Source: Planctomycetales bacterium (GTDB lineage: Bacteria > Planctomycetota > Planctomycetia > Planctomycetales > Planctomycetaceae). From it: a stretch of 64,000 bases of DNA. A program made the position numbers and the translations under genes. The stretch covers positions 124,001 through 188,000 of the forward strand of contig JAPLOA010000079.1 in assembly GCA_026400835.1 (NCBI GenBank), in the 5' to 3' direction. Of this stretch, positions 1-64,000 are shown piece by piece (position 1 is the stretch's first letter; every line of letters starts with the position of its first letter). The notes under the pieces were generated by a model. It was not told the origin of the DNA, did no database searches, and saw only the letters and a list, made by a program, of their open reading frames with translations.

Positions 1-1
1 A

Positions 2-3000
2 GGGTTGCCGTTCAATATCCCGTTCGTCAATCCGAAGTATCGACTGGCCGAACATCCGGAATTGATCTGGCCGCAGAACTTCAATTACACATACCCAACC
101 GTGTATCGTCCACAGAATTCGACGCGTGCCGATCTGATCATTGGTGACTGGGGCGGCGTACTCTGGCATCTGCCGCATGTTGACACTGACCACGGGCTGC
201 CAGTGTTCGCAGGGGCAGATTATAAGAAGCGTGATGGCGTTGATTACGCAAGGCCGCAACACTTGCTGAAGGATGAGAATGGTCAACCTCTGCTGATTGG
301 TGAGGGAACGGAGAACGGTATTCGCTATCCGGGCGGTGCTTCTCGACCAGTGATGTACCGCAACGCCGAGACGAACTCCGACGACCTGATTGTGCTGAGC
401 GGCATGGATGGAAACCACATTCGTTATTTGCAGCGAGCCGGAAACGGGGCCGAGAACGAACCCGTGTTTCGTGATCTCGGGGAGCTGACTATTGAGGATC
501 TGCCGGATGATGGTTACGACGCGTACAACTATCACGCGGTGCTGGCCGTGTATGGTGAGGGACCGTGGCCGAACTTGCTGATTTCACGTGGTTGTGATCT
601 TGCTGTCTGTCGCAATCTGAAGCGGGCCGGACCGGTTCCGAAGTTCCGATTTGAACGCTGGATCAGTGGGCAGAATGTCACCACTCGCGGCTACAACTTC
701 ACCGAAATTCTGACCGACTGTCAGGGACGTCGCTTTCTGCTGGAAAACGATTCGCACTGGACGTTCCGCGAGTTAACGGTCGTCGACGGGCGGCCGAGGT
801 TGTCGTCTTCACGATTTCCACTGCTGGATCAGAACGGAATCTTCAAGGTCGACGGTGGCACGGACATCCAGCATATGACTCGCTGGGGCTTTCATCGAGC
901 AGCGTTATGGGATTACGACGGAAGTGGTCAGCAGCATTTAGTCGTCGGCACTGACAAGGGCTGGCTGTATCTGCTGAGACCGGAGAAGCCTCTGGGAGAA
1001 AATGATCGCTTCGAATTCCGCTCCTTTGGGCCGTTGAAGGACACCCGTGGAGAGATCATCCGCATTCATCATCGCGCGGTGGCTGCTCCGTTGGATCTGG
1101 ATCATGACGGGCGACTGGATCTCGTGCTGGCTGGAGCGACCTACGGTGCCAATGATCCGAATCCCGGCAGCGGAGTTTATTTCGTCCGAAACGAGGGCGA
1201 GACAGACGATCACACGCCGATTCTTTCTCCACTGCAAAGACTGGAAACCATCGGCCATACTCATCCGGATTTCCAAAACCTGCACGGTCAGTTGCAGTCG
1301 ATCGTGCTGCCGGGGCAAAAGGAACGAGTTGTCGTAGTGGGTACTCAGACCGGCGACAATTTCCGCAGCTATGTCTATCGGCCCTCTCAGGATCGCCTCG
1401 CACTGCAGCATACCGGCTTAGTACTGCCTCCGATTTCCATCGAAGAACGATTGCTGGATCTGAATGATGATGGCACGCCGGAATACATTCAGAGCGGCGG
1501 AGAAACGTTGATCGCGAAATACGCTCCGGTAGTTTTTCAGACACCCGAGAACTCCACCAAGTTTCAAGTCACAATCGACCGAGGAGCCGATGTTGGCCAG
1601 AACTTCGGATCACTGTTTGAAGTGCAGAGCGAAGACGGTTCAATCACGATCGGAGCCGGTTTTCAGAACGGCTATAACACTCGCTATCGAGCCGATCGGC
1701 ATGCTGTTCAGTTTTTCGTGCGATCGGCCGATGGTGGTTTGACGGAAAGCGAAAGTAGTGCCGACGTCGAGTTACTGCCGCGTCCGAATAATCTCTGCGG
1801 AACCTATCTCTACACTCTTGATGATGTCGTGTATTCGACTTACGGCGGCGTCAGAGCCTGGAACCCGGACGAGAAACAGTGGCAGGCGGCTCCGAACGTC
1901 GGTGGAACCGAAGAAGCTATGCGAGTCGGTTCGGGCCTGCTGACGTTTGGCGACAGCACCGTTCAATATGATGGTCGCACGATTCTTTCAAAACCCTCCA
2001 GCGGCAGTTATCAGTTGTTCTTCTACGCCGATGGGTATTTATGTTTCTATCACGTCGATCGCCGCGATGGTGCTTATCGATCATTTGTGAGTGACGACGA
2101 TGGCTTCAGCAAGCTGTATGCCTGTCCGTGGACTTCTGAGCAATCTGAAGTTGATCTTTCAAAAGCTATCGTTCTGACATTGCCGGTTGTTGGCGAGACG
2201 ACATTCGCATGGGGCCAGTTTGGGAAACAGATCGTGACCGGTTCCAACATTGGTGGCTTCTATGTTCTGGAAAACGACAAGTGGCGCAAGCTGCTGGAGC
2301 CCAACATCAGCGTCAGCTATCAGTTGTACTCCACGATAGCGATGAAGGATCGGCTGCTGATGGGACAGTATCCCACGGGGCGACTCTTTGAATACGACGG
2401 AACCACCATCACCGATCGCGCTGACTGGCCGCTGTTGCTGGAAGGTGTCACCAGCAGTTCTCGCGAAGCGCAGACGACAGCGATTTGTGGAGGCGAACTG
2501 TTTGCGGGCATTTGGCCGTGGGGCGAAGTCTGGCGTTACAACCCGGATGCTGATCGATGGCGTTTTCAGCAGCGGATGTTCTCTCATCCGGAGTTATCGA
2601 AGGACATCGTGCATCCTTACGACGTGGAGAATCTCGGGCATGAGGTCAGCAATCTCTGGGGTCAGCGTATCACGAGCCTGGTGACCAGCCGCGACAGTCT
2701 GTTTGTTTCCACATCGGCCAAGTATCCGTGCGAATGGAGTGCTGACACGTTTCCATTTCTGGCGGATGACAAATGGAAGTCGTACGGTTCTGTGTATCGG
2801 ATGAAGATCCCCGGTCATCTGGGTGCGAAGGCGGACTGGACACCGGGCGCGACCGTTTTTGAGTTCACCGTGTCCGGTCGTGAAATGACGATCTCGCAGG
2901 ATGGAAAACTGATCGGATCGACCACAATTTCCGGTGCGTTGGCCAAAAAGCTTGAACGGCAGCCCAGGCTTAAGCCTGTTCAATGGGGGACGGGAATCTA

Positions 3001-3046
3001 CGGAGGCTTCAATGGCCTTCGGATTGACGGTAAGCTTGAGCCGTAA
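2..3046 (+). CDS. FG-GAP/VCBS-repeat secreted protein, 5' partial
   Basis: The frame is open to the left edge, so the true start and probably a signal peptide lie outside the window; the TTG at 5 is only the first possible in-window codon. About 1014 residues are visible. Asp-rich FG-GAP-like turns recur, for example WDYDGSGQQHLVVG near residue 304, LDLDHDGRLDLVLAG near 363 and LDLNDDGTPEYIQ near 487, which usually form calcium-binding blades of a beta-propeller. The second half (about 590-960) has kelch-like blades such as AWNPDEKQW and EVWRYNPDADRW. The last 60 residues look like a small lectin-like or LamG-type end. It lies 57 bases before the DUF1549/DUF1553 gene and may share its transcript. 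A role in binding or processing an extracellular carbohydrate is inference; the exact family is not recognised. Confidence 0.75.
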   Translation, partial: GLPFNIPFVNPKYRLAEHPELIWPQNFNYTYPTVYRPQNSTRADLIIGDWGGVLWHLPHVDTDHGLPVFAGADYKKRDGVDYARPQHLLKDENGQPLLIGEGTENGIRYPGGASRPVMYRNAETNSDDLIVLSGMDGNHIRYLQRAGNGAENEPVFRDLGELTIEDLPDDGYDAYNYHAVLAVYGEGPWPNLLISRGCDLAVCRNLKRAGPVPKFRFERWISGQNVTTRGYNFTEILTDCQGRRFLLENDSHWTFRELTVVDGRPRLSSSRFPLLDQNGIFKVDGGTDIQHMTRWGFHRAALWDYDGSGQQHLVVGTDKGWLYLLRPEKPLGENDRFEFRSFGPLKDTRGEIIRIHHRAVAAPLDLDHDGRLDLVLAGATYGANDPNPGSGVYFVRNEGETDDHTPILSPLQRLETIGHTHPDFQNLHGQLQSIVLPGQKERVVVVGTQTGDNFRSYVYRPSQDRLALQHTGLVLPPISIEERLLDLNDDGTPEYIQSGGETLIAKYAPVVFQTPENSTKFQVTIDRGADVGQNFGSLFEVQSEDGSITIGAGFQNGYNTRYRADRHAVQFFVRSADGGLTESESSADVELLPRPNNLCGTYLYTLDDVVYSTYGGVRAWNPDEKQWQAAPNVGGTEEAMRVGSGLLTFGDSTVQYDGRTILSKPSSGSYQLFFYADGYLCFYHVDRRDGAYRSFVSDDDGFSKLYACPWTSEQSEVDLSKAIVLTLPVVGETTFAWGQFGKQIVTGSNIGGFYVLENDKWRKLLEPNISVSYQLYSTIAMKDRLLMGQYPTGRLFEYDGTTITDRADWPLLLEGVTSSSREAQTTAICGGELFAGIWPWGEVWRYNPDADRWRFQQRMFSHPELSKDIVHPYDVENLGHEVSNLWGQRITSLVTSRDSLFVSTSAKYPCEWSADTFPFLADDKWKSYGSVYRMKIPGHLGAKADWTPGATVFEFTVSGREMTISQDGKLIGSTTISGALAKKLERQPRLKPVQWGTGIYGGFNGLRIDGKLEP
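2952..2983. repeat. Interrupted 24-bp palindrome inside the FG-GAP gene
   Basis: AGGCTTAAGCCT at 2966-2977 is a perfect palindrome. It is flanked by TTGAAC (2952-2957) and GTTCAA (2978-2983), which are also complementary, with eight extra bases (2958-2965) on the left only. Without the extra bases the whole would be a 24-bp perfect palindrome. It is read in frame as part of the last 30 residues of the protein. It may be a short dispersed palindromic element; other copies would have to be sought in the genome. Confidence 0.45.
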
Positions 3047-3103
3047 GTCTCGTTCAGAAATTCGGAACTGCGTTTCACATCTTTCAACGAATGATGAATC
3101 GTC

Positions 3104-6100
3104 ATGCATCAAGCTTCGTCTTTTGTGCGGCCGTGGAACTGCGATGCTCAAGTCTTTCGCGTCACGGGACGTGTGTCTGTTTTCATCTGGCTGGCTGCCC
3201 TGCTCTGCATCTCTGAGGCGATCACTGCAGACGAGCCCGTGGATTATCTGACACAGATCAAGCCGATCCTTCAGCAACGCTGCTATGCCTGTCACGGCGC
3301 CCTGAAGCAAGAAGCCGGGCTGCGTTTGGATACGGCCGCATTGGCCATCAAAGGCGGTGAGTCCGGGGCTGCCGTTGTCGCTGGGGAGTTGGCCGACAGC
3401 AGCATTCTCCTGAAGCGTGTCGCGGCCACAAATGTCGAAGAAAGAATGCCGCCATCGGAAGAAGGAGAGCCTCTTGACGCTGAACAGATTGAGCTGATTC
3501 ACCGTTGGATAGCCGCTGGAGCAAAATCGCCGAAAGATGAACGGCCAGAAGCTGATCCTGCAAAACACTGGGCGTTTCAGCCAATCGTTCGGCCTGCGGT
3601 ACCGGCTGATTCTTCTGACTGGTGCCGTACTCCGATCGATGCATTTCTGGAGCATCATCAGCGGAAACATGGCATCACGCATCAACCTGAAGCTCCGCGC
3701 ATTATTCAACTGCGACGACTGCATTTGGATCTGATCGGTATTCCTCCGACGGCGGAAGAAATCGCCGCCTGTGAAGCGGATCCATCACAACTCTGGTATG
3801 AGCAGACCGTGAAACGACTGCTCGATGATCCTCGTCACGGCGAACGGTGGGCGCGACACTGGATGGACATCTGGCGGTACAGCGATTGGTGGGGACTTGG
3901 AGATCAGTTGCGAAACAGTCAGAAGCATATCTGGCACTGGCGCGACTGGATTGTTGAGTCCTTAAACGCAGATACGCCCTACGATGAGATGGTTCGGCAG
4001 ATGCTGGCGGCGGATGAAATGCATCCGAACGATCCCGGGAAACTCCGGGCCACTGGATATCTCGCGCGAAACTACTGGCTCTTTAACAGACCGCAGTGGA
4101 TGGAAGAAACGGTTGAACATGTCAGTAAGGGCTTTCTCGGTCTGACGATGAACTGCGCTCGTTGCCACGACCATAAGTACGATCCGATCGCGCAGGAAGA
4201 CTATTATCGGCTGCGAGCGTTCTTTGAACCGTACCATGTACGACTGGATGTTGTGCCCGGTGAGTCTGATTTGACTCGAGATGGAATTCCTCGAATCTTT
4301 GATGGTCTGCCCGACGAGCCCACTTACATGTATGTTCGAGGCGATGAAAGAAACCCGGACAAATCCCGAGTTATCCAACCAGGTGTTCCTCAGGTACTGA
4401 GTTTTGCAGATCTCTCGATCTCCCCCGTGACTCTTCCGGAAGAAGCCCGAGAGCCGGAGCGTCGGCCCTGGGTTCTTGATGCGTACATATCGAAGGCACA
4501 ACAACGGTCTGAGACTGCTAAAGCCGAAGTGCAGAATGCTCAGCAGAAAATGCAGGCTGCGGAATCCAAAGAAGCCGAGCTGAAGAAGAAGGACGAGGAG
4601 AATAAGCTCACCGAGCATGACAAGCCGCGTCCTCTGCTGACAGAGAGATTCGAAACGCTGGACGTGGCTCGATGGAAGCCGCTTGGTGGCAACTGGATGC
4701 ATTCTCCCGGAAAACTTGAACAAAAGATGGATGGCCCGACTCGAGCTGCCCTGAGACTACTCGAAAAGCCACCTCGCGATTTCGAGGCTTCCGTGCGATT
4801 TACCATTCTGGGAGGCAGTCAGTGGCGGAGCGTTGGTATCACGTTCGATGCAACTCAGGCCGATCCAACCCAGCCAGCCACAGCGACTGACAGTGAGCAG
4901 AATGTTTATGTCAGTGCCGTTGCGGGCGGCTCGAAGGTGCAGGCTGCGTGGCATCGAGGCGGTCAATGGATATACCCCGGTGGCGAAGCTGTTCGAGCCA
5001 TGCCAATTGAGCTGAATCGAACTTATACACTTCGAGTTCAAGTGCGAGACACCCTGATCAACGCCTCACTGGACGACGAACCTGTGATCGCATGGGAATC
5101 GCCTTTGCCTCGCAACGATGGCGCGTTGCAACTGATCACGTTTGATGCACTCTGTGCCTTTCATCAATTCACGATCAGCCCTCTTGATCCAAAATTTCCA
5201 CTGCGAATGCCGGGCTCTGATCCTCTGAGCAGTCCTCAGACGCACAAGATGGCTCAGGCCGCGTCGGAAAGTGCTCGGGCCGATTTGAAAATTGCTGAAG
5301 CGGCTTTGATGGTTGCAGACGCGGAGCTCGAAAGTACTCAGAAACGCGCGGATGCTCAGCGAGCAGAATGGGATCCAGCAGATGCATCACGGCCGGAGAA
5401 ATCCGCTGCGGCAATCATGGCAGAACGCCGTGTTCAGGCGGAGAAGAATGCGCATGCAGTTGCCATGGCGGAAAGAGCCCTGCTCTCTGCCGCCGGTGAT
5501 AAAAAAGCAGCGGCTGAAAAGGCAGTCGGGGATGCTCGGACGGCTCTCGAGAAGTCTCTCGCGGCAGTGCAGGCCGAGATCCGACCTGAGGAGAAGTTTA
5601 CGCGAATGACTGGTGCGGCCTGGACGCCGACTCGCTTCTTCAATTCAGGGCAGGATGATCCCGAAGTCAAGTTTTCTTCGACCAGCACGGGCCGAAGAAC
5701 GGCACTGGCGAATTGGCTGACAGATCGCCGTAATCCCTTAACGGCGCGCGTGACCGTCAACCATATCTGGACTCGACACATGGGACAGCCGCTGGTGCCC
5801 ACGGTGTTCGACTTTGGCCGCAAAGGGACTCCGCCCGTGAATCAGGAGCTGCTCGACTGGCTGGCCGCAGAGCTAATCGACAGTGGCTGGAGTATGAAGC
5901 ATCTGCATCGGTTGCTTGTGGAATCGTCTGTGTACCGCCTGAGTTCCTCTGTGCGAACGCCAGGAATTGCAGAGGGGGAGTTAGGGAGACAAGGAGATGG
6001 GGAGAAAGACGCAAAGGATCCGGCATTGTCGCCCCATCCCCCGATCTCCTCTTCTCCCAATCTTGTAAGCGATCCGGAGAATCGTTACTGGTGGCGACGA

Positions 6101-6604
6101 GTCCCGATTCGGATGGAGTCGCAACTTGTGCGAGACACGTTGCTTTCAATGGCAGGAACTCTGGACTCTACAATCGGCGGACCCTCCATCCCTGCAGATC
6201 AACAGGCGGCTTCAACTCGTCGCAGTCTTTATTTCTTTCACTCGAACAATGAACGAAATCTGTTTCTGACAACATTCGATGAAGCTATGGTCAAAGATTG
6301 TTATCGGCGAGAGCAGAGTATCGTTCCTCAGCAGGCTCTTGCGTTAAGCAACAGTCAGTTGGCTCTGGATTCGTCAAAGCAGATTGCTCTCAGACTTTCT
6401 GAAGGCTCTGTTGATGAAGCCGAATTTGTTCGAAAGGCGTTTCGAGTTGTAACAGGGATTAACCCCAGCGAGGCCGAAGTTGCAGCCAGCATAGCGGCGC
6501 TGAAATCGTGGCGAGAATTGGCTGAAAGCAACTCAACTGAAGCCGCTCGCACGAATCTCATCTGGGCGTTGATCAACCACAATGACTTTGTCACGCTGAG
6601 GTAG
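3104..6604 (+). CDS. PSCyt1-DUF1549-DUF1553 cytochrome-like secreted protein
   Basis: A 1166-residue exported protein of the planctomycete cytochrome family. An N-terminal hydrophobic stretch (about 25-40) precedes the PSCyt1 domain, whose haem-type CYACH motif is residues 60-64. DUF1549 follows (about 165-400) and carries a second CXXCH (NCARCHDHKYDP, near 350). Residues about 465-500 and 700-830 are Ala/Lys/Glu-rich coiled coils that bracket a concanavalin-like/DUF1080-type domain (about 510-680). DUF1553 forms the C-terminus from about 865. Compared with relatives there is an extra low-complexity insert of about 33 residues (about 955-987) made by a DNA repeat, described separately. The family usually sits beside a DUF1501 gene; here the partner is separated by the four-helix-bundle gene. 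Its function is unknown; a role with exported polysaccharide-degrading enzymes is commonly proposed. Confidence 0.92.
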   Translation: MHQASSFVRPWNCDAQVFRVTGRVSVFIWLAALLCISEAITADEPVDYLTQIKPILQQRCYACHGALKQEAGLRLDTAALAIKGGESGAAVVAGELADSSILLKRVAATNVEERMPPSEEGEPLDAEQIELIHRWIAAGAKSPKDERPEADPAKHWAFQPIVRPAVPADSSDWCRTPIDAFLEHHQRKHGITHQPEAPRIIQLRRLHLDLIGIPPTAEEIAACEADPSQLWYEQTVKRLLDDPRHGERWARHWMDIWRYSDWWGLGDQLRNSQKHIWHWRDWIVESLNADTPYDEMVRQMLAADEMHPNDPGKLRATGYLARNYWLFNRPQWMEETVEHVSKGFLGLTMNCARCHDHKYDPIAQEDYYRLRAFFEPYHVRLDVVPGESDLTRDGIPRIFDGLPDEPTYMYVRGDERNPDKSRVIQPGVPQVLSFADLSISPVTLPEEAREPERRPWVLDAYISKAQQRSETAKAEVQNAQQKMQAAESKEAELKKKDEENKLTEHDKPRPLLTERFETLDVARWKPLGGNWMHSPGKLEQKMDGPTRAALRLLEKPPRDFEASVRFTILGGSQWRSVGITFDATQADPTQPATATDSEQNVYVSAVAGGSKVQAAWHRGGQWIYPGGEAVRAMPIELNRTYTLRVQVRDTLINASLDDEPVIAWESPLPRNDGALQLITFDALCAFHQFTISPLDPKFPLRMPGSDPLSSPQTHKMAQAASESARADLKIAEAALMVADAELESTQKRADAQRAEWDPADASRPEKSAAAIMAERRVQAEKNAHAVAMAERALLSAAGDKKAAAEKAVGDARTALEKSLAAVQAEIRPEEKFTRMTGAAWTPTRFFNSGQDDPEVKFSSTSTGRRTALANWLTDRRNPLTARVTVNHIWTRHMGQPLVPTVFDFGRKGTPPVNQELLDWLAAELIDSGWSMKHLHRLLVESSVYRLSSSVRTPGIAEGELGRQGDGEKDAKDPALSPHPPISSSPNLVSDPENRYWWRRVPIRMESQLVRDTLLSMAGTLDSTIGGPSIPADQQAASTRRSLYFFHSNNERNLFLTTFDEAMVKDCYRREQSIVPQQALALSNSQLALDSSKQIALRLSEGSVDEAEFVRKAFRVVTGINPSEAEVAASIAALKSWRELAESNSTEAARTNLIWALINHNDFVTLR
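5968..6066. repeat. Solo purine/pyrimidine inverted repeat translated in frame
   Basis: The left arm at about 5973-6007 is purine-rich and contains GGGAGACAAGGAGAT. The right arm at about 6030-6063, read on the other strand, contains GGGAGAAGAGGAGAT, so 13 of 15 bases match. The segment is a multiple of three and free of stops, so the DUF1553 protein carries a Gly/Asp-rich then Pro/Ser-rich insert between the conserved parts SSVYRLSS and DPENRYWWRR. The right arm shares GATTGGGAGAA with the repeat left of the four-helix-bundle gene at 6613-6623. It looks like a small relative of the element at 6605-7098 without the gene. Confidence 0.75.
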
Positions 6605-6648
6605 GGCAGATTGGGAGAACCGGAGAGTGGGAGAAGAGGAGGCTGGGA
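6605..6648. repeat. Left inverted repeat of the four-helix-bundle element
   Basis: This G/A-rich stretch begins right after the DUF1553 stop codon and ends at the ATG of the four-helix-bundle gene. It contains GGGCAGATTGGGAGAA and GGGAGAAGAGGAGG. Read on the opposite strand, the region 7030-7088 gives GGGCAGAAGGGGAG followed by GGGGGAGAAAGGGAG in the same order, so the two arms form an imperfect inverted repeat of roughly 40 bases. GGGAGAAGAGGAG also matches the solo copy at 5968-6066. The left arm also supplies the purine-rich leader before the start codon. Confidence 0.7.
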
Positions 6649-7023
6649 ATGAAGATTGTTCGACACACGGAGCTGGATGTCTACAAGAAGGCGTTTTCGT
6701 TGGCGATGGAGTTTTTCGCGTTATCGAAGTCATTTCCGTCAGAAGAACGATACTCTTTTGTTGATCAAATTCGCCGATCATCACGATCTGTCTGTGCGAA
6801 CATGGCCGAGGCGTGGAGAAAACGTCGTTATGAAGCAGCGTTCATCAGTAAACTTAGTGGCAGCGAGGCCGAAGCCGCAGAGAGTCAAGTTTGGCTTCAG
6901 TTTGCAGTCGAATGTGAAGATGCCGATCGCGATCACGTGCGTCAGCTTTACAGCAGCTATGACGAGGTGGTCGCGATGATAGTTCATATGATTCACCATT
7001 CAGAAAAATCGACCCTCCCATGA
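6649..7023 (+). CDS. Four-helix-bundle protein (23S rRNA IVS/S23-like)
   Basis: A 124-residue protein of the usual length (about 115-130) for the four helix bundle family TIGR02436, first named from 23S rRNA intervening sequences and related in fold to the Avd protein of diversity-generating retroelements. The hallmark core reads [20 protein letters not shown] then NMAEAWRKR, followed by [17 protein letters not shown], typical of the subtype with a helix rich in acidic residues. The start follows the purine-rich left repeat. The stop overlaps the DUF1501 start by four bases (ATGA). It splits an otherwise standard DUF1553-DUF1501 pair and is bounded by inverted repeats, which suggests it arrived as a unit. 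No rRNA or reverse transcriptase is nearby. Molecular function in this context is unknown. Confidence 0.88.
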
Positions 7024-8510
7024 AAAAACTCCCCCTCTCCCTCCATCTCCCTTTCTCCCCCTCTGTATTTCGCTCCCCTTCTGCCCTCCCCCGTCGCTCC
7101 TGCCTTCTGAACTCCGCGATGGGTCTCGGCAGTCTGGCTCTTGGGGCGTTGTTGCAAAGAGATGGCTACGCTCGCGACGGCGGCTGGGCTCCTCCAACCG
7201 GGCATCCACATTCTGTGCCGAAAGCGAAGAGCGTCATCTGGCTGTTCATGAATGGCGGTCTCAGCCACATGGAGAGTTTTGATCCGAAGCCCATGTTGAC
7301 AAAGTACGGCGGCAAGACGATTGCTGAGACGCCTTTTGCGGAAGCACAGGACCCGAAAAAACTGGCCATTGAACGGCTTGTTGTTCCGGATGGAAATGGC
7401 AATCAAAGAAACCTGCTGTACCCGTTGCAGGTGGGATTCAGAAAACATGGCCAAAGCGGAATCGAGGTCAGTGACTGGTTTCCGCATACTGCAAAACATG
7501 TCGATAAGCTCGCTATTGTCCGTTCAATGTGGACGACTGACAGCAATCACGGGGCTCAAACGCAGTTTCATTCCGGACGTCACTCGAATGATGGCGACTT
7601 CCCCAATCTGGGTGCCTGGGTTCACTATGGGCTTGGATCGCTGAACGAGAATCTGCCGCAGTACATCTCGATTGGGAATCGGGAATACTGGAACAAACGC
7701 GACGGCCATTATCTTGGCCCTGCTCATGATGCTGTACCGATGCGCATAGATCCCAATAATCCACTGGACTTCAGTAGGCCTGAGCGAGAATTCTCCCTCA
7801 ACGCCCGTAAGATCGGCAGAGATCTGATTAGCCAACTCAATTCGCTGCGAAGCGAAGAGTATCCTCAGGACCCGGCTTTGGCCGCGCGAGTGGCTTCGTA
7901 TGAACTGGCCTTTCGAATGCAACAGTCCGTGCCGGAGGTCGTTGATTTCTCGAAGGAGACAGCAGAGACTCAGGAACTCTACGGAATCAACAACGCTCAC
8001 AGCAAGAATTTTGGCATGCAGTTGCTTGCGGCCCGACGACTTGTCGAGCGTGGCGTGCGATTTATTCAGATTCAGCATGGGGCTGGCGGAGCTGGAACCT
8101 GGGATGCTCATGGTGGCTTGAAAGCCAACCATACCAACAATTCACTGGCGGTCGATCAGCCGATCGGCGGCTTGCTGGAAGATCTGGATCGCCGAGGACT
8201 TCTGGACGACACGCTTGTTGTCTTCGCCACAGAGTTTGGCCGCACTCCCGGTTCACAGGGATCCGACGGACGCGATCATCACATCTTCGGCTTCTCTGTC
8301 TGGATGGCTGGCGGTGGCTTGAAGCGAGGAATCGTGCACGGAGCGACGGATGAAATTGGATTCCACGCGGCTGAGAATCGTCACTACGTTACCGATATTC
8401 ATGCTACAATTCTGAAACAACTCGGGCTCGATTCACGGCAGATGGAAATCCCGGGACGCAAACGACTTGATATTGATCATGGTGAACCCATCCATGAGAT
8501 CATTGCGTAA
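7020..8510 (+). CDS. DUF1501 family protein, Tat-exported
   Basis: A 496-residue member of DUF1501, a family within the alkaline phosphatase/sulfatase-like fold usually encoded beside PSCyt/DUF1553 proteins. A twin-arginine signal is visible as [20 protein letters not shown] (about 24-43), but the first 23 residues come from the neighbouring DNA repeat and are unlike the short n-region normal for the family. No other in-frame start codon lies between 7020 and the RR motif, so this start is forced. Typical family segments follow: [34 protein letters not shown], and near the C-terminus [17 protein letters not shown] and [16 protein letters not shown]. The start overlaps the preceding stop by four bases, without an obvious Shine-Dalgarno, so translation may depend on coupling. 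Confidence 0.9.
7023..7098. repeat. Right inverted repeat, coding for the DUF1501 N-terminus
   Basis: A C/T-rich stretch, complementary in style and partly in sequence to 6605-6648 (see that entry). It is translated as the first 25 or so residues of the DUF1501 protein, rich in Leu, Pro and Ser, before the twin-arginine motif. The pattern of short CTCCC and CTCCCC words matches the purine words of the left arm on the other strand. Confidence 0.65.
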
Positions 8511-8695
8511 CTTGACCCTGGCAGAAATGTTGTTATCGAAATAGTTCTATCGTCGTCAATTTTGGTTACCATCTTGTCGTTGAAGGTGCCGTTCTCGCTC
8601 ACAGTCTGAGGCCTGAATACTGTGGACGATGAGTGAATTTGCACCAGTTTTTCCCACATCCCCGTCGTTATCCACATCCCCAGAGGAGTTTCCTG

Positions 8696-10063
8696 ATGTC
8701 TGTTCGTAAGTCTACGCGTCGTCATTTCCTGCAGTCTGCTGCGGCCGCGGGGGCTGCTGCTGTTCTGATTCCTTCGACAAATCGAGCATTCGGCTATCAG
8801 TCTGCCAATGATCGACCAGTCTTTGCAACGATTGGACTTCGAAACCAGGGCTGGTCTATCACCAGCAAGTCATTCAAGTTTGCTGACTTTGCCGCCCTGG
8901 CCGATGTTGACTCAAAGGTTCTGGGGGTCAACGTAGAGAACGTTGAAAAAGGCCAGGGGAAGAAGCCTGATTCCTACAAGGACTACCGCAAGATCCTTGA
9001 TCGAAAAGATATCGACGCAGTCATGATTGCTACACCGGACCACTGGCACACCAAGATCGCTGTGGAAGCGATGTATGCCGGGAAAGACGTTTACTGCGAG
9101 AAGCCGCTGACGCTCACGATTGCCGAGGGCAAGTTGATTGAGAAAGTGGTGAAGGAAACCGGTCGCGTATTCCAGGTCGGCACTATGCAGCGCACGGAAT
9201 CTGACCAGCGATTCCTGCAGGCCGTGGCACTGGTCAAAGCGGGACGTATCGGCACCGTGAAACGAGTAACCTGCGGGATCAACGGGATGGACGCATCGCC
9301 CGTGATTCCGGTCGCTCCGGTACCGGAAGAACTCGACTGGGAATTCTGGCTCGGCCCTGCTCCGAAAGTCGACTATCGATCACTCCCTGAGATGCGTACG
9401 GGATACGGTGGCGGCGTGCCTCTTCACAGCAATTGCCATTATGCATTTCGAAACTGGCATGAATATTCCGGTGGAAAGCTAACCGACTGGGGTGCTCATC
9501 ATGTGGACATCGCCTGCTGGGCTCTTGGTGCGACAGAAACCGGCCCGAGCAAGGTCACGCCGGTCGAGTTTAAGTTGCCCGTTGAATACAAGGATGGACA
9601 TCCTGTTGTAAATGATCAGTACAACGCGGCGACGAGTTTCAAGATCAAGGTCGACATGCCAAACGACGTTGAAATGATCATCACCAGCGAAGGTGACAAT
9701 GGTATTTTGTTCGAAGGGACCGAAGGCCGCTTCTTCGTGAATCGTGGCAAGATCACCGGCCAGCCTGTTGAAGCCTTGAAAGACAAGCCTCTGCCAGAAG
9801 ATGCTATTGACGCCGTCTACGGTGGTCCTGTCAGCGAGAATCATACGTCCAACTTTACGGACGCGATGAAGTCTCGAAAGCAGCCGATTTCAGACGTCTG
9901 GTCTCACAACCGAATGCTGGAAATCTGTCATCTGAGCAATATCGCGATGCGTTTGAACCGTCCTCTGAACTGGGATGCAGTCAAGCGTGAAATCGTTGGA
10001 GATGATCAGGCCAACTCGTTCCTGTCGCGAGAGAATCGCAAGGGATATGAGATCAACATGTAG
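8696..10063 (+). CDS. Gfo/Idh/MocA family oxidoreductase, exported
   Basis: The ATG at 8696 has GAGGAG seven bases upstream and starts directly at a twin-arginine signal (STRRHFLQSAAAAGAAAVLIP), so it is preferred over the in-frame start 63 bases earlier. The mature protein of about 420 residues has the Rossmann fold of the family (VFATIGLRNQGW where GxGxxG is expected, a relaxed version), then DAVMIATPDHWH and the signature EKPLTLTIAEGKLI, with the catalytic-type Lys of the EKP motif. Such exported NAD(P)-dependent enzymes are numerous in planctomycetes and act on sugars or sugar acids; the substrate cannot be read here. It is followed by a strong hairpin at 10079 and seems to be a single gene. 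Confidence 0.92.
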   Translation: MSVRKSTRRHFLQSAAAAGAAAVLIPSTNRAFGYQSANDRPVFATIGLRNQGWSITSKSFKFADFAALADVDSKVLGVNVENVEKGQGKKPDSYKDYRKILDRKDIDAVMIATPDHWHTKIAVEAMYAGKDVYCEKPLTLTIAEGKLIEKVVKETGRVFQVGTMQRTESDQRFLQAVALVKAGRIGTVKRVTCGINGMDASPVIPVAPVPEELDWEFWLGPAPKVDYRSLPEMRTGYGGGVPLHSNCHYAFRNWHEYSGGKLTDWGAHHVDIACWALGATETGPSKVTPVEFKLPVEYKDGHPVVNDQYNAATSFKIKVDMPNDVEMIITSEGDNGILFEGTEGRFFVNRGKITGQPVEALKDKPLPEDAIDAVYGGPVSENHTSNFTDAMKSRKQPISDVWSHNRMLEICHLSNIAMRLNRPLNWDAVKREIVGDDQANSFLSRENRKGYEINM

Positions 10064-10078
10064 TGTTGGCGTTACTCG

Positions 10079-10112
10079 ATGGTGGCTGGGTTCCGGTGAA
10101 CTCAGCCACCAT
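10079..10112 (+). terminator. Hairpin after the oxidoreductase gene
   Basis: ATGGTGGCTG (10079-10088) pairs perfectly with CAGCCACCAT (10103-10112) around a 14-base loop, 16 bases after the stop codon. A short T run follows eight bases later, so it is a plausible but not classical intrinsic terminator. Confidence 0.55.
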
Positions 10113-10258
10113 TCGGCCGTTTTGAAGCGGCACGGCGGTAGCCGTCCGGTTTTTGCACGGAGCTTAAGTTCAATCAACCGACAGCTTGCGCTGTTCCGCC
10201 AGCAGTGATTGCCATTGGTCGCCAGCCCGTGACCGATGTTGCCTGCAGATGCAGACCA

Positions 10259-12676
10259 CTATGGCTGCTGTGGCGGATTCAGGTGGCGGCGAAGGAATTC
10301 GAAAGTGCCCTTCCCGTGAATTGTGTGTGGGCCGTCGAAGAACTCCAGAACGGCTCGGTCGCTTAATCCCAATTGATCATAATGGCGGCGGACCTTGCCA
10401 AATTCCCCGGCGACCCATTCGCTGGGCTGACCTCCGTCACGATGCCCCTCTTCGACCATGAACGGTCGCGGTGTCATCAGCATGGCGAGTTCTGCATAAC
10501 TGGCCACATGCGCCAGGTTCCATTCAAAGACTTCATACTCCGAGGTAAACAGATAGCTGAACTTCTCACTGTTCGATGCCATCGTGCGTGGCCAATCTGT
10601 GAAATCCCCGGAGCAAATTGACAAGCTGTACTTCTCGACGAGAGGCGGAACACGCATGGCCGTCTTACCACCGTAGGACAGTCCGTAAAATACGATCCGC
10701 GTGGCATCAACTTGAGGTAACGTCGCCAGCCAGTCCAGTGTTTGCTCATGCTGAGCGATGATGTAACTGAACAGGGAACGCTTTAAAGGATTTGACATGC
10801 GCTGCAGTTGTCGAAACTTGTCTCCACCCCGATACGGATTCTGTGGTGCGTAGACGATGTAGCCTTGCTTCACCAGCTCCTCGCTGAAGGATTTGTAGTA
10901 TCGATAGTGTTCGGCTTCACGCGAGATCGTATCCATGGGCGTCCCGTCCAATCCATGCTGGCATACGACGACGGGGCGTTGCTCACCGTCCTTAATGTTG
11001 TTTGGAATCAAAAGAATTCCGCCAGCGATCAAATCTTCAAAAACGTCTAACACGATCTCATATCCGACATAAGCATCGTTAACGAGAATTCGTCGAGAGC
11101 GAGCTTGAGGCGACTGTCGCTGCTGCGGCAACTTGCCTATCAGCTCTGCATGAACCCATTCCCTCAGCCGAGGTTCCTGATTCTTCCACTCATCGATTGC
11201 CGCTGGATCTATAAGCCAACGAGCATCGCGGACCTGGTGACTGCGGAGAAGCAGACTCTGAACATGAGCCTGCAATTCATCAATTTGCCTCTTCTCCCGT
11301 GTCATAGCATCGCGAGTAACGAGTTCCGGCCCACTATCCTGCAGTGTATTGGTGGCCCACGGCGTCGGCTGTTGGGCAAGTTGTTCCAACACATCGAGCC
11401 TTTCGGCAAAGGCTCGTAAAGCATTGTCAGTGCCTGGAGGCCCTGCACCGCTCTTTGCGCTGACGACCGAGATGAGCTCTTCAGGTTTGTTGTGCAACAA
11501 AAAGAATCGATTTGCTCGATCGAGTTCTGCCTGAACCGATTCCAGTGGGCAGCTTCTGATCTGCCCGGGAGCGGCCACGTTCGTACAACCTTTTCGGGGA
11601 TGCGGCGGTCCAGCAATTTCAACAGCCCGACACGACTCGATGATCAGTCTTCGTGGAGCGATCATTCCAGCCAGTTCCGCATCACCGAACTCGGTTAGTA
11701 ACCCCCAGACGTTCCGGTAGATCGGTTCCTGCCAGACAGACTCTCGCTGCTGAAAATAGCCACTCACCCAGCAGGCCTGAAGTCGTGTGTCGATGGCCGC
11801 CGAGTAAAGTGCCAGGAGCCCACCTTCGCCAAAACCAATGACACCAATCTTTGGGTGAACTCCAATTTGATCCGGTGCCAACCGCTTCAACTGCTGCTCA
11901 AGCAAATCCGTTGCCGCGAAAACTTTTTGAACTTCGTAACCGATGATATGTCTTCCGACCTCGAAGGCCTGACGGTAAAGAAACTCTCGATGCGGCTGAT
12001 TTGTGAACACGATCTCCGCGCGTCCTGAGTATTCATCACTTCGGCTAAGCAGCATCGGAACAGCGACAATGCAGCCAGCTTCTGCCAGGCGGGGGACGAT
12101 CTGAGCCGTTTCCGGCAATCCCTGTTGCAACCCGGAAAACATTTCCGGAGTCCAGTCTGCATCCGGCAATGCAACGACGGCTGCCCGAATGATTGGAGGA
12201 ACAAAAAGCAATCCGTCGGCAGAGACACCCTCAATCACCGGCCACCGAACACGATGTACTGTAACACGTGGACTCTTCGCCACGATGGATGACTGAGTTA
12301 GGGTAGTAATCAGTTCAAAGTCCTCGGGTCTCGGTGGATGAGAGGTTACGCGAATATCAACAGCCCCGATCAAGCTTCGGAAACGATTTCGATGATCCGT
12401 CAGGCTCTTCTCCAGGGCGATACCGGTGACCAAGTCGTCTTTCCATCGTTCTGATCGGAGCCGAGGGGATGCGGCTAACTCCCGCAGGCAAAACATATTT
12501 AATCCCTCGACCATCACCTGATCGAGCGGTCGATCCACGGTCAGTGGAGCTGTGCCGGGAAGTATCTCATCGGCCGCCGTTACCCTTGCGAGCAAGAATA
12601 GTCCAAGAACGATTCCTTTCAGGATCATCGCAGGGGAAGAACCGCCTGATTTCTGTTCCTCACCGGGGCTCACCAT
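10259..12676 (-). CDS. Secreted double-domain alpha/beta hydrolase
   Basis: An 805-residue exported protein with two alpha/beta-hydrolase units. The C-terminal unit (about 510-800) resembles acetyl-xylan esterase/dienelactone hydrolase-like enzymes: VVVCQHGLDG forms the oxyanion region, GLSYGG gives nucleophile Ser667, and HTIHGKG near 784-790 supplies the likely catalytic His. The N-terminal unit (about 130-360) has the same layout, including PKIGVIGFGEGG, but Glu284 stands where the nucleophile Ser should be, so it is probably inactive or uses other chemistry. Signal peptide: MILKGIVLGLFLLARVTAA at residues 17-35, so the true start may be the Met at 12628 rather than 12676. It is a lone gene facing the oxidoreductase; a carbohydrate-esterase role is inferred from the family and setting. 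Confidence 0.82.
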   Translation of the reverse strand: MVSPGEEQKSGGSSPAMILKGIVLGLFLLARVTAADEILPGTAPLTVDRPLDQVMVEGLNMFCLRELAASPRLRSERWKDDLVTGIALEKSLTDHRNRFRSLIGAVDIRVTSHPPRPEDFELITTLTQSSIVAKSPRVTVHRVRWPVIEGVSADGLLFVPPIIRAAVVALPDADWTPEMFSGLQQGLPETAQIVPRLAEAGCIVAVPMLLSRSDEYSGRAEIVFTNQPHREFLYRQAFEVGRHIIGYEVQKVFAATDLLEQQLKRLAPDQIGVHPKIGVIGFGEGGLLALYSAAIDTRLQACWVSGYFQQRESVWQEPIYRNVWGLLTEFGDAELAGMIAPRRLIIESCRAVEIAGPPHPRKGCTNVAAPGQIRSCPLESVQAELDRANRFFLLHNKPEELISVVSAKSGAGPPGTDNALRAFAERLDVLEQLAQQPTPWATNTLQDSGPELVTRDAMTREKRQIDELQAHVQSLLLRSHQVRDARWLIDPAAIDEWKNQEPRLREWVHAELIGKLPQQRQSPQARSRRILVNDAYVGYEIVLDVFEDLIAGGILLIPNNIKDGEQRPVVVCQHGLDGTPMDTISREAEHYRYYKSFSEELVKQGYIVYAPQNPYRGGDKFRQLQRMSNPLKRSLFSYIIAQHEQTLDWLATLPQVDATRIVFYGLSYGGKTAMRVPPLVEKYSLSICSGDFTDWPRTMASNSEKFSYLFTSEYEVFEWNLAHVASYAELAMLMTPRPFMVEEGHRDGGQPSEWVAGEFGKVRRHYDQLGLSDRAVLEFFDGPHTIHGKGTFEFLRRHLNPPQQP

Positions 12677-14084
12677 GGAGGGGCTTTCTTTTGTATTCTC
12701 TTATCCTGGCTGAGATCGCTACTCACCTCAAGTCGTAAGCTTAACTTGTTCATGGAGAGGTGTCGTCAAGTCAGACACAGGATTGTTTCAACCATTGTAT
12801 CGGAACCGATGTTCTGGATTGAGCACGATGAAGAAATCTATTCCTGTCTGAATTCTGATCAATCATCGCAGGATGGTTCCGATCACTTCCGATACAGATT
12901 CGCGTCTGTTTGTTGACGCCCAGTAAGGATCTTAAGAAGTAATCGCAGTCCTCGGATTCGCGAGTCTCATCAACTCAAAAACCAGGAGGAACCGACCGAT
13001 CGCAGAAGCTTACGCAATTGATGGAATCGCGTATTTCAGCCCGACAGCACTGCCGCGAAACGATCGAGAGTTGTAGCTGCCGGACGCGGCGACCGCACTA
13101 TCAGGACCTGCAAACTCTTGACTTAGCTGCGTGCACGTCACTCCAAAACAGACCAGAATCACTGCAAGCAGAGAGATTTGGAACTCTGGGAATCTGCGTG
13201 GGGCAATTCAAGAAGCGGCTCTTGGGGGCCATCGCTGGTCAATCCGGTGCAAACCGTTCAGGCAATACTGCCAAGGTCGGTAGCAGCATCATTCACCAGA
13301 CAGGGGCGTTTCATTTTAAGAATTCAATCCTGCGGATTTTTTGTGCAGGACAGTCACTGCAATTGAGCTGGAAACTTAACCGGGAACACATGATCAGCAA
13401 AGAAAAATCGCCATCGGTATGCGTTTTGCCCTGAGTTTCAGGGGAATGAAAAGACTGAGGATATTCTGTGGCTTTTTGGATTGGGGATAGACTCGCTGCG
13501 GAGCATTTAAGAGTACCAGAAACTGCAGAGGATCGCCCAAGCGTGGTCCCTGCAGCAGAACAGTGTGTTGTTTGATGAAGAATCATTCCTGAATTTTCGG
13601 GAGCTAAAGTCATCATGCGAAAGTGCTGGCAGGTCCATCAGGGGTTGTTTTGGCTGTCATTAAGAATTCATCAGAATTCCGAGGCTGAAAGAGATTTGTG
13701 CAGAGCTTTCGTTGCTGATCATCATCAGTCGGAGGCCAGTCGATTTGATCGATTACGGTCCATGAAATTCCAGAGTATTCCGTCACTACGAAACCCGGAG
13801 CCTTGAAGCAGAACAATTTCAGAATGCCCAACGAAACCGGGACTGGCTTCCCCAACACTTCGAAAATGTTCGAGGAAAGAACTTGCGAGGTCGCTGTCCC
13901 GATTCTTTAGAGCCTCGTGGTTGACTCGGCAGCAGGGGGGCATGGATGCAGGTATGAAACGCCAGCTGGATCGTGTCGACAACTCTGGCGCGAGAATGTG
14001 GGCTCAAGAAAATTTGATGTGCATGATTTGGATAAGTTTTCGTGATGAATCGGGGCGTGTGCTGTTAGATCTTTTGTTTCGATA
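12677..14084. other. Long stretch without a convincing gene
   Basis: About 1.4 kb with no recognisable coding sequence. Short open frames exist (for example 13018-13434 plus, 138 codons, and 13613-13858 minus) but their translations show no known motif, no signal peptide and no well-placed ribosome site. A 9-bp inverted pair, ATCGGAACC near 12799 and GGTTCCGAT near 12874, lies in the left part. An AGGAGG at about 12985 is not followed by a start codon at a usable distance. The stretch could be decayed genes, a regulatory RNA or plain spacer. Confidence 0.5.
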
Positions 14085-14101
14085 AGGCTGACTGTCAGCC
14101 T
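14085..14101. promoter_or_regulatory. Operator-like palindrome before the FAD oxidoreductase
   Basis: AGGCTGAC and GTCAGCCT form perfect 8-bp arms around a single T, 29 bases upstream of the ATG at 14131. The near-zero loop argues for a DNA-level dimer binding site more than an RNA hairpin. Which regulator binds is unknown. Confidence 0.4.
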
Positions 14102-14130
14102 GCTGAATTTTTCCAGAGGGTAATCGGCCG

Positions 14131-15471
14131 ATGAGTTTCGCAGAACAACAAACCATTGTCGTGATCGGCAGCGGAATGGTGGGTCTGCGGTTTTGTGAGC
14201 AGTTGACGGCGTTCGATGAGCGGCGACGCTATAAACTTGTCGTCTTCTGTGAGGAAGCCAGATCTGCCTACGACAGAGTAGGACTCTTCAGCTTCACTGC
14301 TCAACGGGATGCCGAGAAGTTATTGCTGGCAAGACGAGATTGGTACGAAGCAGTTGGAATCACGCTGCACCTTGCGGATCGTGCAATCCAGATTGACCGG
14401 GATCGTCATGTTGTGCGGTCGATGAAAGGTGTCAACGTTGAGTACGATCTTCTGATCCTCGCAATGGGGGCTTATCCTCGGGTACCGTCAGTGCATGGTA
14501 TTCAGAAGCAGGGCGTATTTGTTTACCGTACCGCTGATGACCTCGAACATGTTGTAACTTCTGCAAGAAAAGCTCGGACTTGTGCAGTTCTAGGCGGTGG
14601 ACTTTCAGCATTAGAAGTTGCTGGCGCAGTGTCTGAACTGGGGTTGCTGACTCATATTGTTCAGCCAGAAAATCAACTGTTGTCAGCTCATCTGGATCGG
14701 GCTGGCTCACAAACTCTGCTTCGGAGAATTCGTGATCTCGGCGTCAACGTCCATTTGTCAAAGACACTGACGGAGGTACGAGGTGAAAGCCACATTCAAG
14801 GAATCGTGTTTGATGACGGCACAACAATCGATTGCGATATGTTGATCATTTCGGATGGCATTCGTTCACGAGATGAACTGGCTCGCCACGCAGGAATTAC
14901 TGTTGGTGAGCAAGGTGGTATTGAGGTCAACGACCGCTTGCAGACCAGTGATTCACGAATCTTTGCCATTGGTGAATGTGCTTTGCATTCGGGAACAAAG
15001 TTCGGAGTCACAGCACCTGGTTATACCATGGCAGAGACCGTGGCTGCGAACTTTTGTGGAGACAGTCGCCCCTTTGAATATGGCGACTTATCGATAAAGT
15101 TAAGGCTCCTCGGAGTTGATGTTGCGTGTTTCGGTCAGTGGAAAACCGACACTGAGAATGTCGCAGTCTTGTCTGAGGAAGATGCCTTTGCTGGAGTTTA
15201 CCGAAAACTGTTATTCACAATGGATGGGAAACAGCTACTTGGTGGAATCCTTGTCGGCGATGCTTCTGACGCTACGACACTGGCAACTCTGGCAAAAACC
15301 GGAACTGTTTTGCCCTGTCATCCACAGGATCTGATGTTGAGAAGGTGTTCAGAATCAGGTGAATCAAGTAGTGCTGAAGTGAGGGCTCACAATTCCGTTC
15401 GGGTTGGCCCGCCGAACTTTCATCGCAATGGCCCTGCATCGACCTACGTGCGGACGAACACTGATCCGTAA
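14131..15471 (+). CDS. NirB-like FAD/NAD(P)-dependent oxidoreductase, short form
   Basis: A 446-residue flavoprotein that matches the N-terminal half of nitrite reductase large subunit NirB and rubredoxin-reductase-type enzymes. The FAD-binding dinucleotide fold opens the protein (VVIGSGMVGLRFCEQL), followed by SAYDRVGLF, the NirB-like contact region. LLILAMGAYPR is the ATG-type motif, AVLGGGLSALEVAGAV the NAD(P)-binding glycine motif, and SRIFAIGECALH the second FAD motif. Full NirB is about 850 residues with BFD-like [2Fe-2S] and sirohaem/4Fe-4S domains; all of these are missing and no downstream reading frame continues them. The C-terminal tail of about 40 residues is Ser/Arg-rich and unlike NirB. 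It may pass electrons to a separate partner. It is convergent with the NtrC-type regulator gene. Confidence 0.8.
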   Translation: MSFAEQQTIVVIGSGMVGLRFCEQLTAFDERRRYKLVVFCEEARSAYDRVGLFSFTAQRDAEKLLLARRDWYEAVGITLHLADRAIQIDRDRHVVRSMKGVNVEYDLLILAMGAYPRVPSVHGIQKQGVFVYRTADDLEHVVTSARKARTCAVLGGGLSALEVAGAVSELGLLTHIVQPENQLLSAHLDRAGSQTLLRRIRDLGVNVHLSKTLTEVRGESHIQGIVFDDGTTIDCDMLIISDGIRSRDELARHAGITVGEQGGIEVNDRLQTSDSRIFAIGECALHSGTKFGVTAPGYTMAETVAANFCGDSRPFEYGDLSIKLRLLGVDVACFGQWKTDTENVAVLSEEDAFAGVYRKLLFTMDGKQLLGGILVGDASDATTLATLAKTGTVLPCHPQDLMLRRCSESGESSSAEVRAHNSVRVGPPNFHRNGPASTYVRTNTDP

Positions 15472-15672
15472 ACTTGTAATGTTATGGTGCAATGAACTCA
15501 TCGTACGCTTCAATGCTTCAGCCATCCCCCCTGCTCTGTCACTAATGCAAAGCTGAGTGTTGCAGGCTCTATGAACTGCTGATATTTCATTGCGAGAGTT
15601 GAGGAACTGTTATTCCCCCCGGAGTCGCAGTGTGCAAAACTCTGCTGTTTCCGACGACAGGAATCAAGGATT

Positions 15673-17085
15673 TCACTTCAGCGTCTCCTCGACTCGTTTG
15701 AGCTTGTCCCTGAGGGTTTCGCGATGAATCCCCAGGATCCTGGCAGCTTCACCACGTTGTCCGCTGGAGTGTTCAAGCGTGGTTGAAAGAAGCGTCGGCT
15801 CTGTTGCCTTCAGAAAACGATTATACAGGTCATCCACGGTCGCAGACGGGTTGCTCAACTGTGCCGTGGTCCATGCGTGGATTGCCGAGTTGAGCTGAGT
15901 AACTGGATCTATAGATGTTTCCACTGACGCAGTCGTCAGCAGCGACGTTGGATCAGAGAGATGCTGAGGCAGGATCATATCCCCTCGACAAACAACGCTG
16001 GCAGACTCCACCACGTTGCGAAGTTCCCGGACGTTCCCATGCCACGGTCGTGTCATCAACTCACGGAGGGCTTCGTCTGACATCTGCAGGATGCGTCCTC
16101 CGCGGGGACAGTTCGTCAGAAATCTCTGTGTAAGTGCAGGAAGGTCTTCCAGACGTTCTCGAAGCGGCGGAACTTCGATTCGGAAGACGTTCAGACGAAA
16201 GAACAGGTCGCTTCGGAATTCCCCGAAGGAGACTCTTTGCTCCAAAGATCTATGAGTGGCAGCAACCAGCCGGAATGACGCTACTCGACAATCGTTGCTT
16301 CCCACAGGGCGCAGTTCTCCGGTCTCAAGGACGCGTAGAAGTTTGGCCTGCAGATTCAGGGAGACGTCACCAATTTCATCAATAAACGCGGTGCCACCGT
16401 TTGCGAGTTCCAGTAGCCCGTTGCGATCTTTGTCGGCCCCGGTGAACGCGGCACGGGAGTGTCCAAAGAGTTCGCTTTCAATGACGGTTTCGCTTAGCGC
16501 CGGAATACAGATCGGGACGAAACCACCTTTGCGATGACTGTGCTGATGGATGGCTCGGGCCACAAGATCTTTTCCAGTCCCGCTTTCTCCCGTGATCAGC
16601 ACCGGGACGTCTCGCTCAGCGACCAGAGCAATACGGCGAAAGACCTCCTGCATCTTCGGAGAACTACCAACAATCAACGCATCATCCAATTCTGCGGCAG
16701 CAGTGGCGGCAGAGCATGACTTCAGAGGTGTTGAAACGGCCTGTTGAACGACGGCGACTGCTTTGTCCAGATCAATCGGTTTTGTCAGGTAATCGAAAGC
16801 ACCTCCATCGATTGCATCAACGGCAATCCTGAGGCTTCCGAAGGCTGTCATGATGATGACAGGGACCGTGACTGACCTGTCGCGCAGGAGCCTCAGGGCC
16901 TTGAGACCATCCATTCCCGGAAGCCGCACATCCATCACAATAACATCGGGAACATTGCGAGCAGCGATTACCAGGGCTTGTTCGGCCGTACCCGCGACAT
17001 CCACAGAGAAACCCTCATCCGTCAGGCATTCTCGCAGGGCCCAACAGATAGATGGTTCATCATCGACAATCAGAACGTGAGGCAT
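15673..17085 (-). CDS. Sigma-54-dependent response regulator, NtrC family
   Basis: The 470-residue reading starts at MPHVLIVDDEPSIC, where the receiver domain begins; an upstream in-frame start adds 22 residues that overlap the kinase gene and is unlikely. The receiver has the acidic pair DDE at 8-10 and phosphoacceptor Asp52 (VIVMDVRLPG). The AAA+ domain follows (about 140-380) with Walker A GESGTGKDL, Walker B GGTAFIDEIGD and the sigma-54 loop, which reads AAFTGA in place of the consensus GAFTGA. A Fis-type helix-turn-helix ends the protein (GQRGEAARILGIHRETLRDK). It is 19 bases downstream of the histidine kinase gene and is surely its partner. Target genes would carry -24/-12 promoters. 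Confidence 0.93.
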   Translation of the reverse strand: MPHVLIVDDEPSICWALRECLTDEGFSVDVAGTAEQALVIAARNVPDVIVMDVRLPGMDGLKALRLLRDRSVTVPVIIMTAFGSLRIAVDAIDGGAFDYLTKPIDLDKAVAVVQQAVSTPLKSCSAATAAAELDDALIVGSSPKMQEVFRRIALVAERDVPVLITGESGTGKDLVARAIHQHSHRKGGFVPICIPALSETVIESELFGHSRAAFTGADKDRNGLLELANGGTAFIDEIGDVSLNLQAKLLRVLETGELRPVGSNDCRVASFRLVAATHRSLEQRVSFGEFRSDLFFRLNVFRIEVPPLRERLEDLPALTQRFLTNCPRGGRILQMSDEALRELMTRPWHGNVRELRNVVESASVVCRGDMILPQHLSDPTSLLTTASVETSIDPVTQLNSAIHAWTTAQLSNPSATVDDLYNRFLKATEPTLLSTTLEHSSGQRGEAARILGIHRETLRDKLKRVEETLK

Positions 17086-17104
17086 TTTGATGGACTTCAG
17101 GAAA

Positions 17105-18472
17105 TCAGCGTATGCGGCGAATCTCGAAACGAAATCGAGTCCAGCTCTCAACCCGTTCGCACGTTAATCTTCCATCTGCAGATTCTGCAACCTGTGCAGC
17201 CAACGTCAAACCCAAACCAATACCCTCTGGTTTTCCTGTCACAAATGGTTCAAAGATTCGCCCTTTGACATCGTCGGCAATTCCGGGACCGTTATCAAGG
17301 ACATCAACCAGAATACAATCTTCTATCAATCTAACAACGACACGAACCTGACCACTGGGGCGACAGGCTTCAAGGGCATTCTGAATCAGGTTCAGCAATG
17401 CAGACTGTATCTGTTCGGCATCCGCAACAGCCAATGAATTCAGGACGTGTTCCGCAGGAAACTCGATCTCCAGGCAAGTGGCTGAATGCCGGAATTGTGG
17501 CTCAAGCAGATCACGAATTGTTTCCAGAATCTGATCAATTTGCCCCGGAAGAGGTTTCTGCTGGATATCTCGCGTAAGACTCAGCAGGCCGCGAATCTGA
17601 TTCTCAGTCAGGCTTAATTGACGATTTGCCACCAGCAGACTTTCCACATCACTGTTCGGAGATCGTCTCATTTGCAGTTGAATTGCCATACGAGCTCCGG
17701 TGATCGAGTTTCTTAGCTGGTGAGCAAGTCCGCCTGCGACCTGCGTAATCAGGGTTGTGCGCTCAGACATTCGGATAAGCTGTGTAGCTCGCTGGAGATC
17801 GACAGCCATCCGATTGATGGAAAGTGCCAGGCTGGTGAGTTCATCATTGCCTGAGACTGGCAAAAGATTCTCAAACTCCATCGTTGCCAGTTTACCAACA
17901 TGACGCTGCATACGATCAAGTCGAGCCCCCAGCTTTGCTGCGATCATATAGGAAAGCCCAACCATTGCCAGAAGAGTACCGCCTCCGATCAGGAGTGGCG
18001 GAAAGACGACTTCATTGCGAATTGCCTGCCATTCACTTTCAGGGATGAGAACCAATAACTCCTTCAGATCAGGGGACCGCTGTGCTTGAACACCGCCGAT
18101 AAGCCACATCTCACCAGCAACTGAAACTGGTTGAAATTCACTGAGTCGGCCAAGATCCGGCACGGTCGCTCGTGGTGTTGAGAGGATCGACAACGCGCGA
18201 GTTTCGTGAAGCGTTGAGGCAGTCAGGATCCCATTGGCGTCAGTCGCAATAAAGTCTGCCCCGGACAGCCCCTTCATCTGTTCGAGGACCGAGCTTTGGA
18301 CCGGAAATCGAGATTCACTCAGCGTCCTCACAACCTGATCGAGACGTGCAATGGCTTCACGTTCTGCACGCTGCGCAGCAATCCATGATGCGTTAAACGA
18401 GATAATCATGATGACAACGCCCTGCAACAGGGCGAAAGGCATCAGTATCTGATTGCGAATGGGCCAGCGCAT
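17105..18472 (-). CDS. Membrane sensor histidine kinase
   Basis: A 455-residue kinase. TM1 is about 9-31 (FALLQGVVIMIISF), an extracytoplasmic sensor of about 125 residues follows, and TM2 is about 156-180 (LLIGGGTLLAMVGLSYMIAA). A HAMP linker (about 181-235) leads to the dimerisation helix with phosphoacceptor His in GGLAHQLRNS (about residue 252). The ATPase domain shows the N box (LLNLIQNALEA), DNGPGI, and the GIGLGLTLA lid. It lies directly upstream of the NtrC-type regulator and the two are co-transcribed. Layout resembles ZraS/AtoS-type kinases. The signal sensed is unknown; the nearest other gene is the NirB-like oxidoreductase, which is only a weak hint. Confidence 0.93.
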   Translation of the reverse strand: MRWPIRNQILMPFALLQGVVIMIISFNASWIAAQRAEREAIARLDQVVRTLSESRFPVQSSVLEQMKGLSGADFIATDANGILTASTLHETRALSILSTPRATVPDLGRLSEFQPVSVAGEMWLIGGVQAQRSPDLKELLVLIPESEWQAIRNEVVFPPLLIGGGTLLAMVGLSYMIAAKLGARLDRMQRHVGKLATMEFENLLPVSGNDELTSLALSINRMAVDLQRATQLIRMSERTTLITQVAGGLAHQLRNSITGARMAIQLQMRRSPNSDVESLLVANRQLSLTENQIRGLLSLTRDIQQKPLPGQIDQILETIRDLLEPQFRHSATCLEIEFPAEHVLNSLAVADAEQIQSALLNLIQNALEACRPSGQVRVVVRLIEDCILVDVLDNGPGIADDVKGRIFEPFVTGKPEGIGLGLTLAAQVAESADGRLTCERVESWTRFRFEIRRIR

Positions 18473-18806
18473 AGGCTGTTAGAAGGCAGAGTAAACCGTG
18501 TCCGGACCGGCGTAGAGATTATAGAATGACAGTCAAGCAGCCATGTGTCACGCGAAGGTTTCCCGATTCTTTGGAAGAATGCTCAGGCGGTGAACAAGAG
18601 TCTGTAGAGGGCATTCAAAGAGATCGCGAGTGTACTGAGTCCTGTCAGCAGGCTTCAATCTGTGTGCGAAAGAGAGCCGGAAACGCACTTTGAATCGATC
18701 CCTTCTCCTGCGGCTTCGTTTTCCCGTGACTATCCGATCATTCTGTTTCTCTAAAAGAACAGAAAAGAGCCCTCGCCGGAAGTTGACCATCAGGGATCCA
18801 CAAACA
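18473..18806. other. Spacer between kinase operon and PilZ-like gene
   Basis: About 330 bases without a convincing gene. On the minus strand, TATAAT lies at roughly 18519-18524, about 50 bases before the kinase start, and could be the -10 element of its promoter, though no good -35 is seen at standard distance. An 88-codon minus frame (18548-18814) has no known features and is not accepted. Confidence 0.35.
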
Positions 18807-19310
18807 TCAACCATTCCAGCCTACTGCAACGGGCGCACTCACTTCTTCATGGATACAGTCGCGGAAGACTGAGACATCGCGATGTTCCAGTTCGATCAGT
18901 CTCATAAGCTTCAATCCAGAGAGATTCCACCCGCCTGGAATTCTGGTGTTATGACAACTTTCACATTCAAAGAATCGCCAGCCCCCCTCTTTATCGGGGA
19001 GAGCGATAACAAAGTTCTTCAACTCAATCGGATTAAAAGTCAGTATCCCGACTCCAGCTCGTCGCATGTCGTAAGTCACTGCCGAGGAAACTGCGGTGAA
19101 ATCCAGAATTTGTGGGCGATCAGTTTCGAACGGGATAATCCAGCAGCCAAGAGCCAGTTGTTTTGATTCGCTGCGTCGCCGGCTCTCAGTGATCTCGCTG
19201 CGGTACGCGATACCATCCATCTCGTATTGGGATAACAGCCGTGCGAGTGCCACTGATGCCTTCTTCTGAGCATCCTCTGGCCGAAAGAAGTTAGTAATTC
19301 GCTCGAACAT
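18807..19310 (-). CDS. Hypothetical protein, possible PilZ-like domain
   Basis: A 167-residue soluble protein without signal peptide or membrane segment. Residues about 40-110 show an arginine cluster (ESRRRSESKQLALGCWIIPF) followed about 30 residues later by VTYDMRRAGVGILT. This order and spacing recall the RxxxR and DxSxxG motifs of PilZ domains that bind cyclic di-GMP, but the second motif is altered (Asp-Met-Arg-Arg-Ala-Gly). A CxxC-like pair, CESCHN, lies near residue 116-121. The C-terminal part (LMRLIELEHRDVSVFRDCI) is probably helical. The PilZ call is tentative; otherwise it is a conserved-looking unknown. It stands alone, upstream of the kinase operon and on the same strand. Confidence 0.6.
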   Translation of the reverse strand: MFERITNFFRPEDAQKKASVALARLLSQYEMDGIAYRSEITESRRRSESKQLALGCWIIPFETDRPQILDFTAVSSAVTYDMRRAGVGILTFNPIELKNFVIALPDKEGGWRFFECESCHNTRIPGGWNLSGLKLMRLIELEHRDVSVFRDCIHEEVSAPVAVGWNG

Positions 19311-19622
19311 AGATTACGACTCTATCCATGAAATCAAACTGTCACACGGCTGCAGGCAAATTCCCCGAGGGGACCAGTACACCAATTAACCAAAGGTGAA
19401 TTTTCTTTCGCTACAACTCATTGAACTATTGATCGCCTTTTGGATGATTCCTGTGGATTTTTTTCAACAAGTCCTCGTTCGATGCTGACGCCGAAACGGT
19501 TGTTCCGAATCGGAAGGTTCTATTGATCACAATAGGTAGGGATTCCCGAACACGCTCGCCATTTGCCCTGAAAAGTGGCGCATTGTGGCAACCAGGGCTG
19601 TTCAGCATCGACGAGTTCAATT
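19311..19622. other. Gene-free spacer
   Basis: About 310 bases between the PilZ-like gene and the end of sthA. No coding sequence, clear terminator or repeat was recognised. Confidence 0.4.
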
Positions 19623-21095
19623 TCAGAGATTGCTGCTGAGGACTGCTGGCGTATCGAGATTATGGCTCCTTCGCCGACTCTGCTGACCACAACTTATGGC
19701 TTCTCGAGTATGAACGATTTCCAGAGCTGCCAGACGATAGGCTTCGGCCATCGTTGGAAAGTTAAACGTTGTCTGAATGAATGTATCCACAGGCAGGTTG
19801 GCGATCATGGCCATTTGACCGATATGAACAAGTTCGGTGGCGCCGTCCCCAACGACCTGAATACCAAGGATGCGCTGGCCATCAGGGCATGTCACCATCT
19901 TCAGCATGCCGGAAGGATTTGCCGTGATGTGTGCTCGTGCGATCCGTTCGAAACTCACTCTGGCGACTCGAGGAGCCTCGAATTTCTCTTTGGCTTCCCG
20001 CTCGGTCATCCCAACAGTCGCGATTTCCGGAATCGTATAGATCCCTGTCGGCAGCGAGAGACTGGTTTGGCTTCGCACCCCGCTCAAAGCATGAATAACA
20101 GCTCTTCGCCCCTGATCCATTGAGGCGGATGCCAGAGCCGGAGGCCCGATGGTATCCCCGACAGCGTAGATATGCGGGATGGCAGTTTGACAAAACTCAT
20201 TGACTGTCAGAAGACCCCTGTCTGAAGCCTGGAGCCCTGCCTTCGCCAGCCCCAGCGAATCAATATTCGCCACACGACCGAGTGCCACGAATGCTTTATC
20301 GGAATCAAATGCCCGTCCATCCGCCAAGATTGTTCTGACGGAACTCAAGCCGTCCCATTTGACTGCAGTTAATTCGCAGTTGCCGATGAACTCTCCTCCA
20401 TTGGCACGGAGTTGTCGCAGGAAGTATTCCACAAGTTCTGCATCGACAAAGCCGAGCGGCCGACTGGCCCTGTCCAGCATCGTGACCCGAACACCGAGAG
20501 ATGAGAAAGTGGATGCATATTCACAGGCAATGACTCCGCCGCCGAATATTGCAATCGATCCTGGCAGGTAGCTCATCGAAAGTATCGAGTCACTATCAAG
20601 AATATTCTCATGATCAACTCTGATGTTCGGAGGATTTCGTGGTCGCGACCCCGTCGCGATGATCACAGTATTTCCGCTCACCGTGGTTTGTTCGCCGCAG
20701 ACACGCGTAAACTCAATATCATGGGCGGACACAAACCGGGCTCGGCCATAGGCTCGTTCAACCCCAGCTTGTTCGAGACAGTCTCGGGTTGTTTCCTGAT
20801 AAGCATGCACGACTTCATTCAGTCGCTTCATCAAGCTTGTCACACTGAGTTCAGCGTCATGGCTGATTTGGTAGACGTCCCCGCTGCGACGTTGAAAAGC
20901 AGTAAGAGTCAGGGCTGTTTCACGAAGAGTCTTGCTGGGGATAGTCCCATACTGCACGCAAGCTCCCCCGACCTGAGGCTCCTGCTCAATGATCAGGACA
21001 CGGGCACCCTGTTCTGCCGCTTCCAACGCAGCGTTTTGACCTGCCGGGCCACTTCCGATCACAAGCACATCAAATGTCGGGCGTTCAGCGATCAT
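19623..21095 (-). CDS. sthA: Soluble pyridine nucleotide transhydrogenase
   Basis: A 490-residue cytoplasmic flavoprotein that exchanges hydride between NADPH and NAD+. The FAD fold starts with VLVIGSGPAGQNAALEA. The segment GGACVQYGTIPSKTLRE is diagnostic: it keeps the GTIPSK signature of SthA while the second cysteine of the CXXXXC redox pair found in lipoamide dehydrogenase and other disulfide reductases is replaced by Thr. The central NAD(P) motif is AIFGGGVIACEYAS, followed by the second FAD motif IYAVGDTIGPP and a C-terminal dimerisation domain. The extension after about residue 465 is Ser/Arg-rich and not part of the core. The start overlaps the HDOD gene stop by four bases (ATGA), so the two are translationally coupled. 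Confidence 0.9.
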   Translation of the reverse strand: MIAERPTFDVLVIGSGPAGQNAALEAAEQGARVLIIEQEPQVGGACVQYGTIPSKTLRETALTLTAFQRRSGDVYQISHDAELSVTSLMKRLNEVVHAYQETTRDCLEQAGVERAYGRARFVSAHDIEFTRVCGEQTTVSGNTVIIATGSRPRNPPNIRVDHENILDSDSILSMSYLPGSIAIFGGGVIACEYASTFSSLGVRVTMLDRASRPLGFVDAELVEYFLRQLRANGGEFIGNCELTAVKWDGLSSVRTILADGRAFDSDKAFVALGRVANIDSLGLAKAGLQASDRGLLTVNEFCQTAIPHIYAVGDTIGPPALASASMDQGRRAVIHALSGVRSQTSLSLPTGIYTIPEIATVGMTEREAKEKFEAPRVARVSFERIARAHITANPSGMLKMVTCPDGQRILGIQVVGDGATELVHIGQMAMIANLPVDTFIQTTFNFPTMAEAYRLAALEIVHTREAISCGQQSRRRSHNLDTPAVLSSNL

Positions 21096-21940
21096 GTAGT
21101 TGAGTTAACCCATTCCAGGATTTCATCTTGGTTTCGCAGAATGCCCTGAAATTGCTCCGGATAAATACTCAGCACCATGAGCATTGGATGTGAGTCTGAA
21201 GACTCTGGAGCAGGTGTCGAGGACAAGGCTTTATCTGCGAGATAACTCGCGAGATTGACGGTTGCAGCCTGTTGCAAGCACCCGGGAGCGTCCTGTGGAG
21301 AAAGCTGAAACTGAACGGCTTCTGCAACACGGGCTGAGAGGTCCCAGGAAATAATGAGCTTCGCGGCGAGCGAGATTCTGTGTTTCTCTGCAGCTTCGCA
21401 GATTTCGGCGTCTGATGCTGCCAGGCCATAACAACGCCGACGAGTTGCAAGCGCCTGAAAAAGAATCGGACGGCCGACATCGTGAAGCAGGCCGGAAAGA
21501 AAAGCTTCTTCAACGTTCATACGACGAACTCGAGCGATCTCCTGAGCAAACGCCGCTGTCGCAAGCGATCTTCGAAAAGACTGACGAACGTATGCTTCAA
21601 AGTCAGGTACGTCGAAGATCTTGCATTGGCAGGAAATAAGGACCACGATTTCCCGGACGCAGAGGAGACCTAGTCGCGCAACAGCCTGCTGAATCGACGA
21701 TACGGTTACGCCGGTGGAGTAACGAACAGAATTTGCAATGCGCAGCAGATGGCTGGTCAGCGATTGATCGCGTTTTATCAAAGCTACGATGTCCGATACT
21801 TCGCAGTCGACGTCGCCTGTCAGTTTCAACAACTGAGCGGCAACCTCAGGCAGCACTGGAAGCTCGCAGTCATCCGAACTGATCACAGCCCTGATCGCGT
21901 CCTGAAGTGACTCTGGTTTTCTGGCAGTCGTTGTGCTCAT
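21092..21940 (-). CDS. HDOD domain protein
   Basis: A 282-residue protein consisting mainly of an HDOD domain (about 20-215), a catalytically diverged HD-type helical domain used in regulatory signalling. Visible hallmarks are LPVLPEVAAQLLKL, the segment IVALIKRDQSLTSHLLRIANS with the typical D-x-x-L-x-x-x-LLRxANS pattern, and FLSGLLHDVGRPILFQ. It retains HD in LLHDVG but the full metal set of an active HD phosphodiesterase is not seen. The tail (about 225-282) is Ser/Ala-rich. It is the first gene of a two-gene unit with sthA. Pairing a signalling-type domain with a transhydrogenase is unusual; a functional link is inference from the overlap only. Confidence 0.88.
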   Translation of the reverse strand: MSTTTARKPESLQDAIRAVISSDDCELPVLPEVAAQLLKLTGDVDCEVSDIVALIKRDQSLTSHLLRIANSVRYSTGVTVSSIQQAVARLGLLCVREIVVLISCQCKIFDVPDFEAYVRQSFRRSLATAAFAQEIARVRRMNVEEAFLSGLLHDVGRPILFQALATRRRCYGLAASDAEICEAAEKHRISLAAKLIISWDLSARVAEAVQFQLSPQDAPGCLQQAATVNLASYLADKALSSTPAPESSDSHPMLMVLSIYPEQFQGILRNQDEILEWVNSTT

Positions 21941-22735
21941 GCCGTGTCTTTCCGCCTGTACTCTAGCCTAAAACAATTCCAGCAGGACGCCTGTTCAAAC
22001 CCGGGTGGCTCGATCGAGCGTTACGGGAGCGACTTGACATATGACTGGCAATATCGCCTGAAAGTCTGCGAAGTGACGGATGGTTATTGGGGTTCTGACA
22101 GTCGCTCAGGATGTGCGCGCAGAGTTTCTGCCCAGGCGAATCGCTCGAATCCGCCGGCAGCCGAAGAAATTCGACTCCTCACAAGCGGCTATTGTCTCTT
22201 CATGTCAACCTCAAGAAGGAAAAAACGAGGTTGGACAGAATTCGCAGCCTGAACTTCGACCGACAGGCGACATAGAAGTGATCAGGATGCTCAAATCGTC
22301 GCTGACAGAGGTCTCCGGCGATGGCCCGGGATTACTGTTTTCAGCGAAAATCGCTGAAAAAGGCTTTCTGATTCGGCCTGCAGTGCCTTGGTCCCTGTGA
22401 AATCGGCAGGCAATGCCGAAGTGAAACGCTGTACGAAGGAATCGAAGAAAATGAGTCCAAATTGACGCTGTCGCCGTATTGACCGTTCCGGATCGCAACA
22501 GTTATCACCCCGCGACGATTGTCCGAGTGTTGCGCTGCGAGGCAGTGAACGAGCGGAGAATCAAGACAGCTCAGATCAGATTAAATCACGAGTCCCCGGA
22601 AACGGATTCCGGGCTCGGATCGAGTTACCTAATTTGACTCATGGTCCGCACCAGAATCGACTGGTTCGGAAATCATGGACGATCGCTGCCAGAGCCAGGT
22701 CGCTCTGACGCGCATTCCTGAAGGAGGATCCTACA
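21941..22735. other. Divergent intergenic region before the large secretin gene
   Basis: About 790 bases with no convincing gene; overlapping plus-strand frames of 102 and 106 codons lack ribosome sites and known motifs. A small perfect hairpin lies at 22338-22360 (TTTTCAGCG and CGCTGAAAA around a five-base loop), symmetric enough to act on either strand. The last 15 bases hold an excellent Shine-Dalgarno, AAGGAGG at 22721-22727, eight bases before a TTG start codon. Promoters for both the HDOD-sthA operon and the secretin should be here. Confidence 0.5.
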
Positions 22736-25700
22736 TTGCAAAAGGCCATCGGACTCATCACATGCGCTTCGGTGATGGCCGTGTCGCTGTATTTGTTCAG
22801 CGGCGGCGATCCGTCACGAACGTTGTCAGCTCAGACTGACTCCGGAAAACCTACTGGCAACTACAATGCTGCTGCCAGACGATTTCTTCAGGACGCTCGG
22901 CAGAAGGTGAAGCAAGGCAAGACTGCCGAAGCTCGCCGACTGGCTGAGACAGCGGCATCGCTGTCTGCTGAGTGGAATGAAGGAGAAGAAACTCCTGAGG
23001 AGTTTCTGGATTCACTCGCTGAGCCTGTGGCAAAGCAGGGTGTTGATTTTGATTTCGAGAAACAAGCAGCATCCACTGAAATGGCTGAGACAGATGATTC
23101 TGCCTCAGCCGACTCAGAGGAAGTCAATCCTTTCGAGGAACTGGCAGATGCTGATGTTGAGGCTCCGATGGCCAGTAACGACCTGCTGAAGAAGAAGCAG
23201 GCTCAACGACTGGTTAAGGAAGCTCGGTTTGCCCTGGCCAAGGGTGATCTTGCAACGGCCCGTTCGCGTGCTGTTCAGGCTCGACAGCTACAAGCCTCGT
23301 GGGGACTGTGGGATGATCGGCCGGAACATGTTATTGCCGACCTTGACAAGAAGACAAAGACATCGACTTTTGTTGCGGGTGGCAGCAAGTCATCTGAGAA
23401 GCCGACAGTTCGTTCAAAGAGTGCTGACAACGAGTACGAGCAGGCAACAGGCTTGCTGACTCAGGCACGTGCCGCGATGGATGCAGGCAACCTTGAGGAA
23501 GCCGCAAAACTTGCGGATCAGGCTGCCAAACTGGACGTGGCCTACGGCATGTTTGAGGATAATCCGACCCTCGTTTCCCGGGACATCAAGCGACTGCAGG
23601 GAACCGGTGCGGCTGTCAACTCGACGTTTGCGTCAGCAGACAGTGATACATCTGAAGATGCTGTCATGGCTCGCAAGCTGCTTCACGAAGCACGTGAAGC
23701 CCTGGTCCATGGAAAACTGAGCGTCGCTCGCGAAAAGGCGGCTCAGGCATCCGAGTTGAATGTTGCCTACAACGTTCTGGATGACCGTCCGGAACTTGTT
23801 CTGAATGACATCGAACTGGCACTGCGTGGTCAGGGCAAATCAAAGAAGTCAGCCCGCACCGACAACATTGCAGACGCAGAAACTGCCACGGAATCAGAAG
23901 CCTATCGACTGGTTGCAGAAGCTCGGTCTGCCTTGAATAAAGGCGATCATCAGAAGGCTCAGCATCTTGCAATTCAGGCCCAGCAGCACGACGCTTCGTT
24001 CGGACTTCTGGAAGATCGTCCAGAGACCGTACTGGAAGAAGCCCAGTTGATGGCCCAGAATAGTTCTCAGAAGAATGGCCGAAACGCTTTGGCGTCCGGA
24101 AGCCCTGTGGATGTGACTCCTGAGGGACGTGCATCTGCTTCACTTGCTTCAAACAACGAGGCAGAGTTTGACTTCCCGGTTCTGGCACCAGAAGGTGAGT
24201 CTGCCTCGCAGGCTTATCGCAGAGGCATTGCCGCTCTTCGCAGTGGAAATCGAGTGGCTGCCAAGGCCGCATTCTCTGAAGCCTCGAAGAATGCTGGAGA
24301 TCTGGGCAGCAAAGAGCGTCGACAACTGCAGGACTTTATGCAGAACATTGCTGCTGCTCCGGATGTGCAATTGGCATCTGGCCAGGAGGGTGAATCGATC
24401 TCCATCGATAACGAACTTCCAATGAGCCCAATGAATGAAAAAGATCCGCTGACAACAGCGACTGAAGAGTCTGATGTTCGCTACGAACGTCTTCGCACAG
24501 AAGTCATGAACAGTGTATTCCGAGCAGAGAAGCTGAAGAAGGATAACCCGGAAGAGGCTCTGCAAATCCTGGATAACACACTTGCCACAGTCGAAGCAGC
24601 TCCTCTCAACAAGGAGTCACTGGATACTCTGGGTGGTTATGTTCGTCGCAGTCAGGAAACGATTCGCGAGTACATGGATCAGCAAGGGCCCAACATCGCT
24701 CAGCAGAACAAGAATCGTAACGTGATGGAAGCGATCAAACGCGAGACAGAATCAAAGATTCGGATCGAGCAGGAGTTCGCGGAACTTGTTGATCAGTACA
24801 ACGAACTGATGAAAGAACATCGCTACGCAGAAGCAGAGCTGCTGGCCAAGAAAGCGAAGGATCTGAATCCGGATCTGCCTCAGGCCACAATCATGGTTGA
24901 AAAAGCCAAGATTCAGCGTCAGGTTGCCTTCAACAATGACGTGCGGGAACGCAAGGCCGACAGCTTTACACAGCAGTTGAACGATGTAGAACTGGCTTCG
25001 ATTATGCCTCCGGGAGGAGACTTCTCGATGCCGGATGCAAAGTCGTGGACTGACCTGTCAAAACGTCGCGAAAAGTACGGCCGTGCAGACAGCCGTGAAC
25101 GAACGGAAAGCGAACTGCAGATCGAGAAGAGCCTCGGTGAGAAAGTCTCCCTGCACTTTCATGACGTGGCCTTGACGGAAGTCATTCGACACATTGCAAC
25201 AGTCCATGGCATCAATATTGCCATGCAGACTCGTGCTATCGAAACGGAAGGTCTGACAGCCGATCAACCAGTCAGTATTGATGTGGACGGAATTACTCTG
25301 AGAAGTGCGTTGAATCTCTTGCTGGATCAGGCCGGTGGTCTGGTCTACACGATCGAGAATGAGACGCTGATGATCTCGAATCGACTGGAGCAGGAAACCA
25401 AGCTGGTTACATTGACCTACAATGTAGCAGATCTGGTTGTCCCGGTCGCAAATAAGCTTGGCACCAACTCTCAGGCCAGTAAGGATCAATCGCAAAGCCC
25501 TGGGATGGGCTTGTATCAGGTAAACGATGATCTGTCTGTCAACATCAGTGGAAATGGTCGAACCAACTCCGGTGCGACTGTTGACTACTCTGACAATCAT
25601 GCAGACTTCTCGGGGCTCATCGATCTGCTGACCACCACTATTGAACCTGGCACATGGGACGTCGATGGTGGAAGTGGGACGATCGGGACTGAAGAAAACA

Positions 25701-27073
25701 CATTGAGCCTTGTGATTCGACAGACGGCTGCGACACATGAGCAGGTCGCCGATTTGCTGAAGCAGTTGCGAAAGCTGCAGGACTTGCAAGTAACTGTCGA
25801 AGTGCGATTTATCAGTGTTTCTGACAACTTCTTTGAACGAATTGGCGTCGACTTCGACTTCAACGTGCAGGACAACCTTGGTGATCCTGCCGGTGTACCA
25901 GCCTTTGGATCTCGCCAGCTGACATTCCCAGGCGGGACAACTGGTGGTGGAGGCGGTGGTGGTGGTGGAGGTGGGCAACAGGGACAGGACCTGCGAGGAA
26001 ATACTCAGCAAGGTGGCGGTGGTGGCGGTGGTGGCGGTGGTCAGCAGGGTCAGCAGGGCCAGCAGGGCCAGCAAGGCGGTGGTGGCCGACTGTTTGACCG
26101 TGTAAACCGAGTCAACTCCCCTCGCGACGACTTCAATGGTCAGACGGTAGGCATGTCAGGTCCAAATCAGTTTACTGAGGATTACGACATCCAGTTCCGT
26201 CAGGGATCATTTGAAATTGGTGTGCCAGACTTTGGTGGATTCCAACCAAATGCAGGTATTCAGGTCGGGATGGCCATCCTGAGTGATATCGAAGCCTTCT
26301 TCTTCATTCAGGCCGCACAGGGTGACTCTCGATCGAACATCATGACTGCTCCAAAAGTCACGATGTACAACGGTCAAACCGCGAGCGTCAGCGACAATAT
26401 TATTCGAAACTATGTGGCACAACAGATTCCGGTTGTAGGTCAGGGCGGCATTGGTTTTCAATCAGTGATCGGCCAGGCCCTCGACGGTGTTACCCTAACG
26501 GTAAACGGAGTTGTTTCTGCGGATCGAAGGTATGTTCGATTGTCCATCTTACCAGTCTTCAATCAGATCATTGAAATGCAGACCTTTACCAATGTCGGCG
26601 GCGGACAAGCTGCTGGTGGCTTTGGTGGTGGTGGTGGTGGTGGCGGCTTTGGTGGACAAGGCGGCGGTGGTGGTGGTGGTGGTCAGTTCGGCTTCGGCGG
26701 AATTGGCGGCGGCTTCGGTGGTGGAGGTGGTGGAGGTGGCGGTGGTGGCCAGCAAGGCCAGGGTGGTCAGCAGGGTCAGCAAGGTGGAGGAACTGCCGGA
26801 ACACTGCAGTTGCCTGTTACTTCCAACCTGACCGTATCAACCGTCGTCAGCGTTCCGGACGGTGGTACCGTGCTCCTCGGCGGAATCAAGCGGTTGAGAG
26901 AAGGCCGAAATATGGCTGGAGTACCGATCCTGAACAAGATTCCTTACATCAGCCGATTGTTCAAGAATAGTGGTGTGGGACGCGAGACTGAAAGCGTGAT
27001 GCTGATGGTTACGCCTCGTATCATTATTCAGGAAGAAGAAGAGGAACTCATCATCGGAACTGCTACTGAATGA
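22736..27073 (+). CDS. Giant secretin (GspD-like) with TPR-like repeats and polyglycine inserts
   Basis: The TTG start is fixed by AAGGAGG eight bases upstream and a signal peptide (MQKAIGLITCASVMAVSLYL). The 1445-residue protein has five helical repeats at about 45-92, 154-204, 237-287, 312-362 and 387-437, each with ARxAL..G....A...A..A and most ending in D-R-P-E-x-V or a close variant, separated by acidic linkers. A further degenerate TPR-like part extends to about 790. A secretin N0/STN domain follows (about 800-900, LHFHDVALTEVIRHIA), then N-domain and the secretin beta-barrel (from about 1010; signature VPDGGTVLLGGIKR near 1375 and VMLMVTPRIIIQEEEE at the end). Two Gly/Gln tracts interrupt the barrel region (about 1066-1120 and 1285-1355). 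No other type II secretion genes adjoin. It should form an outer-membrane channel; the repeats may bind partners in the periplasm. Confidence 0.9.
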   Translation: MQKAIGLITCASVMAVSLYLFSGGDPSRTLSAQTDSGKPTGNYNAAARRFLQDARQKVKQGKTAEARRLAETAASLSAEWNEGEETPEEFLDSLAEPVAKQGVDFDFEKQAASTEMAETDDSASADSEEVNPFEELADADVEAPMASNDLLKKKQAQRLVKEARFALAKGDLATARSRAVQARQLQASWGLWDDRPEHVIADLDKKTKTSTFVAGGSKSSEKPTVRSKSADNEYEQATGLLTQARAAMDAGNLEEAAKLADQAAKLDVAYGMFEDNPTLVSRDIKRLQGTGAAVNSTFASADSDTSEDAVMARKLLHEAREALVHGKLSVAREKAAQASELNVAYNVLDDRPELVLNDIELALRGQGKSKKSARTDNIADAETATESEAYRLVAEARSALNKGDHQKAQHLAIQAQQHDASFGLLEDRPETVLEEAQLMAQNSSQKNGRNALASGSPVDVTPEGRASASLASNNEAEFDFPVLAPEGESASQAYRRGIAALRSGNRVAAKAAFSEASKNAGDLGSKERRQLQDFMQNIAAAPDVQLASGQEGESISIDNELPMSPMNEKDPLTTATEESDVRYERLRTEVMNSVFRAEKLKKDNPEEALQILDNTLATVEAAPLNKESLDTLGGYVRRSQETIREYMDQQGPNIAQQNKNRNVMEAIKRETESKIRIEQEFAELVDQYNELMKEHRYAEAELLAKKAKDLNPDLPQATIMVEKAKIQRQVAFNNDVRERKADSFTQQLNDVELASIMPPGGDFSMPDAKSWTDLSKRREKYGRADSRERTESELQIEKSLGEKVSLHFHDVALTEVIRHIATVHGINIAMQTRAIETEGLTADQPVSIDVDGITLRSALNLLLDQAGGLVYTIENETLMISNRLEQETKLVTLTYNVADLVVPVANKLGTNSQASKDQSQSPGMGLYQVNDDLSVNISGNGRTNSGATVDYSDNHADFSGLIDLLTTTIEPGTWDVDGGSGTIGTEENTLSLVIRQTAATHEQVADLLKQLRKLQDLQVTVEVRFISVSDNFFERIGVDFDFNVQDNLGDPAGVPAFGSRQLTFPGGTTGGGGGGGGGGGQQGQDLRGNTQQGGGGGGGGGGQQGQQGQQGQQGGGGRLFDRVNRVNSPRDDFNGQTVGMSGPNQFTEDYDIQFRQGSFEIGVPDFGGFQPNAGIQVGMAILSDIEAFFFIQAAQGDSRSNIMTAPKVTMYNGQTASVSDNIIRNYVAQQIPVVGQGGIGFQSVIGQALDGVTLTVNGVVSADRRYVRLSILPVFNQIIEMQTFTNVGGGQAAGGFGGGGGGGGFGGQGGGGGGGGQFGFGGIGGGFGGGGGGGGGGGQQGQGGQQGQQGGGTAGTLQLPVTSNLTVSTVVSVPDGGTVLLGGIKRLREGRNMAGVPILNKIPYISRLFKNSGVGRETESVMLMVTPRIIIQEEEEELIIGTATE
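25945..26086 (+). repeat. GGT/GGC and CAGGGCCAGCAG codon repeats, first tract
   Basis: Two runs of mostly GGT/GGC/GGA codons (about 25945-25974 and 26011-26043) and a run of CAGCAGGGC-type codons (26042-26075), coding for polyglycine and GQQGQQ. Synonymous codon mixing suggests the tract is kept by selection on the protein or has aged since expansion. The triplet repeats make length variation by slippage likely, in frame. Confidence 0.8.
26598..26794 (+). repeat. GGT/GGC codon repeats, second tract
   Basis: About 65 codons almost wholly for Gly, Phe and Gln (GGFGGGGGGGGFGGQGG pattern), ending in GQQGQ units. It has the same composition as the first tract 600 bases upstream and lies just before the conserved TLQLPVTSNLTVSTVVSVPDG end of the secretin barrel. 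Confidence 0.8.
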
Positions 27074-27207
27074 TATCAACATGGATCTCAGCCGACTCAT
27101 GAGGTCATGCTTGTGAGTCAGCTGTCTGGCTCAGGTGCGGTCTGATCAGACAGTCTATGCTGAATACAATTTGATATCCTCACTGCAGTCAAGCAGTTTC
27201 GGGGTCT

Positions 27208-27245
27208 GAGCCGTCGCGAAGTGCGGGTTTCGCGACGGCTCTTCT
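27208..27245 (+). terminator. Terminator of the large secretin gene
   Basis: GAGCCGTCGCGAA (27208-27220) pairs perfectly over 13 bp with TTCGCGACGGCTC (27229-27241), loop of eight bases, followed by a T-rich TTCTCATT. The stem is long and GC-rich. It lies 135 bases after the stop codon and could also serve the opposite strand. Confidence 0.8.
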
Positions 27246-27333
27246 CATTGATAGACCTACTGTTTGTCTTCGCGAAAACAAGCTATTTAGCGAGAACGCA
27301 CTACAGTTGGGCTTCGAGCATGTCGCCATGCTT

Positions 27334-28640
27334 TCAAAACACAATTTCTGACCGCAGTCCCACGATGAAGGCATCATTGTTAACACCGCTCGGATTCGCG
27401 ATGTACATCATGTCAGGTTGCACTGTGATCCGTTCCGTGATCTGTGTCTTATAGAAAATTTCAACGGCCTCTTCGCGACTTGCTCCCGTTGCCGAAAAGC
27501 CTGCCGAGGCGATCCCGATTCCAATCAAATCCGTGTCGCGGGACTTGACGGCACCTCGATACGTCAGGCCGCCGCCGTGGTAGCTTTCCACCGCATTGCG
27601 ATCTCCCGGAGCCCAGCCCCATTGGGCAAAGGCACCAAGTCCCTGAGGTTCTTCGTCTGAACCGGGCTCCTTCCAAAGCAATTGGTCAGCGAAGGCCCAG
27701 AAGCCGTAGTTTCCGTGGATCGTACCACATTCGTCTGAAGATTTTCGAACGAATGTGTGTGATACCAGTTACCAAGACAAACTCTGCAAGGTAACTCTCC
27801 CCCAGCTCCAAACTGCGGAGTCAGGGAGATCTCCTGCAGAGTCATGGCTCCGAAATCCCCGACTGTTGAGAACGCCATGCTGGCTCCGGTGGGTATACCG
27901 AATGTGGAAGCACCGTCGTAGACGCCAGTCTTGTAGTGGATCTGTCGGTCAGATTCAGAAACACTGCGGCTCCCATGCCAGGATTTGGCCATGTGGCCAG
28001 TGGTACAGTGGGAATCAGTCCGAACGAAGAGTTAATAAAGTCACCGCCGAGGTCGACGAACGCGAAATCAGCTTTGGCATCCTGTTTTCCAAGCTTCACA
28101 ATGATGTCACCGTTGGCAAAGGAATGCTCATACCAGTATTCCGCGACCTGGAATTCATCTGCTGGCCGAGGCCTGCTGTCGATGTTGCTGTAAAACTCAG
28201 CATCGCCAACGTGGTTGGCTGTCAGAGTGCGGCCATGAAATGAGTTGCCGTAGAGGAAAAATTTACCGCCCTCCCAAAAGATCCATCGCCTCAGTATCCG
28301 CAGTCAGGACGAGGTCCAGGTTACCTCGATACTTTGTGCCTCGATTTCGGTCCATACCCCTGTGGGCCAGGAAGAAAAATTCACCGGTGTAGATATACCC
28401 CGCAGCGATACCATTGTATTCGTGCAGAAAATCCGGAAGCAAATCGGGGCTGGATGTATCGCCCTCCCCCGAGCTTTCTCCATTCAGTTGACATCCTTAG
28501 CAGCCGTCAAGGTAACACATTCCATCCGTGCCGGGAGTCACCAGTCCGCGGCCGGGGTAAGCCGGAACGGGCATGCTGTGCTGAGCCTGTGCAGTCGAGG
28601 CCGGTCCAATGAGACAGGCTGTTCGATCATCCGAACCGAA
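27334..28640 (-). pseudogene. Decayed OprB-family carbohydrate porin
   Basis: Translating the minus strand in changing frames gives one continuous OprB-type porin. From the N-terminal side: a signal-peptide end (GPASTAQAQHS) and MPVPAYPGRGLVTPGTDGMC, then an in-frame TAA at 28497-28499, then LHEYNGIAAGYIYTGEFFF and YRGNLDLVLTADTEAM. A frameshift near 28270 leads to WEGGKFFLYGNSFHG, EYWYEHSF and LGKQDAKADFAFVDLGGD. A second near 27960 leads to YKTGVYDGASTFGIP and NWYHTHSFEN. A third near 27735 leads to GNYGFWAFADQLLWKEPG and the end NDAFIVGLRSEIVF. Three frameshifts and a stop make it non-functional unless they are sequencing errors. No intact start codon is seen at the left end. OprB porins admit sugars across the outer membrane. 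Confidence 0.88.
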
Positions 28641-28935
28641 CGGTCACGCTTGGGCTATCGGAGTCAGGGTTCTTCTGGCTTCCCTGGCGCTCGCGCCAAA
28701 ACTGCTAACTGCGGGAAAACCGGAGATTGCCTGACGCGGGTTGTACAGATTCTGAAGGTTCAACCACCGGGCGACGTGCAGCAATGGAGTGTGCATGCGG
28801 TGGCAACTGGACAACACGATGCTTACCCGCAAAGAGTCGTCAGACTGTCAGGGATCTTTCTCAATAGCCTGAGAAATCGAGCGTTGTCACCTCACCTGGC
28901 GACGCATCAGAGTTGTTCAGGCTGACCCGCAAACG

Positions 28936-28971
28936 AAAAAACGCGGCCAACTGACAAGACAGTTGGACGCG
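28936..28971 (-). terminator. Minus-strand intrinsic terminator
   Basis: CGCG-N-CCAACTG pairs with CAGTTGG-N-CGCG (28942-28971) around a six-base loop; on the minus strand the stem is followed by six T. It suits the small secreted gene at 29267-29512, about 300 bases upstream. Confidence 0.75.
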
Positions 28972-29002
28972 TTCATTGGAATTCTGGAAAACAGACTCTG
29001 AT

Positions 29003-29040
29003 CCGGTGCGGAAGCAGAGGAACTTGCACATCCGCACCGG
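29003..29040. other. Hairpin in the 3' region of the small secreted gene
   Basis: CCGGTGCGG (29003-29011) and CCGCACCGG (29032-29040) pair perfectly over 9 bp with a 20-base loop. It is transcribed in the 3' untranslated part of the minus-strand gene before its terminator. Apart from this and the terminator nothing is seen between 28640 and 29266. Confidence 0.4.
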
Positions 29041-29266
29041 GACTACATATGGGCCTTTCCTGAAACATGCGGTTCAGAAGGCATACTCTCCTCTAACGCC
29101 AACGACAAGCGGGAAGCGAGACGAGGGCCTCATAGAACGCCAAATCTAGTTTCCTGTCGGTCTGAAGGGCCGACACCGAGCCTGAAGCGGTAAACAATAC
29201 GAGCGGTTTGTCAGGAACTTCCGAAAGATCCTGTGCAGAACGCAGGTCCTGGTTTCTGTCCGTGGC

Positions 29267-29512
29267 TTACTGGAGGAAGGTTCGACGCAACCATGCATTT
29301 TTGCGACGTTCCAGTTCCATGACTCGATTGAAGAATCCACCCTGGCTTCGGCGAACAGGCTGGAAGATGCTGTTTGACTGAGAAACGTTGACAACAGGAA
29401 CCGAAGCACTTGCTGTTGAAGCTGGTAGCACATGAACGGCGTTTTCGCCGGCTGACGCTGCTGTTGAGAGGCCAATAACAGCCAGAGTGGCGACACAAAC
29501 TATCAGACGCAT
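29267..29512 (-). CDS. Small secreted protein with ELERRKNAWLRRTF motif
   Basis: An 81-residue protein. The start at 29512 is chosen because it opens a clean signal peptide (MRLIVCVATLAVIGLSTAASA) and has GAAAGG nine bases upstream; an upstream in-frame start would place 39 charged residues before it. The mature peptide of about 60 residues has a Ser/Val-rich spacer and a basic amphipathic C-terminus, GGFFNRVMELERRKNAWLRRTFLQ in two halves. I believe related short secreted proteins with this basic tail recur in planctomycetes, but this is from memory. Function unknown; the tail could interact with the envelope or nucleic acid. Confidence 0.7.
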   Translation of the reverse strand: MRLIVCVATLAVIGLSTAASAGENAVHVLPASTASASVPVVNVSQSNSIFQPVRRSQGGFFNRVMELERRKNAWLRRTFLQ

Positions 29513-29896
29513 GAATCCAACCTTTCGAGAGAGAGCAATGGCGACTCCCTGAGAAACCGCCGCTGTCAGAAGAAAACTATACCCTCGTTCGGATTTCGGT
29601 TGGCCAAAAGTTCCGGCAGATTTCGACATCGCACCGCCTCAGCACCGTTTTTCGTCGATTCTGCCATACTTTCAGTCTCGCGTCGGAAGATCGGAGAATT
29701 GCAGTTTTTCGAAAGAGTCCTCTCCAGCTTTCCGAAAGCGAACGCTTGCGTGACGAAATCACGAAAGCTGTGAAGAAAGCATGCAGTTCGAACTGCGTAC
29801 TTAGACTTGAATTCGCCCGAATCACTGGCTCAGGAATGTGCATCCCAAATCACGCTTACGTCAGCATTTCCGCGTCGACTTAATGAATCGTGCAAC
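29513..29896. other. Spacer upstream of the small secreted gene
   Basis: About 380 bases; it should hold the minus-strand promoter of the small gene. No coding sequence is supported: an 88-codon minus frame at 29577-29843 is Arg/Ser-rich and lacks any known feature. Confidence 0.4.
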
Positions 29897-29928
29897 AAAA
29901 AGAGCCTGGCACTATGTGCCGGGCTCTT
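29897..29928 (-). terminator. Terminator of the MFS transporter gene
   Basis: AGAGCCTGGCAC (29901-29912) pairs with GTGCCGGGCTCT (29916-29927), 12 bp with one mismatch and a three-base loop. On the minus strand it is followed by TTTTTGTTG. It lies about 50 bases after the transporter stop codon. Confidence 0.85.
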
Positions 29929-29979
29929 CAGATTCTATCCCACCGTCAATTAGAGCGGGCGAAGACCGACTTCAACGTT

Positions 29980-31575
29980 TCAGTGCCCGGAAAGGGATTG
30001 AGCTTTGTAGCCACCCTTCGACTTGAAGTAGAGGAACAAGGCAACGTAGCAAGCCAGCATGAAAGCCGGAAACATGACCATCTTCCCCAGCGCCTCAAAG
30101 CTGCCGCTCTTTTTGGCGTCAGACAAAGCGGCCAAACCAGCTTCGTCCGTGATAGCCTTTTCTTTGTCCGGGTCAATTGCCTGATAGGCGATTCCCATGA
30201 ACTCTTTGTCAGAGATTACCGTCTTGGCAACCTCTGCTGATTTTTCAGTCAATACCGTACTGGCTGTCTGGGCTTGAACATAACCAATGAATGGCGTCCC
30301 CAGAACTCCCACCGCAATCATTCCGATTCCGGAGATGGCATTCAGCGTCAAAGCACCGCCCTTGGGGCACTGCTCTGCTGTCACGCCCAGCATGGTTGGC
30401 CAGAAGAACGTCTTACCAAAGCCATAAAGAGTGGCTGCCGCAAAGATCATTGGCAACTCTGCATTTCCACACTTTGACAATGCAAAGAGTCCGGCAATGG
30501 CAAGCACGGAACTGGTGATCAATAAACCGATCGGAGACAGGCTGTGTACAATTGGGCCTGCGAAGAACCGCAGAATCATCATGATCGCTGACGTGTAGAC
30601 CAGAACCCAGACAGGATTACGTCCTGCAGCTTCCATTGGCTTCTCCATCAATCCGCTGATCCATGAGTCGGTACCAATTTCCGTTGTCGCCAATGGCATC
30701 ATGATGATGATCAGGAACGCCAGAATTGCTCGGCCAAGGCTCTTTGTATAGGCCCCAAAACCAATCGCCAGCACTGCTGTCAGCACTGGAGCAATGTACT
30801 TTGAAGAGCCTTCCTTCCATCCGAACACTTCACCCAGCTGCATAAAGATAAGACCGAAACCAACCAAGGCTCCGAATGCGCCGAATTCGCCCAACATTTC
30901 GCGGTAAGAGACCCCTGCAGATTCCTGTTCGCTCTTCGGAAACTTTGCTCCGAGCAACATCAGCAAATACACTACGGCTGGAATTCCAACCAATCCGACA
31001 ACAACTCGCCAGTCGCCGGTCTTCAGTGTTTCTTCAAGATAGATCGTTGCGAGGCCGCAGAATACAAGTCCACCTGGCCATCCCGCATGCAGGATGTTGA
31101 GCCACTTGGTTTTCTCTTTGTTGAACATTGTCGCAACAACAGGATTGATGAAAGCTTCGACCGTTCCGTTCCCCAGTGCCAGAATTATGCTTGCGAGATA
31201 AAGCAGATCATATCCAGCCTTTTGTCCGGCAATCAGTGCTTCGCCTTCCACTCCCTGGACCTTGGAATACGCCAGACAGGCCAATACGAGATAGATCGCG
31301 AAGCAGACAAAAGAAAACAGCATGGCGACTTTGTAGCCGATTCGGTCGATCACGAGGCTGAACAAAATGATGGAGATCGCAAATGGCCAGATCCCGGCAC
31401 CGATCAGCTCACCGATCTTCACCTGGTCGAGATTAAACTCTGTTCCGAATCGTACGGTACACAGCGTGATGCGGCTGATGAAAGCAAACGATGTTGTTAC
31501 GAGGGCAATAAAACATCCCCAGAAGACCATTTTCTGGCCTGCTCCTGAGGATTGGTCGACGTTCGGTTCCGCCAT
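29980..31575 (-). CDS. MFS transporter
   Basis: A 531-residue inner-membrane protein with about 12-14 hydrophobic segments. The start at 31575 (MAEPNVDQSSGAGQKM) follows GGAGATTTTCGTA; an in-frame codon 69 bases upstream would add an unlikely tail. The MFS loop 2-3 motif appears as VIDRIGYKVAMLFS. The long helix-rich C-terminal extension (about 440-531) contains a charged stretch with KEFMGIAYQAIDPDKEKAI between the last two membrane segments, unusual for small MFS carriers, and the protein ends with FYFKSKGGYK-like basic residues. Relatives in planctomycetes are annotated only as MFS transporters; the substrate is unknown though sugars are a fair guess given the neighbouring genes. It is a single gene with its own terminator. 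Confidence 0.88.
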   Translation of the reverse strand: MAEPNVDQSSGAGQKMVFWGCFIALVTTSFAFISRITLCTVRFGTEFNLDQVKIGELIGAGIWPFAISIILFSLVIDRIGYKVAMLFSFVCFAIYLVLACLAYSKVQGVEGEALIAGQKAGYDLLYLASIILALGNGTVEAFINPVVATMFNKEKTKWLNILHAGWPGGLVFCGLATIYLEETLKTGDWRVVVGLVGIPAVVYLLMLLGAKFPKSEQESAGVSYREMLGEFGAFGALVGFGLIFMQLGEVFGWKEGSSKYIAPVLTAVLAIGFGAYTKSLGRAILAFLIIIMMPLATTEIGTDSWISGLMEKPMEAAGRNPVWVLVYTSAIMMILRFFAGPIVHSLSPIGLLITSSVLAIAGLFALSKCGNAELPMIFAAATLYGFGKTFFWPTMLGVTAEQCPKGGALTLNAISGIGMIAVGVLGTPFIGYVQAQTASTVLTEKSAEVAKTVISDKEFMGIAYQAIDPDKEKAITDEAGLAALSDAKKSGSFEALGKMVMFPAFMLACYVALFLYFKSKGGYKAQSLSGH

Positions 31576-31876
31576 TACGAAAATCTCCACGATGACTTGA
31601 GTTAAAGGAAATGCCGAACGCCTGCTGACCCCAAAAAACAGCAACCATGGTTACTCCAAGTGCGTGCAATTTGCTCAGAGTTGCCTGAAATGCGAGCGTT
31701 CCGCTGGCATACTAACCAGAGTCTGATCACAAATGCAATCAGCCACGGTACTCAGTAACCTGATTAACTTGACCAGAGTTCTTCCTGTTCCGACTATGAT
31801 GGTCAGAGTTGAGTAACAGGAACTCCTGTCTGACTTTCCATGCAAGTATCTTTCGAGGCACTCAGGAGTGACCGCA
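31576..31876. other. Divergent promoter region
   Basis: About 300 bases between divergent start codons of the MFS transporter and the deacetylase-like gene. No coding sequence is seen. AGGAG at 31864-31868 is the ribosome site that decides the GTG start at 31877. Confidence 0.5.
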
Positions 31877-33292
31877 GTGACAGGACTTTCGACCCGACGC
31901 GCGTTCTTCTCGCAAAGCATTACAGGACTTGCAGCCGCAGGAGCCGTCCTCCCTTTTGCCGCCGGCGTTTCTAATGCGATGATGATGCAGACACGCGAGT
32001 TACCTCCCGCTGGCGACCGCCCTGCCCCGCCACCCGATGGTGTAAGGATTATCAACCCCAAAGCACGGGTCCCTGTGAGTTTCATCATTGATGATTCGAC
32101 GTGTCTGGTAAACCTTGCTCATTTTGCCGTACCGCAGTTTGCTGAGGTCTTTCCAGACCGCTATCTTCAGGACTGGCGTAAGCTTCCTCGTGAGATTCCC
32201 GATGATTTCGTCCGCAAGTTTGGAGACTGGTGCGGTGAGCGAAACATCAAGGGCAAGTATAGTATCGTGCCATATCCGGCGTGCGTGGGACGAGTCGATC
32301 AGCGGCTCCCCGGGTGGTCGCGAACCGATCTTGAAAACAGCCTGACTGTCGTTCGCAAACGGATAGCTCCCAACTGGGACATTCATCCGGAAATGGTGAC
32401 GCATACCTTCGTGATCAATACGAAAACCGGCCATCCTTACAAAGAGCGCTCCCCGCAGTTCATGGAGAACTGGGATTGGAGCGTCAACAAGTCGTCCGAT
32501 GAACTGACGGACTACCTGACATACGCATTGCAGATTCTGAAGAACGCTGGCCTGACCTGTGAAGGCGTGACAACTCCCGGCGGTTTCGGTAATCGCGGGC
32601 GACCGGCACTGAGTCAGGCGACGATGAATTCCTGCCGAGAAGTTTTCAGCACCGAGATCCCTCACTACTTCCGTGATCTGTACACGGACGACCAAAGTGT
32701 GGTTCCACTAGTCCAACGCGCATCCGGCCTCGAGACTGCTGATCCGAAATGCGTCGTCTCCATCATTGGTTGTACCGGGGACTGGTTCGGAGGTTGGGAT
32801 GGTTTGGAAAAAGGCTCCGTCGACCAATTTATCACAGCCGATCTTAAGGGCGGTCGACTGCCGCAAGTGATCGACAAGGGTGAGCCCGCGATTATTGTCT
32901 GCCATTGGCCCGGGATCTTCTTTAATGGTGAAGAATACGGTTTCAACGTATTCAAGGAAGTCGTCGACAGACTTCATCAGCGATACGATCATCTTCTCTG
33001 GATGAAGCTGAGTGAAATCGCACGATATTGGGCCGCGAAGGAACTCACAAGCATCAGTCGACAAGCAGAGGCGTTCCTGTTCAAAGCTCCTTATGGCTGC
33101 CCTGCTCTGACCGTGGAGCTGCCGTCTATGCAAGCCACGCCGCAGATTCTGCAGGATGGTCAGACGCTACCGCTGAAAGAAGTCTCCAGCCTGAGGAATC
33201 TTGAATCCGGCACAGTGTTTCGACAGGGTGACAGGATGACCGTCTGCTTCGATCTGCAAAAGGGAGCAAACGAATTGCGTCAGCGAATTTGA
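31877..33292 (+). CDS. Polysaccharide deacetylase-like exported protein
   Basis: Two GTG codons are possible; the one at 31877 has AGGAG eight bases upstream, while the one at 31868 overlaps that site, so 31877 is preferred (471 residues). A twin-arginine signal follows at once (STRRAFFSQSITGLAAAGA). The mature part has features of the NodB-like deacetylase fold: VSFIIDDS near 60 in place of the usual TFDD, HPEMVTH around 175 as a possible metal-binding His pair, and TTPGGFGNRG near 235 resembling the later substrate motif. CHWPG and LWMKLSEIARYW lie near the C-terminus. No close family name is recognised, and the His spacing is not classical, so the activity is a hypothesis. The protein probably acts outside the cytoplasm on a glycan. 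Confidence 0.7.
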   Translation: MTGLSTRRAFFSQSITGLAAAGAVLPFAAGVSNAMMMQTRELPPAGDRPAPPPDGVRIINPKARVPVSFIIDDSTCLVNLAHFAVPQFAEVFPDRYLQDWRKLPREIPDDFVRKFGDWCGERNIKGKYSIVPYPACVGRVDQRLPGWSRTDLENSLTVVRKRIAPNWDIHPEMVTHTFVINTKTGHPYKERSPQFMENWDWSVNKSSDELTDYLTYALQILKNAGLTCEGVTTPGGFGNRGRPALSQATMNSCREVFSTEIPHYFRDLYTDDQSVVPLVQRASGLETADPKCVVSIIGCTGDWFGGWDGLEKGSVDQFITADLKGGRLPQVIDKGEPAIIVCHWPGIFFNGEEYGFNVFKEVVDRLHQRYDHLLWMKLSEIARYWAAKELTSISRQAEAFLFKAPYGCPALTVELPSMQATPQILQDGQTLPLKEVSSLRNLESGTVFRQGDRMTVCFDLQKGANELRQRI

Positions 33293-33360
33293 GCGATTGA
33301 TGGGGACAACAATCCAGGGCCTGATTCGCATGGCCATCACACCGATGAAGAATCGCTGAT

Positions 33361-34050
33361 TCATGCCGCCTTTCGAAGTCGTTGGCGGACTGGTCTTCTG
33401 AGACGGTAGACGACCGTGTTTCCCTGCTTGCCGCAAGGCTCAATAAACTCCATGCGGCAAAAACACCATGCCGCTTTTTGTGCCAGCCAACGCGGCATGG
33501 CGTTTGTCTGCACCAGATCCGACGTTGTGAATTCACCGGCAACTTTCAAGTCGAGTGCTCTCCATAGATCTGCGGCAGTTTTCAGTTTCAGGTGTTGCTG
33601 CACAGTTACAAGCGTGCGATCGCCAACACTGTATTTCTTTCGCCACGAACTTCGCGCTGTGGGCGGAATTCGTATTTCCTCCTGCTCGGTCAGGAGAACA
33701 TCTAACTGCAGCCGCGGATGCGGGAAGATTCCGAAATGGACGAGTTCAAGAAACAAATGCGGCAGCGACTGACGAATCGGACTGTAACGAGCACTGCTGA
33801 TATCACCCCCCGCACGTTTCAACGTGACAATCTTCTTGCGAGCTGCGAGCGGCTTGACCACGATGACCTGATGATCTTCAACCAGCGTTCGAACCTTGTC
33901 TCGGATTGCCGACAAAGAGGCACACTGGATCTCGATCAGCCGACCTCTGCGGTCCACGGCATCAATGCGGAAAGCTCCAACGGCGACTTCATGTCGATCA
34001 GAGTCTGAAACATAATGTTGCTTGAGCTGCTGATGCAGCAACGTTGCCAC
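33361..34050 (-). CDS. Possible PD-(D/E)XK-like domain fused to a winged helix
   Basis: A 229-residue cytoplasmic protein. The GTG start is fixed by AAGGAGGT six bases upstream. Residues about 20-75 read GAFRIDAVDRRGRLIEIQ followed by a helix, RDKVRTLVEDHQVIVVKPL. An Asp in a beta-strand, then E-x-Q in the next strand, then a helix and a hydrophobic strand fits the PD-(D/E)XK nuclease core with Gln in place of Lys. Residues about 140-225 look like a winged helix-turn-helix (AGEFTTSDLVQTNAMPRWLAQKAAW, then a wing with NTVVYRLRR). I do not recognise a named family. It is convergent with the deacetylase-like gene. Nuclease activity is a hypothesis. Confidence 0.75.
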   Translation of the reverse strand: MATLLHQQLKQHYVSDSDRHEVAVGAFRIDAVDRRGRLIEIQCASLSAIRDKVRTLVEDHQVIVVKPLAARKKIVTLKRAGGDISSARYSPIRQSLPHLFLELVHFGIFPHPRLQLDVLLTEQEEIRIPPTARSSWRKKYSVGDRTLVTVQQHLKLKTAADLWRALDLKVAGEFTTSDLVQTNAMPRWLAQKAAWCFCRMEFIEPCGKQGNTVVYRLRRPVRQRLRKAA

Positions 34051-34244
34051 TGTCGGACCTCCTTGTCGCGTCGTCAGCAGAAATCATGATTTTTATTCTC
34101 CTCACGGTTTGAGTTGAGTCCGCGTGTTCGCGGGACACCTTCGGAGAATAGCGTTAATCCTGGCCGCTCATAGCATAAGCCATGTCGATGTGTATCAAGA
34201 TGGCCCGGCGTGACGCGAAAAATCGCATCACCAGCTCAACCGAT

Positions 34245-34433
34245 TCATCGTATGTCCTTCATGCAGTCGATTCCCATATACACAACCAGGCCGGCCGCCA
34301 GAATAAACATGATGTCCAGAACCATCTGGCCACCAAATGGAAACCCGAGAGCCAAGTCCAGGATCGCCGCCAGACCCATCAGCCCCGCGACTCCCATTGA
34401 CCCCAGAACTACTCCCCGGGAATTGCCCGCCAT
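34245..34433 (-). CDS. Small two-helix membrane protein
   Basis: A 62-residue protein starting MAGNSRGVVLG; GGAGAG lies about six bases before this ATG, so it is preferred to an in-frame start 60 bases upstream. Two hydrophobic segments (about 7-30 and 35-55: VVLGSMGVAGLMGLAAILDL and QMVLDIMFILAAGLVVYMG) make it an integral membrane protein with a short loop GFPFGG between. It ends DCMKDIR. No family is recognised. It is a single gene between the nuclease-like gene and a histidine kinase. Confidence 0.65.
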   Translation of the reverse strand: MAGNSRGVVLGSMGVAGLMGLAAILDLALGFPFGGQMVLDIMFILAAGLVVYMGIDCMKDIR

Positions 34434-34701
34434 TTCTCTCTCTCCGCCTCGTTGAAAAAACTTGAACTCGATGTATCGTCGAGTATAAGCCACAGAATTC
34501 CTCCCATTCCAGCCTGTTTCGTGCCGGAAGGCAGGGAACCTGAATTGTTTTGCCGAAGTCTCCCCTAATCGGACCGTTTGCCCCCCGAGATTTCAGCCCC
34601 GATCATTTTCCTTCAGAAATCGGCTTCCGATGCCCTAACCACGGCTCCATTTGTCCGCTGAATCATCCGCACTGAAAACATCATCGGATAGCAATTCGTT
34701 A

Positions 34702-36285
34702 TCAGGCCGCTGATTTCTGCGATTGTCGGCGAGGAAGGCGGATCTGGAACGTGCTGCCATGGCCAATTCCTTCACTCATTGGAGTGACCGTTCCACCGTG
34801 ATCTTCAATGATCCGGTGAGTGATACTTAATCCCAGCCCGGTCCCCTGTCCTGTTTCCCGGGTCGTGAAGAATGGATCGAACACGTGCTGCAAGGTTTCC
34901 TGATCCATTCCGCAGCCATCATCGCTGATGGCAAGGACCAGGCTGTCGACCATTTCCTGCAATTTGATCCGGACGGTTCCACCCGGTCCTGTTGCCTGCA
35001 ATGCATTAGCAACGAGATTCAGAATCACCTGCTTCAATTGCGCGGAATTAACCTCCGCAATGACGGAGCGATCACAGTCGAAATCGATCAGTCGATCCTG
35101 AAATTGTCCAAGGTGGTGAACAATAACAAGAACTTCACGCACCAGTTCGGCAATATCAGAAGGGAGCCTGCCGGCTTTCTCCCCCCCCCGCGAAAAATCA
35201 AGCAGCCTTGCGGTAATGTCCCCGCAGCGTCGTGACTCGCGACGAATCATGGCAACGCGATCCATGATCTCCCGCGCTTCCTGCGACTGAAGTCCGATGA
35301 GATCATAAAGTCGATATTCCATGGACTCCGCCGCCATCGAAATGGCACTCAGCGGATTGTTGATCTCATGCGCAACTCCTGCAGCGAGGAAACCCACGTT
35401 CGCCAGTTTCTGTGATCTAACCAGTTGTTCGCTGCGCTCTTTGACTTTGTGCAGAAGTTCTTCTTCCGCCTGCTGAAAGCGGTCAGCCACACAGTTCACT
35501 CCAGCCACCAGATCTGCGAATTCGTCCTGCCACCGCGAGACCGGAGGCAGCCTGTGGGCAATGTCGCCATTGGCAATTCGGGTGCATCCCTGAGCAATCT
35601 TCCGAAGCGGCATGGAAATCCAGCGGAAGCTGCACGTCAAAACACCAGCAAAGACCACGCCAACGGCAACAATCCCCCACGACAGAATCTGCAGCATTCT
35701 GGCAGATCGACGTCGTTCCTTTTCCAGTGAAAGGACTACCCAGTTTTTCGTTTGATAAGCAGGAAGTGTTTCCAGTCCTTTTTGTGCTCTTGCAACTGCG
35801 TCTCCCACATCGAATCGGAGCAGATCCATCTCAGTACTTGTTGCTCCGGAGATCGGCACAAGTTGACGCGACAATTGCCGCAGCATATGAATCTCTGAGT
35901 AGATCTTGTCCAGTCGGAATAGTACCTGATCTCGTTGACGCATTGTTAATTCAGCCGTCAACGGCAGCGCTTCGATGCGGCGACGAAAATCGAACAGTTC
36001 TGTTTCGGCGTCCTGCACCTGTTCAAGGTACACATGTTTCAGTTCGCTGATCGCCTGCTCTTTGCGGAGGTCCAAAGAGTTGTGCAGGACTTCAGTGATG
36101 CGACTGATGGATCGGCTCAGGTGCTCCTGGTTTGGGCTTCGATGCAGCAAGAAGTCGAGGTCATCGACGGCTTCCTGATGCCAGACCAGTCCATAAATCC
36201 CAATCACAGCCATTCCGGTCATCAGCATCAGCGCAACGGCGAACAGCGAGACCAGCCGTCTACGAATGGTACGGACCAGAAACAC
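34702..36285 (-). CDS. Sensor histidine kinase without adjacent regulator
   Basis: Start GTG at 36285 follows GGGAGG by five bases; an upstream TTG would add 20 basic residues. The 527-residue protein has TM1 about 7-33 (LVSLFAVALMLMTGMAVIGIYGL), a long helical periplasmic sensor (about 34-190), and TM2 about 200-222 (WGIVAVGVVFAGVLTCSF). HAMP runs to about 275, then a helix leads to the phosphoacceptor His of GVAHEINNPLSA near residue 310. The ATPase domain has NLVANALQA, DDGCGM and GTGLGLS. This NtrB/ZraS-like core with HEINNPL is typical of kinases that pair with NtrC-type regulators, but no response regulator lies next to it. Kinase of this type often has partners elsewhere. Confidence 0.9.
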   Translation of the reverse strand: MFLVRTIRRRLVSLFAVALMLMTGMAVIGIYGLVWHQEAVDDLDFLLHRSPNQEHLSRSISRITEVLHNSLDLRKEQAISELKHVYLEQVQDAETELFDFRRRIEALPLTAELTMRQRDQVLFRLDKIYSEIHMLRQLSRQLVPISGATSTEMDLLRFDVGDAVARAQKGLETLPAYQTKNWVVLSLEKERRRSARMLQILSWGIVAVGVVFAGVLTCSFRWISMPLRKIAQGCTRIANGDIAHRLPPVSRWQDEFADLVAGVNCVADRFQQAEEELLHKVKERSEQLVRSQKLANVGFLAAGVAHEINNPLSAISMAAESMEYRLYDLIGLQSQEAREIMDRVAMIRRESRRCGDITARLLDFSRGGEKAGRLPSDIAELVREVLVIVHHLGQFQDRLIDFDCDRSVIAEVNSAQLKQVILNLVANALQATGPGGTVRIKLQEMVDSLVLAISDDGCGMDQETLQHVFDPFFTTRETGQGTGLGLSITHRIIEDHGGTVTPMSEGIGHGSTFQIRLPRRQSQKSAA

Positions 36286-36483
36286 GCCGACCTCCCTGTC
36301 GAACTTGCGTCTGTGTTTGAACAGCCAACTGAAATGAAACGGCAATTTTTGCCGCTTTTCGATTGGAGTCTAGTCCGACGCCTGAATTAAGGCCAGAGCG
36401 GTTCTTGAGCCCCTTTTCAGGGCGGGTCTCTTCCAGCGAATCAACGCCGGGCTCATTAATGCTGCCAACCATTGATCCAAAGG

Positions 36484-37824
36484 CTACTCGGCCGCTTTCT
36501 CTGACTTGGCCCCCACAGTGTTGACAGAGAAAACTCGATACCGGTGGACCTTTCCGGCGACCGGGCTTACGTCCGTGTACTTCATTTCCACCAGGGGCAG
36601 AGCAGGCGTGTCGCTATAGGAAAGGTTCTGGAAAATGGGGCGGCCAAAAGGATTCCTGGGTTGCTCAGGGAGACTGGCCAGAGGCTCACCGTCGCGTTCG
36701 ATGATGAAACCCGCGAGACCACTTTCAAGATCTGCGGTCGCTGTCCACTTTAATTCAGCACCGCTCACGACCAAAGCCTCAGGGGCGGGAGGTGGTGTTG
36801 GATCCTGCACCGCTGTGTCACGTGAATACTGAGTCCATGCAATCGCCACAGCGTCATTGGGCAGCCAAACCGATGTCTCCAGCTCACCTTTAAATTCTGC
36901 CGCCGGTACTGGCTTCTCAATCTCTTTGGCTCCAGGGCTTAACTGTCCGATCCAGCCTTCCGCCGGGGACAGTAGATTGAGTTCTGAACTATTGGTTTTC
37001 GAAAGTCGAGCCGTCAGGCAGGCATCAAACCAGGGCATGGCCAGATAGCGTTGATTCCCGCAGTCATGGCTGGAAATGGGATCAATGGAGACGCCCAACA
37101 AGGCATTTCTTGAACGAAGTTTTTTCGAGAACGCTTCAACGCCCGGCCAGACCCCTGAGAATCGTCCCTCTTTATCCGTGACGCCTTCCAGAGTCCCAAG
37201 GTTGCACATCATAGGAACTTTACAGGCGGCCTCCGGAATCTCGTAAGGTTTGGGTTTGCCTTCTGCAGCGGTCAGTGGTGGCACTCCCGAACGAAGCCAT
37301 GCCGCTGCAACTCGCTCAGGATGCAGCAGAACCATCCCGCCTGCCCAGTGACCACCTCCGCTGTGGCCCCAAATTGCCCAGGGCACTGTGGCCATCTCCG
37401 GATGTCCAGAAAGCTTTCCGAGGTCCATCAGAGATCGCTGGAAGACCGCGTCCGACCCGTTTCGTGGATCGCACCACTTCTGACAATCGGCTTTCTCTGG
37501 TTGTTCGATGACCGGTGCCAGCAGCGCGCAGTCGTGTTTCCGTGCCAGCGCCTGCCAATGAAGATCGTAGGCACCTGTCAGACCGGACTTGCACGAACCT
37601 TCTCCACATCCGTGCTGATGGACGATGACTCCCCGCAGGACTTTTGTTGCCGGAGGTATCCAAACTGTATAGCTGGCCGGATAAATCAGTTCGCCCTCAA
37701 CCGTTGATGCCTCATAGCGGACACGATAGTACGGAGGATCTGCCGGCAGCGTATTCTTGTAAACAGAATCCTGAGCTGCGACTGTACTCGACAACAGCAC
37801 GATCATTAAGACAATTAATCGCAT
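36484..37824 (-). CDS. Exported alpha/beta hydrolase with C-terminal FN3-like domain
   Basis: A 446-residue protein with a signal peptide (MRLIVLMIVLLSSTVAAQ). The hydrolase part (about 30-290) shows VIVHQHGCGEG at the oxyanion region and the nucleophile elbow IWGHSGGGHWAGGM (Ser near residue 157). A Cys-rich stretch, HGCGEGSCKSG and KADCQKWCD, suggests disulfides, in keeping with export. The last 100 residues (from about 345) read like a fibronectin type III or similar beta-sandwich, ending KVHRYRVFSVNTVGAKSE. It is divergent from the SGNH/DUF6807 gene with only 30 bases between start codons, so both share a tiny control region and are probably regulated together. Substrate unknown; esterase on plant or algal glycans is plausible. 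Confidence 0.8.
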   Translation of the reverse strand: MRLIVLMIVLLSSTVAAQDSVYKNTLPADPPYYRVRYEASTVEGELIYPASYTVWIPPATKVLRGVIVHQHGCGEGSCKSGLTGAYDLHWQALARKHDCALLAPVIEQPEKADCQKWCDPRNGSDAVFQRSLMDLGKLSGHPEMATVPWAIWGHSGGGHWAGGMVLLHPERVAAAWLRSGVPPLTAAEGKPKPYEIPEAACKVPMMCNLGTLEGVTDKEGRFSGVWPGVEAFSKKLRSRNALLGVSIDPISSHDCGNQRYLAMPWFDACLTARLSKTNSSELNLLSPAEGWIGQLSPGAKEIEKPVPAAEFKGELETSVWLPNDAVAIAWTQYSRDTAVQDPTPPPAPEALVVSGAELKWTATADLESGLAGFIIERDGEPLASLPEQPRNPFGRPIFQNLSYSDTPALPLVEMKYTDVSPVAGKVHRYRVFSVNTVGAKSEKAAE

Positions 37825-37854
37825 GTATTGGCCCTGCGCTTCCTGAGGTGATCC

Positions 37855-39558
37855 ATGAAAAAGTCGAATCGATTTCTGCAGCCGTTTGCTCTGGTCATCG
37901 GAATCTGGTCCATTTTCTGTTCAACAGAGATCGTGGCTCAGGAGCATCCTAACTCCGAAACAATTCGATTTGTACTGGCCGGTGATTCTACGGTGACTGA
38001 CGAGGCGGGCTGGGGCAAAGGATTTGCCGAGCTATGCAGCGAGAATGTGGAGTGCATTAATCTGGCCGCCAGTGGTCGCAGCTCACGAAGTTATCGTACT
38101 GAAGGACGCTGGCAAAAGTGTCTTGATGCGAAACCGGATTATCTTCTGATTCAGTTTGGCCACAACGACCAGGCGGGGAAAGGCCCCGAGCGCGAATCGG
38201 CCGCTGCCGATGCGTTCCGGGATCATCTGCGAGCGTTCGTCGACGAATCGCGAGCCGCCGGAATTGTGCCTGTCCTGATCACTCCGCTGACCCGACGGAC
38301 ATGGGCAGAAGATGGAGGCATTGCTTCGACTCTGACAGAGTATGCTGAAGCAACCATAATCGTTGCGAAGGAAAAGAACGTTCCATTGATTGATCTGCAT
38401 TCGCTCAGCATTCAACATTGTGAACAGCTCGGCCCGACCGCCTGGCGTGCTATGGAGCCGATGTCCGAGAACGGTGCGGATCATACGCATCTGAATACCG
38501 AAGGTGGCCGCGCCATGGCCGTTTTGGTGGCCACCGCGTTGAGTAACGAAGTCCCGAAAACGGAACGTCTGTTCTCGCAGGAGAAGATGAAAGCCGCATC
38601 CGTACCACTGGTCTATTCCAGAAGTCTCTCACAGGGAACGTTGCTGCTTGAAGAGACCGATTCCGATGTGACGATTCGGCAGTCGGGAAAAATCATTCTT
38701 TCCTATCTCAAGCAGGCTCCTGCCGTGCCTGATGGCATTGATCCGATTTATTCACGCTCTGGATTCCTGCATCCGGTTGCGTCGCCGGCAGGCCATGTCG
38801 TCACGGCGATGTATCCTTTCGATCATGCTCACCAGGACGGCATATTTACGGCGTGGGTGAAAACCACCTGGAACGATCGCGAGATTGATTTCTGGAACCT
38901 TGCCGGTGGCACCGGGCGAGTTCTTCATCAGCGAATCGTTCGAACATTTCAGGAAGAGGATGGTGTCGGTTTTGAATGCGATCTGATTCATCGTGCTGTC
39001 AAAGATCCTGTCGTCGATGTTCTGCGGGAACGATGGAGAATTAAAGCTTTTCAGACCGACGGTTCCTGCCACGGTTTTGATCTGGAGACGACTCAGTCTG
39101 CACTGACAGACAAGCCGCTGCTCGTGCAGAAGTACCATTATGGTGGAGTAGCACTTCGAGGACCCGTTGCGTGGCTCACCGAAAAAGACGGTGATGCGCA
39201 GAAGTCCGGAGACAAGTCGAATCCGGCCGCCATGCATTTGTCCGGTGAGTTTCTGAACGCTCGCGGTTCCGATCGAATCAAAGGCAATCATGAGCACGCG
39301 CGATGGGTTGCTCTGACAGGACACATGGACGGCCAGACCGTCACGATAGCCGTGCTTTGTCATCGCGACAATTTTCGCGCACCTCAGGCGGCCAGAATTC
39401 ATCCCACGAAACCGTATTTCGTATTCTCGCCGTGCGTCGATGATGAGTTCGAAATCGATCGCGAGCATCCCTTTCGGTGCAAATACCGGTACCTGATCAC
39501 GGACGCAGCACCCGACAGGAAATGGCTGGACGAACAGTGGGAACAGTGGTGCAACTAG
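37855..39558 (+). CDS. SGNH acetylesterase fused to a DUF6807 (PmoA-like) domain
   Basis: A 567-residue exported protein. The ATG follows GAGGTGATCC and opens a signal peptide ending near AQ at 29. The N-terminal half (about 38-235) is an SGNH hydrolase like rhamnogalacturonan acetylesterase: LAGDSTVTD with nucleophile Ser45 (block I), NLAASGRSS (block II), FGHNDQ (block III) and DHTHLNTEGG with the Asp and His of block V. The C-terminal half (about 255-567) matches DUF6807, called methane oxygenase PmoA in some annotations: FLHPVASPAGHVVTAMYPFDHAHQDG in two halves and FWNLAGGTGRVLHQR. The pairing of the two domains in one chain suggests coordinated action on an acylated carbohydrate. It is divergent from a hydrolase gene 30 bases away. 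Confidence 0.85.
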   Translation: MKKSNRFLQPFALVIGIWSIFCSTEIVAQEHPNSETIRFVLAGDSTVTDEAGWGKGFAELCSENVECINLAASGRSSRSYRTEGRWQKCLDAKPDYLLIQFGHNDQAGKGPERESAAADAFRDHLRAFVDESRAAGIVPVLITPLTRRTWAEDGGIASTLTEYAEATIIVAKEKNVPLIDLHSLSIQHCEQLGPTAWRAMEPMSENGADHTHLNTEGGRAMAVLVATALSNEVPKTERLFSQEKMKAASVPLVYSRSLSQGTLLLEETDSDVTIRQSGKIILSYLKQAPAVPDGIDPIYSRSGFLHPVASPAGHVVTAMYPFDHAHQDGIFTAWVKTTWNDREIDFWNLAGGTGRVLHQRIVRTFQEEDGVGFECDLIHRAVKDPVVDVLRERWRIKAFQTDGSCHGFDLETTQSALTDKPLLVQKYHYGGVALRGPVAWLTEKDGDAQKSGDKSNPAAMHLSGEFLNARGSDRIKGNHEHARWVALTGHMDGQTVTIAVLCHRDNFRAPQAARIHPTKPYFVFSPCVDDEFEIDREHPFRCKYRYLITDAAPDRKWLDEQWEQWCN

Positions 39559-39726
39559 TCGTGTTCGAGCGGCCGAACTGTCGTCATCGTTTTCGAGGGC
39601 CTGTGAAGATCAGAAATCTGGCGATCTGTCAGGGCTTCGATGAAGGTTCGTCGTGACTCTTTCGCTGCGAGGAGGTAAAGTCTGCTTCATCATCGTCGAT
39701 TCGGTTTCTTCAGGAGTGATCCAAAT

Positions 39727-41136
39727 ATGAAACAAAAGCAGGAGACGAACCGGCAGCCGCCCGCTGAGTTGCGACGACGTGATGTTTTGCGGACCGGAGT
39801 TTTCGCGGGTGCTGTCGCGTCGCTTTCCGCATGGCTCAGAGCAGAGCAAATTGCCGGGCCAAAGGCGACTCGAAAACGCGTTGTGTTTGTGCATCTGGAT
39901 GGCGGGCCGCCGCAGCTTGATACGATCGACATGAAGCCCGAAGCCCCTGTGGAGATTCGTGGCGAATTTACGCCGATCGCAACATCGGTCCCGGGAATCA
40001 ACATCTGTGAGTTGCTTCCTAAACTCGCATCGATCGCCGATCGGATCGCGTTTGTTCGATCTCTGGTCGGTTCTGCGGGTGCTCATGATGCCTTCCAGTG
40101 TCAGTCCGGGTTTGAAGCAAAGAATCTGGAGTCACTTGGAGGCCGCCCGGCGCTGGGGTCCGTTGTCACCAAACTTCAGGGATCGCCAAAAGATGAATCT
40201 CCTGTCTTTGTTGATCTGATGCAGGGACGTGCGTTGGTTCGAAACAGTGCGAGACCAGGATTTCTGGGACCAGCCTACCAGGCGTTTCGACCCGATATCT
40301 CTCACTTATTTGCGCGAGAACTTGAGCCGGGAATGAAGAATGAGCTGGCTCGCCTGGGGAAAAATCATGCTGTCAGCCTGAAACTCGACGGGACAATCAG
40401 CCTGGATCGGCTGACTGATCGTACGAGACTGTTGTCTCAGTTTGATACCTTTCGACGTGAAGTTGATTCAGCCGGAATGATGCTGGCCATGGATCGATTT
40501 ACGGAACAGGCTGTGGGAATCCTTACGTCCGGTGCGTTGTCAGATGCATTGGATTTCAGCAGGGAAGATCCGCAGGTGCGGGAACGCTATACTCTGACAG
40601 CCACAGGAGGTCGGCCGAATACAACATCAGAAGATCCCGGGGCCACTCAAAAGTTTCTCCTCGCTCGACGACTGCTGGATGCTGGTGTCAGATGCGTGAG
40701 TCTTTCAATCAGTGACTTTGATACTCATAGCAACAACTTCCCTCGAATGCGTCACGTCCTGCCGATTGTGGATCATGGACTTGCCACGTTGATTCTGGAT
40801 CTGGAAGAGCGAGGTCAGTTGGACGATACGTTGATCGTTGTCTGGGGCGAGTTTGGTCGTACACCGAGAATTAATCCAAAGAACGGTGGCCGAGATCATT
40901 GGCCTCAGGTGGGCCCTGCTCTGCTGGTGGGAGGCGGTTTGAAAGGTGGACAGGTTATCGGGGCCACGGATCGAACGGGCAGCGATGTCGTCTCTCGCCC
41001 CGTTACATACAAAGATGTCTTTGCAACGATTTATCACCATCTCGGCATTGAGGCGCATCGCACAGCGATCATTGATCCTCAGGGGCGGCCGCAGCACATT
41101 CTTGATCAGGGCGAAGTCATTCGAGAACTGGTTTGA
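39727..41136 (+). CDS. DUF1501 family protein, Tat-exported
   Basis: A 469-residue DUF1501 protein with a normal twin-arginine signal (ELRRRDVLRTGVFAGAVASL, about 14-33), in contrast to the repeat-derived N-terminus of the paralogue at 7020. Typical segments are VVFVHLDGGPPQLDTIDMKP, FVRSLVGSAGAHDAFQCQSG, FGRTPRINPKNGGRDHWP near residue 378, and YKDVFATIYHHLGIE close to the end. It has no DUF1553 partner alongside, although such pairs are the rule. A gap of 168 bases separates it from the SGNH/DUF6807 gene, so it may be part of that transcript. Catalytic activity unproven for the family. Confidence 0.9.
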   Translation: MKQKQETNRQPPAELRRRDVLRTGVFAGAVASLSAWLRAEQIAGPKATRKRVVFVHLDGGPPQLDTIDMKPEAPVEIRGEFTPIATSVPGINICELLPKLASIADRIAFVRSLVGSAGAHDAFQCQSGFEAKNLESLGGRPALGSVVTKLQGSPKDESPVFVDLMQGRALVRNSARPGFLGPAYQAFRPDISHLFARELEPGMKNELARLGKNHAVSLKLDGTISLDRLTDRTRLLSQFDTFRREVDSAGMMLAMDRFTEQAVGILTSGALSDALDFSREDPQVRERYTLTATGGRPNTTSEDPGATQKFLLARRLLDAGVRCVSLSISDFDTHSNNFPRMRHVLPIVDHGLATLILDLEERGQLDDTLIVVWGEFGRTPRINPKNGGRDHWPQVGPALLVGGGLKGGQVIGATDRTGSDVVSRPVTYKDVFATIYHHLGIEAHRTAIIDPQGRPQHILDQGEVIRELV

Positions 41137-41222
41137 CGACGATGTGGACCCAGGATTTTCCTGAACCCGCAAATGCCGTTCGAGCCATCTCGAGTTCGGT
41201 TATTCAGAGTCGCGCGCAGGCA

Positions 41223-41235
41223 GGTATCCGATACC
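41223..41235. other. Small palindrome between convergent genes
   Basis: GGTATC-C-GATACC is a perfect 13-base palindrome between the stops of DUF1501 and FxsA. It may be part of a weak bidirectional terminator; no T run is seen. Confidence 0.3.
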
Positions 41236-41240
41236 ATTGG

Positions 41241-41771
41241 TCAGTGTCTGAGCTTTGGCTGATTCGGGTCAATAACCTGCACGCTCGGGCGCTCTGATAA
41301 GTCGAAGGGGTCTGCACAATTCGGATTGGGGACACCGGTTGAAAACGAACTGACCCAGACCGAACCTTTCATTCCGCTGACCGCAGTGCTGATCAACCGT
41401 TTTTGAAAAAAGCGAGCCAGCGCCATCCGCAGTTGAGGAATCAGCAGGAGAAACCCTGCCGTATCCGTGATGATTCCGGGAGTCAGCAGGAATGCTCCTG
41501 CAACCAGAATCAGAACACCGGCGATGATCGACAAGGATGGTGACTGACCGGAAGCAACCTGCTGTTGGATCTCTCGAAGAGCTTTCATTCCCTGCCACCG
41601 TACGAGACTCACCCCCAACATCCCGGTGAACAGCACAAGCGCGATCGTCCAACCAAGGCTGGTTCTCTTTGTGAGTTCAATGAGCAGCCAGAGTTCAGTC
41701 AACGGTATGATTGCCAGTAACAACAGGAATCTCAGGAACACGGGCTCTGCCTTCGTGAGATTGACTTTCAT
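41241..41771 (-). CDS. fxsA: FxsA family membrane protein
   Basis: A 176-residue inner-membrane protein of the FxsA family. The start at 41771 matches the family N-terminus and places FLRFLLLLAIIPLTELWLL near the beginning; an in-frame start 129 bases upstream adds a tail unlike the family, and no clear ribosome site settles the matter. Membrane segments: about 14-33, 41-60 (SLGWTIALVLFTGMLGVSLV) and 88-118 (ILVAGAFLLTPGIITDTAGFLLLI), the last containing the conserved GAFLLTPGIITD. The C-terminus is cytoplasmic and Pro/Asn-rich. In Escherichia coli FxsA lessens F-plasmid exclusion of phage T7; the general role is unclear. Confidence 0.88.
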   Translation of the reverse strand: MKVNLTKAEPVFLRFLLLLAIIPLTELWLLIELTKRTSLGWTIALVLFTGMLGVSLVRWQGMKALREIQQQVASGQSPSLSIIAGVLILVAGAFLLTPGIITDTAGFLLLIPQLRMALARFFQKRLISTAVSGMKGSVWVSSFSTGVPNPNCADPFDLSERPSVQVIDPNQPKLRH

Positions 41772-42019
41772 TTTGTGCACAGCCACATGTCGGACCGTTA
41801 CAACCACATCATAACCGATTAATTCAAAAGCAGAATACGGACCCGACTCCTCTACACTGCACAAAGTGTTAGATCGAGAGCAGGAATCGAGAATGATCAC
41901 CGTTTTTGTTTTTGGGCGACCACGCGGTTCGCTGCCGAAAACGGCCCGCTGTCGTTATCGTTCCCATATCGACACAGTGCTGAATTGTGAGATGCGCGGA
42001 ACTGATGAAGCTTGAAAGG

Positions 42020-42184
42020 ATGCCATCCGTCGATGACCATTTCATGACAGATGATTCTTATCGCCGTCCTTTTCTTCGTATGTACGACAATCCAAATCTT
42101 AAACCCCAGCGCCAATTGCGCTGGCAACAAATACTGAGAATAGACCGTCGAAGAGGGATTCTTTTCGCTCTTCAAAGGAGGTGA
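42020..42184 (+). CDS. Possible leader ORF before the helical-repeat gene
   Basis: A 54-codon frame starting at an ATG four bases after AAAGG and ending TGA at 42182-42184, three bases before the next gene's ATG. Its last codons contain the AAGGAGG ribosome site of that gene, so translation of the short frame could control access to it. The peptide is Arg-rich (RRPFLRMYDNPNLKPQ, ILRIDRRRGI) with no known motif. It lacks comparative support. Confidence 0.25.
   Translation: MPSVDDHFMTDDSYRRPFLRMYDNPNLKPQRQLRWQQILRIDRRRGILFALQRR
42106..42124 (+). promoter_or_regulatory. Hairpin in the leader of the helical-repeat gene
   Basis: CCAGCGC and GCGCTGG pair over 7 bp around CAATT, 64 bases before the start codon at 42188. 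The rest of the 416-base gap from 41772 holds nothing else recognisable. Confidence 0.35.
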
Positions 42185-42187
42185 TTT

Positions 42188-43825
42188 ATGAAGATGCGAA
42201 ACAGCCGGCAGGTCTTGGATCAATGCGGATGTCGAGCGATCTGGCGGCGGTCATTGATTCTGATGTTCGTCATCATGGTCTATTGTCGAACGCCGGCGCT
42301 GGCACAAAGGAATGAAGCAGGCAAGGAGATTGCCAAAGAGTTGTTGAGAGCTTTGATTGAGTCTCAGCTTGAACGTCAGGGAAGAGAGACCTTTGGTCCG
42401 GGAAGACCAGTTCCGCCGGTCATCGGAGAGATCCCTCGGCCCACTCAGGCGACACCTGAGATGATTCAGATTCGCAGAATACTGACCTCCATGAGTCAGG
42501 ACACAAACGCTTTGTCAGCAGTTGTGTCGGAAGAGGGACGCCGAAACCCGGATTTGCGACGTCTCACGGCTGATGTGATTCAGTTTCAGGGAATTGTTCG
42601 GGCCGGTCAGCAGCGAGCCGATCGCGAGAACAATCATCTGGCGATGCAGCTCATGATTCAGAATATGGACCAGGCCTGGAAGCCACTTGCTTACCAGATC
42701 GGCACAACACGGAACAGTTCGGCGACATTGCGACAGACAGCCGAACGAATCAGTCAGTTAAATGCGCAAGCCTGTCAGATTCTGGGAATCCGAGACCAGT
42801 TCAATATTCGTGAACTTGTTCGAGCTGCGGATGTCCTGTCGGCAGACATAAGAACGTTGACGGATGAAGTGAGCTACAACGGTTCGTTGTCTCCGGACCG
42901 GAGTCGACTTCTGGCCAGACTTCGGAAGCTTCAGGATCAGGCGACGTTGTTTGCCAATCTCGCTGCTGGTGGTGGGCAGTTTCAGGCTGTTGTTGCCGAA
43001 TACCGAAATCTGTTTCAGTCCTGGCAGGTGCTGCGACCGGAACTGGATCAATACTCCGCACGCACCGTAAGTCGAACAGCGGCCAGAATTCAGGAGACAC
43101 ACAGAACCATCCATCAGTTGTTGCGACTGGAATTCAGTTTTGACCAGACCATGGTGCAAAAAATGGCAGAGACACTGGAACGTGAACTGACAGAATTGTA
43201 TCGATCGATCACACTGGAACAGATGCTGTCTCTGACCGATAGCAGGTCGTTGCCGGCTGCTGCAGATGAGTTATTTGGTACGGCTCAGAACCTGACTGAT
43301 GTTGTAACTCGAAAAGAAGCACTGCCTGCGGTTGGAGAAGCCTGGCTCTATCTTCAGGAACGCTGGAAGTTGTTCGAATTTTACCTCGTGACAATTCGAA
43401 CGCCGGAGATTCGGCGCAGGATCGAAGGAGTCAGTCAGTCGATTGATCTGTTACAGGATGCGATCGGAGTCACCGTTACGTTTGATCGAAGAGTCCTCTC
43501 ACGACAGGCCGCGACGCTGGAGGGTATGGCCGATCATCTTCAGTTAATTGTCCGACGATGGCTGAATCGATCAGGGCAGCAGGATGTGGCTCTGGGCACT
43601 CAGATTCAACGGCTTTCAGAACGCTGTCGTGAACTGACACAGTTGATCAATACCGGCCGCGACCAGGGAACCCTTGTTATCAAATGTGATGAAGTTATTG
43701 CTGAGTGGCAGCAGTTGCGACCTGCCCTCAACCGTTGTGAGACGGAGGAAAAAGAGCCCGTCGAGCAGACAATTGATGCGTTCATTCCTGCTCTGATTCA
43801 GTTGCGTACCATGTTGGAGAACTGA
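42188..43825 (+). CDS. Exported protein with four helical repeats of 114-115 residues
   Basis: A 545-residue protein. AAAGGAGGTG just before ATG at 42188 is a near-perfect ribosome site. A signal sequence spans about 18-40 (SLILMFVIMVYCRTPALAQ). The rest is helical and built of four tandem units: Trp164, Trp279, Trp393 and Trp507 are spaced 115, 114 and 114 residues and stand in similar settings (AWKPLAY, SWQVLRPEL, RWKLFEF, EWQQLRPAL). After each Trp a similar helix follows at 10-14 residues, such as SRTAARIQETHRTIHQLL or EIRRRIEGVSQSIDLLQ. Cysteines are few, and no catalytic motif is visible. It looks like a rod-shaped or scaffold protein in the periplasm. I know no named family. The next gene begins 87 bases on. 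Confidence 0.8.
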   Translation: MKMRNSRQVLDQCGCRAIWRRSLILMFVIMVYCRTPALAQRNEAGKEIAKELLRALIESQLERQGRETFGPGRPVPPVIGEIPRPTQATPEMIQIRRILTSMSQDTNALSAVVSEEGRRNPDLRRLTADVIQFQGIVRAGQQRADRENNHLAMQLMIQNMDQAWKPLAYQIGTTRNSSATLRQTAERISQLNAQACQILGIRDQFNIRELVRAADVLSADIRTLTDEVSYNGSLSPDRSRLLARLRKLQDQATLFANLAAGGGQFQAVVAEYRNLFQSWQVLRPELDQYSARTVSRTAARIQETHRTIHQLLRLEFSFDQTMVQKMAETLERELTELYRSITLEQMLSLTDSRSLPAAADELFGTAQNLTDVVTRKEALPAVGEAWLYLQERWKLFEFYLVTIRTPEIRRRIEGVSQSIDLLQDAIGVTVTFDRRVLSRQAATLEGMADHLQLIVRRWLNRSGQQDVALGTQIQRLSERCRELTQLINTGRDQGTLVIKCDEVIAEWQQLRPALNRCETEEKEPVEQTIDAFIPALIQLRTMLEN

Positions 43826-43912
43826 CAAGAGTCGTTCGATGGCAGTTTTTGATCGGGCAGCTCTGATAGCGTTACTCGATCTGTTTCCTGTTTCTTGATA
43901 TGGAATCCTTGA

Positions 43913-45118
43913 GTGCTCAATAGACAACCGCGCCTGCATCGTCGATCCGTATGGGTGTTGATGTACGAGAGCCTGCCGCTTGAGCGTGCTCGTGAGCTTG
44001 TTCGCGAAGATTCGACCGCAGTCACGGATGGGGCGGAAGAAAACAAGCTCGCTGCCGGCGATCATAGTTTGGCAGTCGAAAGAGCGGAGGTGACATCAAA
44101 GAAGGCATACACAGCCTTTGACGATCTCGATATGAGATCTGCGTTCTTCGAACAATATCTGATTCAGGATGCTCATAACGGCGTCACGACCACTGATGTG
44201 CTGGGTGGAGAAGAAGCCGTGCGGACCTTTCAGCAATTGCTGACGCAGCATGGTTTTCTGATGGTCAACACTGTTCTTAGCAGAACGGATCAGTGGGCGG
44301 ATATTGATGCCGATCCACCCCTGCTGAAGGGATTCGAACACGGTGCGAACACAATTCATATTTCTCTGAAGTCTCCTTCGGAGCAGGGAGAGCTGCTGTC
44401 AGAACGCATGGTGGCTGACTCGAGCTTTCGGGACGCCGATCTACTATGGATTGATGTTCGCAACGGCAGCTCGGAACAAGACTCGTCGTGGTCCGAGTTC
44501 ATCGCAGGAGAAATCGCAAAGTTACGCCACTATTTTTTTGGCGATCTCGCTGAACATCCGATTTTGATTGTTTCTTCAATGCGTGGTCTATCGCGAACCG
44601 TCGCTCCACCTTTTATCAGTGGTTGTGAGGAAAGTCTGATTCATGTGCCGCTCTGGATTGACGACGGAAAGGGGCATGCCAGACGCATACAAAAGCTGGC
44701 GGGGAGCTTTGACCTTCTGCCAACTCTGGCTGATTATTTGAAAGGCGAACCTGTAAATGAAAGTTCGCGGGTACCGACAGGTGCGCCGGTTTCGGGTGAT
44801 AAAGACGCTGAATCGAAGGATACTGCCACTCTCGCTGTGGGGCCTCAGAGTTTGCGGCCCATGCTCAGAGACTTCGACTGCGAAAGCGATCGGCTGCTGC
44901 GTCTGGTAGGCGATAGCTGGTCCGCTCTACGATCGCAGCAGTACCTGCTTATCACTGCAGAGATGCAGGATCAAAATGCAGCAACAATGGATTTGGGGCT
45001 CGATCGGCGTCGGCTGTATCTGAAGCCTGATGACGTCTGGAATGTGCATGATTCAATCGTTACGTATGAAGCGGTGGCTGATGAAATGGACGCGGTATGG
45101 CAACAGAATGGCGGCTGA
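43913..45118 (+). CDS. Sulfatase-like protein without visible catalytic site
   Basis: A 401-residue protein that resembles the C-terminal portion of sulfatases/alkaline phosphatase superfamily enzymes: SLIHVPLWIDDGKG, the segment LAGSFDLLPTLADYLKG, SLRPMLRDF, and RRLYLKPDDVWNVHD fit the sulfatase end region. The N-terminal part (about 60-210) is weakly similar and lacks the CxPSR formylglycine motif and the usual DDxG metal site. No signal peptide is visible. The GTG start at 43913 has no clear ribosome site; the ATG at 43961 (MYESLPLERARE) is an alternative. It may be a pseudo-enzyme or a distant member with its own function, possibly co-transcribed with the helical-repeat gene. It is convergent with the metal transporter. 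Confidence 0.6.
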   Translation: MLNRQPRLHRRSVWVLMYESLPLERARELVREDSTAVTDGAEENKLAAGDHSLAVERAEVTSKKAYTAFDDLDMRSAFFEQYLIQDAHNGVTTTDVLGGEEAVRTFQQLLTQHGFLMVNTVLSRTDQWADIDADPPLLKGFEHGANTIHISLKSPSEQGELLSERMVADSSFRDADLLWIDVRNGSSEQDSSWSEFIAGEIAKLRHYFFGDLAEHPILIVSSMRGLSRTVAPPFISGCEESLIHVPLWIDDGKGHARRIQKLAGSFDLLPTLADYLKGEPVNESSRVPTGAPVSGDKDAESKDTATLAVGPQSLRPMLRDFDCESDRLLRLVGDSWSALRSQQYLLITAEMQDQNAATMDLGLDRRRLYLKPDDVWNVHDSIVTYEAVADEMDAVWQQNGG

Positions 45119-45163
45119 ATCAATCTTGCACAAACCTGAATCGGCCAGAGTCATCTGCGGAGA

Positions 45164-46108
45164 TCACACAGCCTTTTTGTCACTCGGAGAAACAGTTGGG
45201 ACACGGGGCGAATTATCTTCGGACCTGACCTGTTCGAATGGTTCGACGTGAATCAATGCTGTCACAAGTCCCGGCAATTCTTTCCTCAGAGTTGCTTTCA
45301 CTTTTCCACCCAGAGAATGCGCGGCACGAATGCTTAGATCCGAATCGACCTGGACATGCATATCGAGGTGAAACCCGGCTCCGCTCTTTCGGACAAGCAC
45401 CTTTTCGATAAATCGAACTCCATCAACTCTTTCAGCGACCGATATCACCTTCGCTGCCAGTTCATGAGAGGTGGCATCCAGAAGTTCTCTTAACGCGGGC
45501 CGGATCAGATGGCGAGCCGTGATAAGGATCACGCCACTGGCCAGAATTGCCGCCGCCTCATCTGCTATGACAAGACCATTGATGCCAGTGAGTTGAGGTC
45601 CCCAGACGGCGATGCTGACTCCCAACAGAGCTGCGGATGACGTTATGGCATCGGAGCGATGATGCCATGCGTCGGCTCTGGCTGCGTCAGACTCATACTC
45701 ATTCGCACCTTTCATCACGACACGGAACAGCAATTCTTTGACCGCGATAATGATGATCAACACAATCAGCGTCCACGGCTCGGGAGGCTGATGGGGGATG
45801 ACTATTTCGTGAAAAGCTTTCACGACGATGTAGAAGGCCGCTACGACCAGCAATGCCCCAACGCCCAGCGATGCAAGGGCTTCTGCTTTTCCATAGCCGT
45901 ATGGATGATCTTCATCTGCAGGCTTTGAGGCGACTCGCAGAGCTTGCCAGACCAGCATGGATCCGAGCGTATCTGCAAACGATTCAACAGCATCCGCGAC
46001 CAGCGCGCTGGATCTTCCGAGAACACCAGCTGCCAGCTTCACGATTGAAAGCAGAAGGCTTACAACGAATCCGATAATGGTGTTCTTCTGGAGTTTCTGA
46101 CGGGACAC
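45164..46108 (-). CDS. Cation diffusion facilitator (CDF) transporter
   Basis: A 314-residue inner-membrane exporter of divalent metal ions. Six membrane segments fit the CDF fold (first: TIIGFVVSLLLSIVKLAAGV, about 9-28). TM2 has the metal-site motif DAVESFAD (an ExxxD in place of HxxxD), and TM5 has HHRSDAITS with the second HxxxD. The intracellular loop DEDHPYGYGKAEALAS is the usual His-containing family signature. The C-terminal cytoplasmic domain (about 205-314) has the metallochaperone-like fold with GFHLDMHVQVD and LIHVEPFE. Fe, Zn or Mn is likely; the metal cannot be told from sequence. Confidence 0.92.
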   Translation of the reverse strand: MSRQKLQKNTIIGFVVSLLLSIVKLAAGVLGRSSALVADAVESFADTLGSMLVWQALRVASKPADEDHPYGYGKAEALASLGVGALLVVAAFYIVVKAFHEIVIPHQPPEPWTLIVLIIIIAVKELLFRVVMKGANEYESDAARADAWHHRSDAITSSAALLGVSIAVWGPQLTGINGLVIADEAAAILASGVILITARHLIRPALRELLDATSHELAAKVISVAERVDGVRFIEKVLVRKSGAGFHLDMHVQVDSDLSIRAAHSLGGKVKATLRKELPGLVTALIHVEPFEQVRSEDNSPRVPTVSPSDKKAV

Positions 46109-46297
46109 ACGATCGACCTGAGATGAATAAGTTCGGGAGAACCCGGGGACCGAGGACGCCCAGAATGATAGCGGATCGAACGTATGATTGCCTGCGAAGC
46201 TGCGTTTGGTTCGTCAGAAGAAAATCATCTGCGAGTTGATCCCCGCAGAAACCGTTGTTTACAGAGTCAACGATGGGATCGTCCTGTGTGCCTCTGC

Positions 46298-46345
46298 AAA
46301 AATTGAAACGCTCCATGCCGAATCAAGTTCAACGTGGAGCGTTTT
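46298..46345 (-). terminator. Terminator of the Tyr/Pro-rich secreted gene
   Basis: AAACGCTCCA (46307-46316) pairs with TGGAGCGTTT (46336-46345) over 10 bp with a 19-base loop. On the minus strand the stem is followed by CAATTTTTGC. It lies 28 bases after the stop codon of the gene at 46374-46901. Confidence 0.7.
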
Positions 46346-46373
46346 AGATGGGGAGACGACCTAAATCGTTCGT

Positions 46374-46901
46374 CTAGCGATTTGGAAATACATGGACCGG
46401 ACGTGGATCCTGCGTCGTCGGATGGCTCGTTGCCGAAATTACTACCTGATTGGCAACGGATTGGTTGCCTATACTGGCCTCGTAGACCGACATTCCAGGA
46501 CGGGGAATCAGTGGCTGAGGCTGTGATTCAGCGGCTGGAGGGTAGGGAAGCGGGGCCATTTCAGAGTGCAGGTTCTGATCGAGATAACTGGTTCGATACT
46601 TGTTCCAGAACTGCTGCGAGTACGGCATTCCGTGCGCTGCCCCCCAACCTTGCGCGATCTGAGTCTGTGAGAAAACGTGCCGGTAGTTGTAGGGGCGAAA
46701 GCTCGAGAATCCGCCGTAGACTGGGTAGCGTTGAAAGTAACCGTGGATCCATGGATCCTGTTGGTCATAGGGATAAAGCTGCGTTCCATCACCACCGGCA
46801 ACGGTATTTGAGTGTTGAATTCCCGGCATGCCAACCTGAGCCTGCGCCGAAACAGCACTGAAAAGGGTGACCGCAAAGGCAAAGACGAGTGATCGACGCA
46901 T
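46374..46901 (-). CDS. Secreted Tyr/Pro/Gln-rich protein
   Basis: A 175-residue protein. GGAGGG lies six bases before the ATG at 46901, which opens a signal peptide (MRRSLVFAFAVTLFSAVSAQA). The mature part is rich in Tyr, Pro, Gln, Phe and Asn (PYDQQDPWIHGYFQRYPVYGG, PYNYRHVFSQTQ, QQFWNKYRTSYLDQN in pieces) and has no cysteine, so it is probably extended or disordered and may be a structural surface or matrix component. It has its own terminator, and is divergent from another small secreted gene (47237) with 335 bases between. No family recognised. Confidence 0.7.
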   Translation of the reverse strand: MRRSLVFAFAVTLFSAVSAQAQVGMPGIQHSNTVAGGDGTQLYPYDQQDPWIHGYFQRYPVYGGFSSFRPYNYRHVFSQTQIAQGWGAAHGMPYSQQFWNKYRTSYLDQNLHSEMAPLPYPPAAESQPQPLIPRPGMSVYEASIGNQSVANQVVISATSHPTTQDPRPVHVFPNR

Positions 46902-47236
46902 TGAATCCCTCCGAGGGTCGAATACACAGTAGTAAACTTGCCGTTGCGCCAGCTCCGTGGAACGTACGGTCAATGTGGAACCACTTCTTACATCGGACGA
47001 TCAACAGGGATCATTTTCTTCCAAAACTGAAGAAACAGGCGTGCCGTTCAGGTCAGCGTCGTATGCGCATCTCGAACGTTCCGACCGTCAAATCTTTACT
47101 TCCTGTGTTCCGGCAGGCATTCTTTCGCGCAATAGCGAAAACAGCGGGTAGATCAGATTACCGTGGTCACCGTTGTCATTCTCCACGGATCGACATCCTC
47201 TCCGACAGTACGATATTTTTGGGAGACATTAACAGT
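46902..47236. other. Divergent region between two small secreted genes
   Basis: 335 bases without supported coding sequence; promoters of both flanking genes should be here. TACGAT at about 47209-47214 is a possible -10 box for the plus gene, without a clear -35. Confidence 0.35.
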
Positions 47237-47701
47237 ATGAAGAACAGTCTGGGAATTCGTGTTTTGTTGACGGTGGTCACACTCGTGCTGGTCACCTCAC
47301 CGGGAATGGCTGGTGATCTGTTTCGTGGACGTCGAGCAGCCTGTGATTGCAATGGCTCATCCAATCGGGTTGCCTACAACGCTCCCGTTGTTGTCCATGC
47401 ACAACCAGTGAGCGTTGCTCCAGCCATTGAAAACGCTTACGTGTATACTTCAGCCGCGACTAGTTGCTGTGGTGTCGGTGCTGGAATGATGCAACTGGGC
47501 AGTTTCTACGGCGCTGGCAGCATTTACGGTTCAGGCTATGCTCACTCCGGTAGTCCGACCGTTGGAAGTTTTCTGAGTGGTTATGAAGGACTCCCCAATA
47601 TGGATGGTGGTGACATTCATCATCGATACCCTTACCATAGCTACCGACGCCCATGGGCGCACCCGGGAACTCCCTCAACAAACGTCACCATCGTCTGGTG
47701 A
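47237..47701 (+). CDS. Secreted Gly/Tyr/His-rich protein
   Basis: A 154-residue protein. The start at 47237 opens a signal peptide (MKNSLGIRVLLTVVTLVLVTSPGMAG) and follows GGGAG; a longer in-frame frame upstream is not used. The mature part has four cysteines in two pairs (ACDCNG near 35 and SCCGVG near 77), a Gly/Ser/Tyr-rich middle (GSIYGSGYAHSGS) and a His/Tyr/Arg-rich end (HHRYPYHSYRRPW). It looks like an extracellular or envelope structural protein, possibly metal- or matrix-binding through the His-Tyr stretch. It ends in an intrinsic terminator at 47807. Related in style, not sequence, to the divergent gene at 46374. Confidence 0.65.
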   Translation: MKNSLGIRVLLTVVTLVLVTSPGMAGDLFRGRRAACDCNGSSNRVAYNAPVVVHAQPVSVAPAIENAYVYTSAATSCCGVGAGMMQLGSFYGAGSIYGSGYAHSGSPTVGSFLSGYEGLPNMDGGDIHHRYPYHSYRRPWAHPGTPSTNVTIVW

Positions 47702-47806
47702 GTCAAACCAGGGGAGCCGGGACAAGTCTCACAATTCTACCGTCTGCAGATTTTGAAATCACAGGTTGGTTCGTTCTAAACTTCATAGCCAGTCCTGCAC
47801 AGAATT

Positions 47807-47857
47807 GCCGGTTGATGAAATGACCGGTGCTCAATTTGCGTGCAACCGGCTTTTTTT
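47807..47857 (+). terminator. Intrinsic terminator with seven T
   Basis: GCCGGTTG (47807-47814) pairs with CAACCGGC (47843-47850) and is followed at once by TTTTTTT. The loop is long (28 bases) and itself contains a short ACCGGT, so alternative folds exist. It serves the gene ending at 47701. Confidence 0.75.
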
Positions 47858-48293
47858 GTTTATCGAGACGTGGCTTTGGAAGCACAAAGCCTGCTCGCCG
47901 ACGTTCACAAAGCCTTACAGAATTCGGAGTGCAAACAAAAAGACTGTGTTTTTTCGGTCTGGTCCAATATCTCCGAGTTTTTGATGGGGCAACACCCTCA
48001 TCCGCACTGGCAAGGCCATGCTTATCGGGGGGGGTTGGATTATTCTACGCAACCGGCTGAACCGTCCCGCTGTTATAGAGACATCAAAATACGTTTATGT
48101 CTCCATTCACCGAGCGTCTGCCTGAGGTCGATACCACAGGTGAATTCTGTACTTTGCCCGTTCAGTGAATGAGGCACCCTTTGCCGATTGCCGCATGGAT
48201 CTGTGGCACCTGTGTTCAGGGCAAACAAGTAACGGAACGCGAGCATCCAGGAACGGTCGTTCGCGGAGTTGCGACACGGAAGGAGCACTTCGA
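47858..48293. other. Leader region of the CpaC-type secretin gene
   Basis: About 440 bases with no convincing gene. An in-frame extension of the secretin begins at 48165 but reads as non-signal sequence; GGAAGGAG at 48278-48285 instead marks the ATG at 48294. No operator or riboswitch-like fold was recognised. Confidence 0.45.
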
Positions 48294-50369
48294 ATGTCAG
48301 CTGATTTTGCGGGTCTGGGTCTTCGACTGAAGACATGGTTCGAATGCCTTCGAACCCGACCATTGCGTCAGGTGCTCGCTGGAGCGGTAAGCAGCGTCTG
48401 CCTGCTTGGTGGCACACTTCAAGCTCAGCAGGGTGACGGCTTTCAGGCAGCACCTCAGCAGGTCATTCGGCCAGCACAGATGCAAACCCTTCAGCTCGAA
48501 GACTCCTCTGTCTCGGGGCGAGTAGACGCCAAGCTGAGCCCAAACGTAGACAAACTTCTCAAGCCACAATATCAACTTGATATTGAACGCAGGCATAGTC
48601 AGTTGGTGATCACAAACAAACGTGTGCGGCGAATTGCGGTCACAGATTCCACGGTGGCCAACTACGTTCAGTACTCAGAAAAAGAGATCAGTGTTGTTGG
48701 TCTTGAGCTGGGTAAGACAGACCTGACACTGTGGTTTGAGGACGAATCTGCACCTTCAATTTATGAAGTTTCAGTCGTTCGTGATGCAAGTCTTGAAGAG
48801 CAAAGAACCATAGACTTCGGAAAGCTGGAGCGTCGTATAAGACAGTTGTTTCCGAATTCTACCGTGGCCTTAATTCCGGTCGGCGCTCAGGTGCTGGTTC
48901 GAGGTCAGGCCTACGATGGAGAAGAAGCGCAGAATATTCTCCAGATTGTTCGATCTGAAGTAATGCGGTCACTGGGACGGTTTAATGATCTGGACAACGG
49001 AGCTGCTCTGAATGTGTTTTCCGCATCCGGCGGCATCAACGGGAACAATGGTGGGGGTGGCGGGGGAAACAACGGCGTTAACGATGGTTTCAGAGACATT
49101 GTTATCAACGAACTCTCGATCCCCGGTGAATTCAATGTGAAGATGCGCGTAATGGTCGCCGAGCTCAATCGTTCGGAAATGCGAAATGCTGGTTTTGACT
49201 GGCGAGTGATCTTCGGGGACGGACGCCATGCCGTTGGATCTTCCATGGGAGGTGCAACTGGCACAACATTGAGCGGCATCTTCGAGAACAGCGAGATTCA
49301 GGTTCTGATTCGCTGGTTACAATCGAATGGCACGATCAAGCTGCTGGCGGAGCCCCAGATCGTCTGCATCAGTGGCACTGGTGCCAGTATTCTGGCCGGT
49401 GGTGAGTTTGCCGTTCCAACAATTATTGGTCTGGGTGGCGGCCAGGCCACTTCATTCCGCGGTTTTGGCACGAGCCTCGTCGTAACACCGACCGTGATGG
49501 ATCGAGATCTGATTCGATTGCAGGTTGTTCCGGAGTTCAGTGAACTGAACGCAGCGAACTCAGTGAACGGTATCCCCGGGGTCAACGTTAAACGCGTACA
49601 GACGACTGTGGAACTTCGTGAAGGCCAAACGTTCGCCATCGGTGGTCTGATTTCGCGGCAGACAATCGGACAGACAAGTCGAGTGCCACTGTTCGGAGAC
49701 ATTCCATATATTGGCCCTCGAGTTTTCCAGTCGAAGAATGCTTCCGAAGTGGAGACCGAACTTTTGGTTTTGGTCTCTCCTGAGATCGTTCGACCAATGG
49801 AGCCGGATGAAGTCCCCCCTGTTCCCGGGCACAACGCGACTCATCCAAGTGATGATGAGTTCTGGCATCGTGGTCAGACAGAAGGTACACCGGATAATCA
49901 GGTATACCAGATCTCGCCATATGGCAGTGGATCGATGCACGGTGTGCCTCAGGGCTACAGTCTCTATAATCCTGCCGTTAATCACGGTGGCTATACACCC
50001 GGACCAGGTCCTGGCGGTGGAGCCGCGATGTCTGGACAGGGTTATATGTCCGGACCTCAGGGCATGGTTGAAGGGCTGCAGCCGCAGCCTGAGTATGCAA
50101 TGCCGCAGGGTGGAGCTTATCAGACGGCTCCGATGCAGAGCTATCCGCAGATGCAACCGATGGGGGCTCCACCATCTCAGTACATACCTCAACAGGGACC
50201 TTCAACTCCACTGCCTCCAGCTCCACCTCAGGCATTTCCTTCACAGGGAAATGCAGGCCAGATTAAGCCATCCATGCTGACTAGAATGAAATCCACATTC
50301 CGTAAGGATGGTCAGCCACAAAACAATGCTGTGAAACCTGTTGGGTGGAACAGACCTGTGCAGAGGTAG
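48294..50369 (+). CDS. CpaC/RcpA-type secretin
   Basis: A 691-residue outer-membrane channel protein of the type found with Flp/Tad pili. The ATG is fixed by GGAAGGAG. The signal peptide is long (hydrophobic core at about 31-46, VLAGAVSSVCLLGG). The pilus-assembly N-domain follows (about 75-165: IVITNKRVRRIAVTDSTV-like, then VVGLELGKTDLTLWFED), then a BON-like part (about 175-230, FPNSTVALIPVGAQVLVRGQA). The secretin barrel is about 275-500, with VNVKRVQTTVELREGQTFAI and LVSPEIVRPMEPDE. A Gly/Asn linker sits near 247. The last 150 residues are Pro/Gly/Gln/Tyr/Met-rich and probably disordered. It is followed by a Cys-rich lipoprotein and a TPR lipoprotein; ATPase, platform and prepilin genes are not in the window. 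Confidence 0.88.
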   Translation: MSADFAGLGLRLKTWFECLRTRPLRQVLAGAVSSVCLLGGTLQAQQGDGFQAAPQQVIRPAQMQTLQLEDSSVSGRVDAKLSPNVDKLLKPQYQLDIERRHSQLVITNKRVRRIAVTDSTVANYVQYSEKEISVVGLELGKTDLTLWFEDESAPSIYEVSVVRDASLEEQRTIDFGKLERRIRQLFPNSTVALIPVGAQVLVRGQAYDGEEAQNILQIVRSEVMRSLGRFNDLDNGAALNVFSASGGINGNNGGGGGGNNGVNDGFRDIVINELSIPGEFNVKMRVMVAELNRSEMRNAGFDWRVIFGDGRHAVGSSMGGATGTTLSGIFENSEIQVLIRWLQSNGTIKLLAEPQIVCISGTGASILAGGEFAVPTIIGLGGGQATSFRGFGTSLVVTPTVMDRDLIRLQVVPEFSELNAANSVNGIPGVNVKRVQTTVELREGQTFAIGGLISRQTIGQTSRVPLFGDIPYIGPRVFQSKNASEVETELLVLVSPEIVRPMEPDEVPPVPGHNATHPSDDEFWHRGQTEGTPDNQVYQISPYGSGSMHGVPQGYSLYNPAVNHGGYTPGPGPGGGAAMSGQGYMSGPQGMVEGLQPQPEYAMPQGGAYQTAPMQSYPQMQPMGAPPSQYIPQQGPSTPLPPAPPQAFPSQGNAGQIKPSMLTRMKSTFRKDGQPQNNAVKPVGWNRPVQR

Positions 50370-50493
50370 GATCAGGGACTCGGCAATTTGTTTGTCCAGT
50401 ATGGAACTGGAAACTTTTTCTCGATCTCAGATTACACCCATCCCTCGTTACTGATACCGTTCCTCACGACGTGCAGACAGGAAGAGCACTGAC

Positions 50494-51141
50494 ATGAATC
50501 TTACGCATACTCTTCGGGCGAGATTCGCCGCAGCAGCATTAACGAGCCTGATGGCCTCGGGTTGCTGCTCTACAAATGACTGCTGCACAACCTCGGAATG
50601 CGACAACTGCTCTGACCAGTGCGGTTCGTCATGTGACAACTCCGGCTGTTCGAGCAGTTGGTACTCGAAATGCTTTCCGTGGTGTGGAAAAAGCTACCCT
50701 CGGGGACGATATGCGATTCCCGACGTCATTCCATTGGGGGCGGTGAACAGGGCTCATTGGCACATGATGGAGACCAACGGAGAAGCTGCCGATTTCGTGA
50801 TCTACCGAAACGAGTTCGTGGACAATTCATCTGAGCTGACGCCCTACGGTCGTGACCACATCATGGAGATCGCAGCGAGGATGCCATCTGCTCCGTTTCC
50901 TGTTCTGGTGCAGAGAAGCTTGAATAATGCCGACCCAGAACTCGACCATATTCGACGAGATATCGTGGTGCGAGTGTTGACAGATCTGGGCAATCAGGAT
51001 GCTGACCAGCGTACTGTGGTTTCGCAGCCTTACAGTAACGGCATCAACTCGATGGAGGGTGAGCAGGACTACGGTCGATTCCGACAGATTCGCGGCCGAA
51101 ATAACTTTGGCGGTGGTGGTGGCGGGATTGGCGGATTCTGA
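50494..51141 (+). CDS. Cys-rich lipoprotein
   Basis: A 215-residue protein. A lipobox, LMASGC (Cys24), follows a signal sequence, so lipidation is likely. Residues 24-70 contain more than a dozen cysteines (CCSTNDCCTTSEC, then DNCSDQCGSSCDNSGC, then KCFPWC), an extreme density suggesting a disulfide-locked or metal-binding head. The rest (about 75-200) is a soluble domain with PYGRDHIMEIAARMP and HIRRDIVVRVLTDLG, somewhat like the OmpA-like/peptidoglycan-associated fold but too diverged to call. It ends in a Gly tract. It lies between the CpaC-type secretin and the TPR lipoprotein and is followed by a strong terminator. Confidence 0.75.
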   Translation: MNLTHTLRARFAAAALTSLMASGCCSTNDCCTTSECDNCSDQCGSSCDNSGCSSSWYSKCFPWCGKSYPRGRYAIPDVIPLGAVNRAHWHMMETNGEAADFVIYRNEFVDNSSELTPYGRDHIMEIAARMPSAPFPVLVQRSLNNADPELDHIRRDIVVRVLTDLGNQDADQRTVVSQPYSNGINSMEGEQDYGRFRQIRGRNNFGGGGGGIGGF

Positions 51142-51181
51142 TTCCCTGAGCCAACCTCCGGAATCAGCAGAGCATGTATGA

Positions 51182-51216
51182 GGGACAGCAGCCTGAAGAG
51201 GCTGCTGTCCCTTTTT
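51182..51216 (+). terminator. Strong intrinsic terminator after the Cys-rich lipoprotein
   Basis: GGGACAGCAGCC (51182-51193) pairs perfectly over 12 bp with GGCTGCTGTCCC (51200-51211), loop TGAAGA, followed by TTTTT (51212-51216). The TPR gene downstream therefore needs its own promoter in the 238 bases that remain (51217-51454), where no other feature is seen. Confidence 0.93.
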
Positions 51217-51454
51217 CGTTGCACTCACGATATCCAGAAGATGGCTTACTATTTGACGTAAGTTCATACTTAGCAGAGCGTTAAGTGCTTGACCAAGGTT
51301 CATCTCGACAGGAACGCCCGGATTCCGCTACAACCCCAGTCTCCTCTCATTCTTGCTGTGTGTTTCTGCTCCTCTCTCCGCATGTTTTTGCTGACGCTGT
51401 CCGCGAAATCTGCAATCCTCCTTTCTCACCGTGCATTCGCCTGGAGACCTGACC

Positions 51455-53512
51455 ATGTCAGGATATCGCTGGTCTTCGTTGCTGCCATTTTCGCTAATCG
51501 TTCTGCTTACCGGTTGTCAGTCCAGTGAGTCCAGCCGTTTTGCGTGGAATCCATTTCAGAAATCAGCAGATAAAGCGTCTGCAGAGAAAAGCGGTTCTGC
51601 CCTGGAGTTGCCGAAGTTTGCAAGTCGGAAATCTGAGTCTCAGGAAGAGTCTGCGAGGCAGGCTCCCATGGCCGAGGAGCAGGTCGACCGCTTGCTTGCA
51701 GATGGTCAATTGGCTTTGCAGGAAGAGCGACTTGAGGAAGCGTGTATCGCGTACAATGAAGTTCTCCGTTCGTCTCCTGATAATGCCACTGCTCATCATG
51801 GACTGGCGATGGCAGCTGATCTTTCCGAACAGTGGGCCGATGCAGAATATCATTACCGTCAGGCGCTCAGAATTCGACCGCGGGATGCGAATCTGCTTTG
51901 TGATATCGGATATTCATACCTGTTGCAGAATCGTTATGCTGAAGCAGCTCGTTATCTGAATCATGCGATCGAGGTGAATCCGCAGCATGAGAGTGCTCAG
52001 ATGAATCTGGCATTGTTGGATTTACGACAGGGAAATTGTCAGTCTGCTGAGAGTCGCGTGATTTCAAAGTTCGGTTCCGGTGCGCAGGCCAAGCAGATTA
52101 TGGCCCAACTTGAAGGCCAGACGACGGCCGTGACGGCAGCGTTCAAGACTGATACTGCAACATCCATCCCATCCAACGCCACGTTCGAGCAAGTGCAGGA
52201 GCTTGCTCGGCAAGAGCGATTAGAAGCAGAACGCCGCAGAGCCGGCCAGGGAATGTCTCAGGAGCCGGCCGGTCAGCCCGCAAGTCAAATGCATCAGCAG
52301 CCGATGATGCCGCAGGTTCAGCACCAGCCAATGAGAGGGGTCGATCTTCAGATTGTCTCAAACCGCAATGGCTTGCCGAACGGATCCGCTTACAATGCTA
52401 AAACGGGGCTCCCAACATCAATCCCAGGAGACCGACACGCGGAATCAGTTGCCAGATCGGGGGCACAGTTTCAGAACGGTCAGACTTTGAGTAATGACAA
52501 TGGTCCGATGTTGGATGCCAGGCAGTCAGGAGGAGGTTTTCCTCCGACTGGCACAAGTGCATATGGGGGAGAGTTGCCTGCTCACGGCAATTCTCAAGGC
52601 GTTCGACATCCCGGAAGCTACGCTCCAGGCAACGATGGGATTATGTCAACGTCCGGCGTCAGTATGTCAAATGAGATTCTGAATACTGGCGCGGCGAACG
52701 GAAACGTTCCTGTGATGAATACAACGTCACCAAATCCACTTGTCAATGGAATGCCCATTCTCAATAACATCCATGGAAACGCGGCATCGTCAGTAACAAT
52801 GAATTCGACTCCAGTCGCTGCGCCACAACCACTTGGCGTCAATCCTCTCCCAGCCAAAGTTGTGCCGATTCATTCATCCGGCACATTTCAGGTACCTCAA
52901 AACGGCAGTGTAAGTTACGGCCAGCCCATGGGATTCAACGCACCCACGGCAGCGGCGGCTTTTCAGGCTCCTGCCGCTGCAACTAACGGGGCTTCGGCAC
53001 CAGTGAATTCAAATGGCTCCCCAGCAGTCTATTTGGAGGGACTAAATGCAGGTCCGGGAGCAATTTTTCCAGTGAGTGCTCCAGGTCCAGCGAGCGGAGC
53101 ATTTGCTAATCCCGCAGGACGAACCGCAAACATTAACATGAGCAACGTTAGCTCTCCTGGCACCAACTCCCTGGTCAATGGTGCCATGTATCAGCAACCA
53201 GAATCTGCCCTGCCCTCTCAGGATTGGGCCAACCAGCAGCAGCAGCAATTGCGATCGCAACAACTTCAGTCTCAGCGATGGCAGGAACAACAGTCAATGG
53301 GTCGCCAGCCAGTAACAATGCCCCCGCAGAACTCGCCTTCATGGGGAACCGGAAGTTCTGGTGCTCCCACCGGCTCCAGGCCCGGAACGAGTCCAACCTC
53401 GGTGAATCCGCTTGAAGCCTACGAGAAACAGCGGCAGCAACTGGACTCCGAGTACAATCGAACATTACAGCAATTAGATCGACAGAGTCCATCCGCGATG
53501 CCTCAGTTTTGA
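51455..53512 (+). CDS. TPR lipoprotein (TadD-like) with long Asn/Gln-rich tail
   Basis: A 685-residue lipoprotein; ATG at 51455 has GGAG nine bases upstream. The lipobox is LLTGC (Cys near residue 20). TPR repeats cover about 75-195: LALQEERLEEACIAYNEVLR, ADAEYHYRQALRIRPRDANL and YAEAARYLNHAIEVNPQHES are classical. The remainder, about 215-685, is low-complexity, rich in Gln, Asn, Pro, Gly and Ser, with a Q-rich helix at about 590-610 (QQQQLRSQQLQSQRW) and a final coiled coil (YEKQRQQLDSEYNRTLQQ). In Tad systems a TPR lipoprotein (TadD) helps assemble the secretin, so pairing with the upstream CpaC-type gene fits. The tail is far longer than in TadD. Confidence 0.82.
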   Translation: MSGYRWSSLLPFSLIVLLTGCQSSESSRFAWNPFQKSADKASAEKSGSALELPKFASRKSESQEESARQAPMAEEQVDRLLADGQLALQEERLEEACIAYNEVLRSSPDNATAHHGLAMAADLSEQWADAEYHYRQALRIRPRDANLLCDIGYSYLLQNRYAEAARYLNHAIEVNPQHESAQMNLALLDLRQGNCQSAESRVISKFGSGAQAKQIMAQLEGQTTAVTAAFKTDTATSIPSNATFEQVQELARQERLEAERRRAGQGMSQEPAGQPASQMHQQPMMPQVQHQPMRGVDLQIVSNRNGLPNGSAYNAKTGLPTSIPGDRHAESVARSGAQFQNGQTLSNDNGPMLDARQSGGGFPPTGTSAYGGELPAHGNSQGVRHPGSYAPGNDGIMSTSGVSMSNEILNTGAANGNVPVMNTTSPNPLVNGMPILNNIHGNAASSVTMNSTPVAAPQPLGVNPLPAKVVPIHSSGTFQVPQNGSVSYGQPMGFNAPTAAAAFQAPAAATNGASAPVNSNGSPAVYLEGLNAGPGAIFPVSAPGPASGAFANPAGRTANINMSNVSSPGTNSLVNGAMYQQPESALPSQDWANQQQQQLRSQQLQSQRWQEQQSMGRQPVTMPPQNSPSWGTGSSGAPTGSRPGTSPTSVNPLEAYEKQRQQLDSEYNRTLQQLDRQSPSAMPQF

Positions 53513-53779
53513 AAGCCGCTTACGAACCAGTAATGTCTCGAAAGATCGCAGTTCGGCAAACTATGTCATCCCTCTGTGGCTGCGATGATGCTGAATAAGC
53601 ACTTCGTGTGACCATCATTGGTTCTGAAGAAGTGAGCCACGTATCCCTGAAGTCTGGAAGCAAAAGATCTGAAGCGAGTCGAGGTGTTAGATGCCTTTTC
53701 GGCCTGACCAATTCGTCAAGCGACGCCAACCATCGTCTTCTGGCAAACAACAAGTGTAAATGGAAGTCGCCGAACCAGT

Positions 53780-54556
53780 ATGTCACACAAACTTTGGGGC
53801 CCCTTCCATCTGATGCCAAACTGTCGGCTGTGGGTTGCCGAAGATCGCACTTGCAAAGATGCATCGGAATCCGCTCACGACCAGAGACTAGCTGAAACAC
53901 TGCTGACAAATCGGGATCGAGATCGCTGGAACAGGTACAGACCAATAGAGAAAAAGAGACAATTTTTGAGTTCCCGACTGGTGACGAAGGCCGTGTTGAA
54001 TTGTGAGTTCGGAACCAACTCAGCCAATTTGTTCGTAGACACAATGGAGTCGGGTCGACCGATGCTGGTAGATTCTCTGGGACGTCAGGTTGCCAGTATC
54101 AGCCTGTCTCACTCCGGGAATATGACCACAATCGCACTGAGTGACGTTCGCTATGAGCTTGGGGTCGATATCGAAACTGTACAGCAGATGAATGCCCGTG
54201 CGTTCGGACTTTCTTTCATCAATAGACTCGAGCATGGCCAACTGATGAAAGCAGCGTTAACTGAAGACCCGAATGCAATTCTTGCCATTTGGACGCTCAA
54301 AGAAGCCTACTGGAAAGCTCTCGGCGGTCCGCGGGACACTCCATTGGGAAACATCCTTATTGAATACCGTAATGCCATTCTAAACATAGATGTCGCCTGC
54401 ATGACGCGCAATGGAAAGCCCTTGACCACGCAGTTTTTCGGACATGGGTATTCCTTTCCCGGTGAGTTGAGTAACTACTCATCTCTCAATGTCCCGGAAT
54501 CGGAGATTTCAGCTTTCGTCGGATGTGTTGTTCTCGTGGACACAGAGCTCGTTTAA
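53780..54556 (+). CDS. 4'-phosphopantetheinyl transferase, Sfp type
   Basis: A 258-residue cytoplasmic enzyme that moves phosphopantetheine from CoA to carrier-protein serines. Family motifs are complete: RQFLSSRLVTKAVL (the F-x-x-x-R...K element), SISLSHSGNMTTIALSD (P3-type SxSHS), ELGVDIE (Mg-binding GxDxE) and AIWTLKEAYWKALG (W-T/S-x-K-E-A-x-x-K). The length is right for Sfp/AcpT-type enzymes. No ribosome site is clear, and a second Met at 53813 could be the start. No polyketide or non-ribosomal peptide synthase lies in the window, so targets are elsewhere. Confidence 0.9.
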   Translation: MSHKLWGPFHLMPNCRLWVAEDRTCKDASESAHDQRLAETLLTNRDRDRWNRYRPIEKKRQFLSSRLVTKAVLNCEFGTNSANLFVDTMESGRPMLVDSLGRQVASISLSHSGNMTTIALSDVRYELGVDIETVQQMNARAFGLSFINRLEHGQLMKAALTEDPNAILAIWTLKEAYWKALGGPRDTPLGNILIEYRNAILNIDVACMTRNGKPLTTQFFGHGYSFPGELSNYSSLNVPESEISAFVGCVVLVDTELV

Positions 54557-54870
54557 AAACCTGAGAATGTCCACGACAGCCCTTTTGACAGGCTGAGATA
54601 GCCCCGATAGGAAACATGGGCAATCTCCTCGACGAGACAGGCAAGCGGAACGCGATCTTTCTAAGGATAAACGGTAAAGAATTGCCTCCCTCGCGATTTA
54701 AACTGGCGATACACTCCATTCAAACCCAAGCACACTTTGCTCGAATATGTGATCCAAAGTCGGGGGTGAGATGCTCTGGATTGTCACTGCATTATCGTGG
54801 AACAAAGTTCAATTCCGCCAAAAAATGAATGGTGGAAACATTTTGATCATGGCTTCAAAAGAGTGGCACT
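54557..54870. other. Spacer between PPTase and unknown exported gene
   Basis: About 310 bases. A 70-codon plus frame (54616-54828) has no ribosome site and no known features; nothing else is recognised. Confidence 0.4.
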
Positions 54871-56067
54871 ATGAAACTGAATAAGGTACTCGCTCCATTT
54901 ACGGTTCTGATGCTTGGCTATTCGGTCTTTACAGTCGTAAGCACTCTGAAAGAAGAACAAAAATGGCCAACTGAAGATGACAACAAATCTTCTGGCCAAT
55001 CGCCCTTGGCAACCTCATCAAAGGAACGATCTTTGCTGAAGGAATCAAAGGGATTAATGCTCACGGGTATCAGCTCCAAGGTCCCGATTGCAGAAGACTA
55101 CAGAATCCTCAAAGCGATTCCATGGACACTCACTGCTGTGCAGAGCAGCTACAGAGCATCGAGCGCAGAAAGTGCCTGCTCGTTGCTCGAAACCGGAACC
55201 GATGTGATCCAGCCCCTTGTTGAGTGCTTAGAGGGATCGGCAGGGCCACTTGGGCGGCAATGTGCCTTCTCCATTCGGCTTCAGTTGGGGAAAGAACTCG
55301 GTGAGGGATTGCCGAGCGTGACCAGAGGAATTATCGATGACTACCTGAAGGCGCATCAACTGACAGTCCAACCCTCTTTTTACCACGACGAGCAGGGGCG
55401 TGTGATTCTGAGTCCGCTGATTCGAGCATCCTTTGTGCGGCTGGATACACCAGCGTTGGCCTCGATCGCTGAGCCCATGATTGCCAAATCCATAGGAGAA
55501 TTGAGAACTCTTGGGGTCTATTGGAATGAAACAGAGGCATTTGTTCCGGCGTTGTGCCGAACTCTTATTCTGGGATTTCAGTATACTCTGGATGTTGAAG
55601 GCGTCGCAGCGAAACCCAACGCCCAGCGTGAATACGAGCTTGTGTTCCTCCACTTGCTGAAAGACGCATCAGTCTCCAATCCAAAGTTAGCTGTCTTCGC
55701 AACTTCAGATGCAAGAACGCAATTTCATCTCCTCGAAGAAACAAACCCTAAGTCCGTCGAGCAATTAGCTGCGATCACTGCTGACGTACGTTTCGCCGAT
55801 TCAAAGATGATGGGAATGTATCCTGAGGCTCCTGTGGTGACCAAGGTCCGACATCGTGCGCTGCTGACCATACCCACAGATCTGGTCCAGGCACAGATAG
55901 ATGGTCTTGGTGTTGGCAAGGAGGCAGACTTCTCTGAAGTTCTTGATCAGTTCTATGAGAGAGCAATAGGCCACGCCCAGCCGACCGTGAATCCTTCTGA
56001 GCCCAATGAACCCGCAGATGTTCAACCAGCTCTTGAGCCAACACCAGAGGCCAACGCGAAGCCATAA
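54871..56067 (+). CDS. Unknown exported or membrane-anchored protein
   Basis: A 398-residue protein with an N-terminal hydrophobic segment (LAPFTVLMLGYSVFTVVST, about 6-24) that could be a signal anchor. A Ser/Lys-rich linker follows, then a mostly helical body (about 75-360) with Leu-rich segments such as ALCRTLILGFQYTLD and YELVFLHLLKDASV. The tail is Pro/Glu/Asn-rich (PTVNPSEPNEPADVQPALEP). No catalytic motif, cysteine cluster or named domain is seen, and I do not recognise a family. It is convergent with the OsmC gene. Confidence 0.6.
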   Translation: MKLNKVLAPFTVLMLGYSVFTVVSTLKEEQKWPTEDDNKSSGQSPLATSSKERSLLKESKGLMLTGISSKVPIAEDYRILKAIPWTLTAVQSSYRASSAESACSLLETGTDVIQPLVECLEGSAGPLGRQCAFSIRLQLGKELGEGLPSVTRGIIDDYLKAHQLTVQPSFYHDEQGRVILSPLIRASFVRLDTPALASIAEPMIAKSIGELRTLGVYWNETEAFVPALCRTLILGFQYTLDVEGVAAKPNAQREYELVFLHLLKDASVSNPKLAVFATSDARTQFHLLEETNPKSVEQLAAITADVRFADSKMMGMYPEAPVVTKVRHRALLTIPTDLVQAQIDGLGVGKEADFSEVLDQFYERAIGHAQPTVNPSEPNEPADVQPALEPTPEANAKP

Positions 56068-56101
56068 TCTGCGAGTGTGGGCGCGGCGGCTTACCAGTCG
56101 C

Positions 56102-56617
56102 TTATTCAACCAGCACTGAAGTAACAGGCGTACTGACGAGCAATGTCTGGTAAATGACGCAGTAACGTTCCGTTAATTCGATCAGTTTCCGGACGGAAGT
56201 CTCGTCTGCCTCGGTGTCGATTCGAAACAGCATTTCTATACTGGTAAATCCAACAGGCACAGATCGATCGACTCCCATGGTTCCACGAAAATCGAGCCAG
56301 CCTTTGGCAGAAACCATCGCCTGACTTATCTGAAGACCCATTGATATCGATACCGCCGCCAGCGTAGTTCCTGCACAAGTCACCAGCGCCTGAAGAAGCA
56401 GCTCAGCGGAACAAGCTTGAGTCCCGTCACCGCCGGCGTTTGGATGCAAGCCTGCTTTAATGAACTTGCCATCATTGCAGGGCAAAGCGACTCGACAACC
56501 CGGGACATCGAATTCCACGACGCCCTCAGCTTTAAGACAAACATTGGCGGTGTCCGGTGACAATTGGTACTGCAACTTCAAAGGAGCCTGCAGGGCTCTC
56601 AATGTCTCACGATCCAT
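56102..56617 (-). CDS. OsmC/Ohr family protein
   Basis: A 171-residue protein of the OsmC family, thiol peroxidases that reduce organic hydroperoxides. HPNAGGDGTQACSAELLLQA is the core helix region; the reactive cysteines are Cys81 (VTCAGTTLAA) and Cys153 (ERYCVIYQTL), placed as in family members. A conserved C-terminal strand follows, STPVTSVLVE. It is a single gene opposite to mutL. Confidence 0.9.
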   Translation of the reverse strand: MDRETLRALQAPLKLQYQLSPDTANVCLKAEGVVEFDVPGCRVALPCNDGKFIKAGLHPNAGGDGTQACSAELLLQALVTCAGTTLAAVSISMGLQISQAMVSAKGWLDFRGTMGVDRSVPVGFTSIEMLFRIDTEADETSVRKLIELTERYCVIYQTLLVSTPVTSVLVE

Positions 56618-56804
56618 TTTCCTCAGTTCCGATGGGACTCAGGTCTGCCGGCGGTCAAAGCCCTGACTTGACCATTACCTGAATCATCCTTTCAAACGTG
56701 TGCAACGCATTGATTGTCCGGCAGGAAATCCAATGCAAATCCGGTTATACTCCGAGACAACGGAAAATTGCTACCGACCAGCCCGCTCTTGATCTGCCAT
56801 CACA

Positions 56805-58886
56805 ATGTCTCGAATACAACAACTGGATGCTCATGTCGTCAACCGTATCGCAGCGGGAGAAGTAATTGAACGACCAGGAAGCGTGGTCAAGGAATTACTT
56901 GAGAACAGCGTTGATGCCCTCTCAACGCGAATTGAAGTCGACATTGTTAATGGTGGAATGGACCTGATTCGGATTTCGGATAATGGTGAAGGCATCCACC
57001 CGGAAGACATGCTGCTGGCAGTGACCAGTCATGCAACCAGCAAGATCCGCTCCGACGCCGATCTGGATCATGTCAGCACATTGGGGTTTCGGGGTGAAGC
57101 TCTTGCATCAATTGCCTCAGTCGCAAGATTCCGGATTCGCACGCGCCCGGAAGAGTGTCCTGTCGGTCGAGAACTGGAAAGCCATGGGGGACAAATCGTG
57201 GCCAATCGAGACTGCGGATGTCCGGCTGGCACCGTGATGGAAGTTCACAATCTGTTCTTCAACACACCGGCTCGTCGACGTTTTCTCAAGAAACCGGCAA
57301 CCGAATTTGGCCAGATCGCAGAACAGTTCTCACGAATTGCGATCGCTAATCCCAACCTGCATCTGGTGCTGCGTCACAACGAAAAGCTGGTCTACGAATT
57401 ACCCGCTTCCGCGAATGCACTTGAACGTGTTCGACGCTTCATGGGTAGTGAAGTCTCCGACCACCTGATCAGCGTCACCTCAGAATCAGAATTGCCTTCA
57501 GGAGAAAAGATTCGACTGTGGGGATACGTCGGTGAGCCATCTCTTAGCCGCTCAACTCGCAAGGACCAGTATCTCTTCCTGAATGGCCGCTGGATTCAGG
57601 ATCGGAGCCTTCAGCATGCCCTTGGAGAAGCTTATCGCGGTCTGTTGATGGTGGGTCGACATCCAGTCAGCATACTCTTTCTGGAGCTGCCGCCAGCGAT
57701 GGTCGATGTCAATGTCCATCCCACCAAAAGTGAAGTTCGTTTTCAGGATAGCCAGATACTTTATCGACAACTCCTCAAAACGCTTCGGGACAAATTCCTG
57801 ACTCTCGAGTTTCGCTCGAACATCGACGTTGGCAACTCCGCTCCACCCTCTTCAAAGAACGAACTGAAGTTTGATAAGCCTGCATCGCCCGCAGTTCCCC
57901 AGCGGGAACTCGACCTGTGGGCTTCCCATGCGACGATCACGACTCCTCCCCGCGTTGGCGAATTTGCACGGTCGGCAGGCAGCGATTCAGCGGCCCACAG
58001 ATCAACCTTTAATGATCGCTCGGTATTTTCGCATCCTGCAGTGATCGAAGCATTTGCGATCGATTCGCACCAGGCGCGAGAGAGCCAGCAACAAACTCCC
58101 TCGACTCAGCAGAATAGTGCGGCGACTTCCGAAGTTGTTGCTAATGAAAACTTCTCAGGGCTTTCGCCGAAAATAGATTCAACGGAGTCTTTGCCATCGG
58201 CCTCCAGTGTCCCTGGATCACAAGTTTCGGCAATGGAGAGCAGAGCCGAAACTTCCGTCGCTGACGACCGAATGGAGCAATCACTCAACAACGTAATCAC
58301 CTCGACTGACAATGAGTTTCGGGCGATACAAATTCATGACTGCTATATTGTCCTTGCCAGTGATGCCGGGCTGGAGGTCATTGATCAGCACGCACTGCAT
58401 GAGAGAATTCTCTATGAGCATCTGAGGAATCGAATCCTGTCGGGCGGAGTGGAACGTCAACGCCTCCTGATCCCGGATACCATCGAATGTACCGCCACCG
58501 AGTGCGTTGCACTTTTGGAGTCGCTCGACCTGCTGAAAGAAATTGGGTTCGAACTTCAGGAATTTGGAGGTACGACCATTCTGCTCATGTCCTACCCAAC
58601 GTTAATCCCGCGAGGCAATCTGGCTCGAATCGTCAAAGATCTTGCAGAACAATTGGTACAAAACGATGGCAAGATGTCCAGACGCGACCTTCTGGATCAC
58701 ATGCTGCATACGATGGCCTGCCGCGCTGCAATTAAGTCAGGACACCGCCTCACTGCCGAAGAAATGCAGGAACTGCTTCGGCAGAGACATTTGGTCAATG
58801 ACTCGCACCATTGCCCACATGGTCGCCCAACGTCCTTGACCTTGAGCCGTGGCACATTGGATCAGCAGTTCGGCAGATTGGGCTGA
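56805..58886 (+). CDS. mutL: DNA mismatch repair protein MutL
   Basis: A 693-residue MutL. The N-terminal GHKL ATPase (about 1-330) opens with IQQLDAHVVNRIAAGEVIER, followed by LLENSVDAL (N box), DNGEGI, the ATP-lid region TSHATSKI and GFRGEALASIASVA. A Ser/Gln-rich linker covers about 350-500. The C-terminal domain carries the endonuclease-type motif DQHA-x2-E-x4-E, as DQHALHERILYE, and CPHGRPT near the end, so this MutL should nick DNA itself, as in bacteria without MutH. mutS is not adjacent. Confidence 0.97.
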   Translation: MSRIQQLDAHVVNRIAAGEVIERPGSVVKELLENSVDALSTRIEVDIVNGGMDLIRISDNGEGIHPEDMLLAVTSHATSKIRSDADLDHVSTLGFRGEALASIASVARFRIRTRPEECPVGRELESHGGQIVANRDCGCPAGTVMEVHNLFFNTPARRRFLKKPATEFGQIAEQFSRIAIANPNLHLVLRHNEKLVYELPASANALERVRRFMGSEVSDHLISVTSESELPSGEKIRLWGYVGEPSLSRSTRKDQYLFLNGRWIQDRSLQHALGEAYRGLLMVGRHPVSILFLELPPAMVDVNVHPTKSEVRFQDSQILYRQLLKTLRDKFLTLEFRSNIDVGNSAPPSSKNELKFDKPASPAVPQRELDLWASHATITTPPRVGEFARSAGSDSAAHRSTFNDRSVFSHPAVIEAFAIDSHQARESQQQTPSTQQNSAATSEVVANENFSGLSPKIDSTESLPSASSVPGSQVSAMESRAETSVADDRMEQSLNNVITSTDNEFRAIQIHDCYIVLASDAGLEVIDQHALHERILYEHLRNRILSGGVERQRLLIPDTIECTATECVALLESLDLLKEIGFELQEFGGTTILLMSYPTLIPRGNLARIVKDLAEQLVQNDGKMSRRDLLDHMLHTMACRAAIKSGHRLTAEEMQELLRQRHLVNDSHHCPHGRPTSLTLSRGTLDQQFGRLG

Positions 58887-58973
58887 TCGACAGATACGAA
58901 TCGCCTGATCAAGATACCCCGCCTCCCCCCCGCCAGGCTGTTGGGCACCTACCATGCCGGTCCGACTCGATTC

Positions 58974-59756
58974 CTATCTGCTCCGCAGCGCGGTAAATGA
59001 ATTGCCAATCGACTCACGCAGAAATGCGCCGTCGTTCGAATAGACAACAAACCTCGAACCTTGACCAATCGTTCGCCGCATTTGCTCAGTCTTCCCGAAC
59101 CAGCAGCCTGCCGGGATATGAGAACGATCAGCGACATCAATGATCCGCTTCAGAATGGCGATCAGATCCGGATGATCATATTCGTTCGGAATTCCCATCG
59201 TTGTCGTCAGATCATTGGGCCCGACAAAGATCGCGTTGACTCCCGGTATTCCACAGATCGCCTCCAGGTTTTCAACACCTGCGAGAGATTCAATCATGGG
59301 CACAAAGACAGTGTTCTGACATCGATCTTCGAGGATATACCTGCGACTTTTCTCGTCAGGCCAGACTCCCTCGCTAAGGACTCGCTCCAGAGCGAGTCCT
59401 TTCAGTGGACGATAGATGGCTGCTGCGACCAAACGACGAGCGTGTTCCACGTCTTCAATATAGGGAACGACGACTCCATCAAAAGTATCGCAGACTCTTG
59501 AGACATCGTCCGGATCACGACTGTGCGTCCTTGCCAGACAGGCTATCCCCTTTGCTGCAAGAGCATACTTCAACGGCAGAAACTCAGCCAATTCCAATGC
59601 GTTGTGTTCTGCCGTGACAATCACGAAATCCAGTGCCCCTTCCGGAAGCACATCAACGATCGCCGGATTTACGGTGTACTGGATGAAGGTTCCAAAGACA
59701 GACTGACCACGCTGCATCTTTTCCTTCAGGCTTTTTCCCAGCAATGGTCCAGCCAT
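58974..59756 (-). CDS. HpcH/HpaI aldolase family protein
   Basis: A 260-residue TIM-barrel protein of the class II, metal-dependent HpcH/HpaI aldolase family, which cleaves hydroxy-oxo acids to pyruvate and an aldehyde. Visible are FGTFIQ near 22, VTAEHNALEL (position of the catalytic His), ARTHSRDP, the metal-binding Glu of MIES near 152, and NAIFVGPNDLTTTMG with the metal-binding Asp. The ending SRFVVYSNDGAFL is also typical. Convergent with mutL. Substrate unknown; sugar-acid breakdown is common for the family. Confidence 0.9.
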   Translation of the reverse strand: MAGPLLGKSLKEKMQRGQSVFGTFIQYTVNPAIVDVLPEGALDFVIVTAEHNALELAEFLPLKYALAAKGIACLARTHSRDPDDVSRVCDTFDGVVVPYIEDVEHARRLVAAAIYRPLKGLALERVLSEGVWPDEKSRRYILEDRCQNTVFVPMIESLAGVENLEAICGIPGVNAIFVGPNDLTTTMGIPNEYDHPDLIAILKRIIDVADRSHIPAGCWFGKTEQMRRTIGQGSRFVVYSNDGAFLRESIGNSFTALRSR

Positions 59757-59878
59757 TCCAGCGCCCCTTAACTATCAACAGCTTATCACCGTCAGCCGCT
59801 CTCCAGAGCCGTAAGCTTCTCGGTCCCATAAGTTGAACGGAACCCTTATTCGAGAACACCTCACGCCCGGTGAATGCC

Positions 59879-62305
59879 TCAATGCTGGAAGAGGAATTCC
59901 TTGCTGTTGATCACAGCCCAGGCAATATCTTCCAGAGCCCGCATCCGGTCTTCATTGGCCTTGATGTGGTTCTGTGCTGTTTGCTGTTCTTCAGCCAACG
60001 GAGGCCGACTCAAGGCCGTCAAATACAAGAGTTCGATAATCTCTGCATCCGACTTTCCGCCAGCGACCCACTTGTGCACGTTCCCTGCGTCAGACCGCAG
60101 TTTGTTGTGTACTGTCGGCCCGTTAATCAACTGCAGAGCCTGAGAAAGATTGCTGTCCGTGGATCGCTCGCACTCACAGGGAAGCTCTCGCTGAGGCTGC
60201 CCAAAGACCTGCAGAAACTTATGGCCCTCAGGAGGGTCAACCAGTTCAACAGCTTTGGTGCCACCCGGCATTCCTGCGAAGTCTTCCGGCAAACCAGTCA
60301 CCGCACAAATAGAATCAAGAAGCTGTTCCGCTGTCAGCATGCGAGTAGTCGCGTGACTGAAGTAGATCTCATCGTCAGCGTTATACTTATTTCTCTGTGA
60401 ACTCAATTGGTAAACACGGCTGTTCATAATCGTACGGATAAGGTGGCTTGAGGAAAACCCGCTCTTAACCAACTCACCAGCCAGATAATTCAACAGCTCA
60501 GGGTTGGACGGCGGATTGGAATCTCGGAAGTCATCGACAGGATCAACAATTCCCTTACCGACAACATGGCCCCAGATACGATTTGCGAGGGAGCGGGCAA
60601 AGAATGGATTGTCGTTCTTCGTCAGCCAATCCGCAAAAACAACTCGACGATCCTGATCGGCAGGAACATCGACATCCCCCTGCATCAATAGGCGAACCTT
60701 CATTTGTTTCCCGGTGCGCGGCTGAGTCACTTCTCCACCAGCTTTGACAAAGATCATTTCATCATCCGGGAGACCGGTTTCCTTACGCCCCACGCGGATG
60801 AAAGCGGCTGCTGTGCCGTAATAGTCATCCTGAGTCCATTTTTCAAACGGATGGTTATGGCATTTCGCACACTGAATGCGAATCCCCAGAAACAACTGGG
60901 CTGTCGTCTCAGTAGCGTCAATTTCATCTCGACTTGCTTTCCAATAAGCGGCAGCCGCATTCTGTTGAGTGCTGCCGGTAGCGGTCAGCAGTTCGTGCGC
61001 AAACTGATTCAATGGAACATCATTCTTAACAACATCGAACAGCCATCGGCGAAACTTATGTACGCCTGTTCGAGTCATCTTCTTGCTGTTGGATCGCAAT
61101 AGATCGGACCACTTCATCGACCAGAAGCGAGCATGATCATCTGTCGCGAGCAACCGATCGATGACAGCAGCACGCTTGTCCGGAGACTGATTGGCAAGAA
61201 ACTGCTGAGATTCCTCCAAAGACGGAAGACGTCCAGTCAGGTCAAGCGTTGCCCTGCGAAGAAAGTCGGTGTCGCTGCACAATTCTGAAGGCTGGATCTG
61301 CAGTTGCTTCAGCTTTCCAAAGACCAATCGATCAATCTCCGTCGTCTCTGCCGGACTCGGCCACTGAAAATCAGGACGTTCGGTAAGGAAGGTGAGTTGA
61401 GTTGTGGATACTTTGTCGAGGTAGCGGGCCAGAACCGTCACTTCTCCACGCCCCTGCTGCGAGACCACACCAGACGGTGAGATCATGCCGATGCCTTCAT
61501 CCGAAGAATCAAATGCCGTGAGCGCAGTGATATCTCGCACTGATCCGTCGCTGAAATAGCCATTCACAATCAGCTGTTGTCGATCAGCGCCATCCCGGAG
61601 AACTCTCGGAGACGGCAGCAGTTCAATGCGTGACAACGTGGAAGCGCCGTCTGAGTCCAGTTTCATTCCTTCAGCGATCCAGTCTCTTAAAACTCGATGA
61701 CTAGGATCTCCATTCTGCAGCCGACGACCACCACCGTGAGCCACTTCCATCAACGGTTTTCGCAGAAGTAGACTCTCATCAGGGTTCAGGACATTCGAAC
61801 GCCGATTGAAGAACTCACCCCTCAATGTCACCAAATCCACGTTAGGATCGTATCCTCGAAGAGATAGACGGAACCCGCCTTTGCCAGACGGAGAACCGTG
61901 ACAGGCTCCCATATTGCAACCCGACTTCGTCAGTGATGCCAGGATCTCATTTTGAAACGAAACTGGAGCAGGCATGTCAAAGTTCGATACTGTGACTTTG
62001 GCCGATGCCGTTTGGCCACCACGCATCACATGCACCGTCGTGGCACCATTTCCTTTAGCCTTTACAACTCCGCCTTCAACGACAGCGACTGCAGCGTCAT
62101 CGGTCCGGTACTCTGCAAGCCCTGTCGCATCGTGAATTGTGGCAGCATCGCCATTCGCAGTAACGATCAATTGCTGCACACCGCGAGGACCAACGAGAGC
62201 AATCTCAGCTGGCTGAACAGAGAGCGATAGAGTCGGTAGCTCAGCAGCAATGGACGCTGAAACACCAGTTACAAACGTCAACAACAGGCAGGTTAAGCGG
62301 AACAT
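59879..62305 (-). CDS. Ig-like/PSCyt-DUF1549-DUF1553 secreted protein
   Basis: An 808-residue exported protein. The start at 62305 opens the signal peptide (MFRLTCLLLTFVTGVSASIAA). An Ig-like (BIG-type) domain covers about 24-107. The first haem-like motif, GCNMGACHG (Cys130, Cys135, His136), is CX4CH, as is usual for this subgroup; GGFRLSLRGYDP follows. A second Ig-like part (about 235-310) precedes DUF1549 (about 325-530), which has a standard CXXCH in CAKCHNHPFEKW. DUF1553 forms the C-terminus, with FARSLANRIWGHVVGKGIV. Unlike the protein at 3104 it has no coiled-coil insert. It lies downstream of the PPC-domain gene on the same strand. Confidence 0.93.
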   Translation of the reverse strand: MFRLTCLLLTFVTGVSASIAAELPTLSLSVQPAEIALVGPRGVQQLIVTANGDAATIHDATGLAEYRTDDAAVAVVEGGVVKAKGNGATTVHVMRGGQTASAKVTVSNFDMPAPVSFQNEILASLTKSGCNMGACHGSPSGKGGFRLSLRGYDPNVDLVTLRGEFFNRRSNVLNPDESLLLRKPLMEVAHGGGRRLQNGDPSHRVLRDWIAEGMKLDSDGASTLSRIELLPSPRVLRDGADRQQLIVNGYFSDGSVRDITALTAFDSSDEGIGMISPSGVVSQQGRGEVTVLARYLDKVSTTQLTFLTERPDFQWPSPAETTEIDRLVFGKLKQLQIQPSELCSDTDFLRRATLDLTGRLPSLEESQQFLANQSPDKRAAVIDRLLATDDHARFWSMKWSDLLRSNSKKMTRTGVHKFRRWLFDVVKNDVPLNQFAHELLTATGSTQQNAAAAYWKASRDEIDATETTAQLFLGIRIQCAKCHNHPFEKWTQDDYYGTAAAFIRVGRKETGLPDDEMIFVKAGGEVTQPRTGKQMKVRLLMQGDVDVPADQDRRVVFADWLTKNDNPFFARSLANRIWGHVVGKGIVDPVDDFRDSNPPSNPELLNYLAGELVKSGFSSSHLIRTIMNSRVYQLSSQRNKYNADDEIYFSHATTRMLTAEQLLDSICAVTGLPEDFAGMPGGTKAVELVDPPEGHKFLQVFGQPQRELPCECERSTDSNLSQALQLINGPTVHNKLRSDAGNVHKWVAGGKSDAEIIELLYLTALSRPPLAEEQQTAQNHIKANEDRMRALEDIAWAVINSKEFLFQH

Positions 62306-62459
62306 AGTGACGAGGCCTTTGTTTGCGATTCTTTGTAGGCAGGCGTTGGCCTGAATACGCACTTTCCAGGAACTTTAGCTATCCAGAGAATTGCCGTATC
62401 AGCAACTCAGGGGTGGCATCTTTGGGCGGTTCAAAAACAGAAATCGATAACCCATTAAA

Positions 62460-64000
62460 CTACTTGGTAACAACTTCGACAACGATTGGCGGAACAGGAT
62501 GAATAGGTTCAGCTTTATCCTTCTTCGACTTTCCCTGAAGGAAAACAGTGAAAGTTCCGATTGGGGCATCAGCGGCAGCGGTAATCGTGACTGCCAACTC
62601 TCCTGCAGCCATCGACCCACCCGTCACCGCAATTCCGGCCGGTAGTTGATCAGCCGGAGTTGCGAGGGCGATTTCAATCGGCTCCGTCCATTCAGCGGTT
62701 CGAGTCGACTTCACGACAACTGTTGCGGCAGCACCCTGCGTGACATTGAGACCTGATGGCTCTGCCGACAATGAAAACTGAACTGCAGGTTGCACGGCAG
62801 CGAAGAGATCGGTTCTGACTCGGGCACTTCGGAACAGCTCTGCTTCAGCTTTCTTTGGAGCTGGCGGGGCCAGTTGAATTTCAGCCGGCGGCATGACAAC
62901 ACCATCCGGTGCTGTAATGCGAAGAGTTATTGGTCCCCAGTCGGCATCGGATGCAGCTGCGGCAGGATCTTTCGCAGTAAGGACAACAGGCACGGCGCTC
63001 TGCTTTCCGCCAATAATGAATGGGGACATTGTCAGCGATGCCGGCAGCCCGACAGCTTCCACTTTCAGCGGACCATCGTAATGAATTCTCCTCACCGCGA
63101 GCAGCATCGCAGCACTGCCACCTCTGGGCACATTGACACGATCGGCCGGAGCAGTCACTTTGACGGCCTTTCGTCCTCGGAACAAGTCCAGGGCATAGAT
63201 CCACTCCGAACCGCCCCGCCCTGCGATCTCACTGACCTTCAGAAAAAAGTCACCAGCAGCAGGGAGCATGAACGTGAGTTCCGCATCGCGCGGCCCCGCA
63301 TCATCGTTCTCTGCGACCTTCCCACCTTCCGAGTTGTAAAGTTCAAGCATCACATCGGTGGGGCTGCTGAGCTCACGAGTTCGAGTTACCACCAAAAGAG
63401 CTGTCGGCTCGGCCACGGTCACCTTAAACCAGTCGGAATCTCCCTTTGCATTGAAGCTTCCAGTCAGCATCTGCGATTCCGCCGCCACTACCGTGGCTTC
63501 AGCTCGACCATTATTCGGCTCCACTTCATTCTGCGACAGACTTGTCGTAACGAGTACTACCCCAAGCGTACTCGCATCTGCCTCGGCTGATCGAAAAGAG
63601 ACCGGCACAAATGAAGCCGGAAGATCAGCGGATCCCTGAGCAGAAGCCTCGCCGACAACCTCTCCCGAACTACCAACCAAAGAAACTTTCCCACCGACCT
63701 GAGTAACTCGCGGCATTGTCGCACTGGCCAGCGACATCTTTCCCATTCGGAGATGGAAGAAGTGACGGGCACCGCCTGAATAACGCACATCTCGCAATTC
63801 GATTCGATGCTCGCCAGCAACGGCGGCCGTGAACTGAAGTTGTGTATCTCCCTCTGCACCAGGCAGATCATCGCGGTATACAATCTCGTTGCCATCTGGA
63901 CCGGTCACTCGAAGAACCGGATCAAGATCCGAACCCAGTCGGCGAGCCAGCACTTCCACACTCACCGACTGACCAGCCGTTAATGCAACGCGGAAGAATC
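62460..64000 (-). CDS. PPC-domain secreted protein, 5' partial
   Basis: Open to the right edge of the window, so the N-terminus is missing; 513 codons are visible. Repeated beta-sandwich units of bacterial pre-peptidase C-terminal (PPC) type are seen: HRIELRDVRYSGGARHFFHL near the visible start, and NEVEPNNGRAEAT followed by GSFNAKGDSDWFKVTV and GDFFLKVSEIAGRGGSEW, the EPNN and GDxDWF motifs being typical. The C-terminal 230 residues are further Ig-like sheets with no catalytic motif. It is 154 bases upstream of the DUF1553 gene on the same strand and likely in one transcript, a common planctomycete pair. Confidence 0.85.
   Translation of the reverse strand, partial: FFRVALTAGQSVSVEVLARRLGSDLDPVLRVTGPDGNEIVYRDDLPGAEGDTQLQFTAAVAGEHRIELRDVRYSGGARHFFHLRMGKMSLASATMPRVTQVGGKVSLVGSSGEVVGEASAQGSADLPASFVPVSFRSAEADASTLGVVLVTTSLSQNEVEPNNGRAEATVVAAESQMLTGSFNAKGDSDWFKVTVAEPTALLVVTRTRELSSPTDVMLELYNSEGGKVAENDDAGPRDAELTFMLPAAGDFFLKVSEIAGRGGSEWIYALDLFRGRKAVKVTAPADRVNVPRGGSAAMLLAVRRIHYDGPLKVEAVGLPASLTMSPFIIGGKQSAVPVVLTAKDPAAAASDADWGPITLRITAPDGVVMPPAEIQLAPPAPKKAEAELFRSARVRTDLFAAVQPAVQFSLSAEPSGLNVTQGAAATVVVKSTRTAEWTEPIEIALATPADQLPAGIAVTGGSMAAGELAVTITAAADAPIGTFTVFLQGKSKKDKAEPIHPVPPIVVEVVTK

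Follow-up and report, generated by a model that had tools for sequence, protein, structure and literature searches.

A planctomycete PilQ-type secretin with long Gly/Gln-rich tracts at its predicted lip and gate loops

Background

A 64,000-nucleotide stretch of planctomycete DNA (hereafter the window: positions 124001-188000 of contig C34 in a 7.58-Mb genome of 112 contigs that is 99.99% complete) encodes a large secretin containing two long Gly/Gln-rich tracts, and so raises two questions: which secretion or pilus system does this protein serve, and what would such tracts do in an outer-membrane pore? A first-pass annotation had described a secretin of 1445 residues, with five helical repeats at its N-terminus and two Gly/Gln tracts within the channel-forming part; it had suggested that the tracts could form loops lining or capping the pore, and it had seen no GspE/F/G neighbours. 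A literature search on Gly-rich secretin gates found no report of them in the collection searched.

By bringing together profile searches, a structural model and the gene order in related genomes, we arrive at a reading that rests mainly on the identity of the protein and the location of the tracts, and to which we give a probability of roughly 60%: the protein is a PilQ-type secretin of a type IV pilus (T4P), with a lineage-specific, disordered plug or gasket at its gate.

Results

Domain layout and identity of the secretin

The open reading frame and a Pfam Secretin match (PF00263, aa 1353-1430, E = 9.6e-20, 71.3 bits against a gathering score of 27.5) bear out the 1445-residue secretin of the first-pass annotation, and a weak Pfam match to Secretin_N covers aa 954-1012. 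In an AlphaFold monomer model of aa 640-1445 (mean pLDDT 67.6, with low-confidence parts), N-domains are followed by a four-strand wall, two gate hairpins and an amphipathic loop, which is the layout of a secretin; the wall-strand names used here were assigned from the strand order of solved secretins. All 40 PDB matches returned by Foldseek at E <= 0.001 are, by entry title, secretins or secretin-containing complexes. The features of the gene outside the two tracts are as follows, all on the forward strand.

22736..27073 (+), PilQ-type secretin gene, 1445 aa, TTG start
22736..22834 (+), putative signal peptide, aa 1-33, read from the sequence alone
22865..23020 (+), helical repeat R1, aa 44-95 (AlphaFold model, repeat comparison)
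23189..23353 (+), helical repeat R2, aa 152-206 (AlphaFold model, repeat comparison)
23435..23599 (+), helical repeat R3, aa 234-288 (AlphaFold model, repeat comparison)
23660..23824 (+), helical repeat R4, aa 309-363 (AlphaFold model, repeat comparison)
23891..24055 (+), helical repeat R5, aa 386-440 (AlphaFold model, repeat comparison)
24197..25075 (+), divergent helical region, aa 488-780, different from the R1-R5 repeat (AlphaFold model, repeat comparison)
25142..25423 (+), N0-like domain, aa 803-896 (alpha/beta element order in AlphaFold model; PilQ profile match)
25610..25780 (+), N3/Secretin_N-like domain, aa 959-1015 (Pfam; AlphaFold model)
25784..25864 (+), outer-wall strand 1, aa 1017-1043 (AlphaFold model; PilQ alignments)
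26258..26368 (+), outer-wall strand 2 region, aa 1175-1211 (AlphaFold model)
26378..26515 (+), gate hairpin 1, aa 1215-1260 (profile alignment, AlphaFold model, PMC8563730)
26531..26596 (+), gate hairpin 2, first strand, aa 1266-1287 (profile alignment, AlphaFold model)
26795..26833 (+), gate hairpin 2, second strand, aa 1354-1366 (profile alignment, AlphaFold model)
26870..26917 (+), outer-wall strand 3, aa 1379-1394 (AlphaFold model)
26918..26962 (+), amphipathic helical loop GVPILNKIPYISRLF, aa 1395-1409 (profile alignment, AlphaFold model)
26966..27028 (+), outer-wall strand 4, aa 1411-1431, with a conserved acidic tail after it (AlphaFold model)

The acidic run QEEEEE near the C-terminus (window 27029-27046) is kept in nearly all orthologues. 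Directly 5' of the secretin gene, a 106-aa open reading frame (window 22080-22400) is conserved in the two closest relatives.

The best NCBIfam match is PilQ (TIGR02515), and because its score of 84.7 bits lies far under the curated cut-off of 284.35 we call the protein PilQ-type and not a member of TIGR02515. The best PDB matches are also PilQ, both by profile (1.4e-18) and by fold (6w6m, 8.5e-22), and the NCBIfam GspD model (TIGR02517) scores 74.4 bits, under its cut-off of 351.35. A plasmid search with the secretin protein gave no match.

The five N-terminal repeats, each of ~55 aa, are mutually related (z = 5 to 14 against shuffles for all ten pairs) and form helical hairpins in the AlphaFold model. 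Their spacings are 108, 82, 75 and 77, so the spacing of 75-83 given for them earlier holds for three of the four gaps and fails for R1-R2; with the tract cores also confirmed (below), the earlier description was right apart from this one spacing. The best Foldseek matches of the array are TPR proteins, all weak, and Pfam TPR models match nowhere in the protein. AMIN domains are common, though not universal, at the N-terminus of proteobacterial PilQ; Pfam finds none in this secretin, which has the helical array instead.

Placement of the Gly/Gln tracts

25931..26086 (+), tract 1, Gly/Gln-rich, aa 1066-1117, within the lip/cap loop that joins outer strands 1 and 2
26600..26791 (+), tract 2, Gly/Gln/Phe-rich, aa 1289-1352, at the gate hairpin 2 tip

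These cores of ~52 and ~64 residues, their exact boundaries drawn by eye, confirm the two tracts first described within the channel-forming part. A frame slip or assembly artefact was rejected as their origin, because the codons are mixed (GGT, GGC and GGA with CAG and CAA) and the tracts of near-identical relatives differ in length by whole codons. Runs of seven Gly give 45 overlapping pattern matches in the whole genome, 18 of them inside the secretin gene; another of these few runs is MSGGGGGGGGGNPQ, with which the PilT of the T4P gene cluster described below (L181:8550-9707, on C71) begins. Neither tract contains a Pfam domain match, and both have a pLDDT under 50 in the monomer model, tract 1 lying within a long low-confidence stretch between strands 1 and 2; composition and low model confidence together suggest that the tracts are disordered.

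Solved secretins provide landmarks for placing tract 2. In Vibrio cholerae PilQ, L445 and T493 are paired as upper and lower gate hairpins (PMC7545093), and in phage pIV the hinge of Gate 1 is at G267/G297, with D321/N335 as the point around which Gate 2 twists (PMC8563730). In our profile alignment PilQ T493 falls at the C-terminal edge of tract 2, and the stretch after tract 2 matches pIV from residue 347 onward; tract 2 thus corresponds to the Gate 2 loop. Its lumen-facing position at the gate hairpin 2 tip, as seen for this loop in solved secretins (PMC8563730; PMC7545093; PMC6532946), is well supported by the profile alignment and the AlphaFold model. A location of tract 2 in the amphipathic (membrane) loop was rejected, that loop being the later GVPILNKIPYISRLF motif. 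Tract 1 is assigned, again with good support, to a lip/cap loop that links wall strands 1 and 2. The stretch just after it shows a weak alignment to the rim of Vibrio GspD, in which the cap shuts the top of the pore (PMC6532946). The suggestion that the tracts line or cap the pore hence agrees with both mapped positions, while its functional half is an interpretation, to which we return in the Discussion.

Distribution and evolution of the tracts

The orthologue set comprises about 80 sequences (78 rows), mostly from metagenome-assembled genomes (MAGs) with sometimes mislabelled titles; the relatives with names were Fuerstiella and Planctomycetaceae MAGs. Genomes of the Fuerstiella/Schlesneria/Planctomicrobium type mostly have 80-110 residues at the tract 1 site and 70-120 at the tract 2 site, whereas Pirellulales and others have about 35-75 residues per site, ordinary or charged and Ser/Thr-rich. 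In a quick maximum-likelihood tree, built with the tract columns left out, every Gly-rich gate loop falls within one 34-row clade (99% SH-aLRT; 4 parsimony changes of state), some members of which have GTT-, QTT- or GA-rich loops (QTTT in one relative). Charged residues, acidic plus basic, make up 0.3% of the long loops and 22% of the loops of other orthologues. FG dipeptides number 152 in 38 tract 2 sequences, against 104 +/- 5.8 after shuffling (0 of 1000 shuffles), a statistic that overstates independence because the 38 tracts are related; an FGGIGG core is present in 19 of the 38 (0.8 expected).

Within the genome there are eight Pfam Secretin matches, seven of them over the cut-off. The notion that all its secretins are Gly-rich was rejected: five others (a comparison that left out the one at window 48165) have no such tract and Gly runs of at most 4. 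A phylum-wide profile search found secretin homologues in 146 of 149 genomes, a count that cannot separate orthologues from paralogues outside the class.

Could the tracts be neutral low-complexity expansions in two insertion-tolerant loops, disordered and serving no particular role? We take this main rival seriously without favouring it. It sits well with the variable tract length among near-identical relatives, with the drift in composition within the clade towards GTT, QTTT and GA repeats, with the existence of tract-less orthologues and with the short Gly runs in other proteins of the genome, but it does less to explain why only two fixed sites are affected, why a single clade retains long uncharged loops, why five paralogous secretins have none, and why FG and FGGIGG are enriched beyond composition. 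The first-pass annotation had named orthologues lacking both tracts with no loss of function as what would refute its proposal: orthologues with neither tract do exist in Pirellulales, with barrel and pil synteny kept, which bears on the first half of that condition. Their shorter loops indicate that a secretin as such can do without the tracts.

We think it unlikely that the tracts are surface-exposed chains for adhesion or matrix binding and not elements of the pore. Tract 1 does lie in an outer-rim loop of homologous structures, and planctomycetes attach via fibres and a holdfast (PMC5394234), yet tract 2 corresponds to the gate-2 loop, which faces the lumen, and both tracts are nearly charge-free and have no domain match within them.

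Genomic context and the probable partner system

No match to GspE/GspF, PilB or PilC was found anywhere on the secretin's contig, and the earlier remark on missing GspE/F neighbours thus holds for the contig as a whole. Genes were clustered around 120 related loci and the window, the gene calls in relatives' loci being picks of open reading frames. Eight relatives, for the most part Pirellulales and with Adhaeretor mobilis among them, have pilM upstream of the secretin orthologue and on its strand; the gene order in other Planctomycetia is pilM-[pilN/O-like]-[membrane protein]-secretin, with the secretin last. The genes between pilM and the secretin usually encode a pilN/O-like membrane protein, recognised in five of the eight, and a second, larger protein of ~650-830 aa. 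In several genomes from two families (f2 and f5) no more than about 10 kb separates pilM and the secretin. The gap is 12 kb in G021, and in the remaining finished genomes of the family to which the window belongs the two genes are far apart.

In the window genome, too, the secretin is unlinked to pilM, the only strong PilM being encoded on another contig (C71:32801-35107) and followed there by the same two gene types as in relatives. About 10 kb downstream of this pilM come genes for a PilB-like protein, PilT, a second PilB-like protein, PilC and four pilin-like proteins; a T4P machine (PilM, PilB, PilT, PilC, pilins) is present in the genome. The two PilB-like ATPases that flank PilT lie at L181:6799-8490 and 9811-11517. 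The C71 PilM is 44-51% identical to the secretin-linked PilMs. The C71 pil region contains no secretin signature motif, and Pfam Secretin has no match on C71. Among 59 relatives, PilM is found in 57 and the secretin in all 59 (E <= 0.001; in a few same-genus MAGs the match is weak and paralogue-like). The simplest reading is that of a PilQ whose operon was split, and most likely the protein is a PilQ-type T4P secretin separated from its pilM-B-T-C cluster, a system that the first-pass annotation had not named; the absence of GspE/F/G neighbours is explained by the location of the pilM set on another contig. Partnership with this T4P in the window strain itself is probable on the strength of gene content and of synteny in relatives.

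The genome holds further secretin-related genes. A second secretin (734 aa; Secretin and T2SS-T3SS_pil_N), in the region at window 48165-53512, is Tad/CpaC-like; 3' of it come the genes of a small lipoprotein-like protein that ends Gly-rich (50494-51141) and of a TPR protein (51431-53512). Two other proteins, of 1813 aa with seven Secretin_N domains (L184:6565-12006, on C44) and of 1212 aa with three (L182:11321-14959, on C68), have no Pfam secretin barrel and adjoin GspE/GspF/pseudopilin genes; possibly these are separate periplasmic ring proteins of a planctomycete type II secretion system (T2SS). That our secretin functions as GspD for a T2SS-like pseudopilus system without an adjacent complete secretin gene is improbable: although Pfam Secretin matches nothing next to the GspE/GspF/pseudopilin clusters on C68 and C95, and the NCBIfam GspD score comes close behind that of PilQ, the T2SS reading is set aside because of the pilM synteny in relatives and the GspD-like secretin, bearing seven Secretin_N domains, already present in the C44 cluster, with co-occurrence with PilM and the PilQ fold and profile matches also against it.

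Discussion

In the reading that we prefer, the secretin would be the outer-membrane pore of a PilM-associated T4P machine whose other parts are encoded on C71, and it would carry an N-terminal TPR-like array in the place where proteobacterial PilQ has AMIN domains. Two of its segments, the lip loop (tract 1) and the gate hairpin 2 tip (tract 2), would have turned into long, uncharged, disordered chains rich in Gly, Gln and Phe. By analogy with known secretins the protein presumably forms a ring, and with ~14 subunits, a count borrowed from Vibrio PilQ, some 900 disordered gate-2 residues would gather inside the lumen or at its mouth. There, these chains might act as a soft plug or gasket that limits leakage in the absence of a pilus and yields around a passing fibre. 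This function around a moving pilus is the one that we favour, tentatively and with less than even confidence. The Gate 2 loop does matter in a relative, since removing 10 residues of Gate 2 from phage f1 pIV leaves the multimers leaky and non-functional (PMC8563730).

A more specific version, in which the gate-2 chains would form a cohesive, FG-rich mesh in the lumen as a convergent analogue of the nuclear-pore FG barrier, strikes us as a long shot. The FG nucleoporins of the nuclear pore carry FG dipeptides in disordered chains inside a ring-shaped pore. The likeness is one of analogy only, with no homology; tract 2 has about four FGs per chain, and we know of no transport receptor for the planctomycete secretin. 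If such a mesh were real, a very wide pore could be sealed while a pilus, and perhaps a bound polymer, passes, and it might belong to the large crateriform structures.

Large crateriform structures of planctomycetes give rise to fibres 12 nm wide (PMC5394234), and this observation, together with the T4P assignment, makes the link to pore-like surface structures testable; the secretin may be regarded as a concrete candidate for the pore beneath pilus-bearing crateriform structures. Deletions of pilQ-like genes appear feasible in the phylum, as Planctopirus limnophila with three such genes deleted is reported to be viable (PMC11958385). The gate-2 loop is short in the solved secretins of our alignments; a clade that retains about 50-100 uncharged, presumably disordered residues at this tip is a natural setting in which to test how a wide pore in the outer membrane seals around a moving pilus.

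Comparison with known systems

V. cholerae PilQ (6w6m; PMC7545093), the best Foldseek match with 13% identity over the structural match, shares with the planctomycete secretin the N0 and N3 domains, a four-strand wall per subunit, two gate hairpins and the amphipathic helical loop. Unlike it, the planctomycete protein has a helical array where no AMIN domain was found, and its gate-2 tip and lip loops are Gly/Gln tracts of 50-65 residues. Within the PVC superphylum, the Amuc_1098/Amuc_1101-type T4P has counterparts of both proteins, each scoring far under the curated cut-off: the putative partner PilM matches the Amuc_1101 family (NF045709) at 3e-62, with 211 bits against 650, and the secretin matches the Amuc_1098 family (NF042912) at 7.7e-13, with 47.4 bits against 750. 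Like the capped Vibrio-type GspD (5wq8, 6i1y; PMC6532946), the planctomycete secretin has a rim-loop element that may be able to close the top of the pore, but the GspD cap is an ordered hairpin and its counterpart here, in a region where the alignment is weak, a long Gly/Gln tract. Phage f1 pIV (7ofh; PMC8563730) has the same order of Gate 1 and Gate 2 and a variable, pore-facing Gate 2 loop, which measures ~15 residues between its conserved ends in pIV and has ~64 added in the planctomycete secretin.
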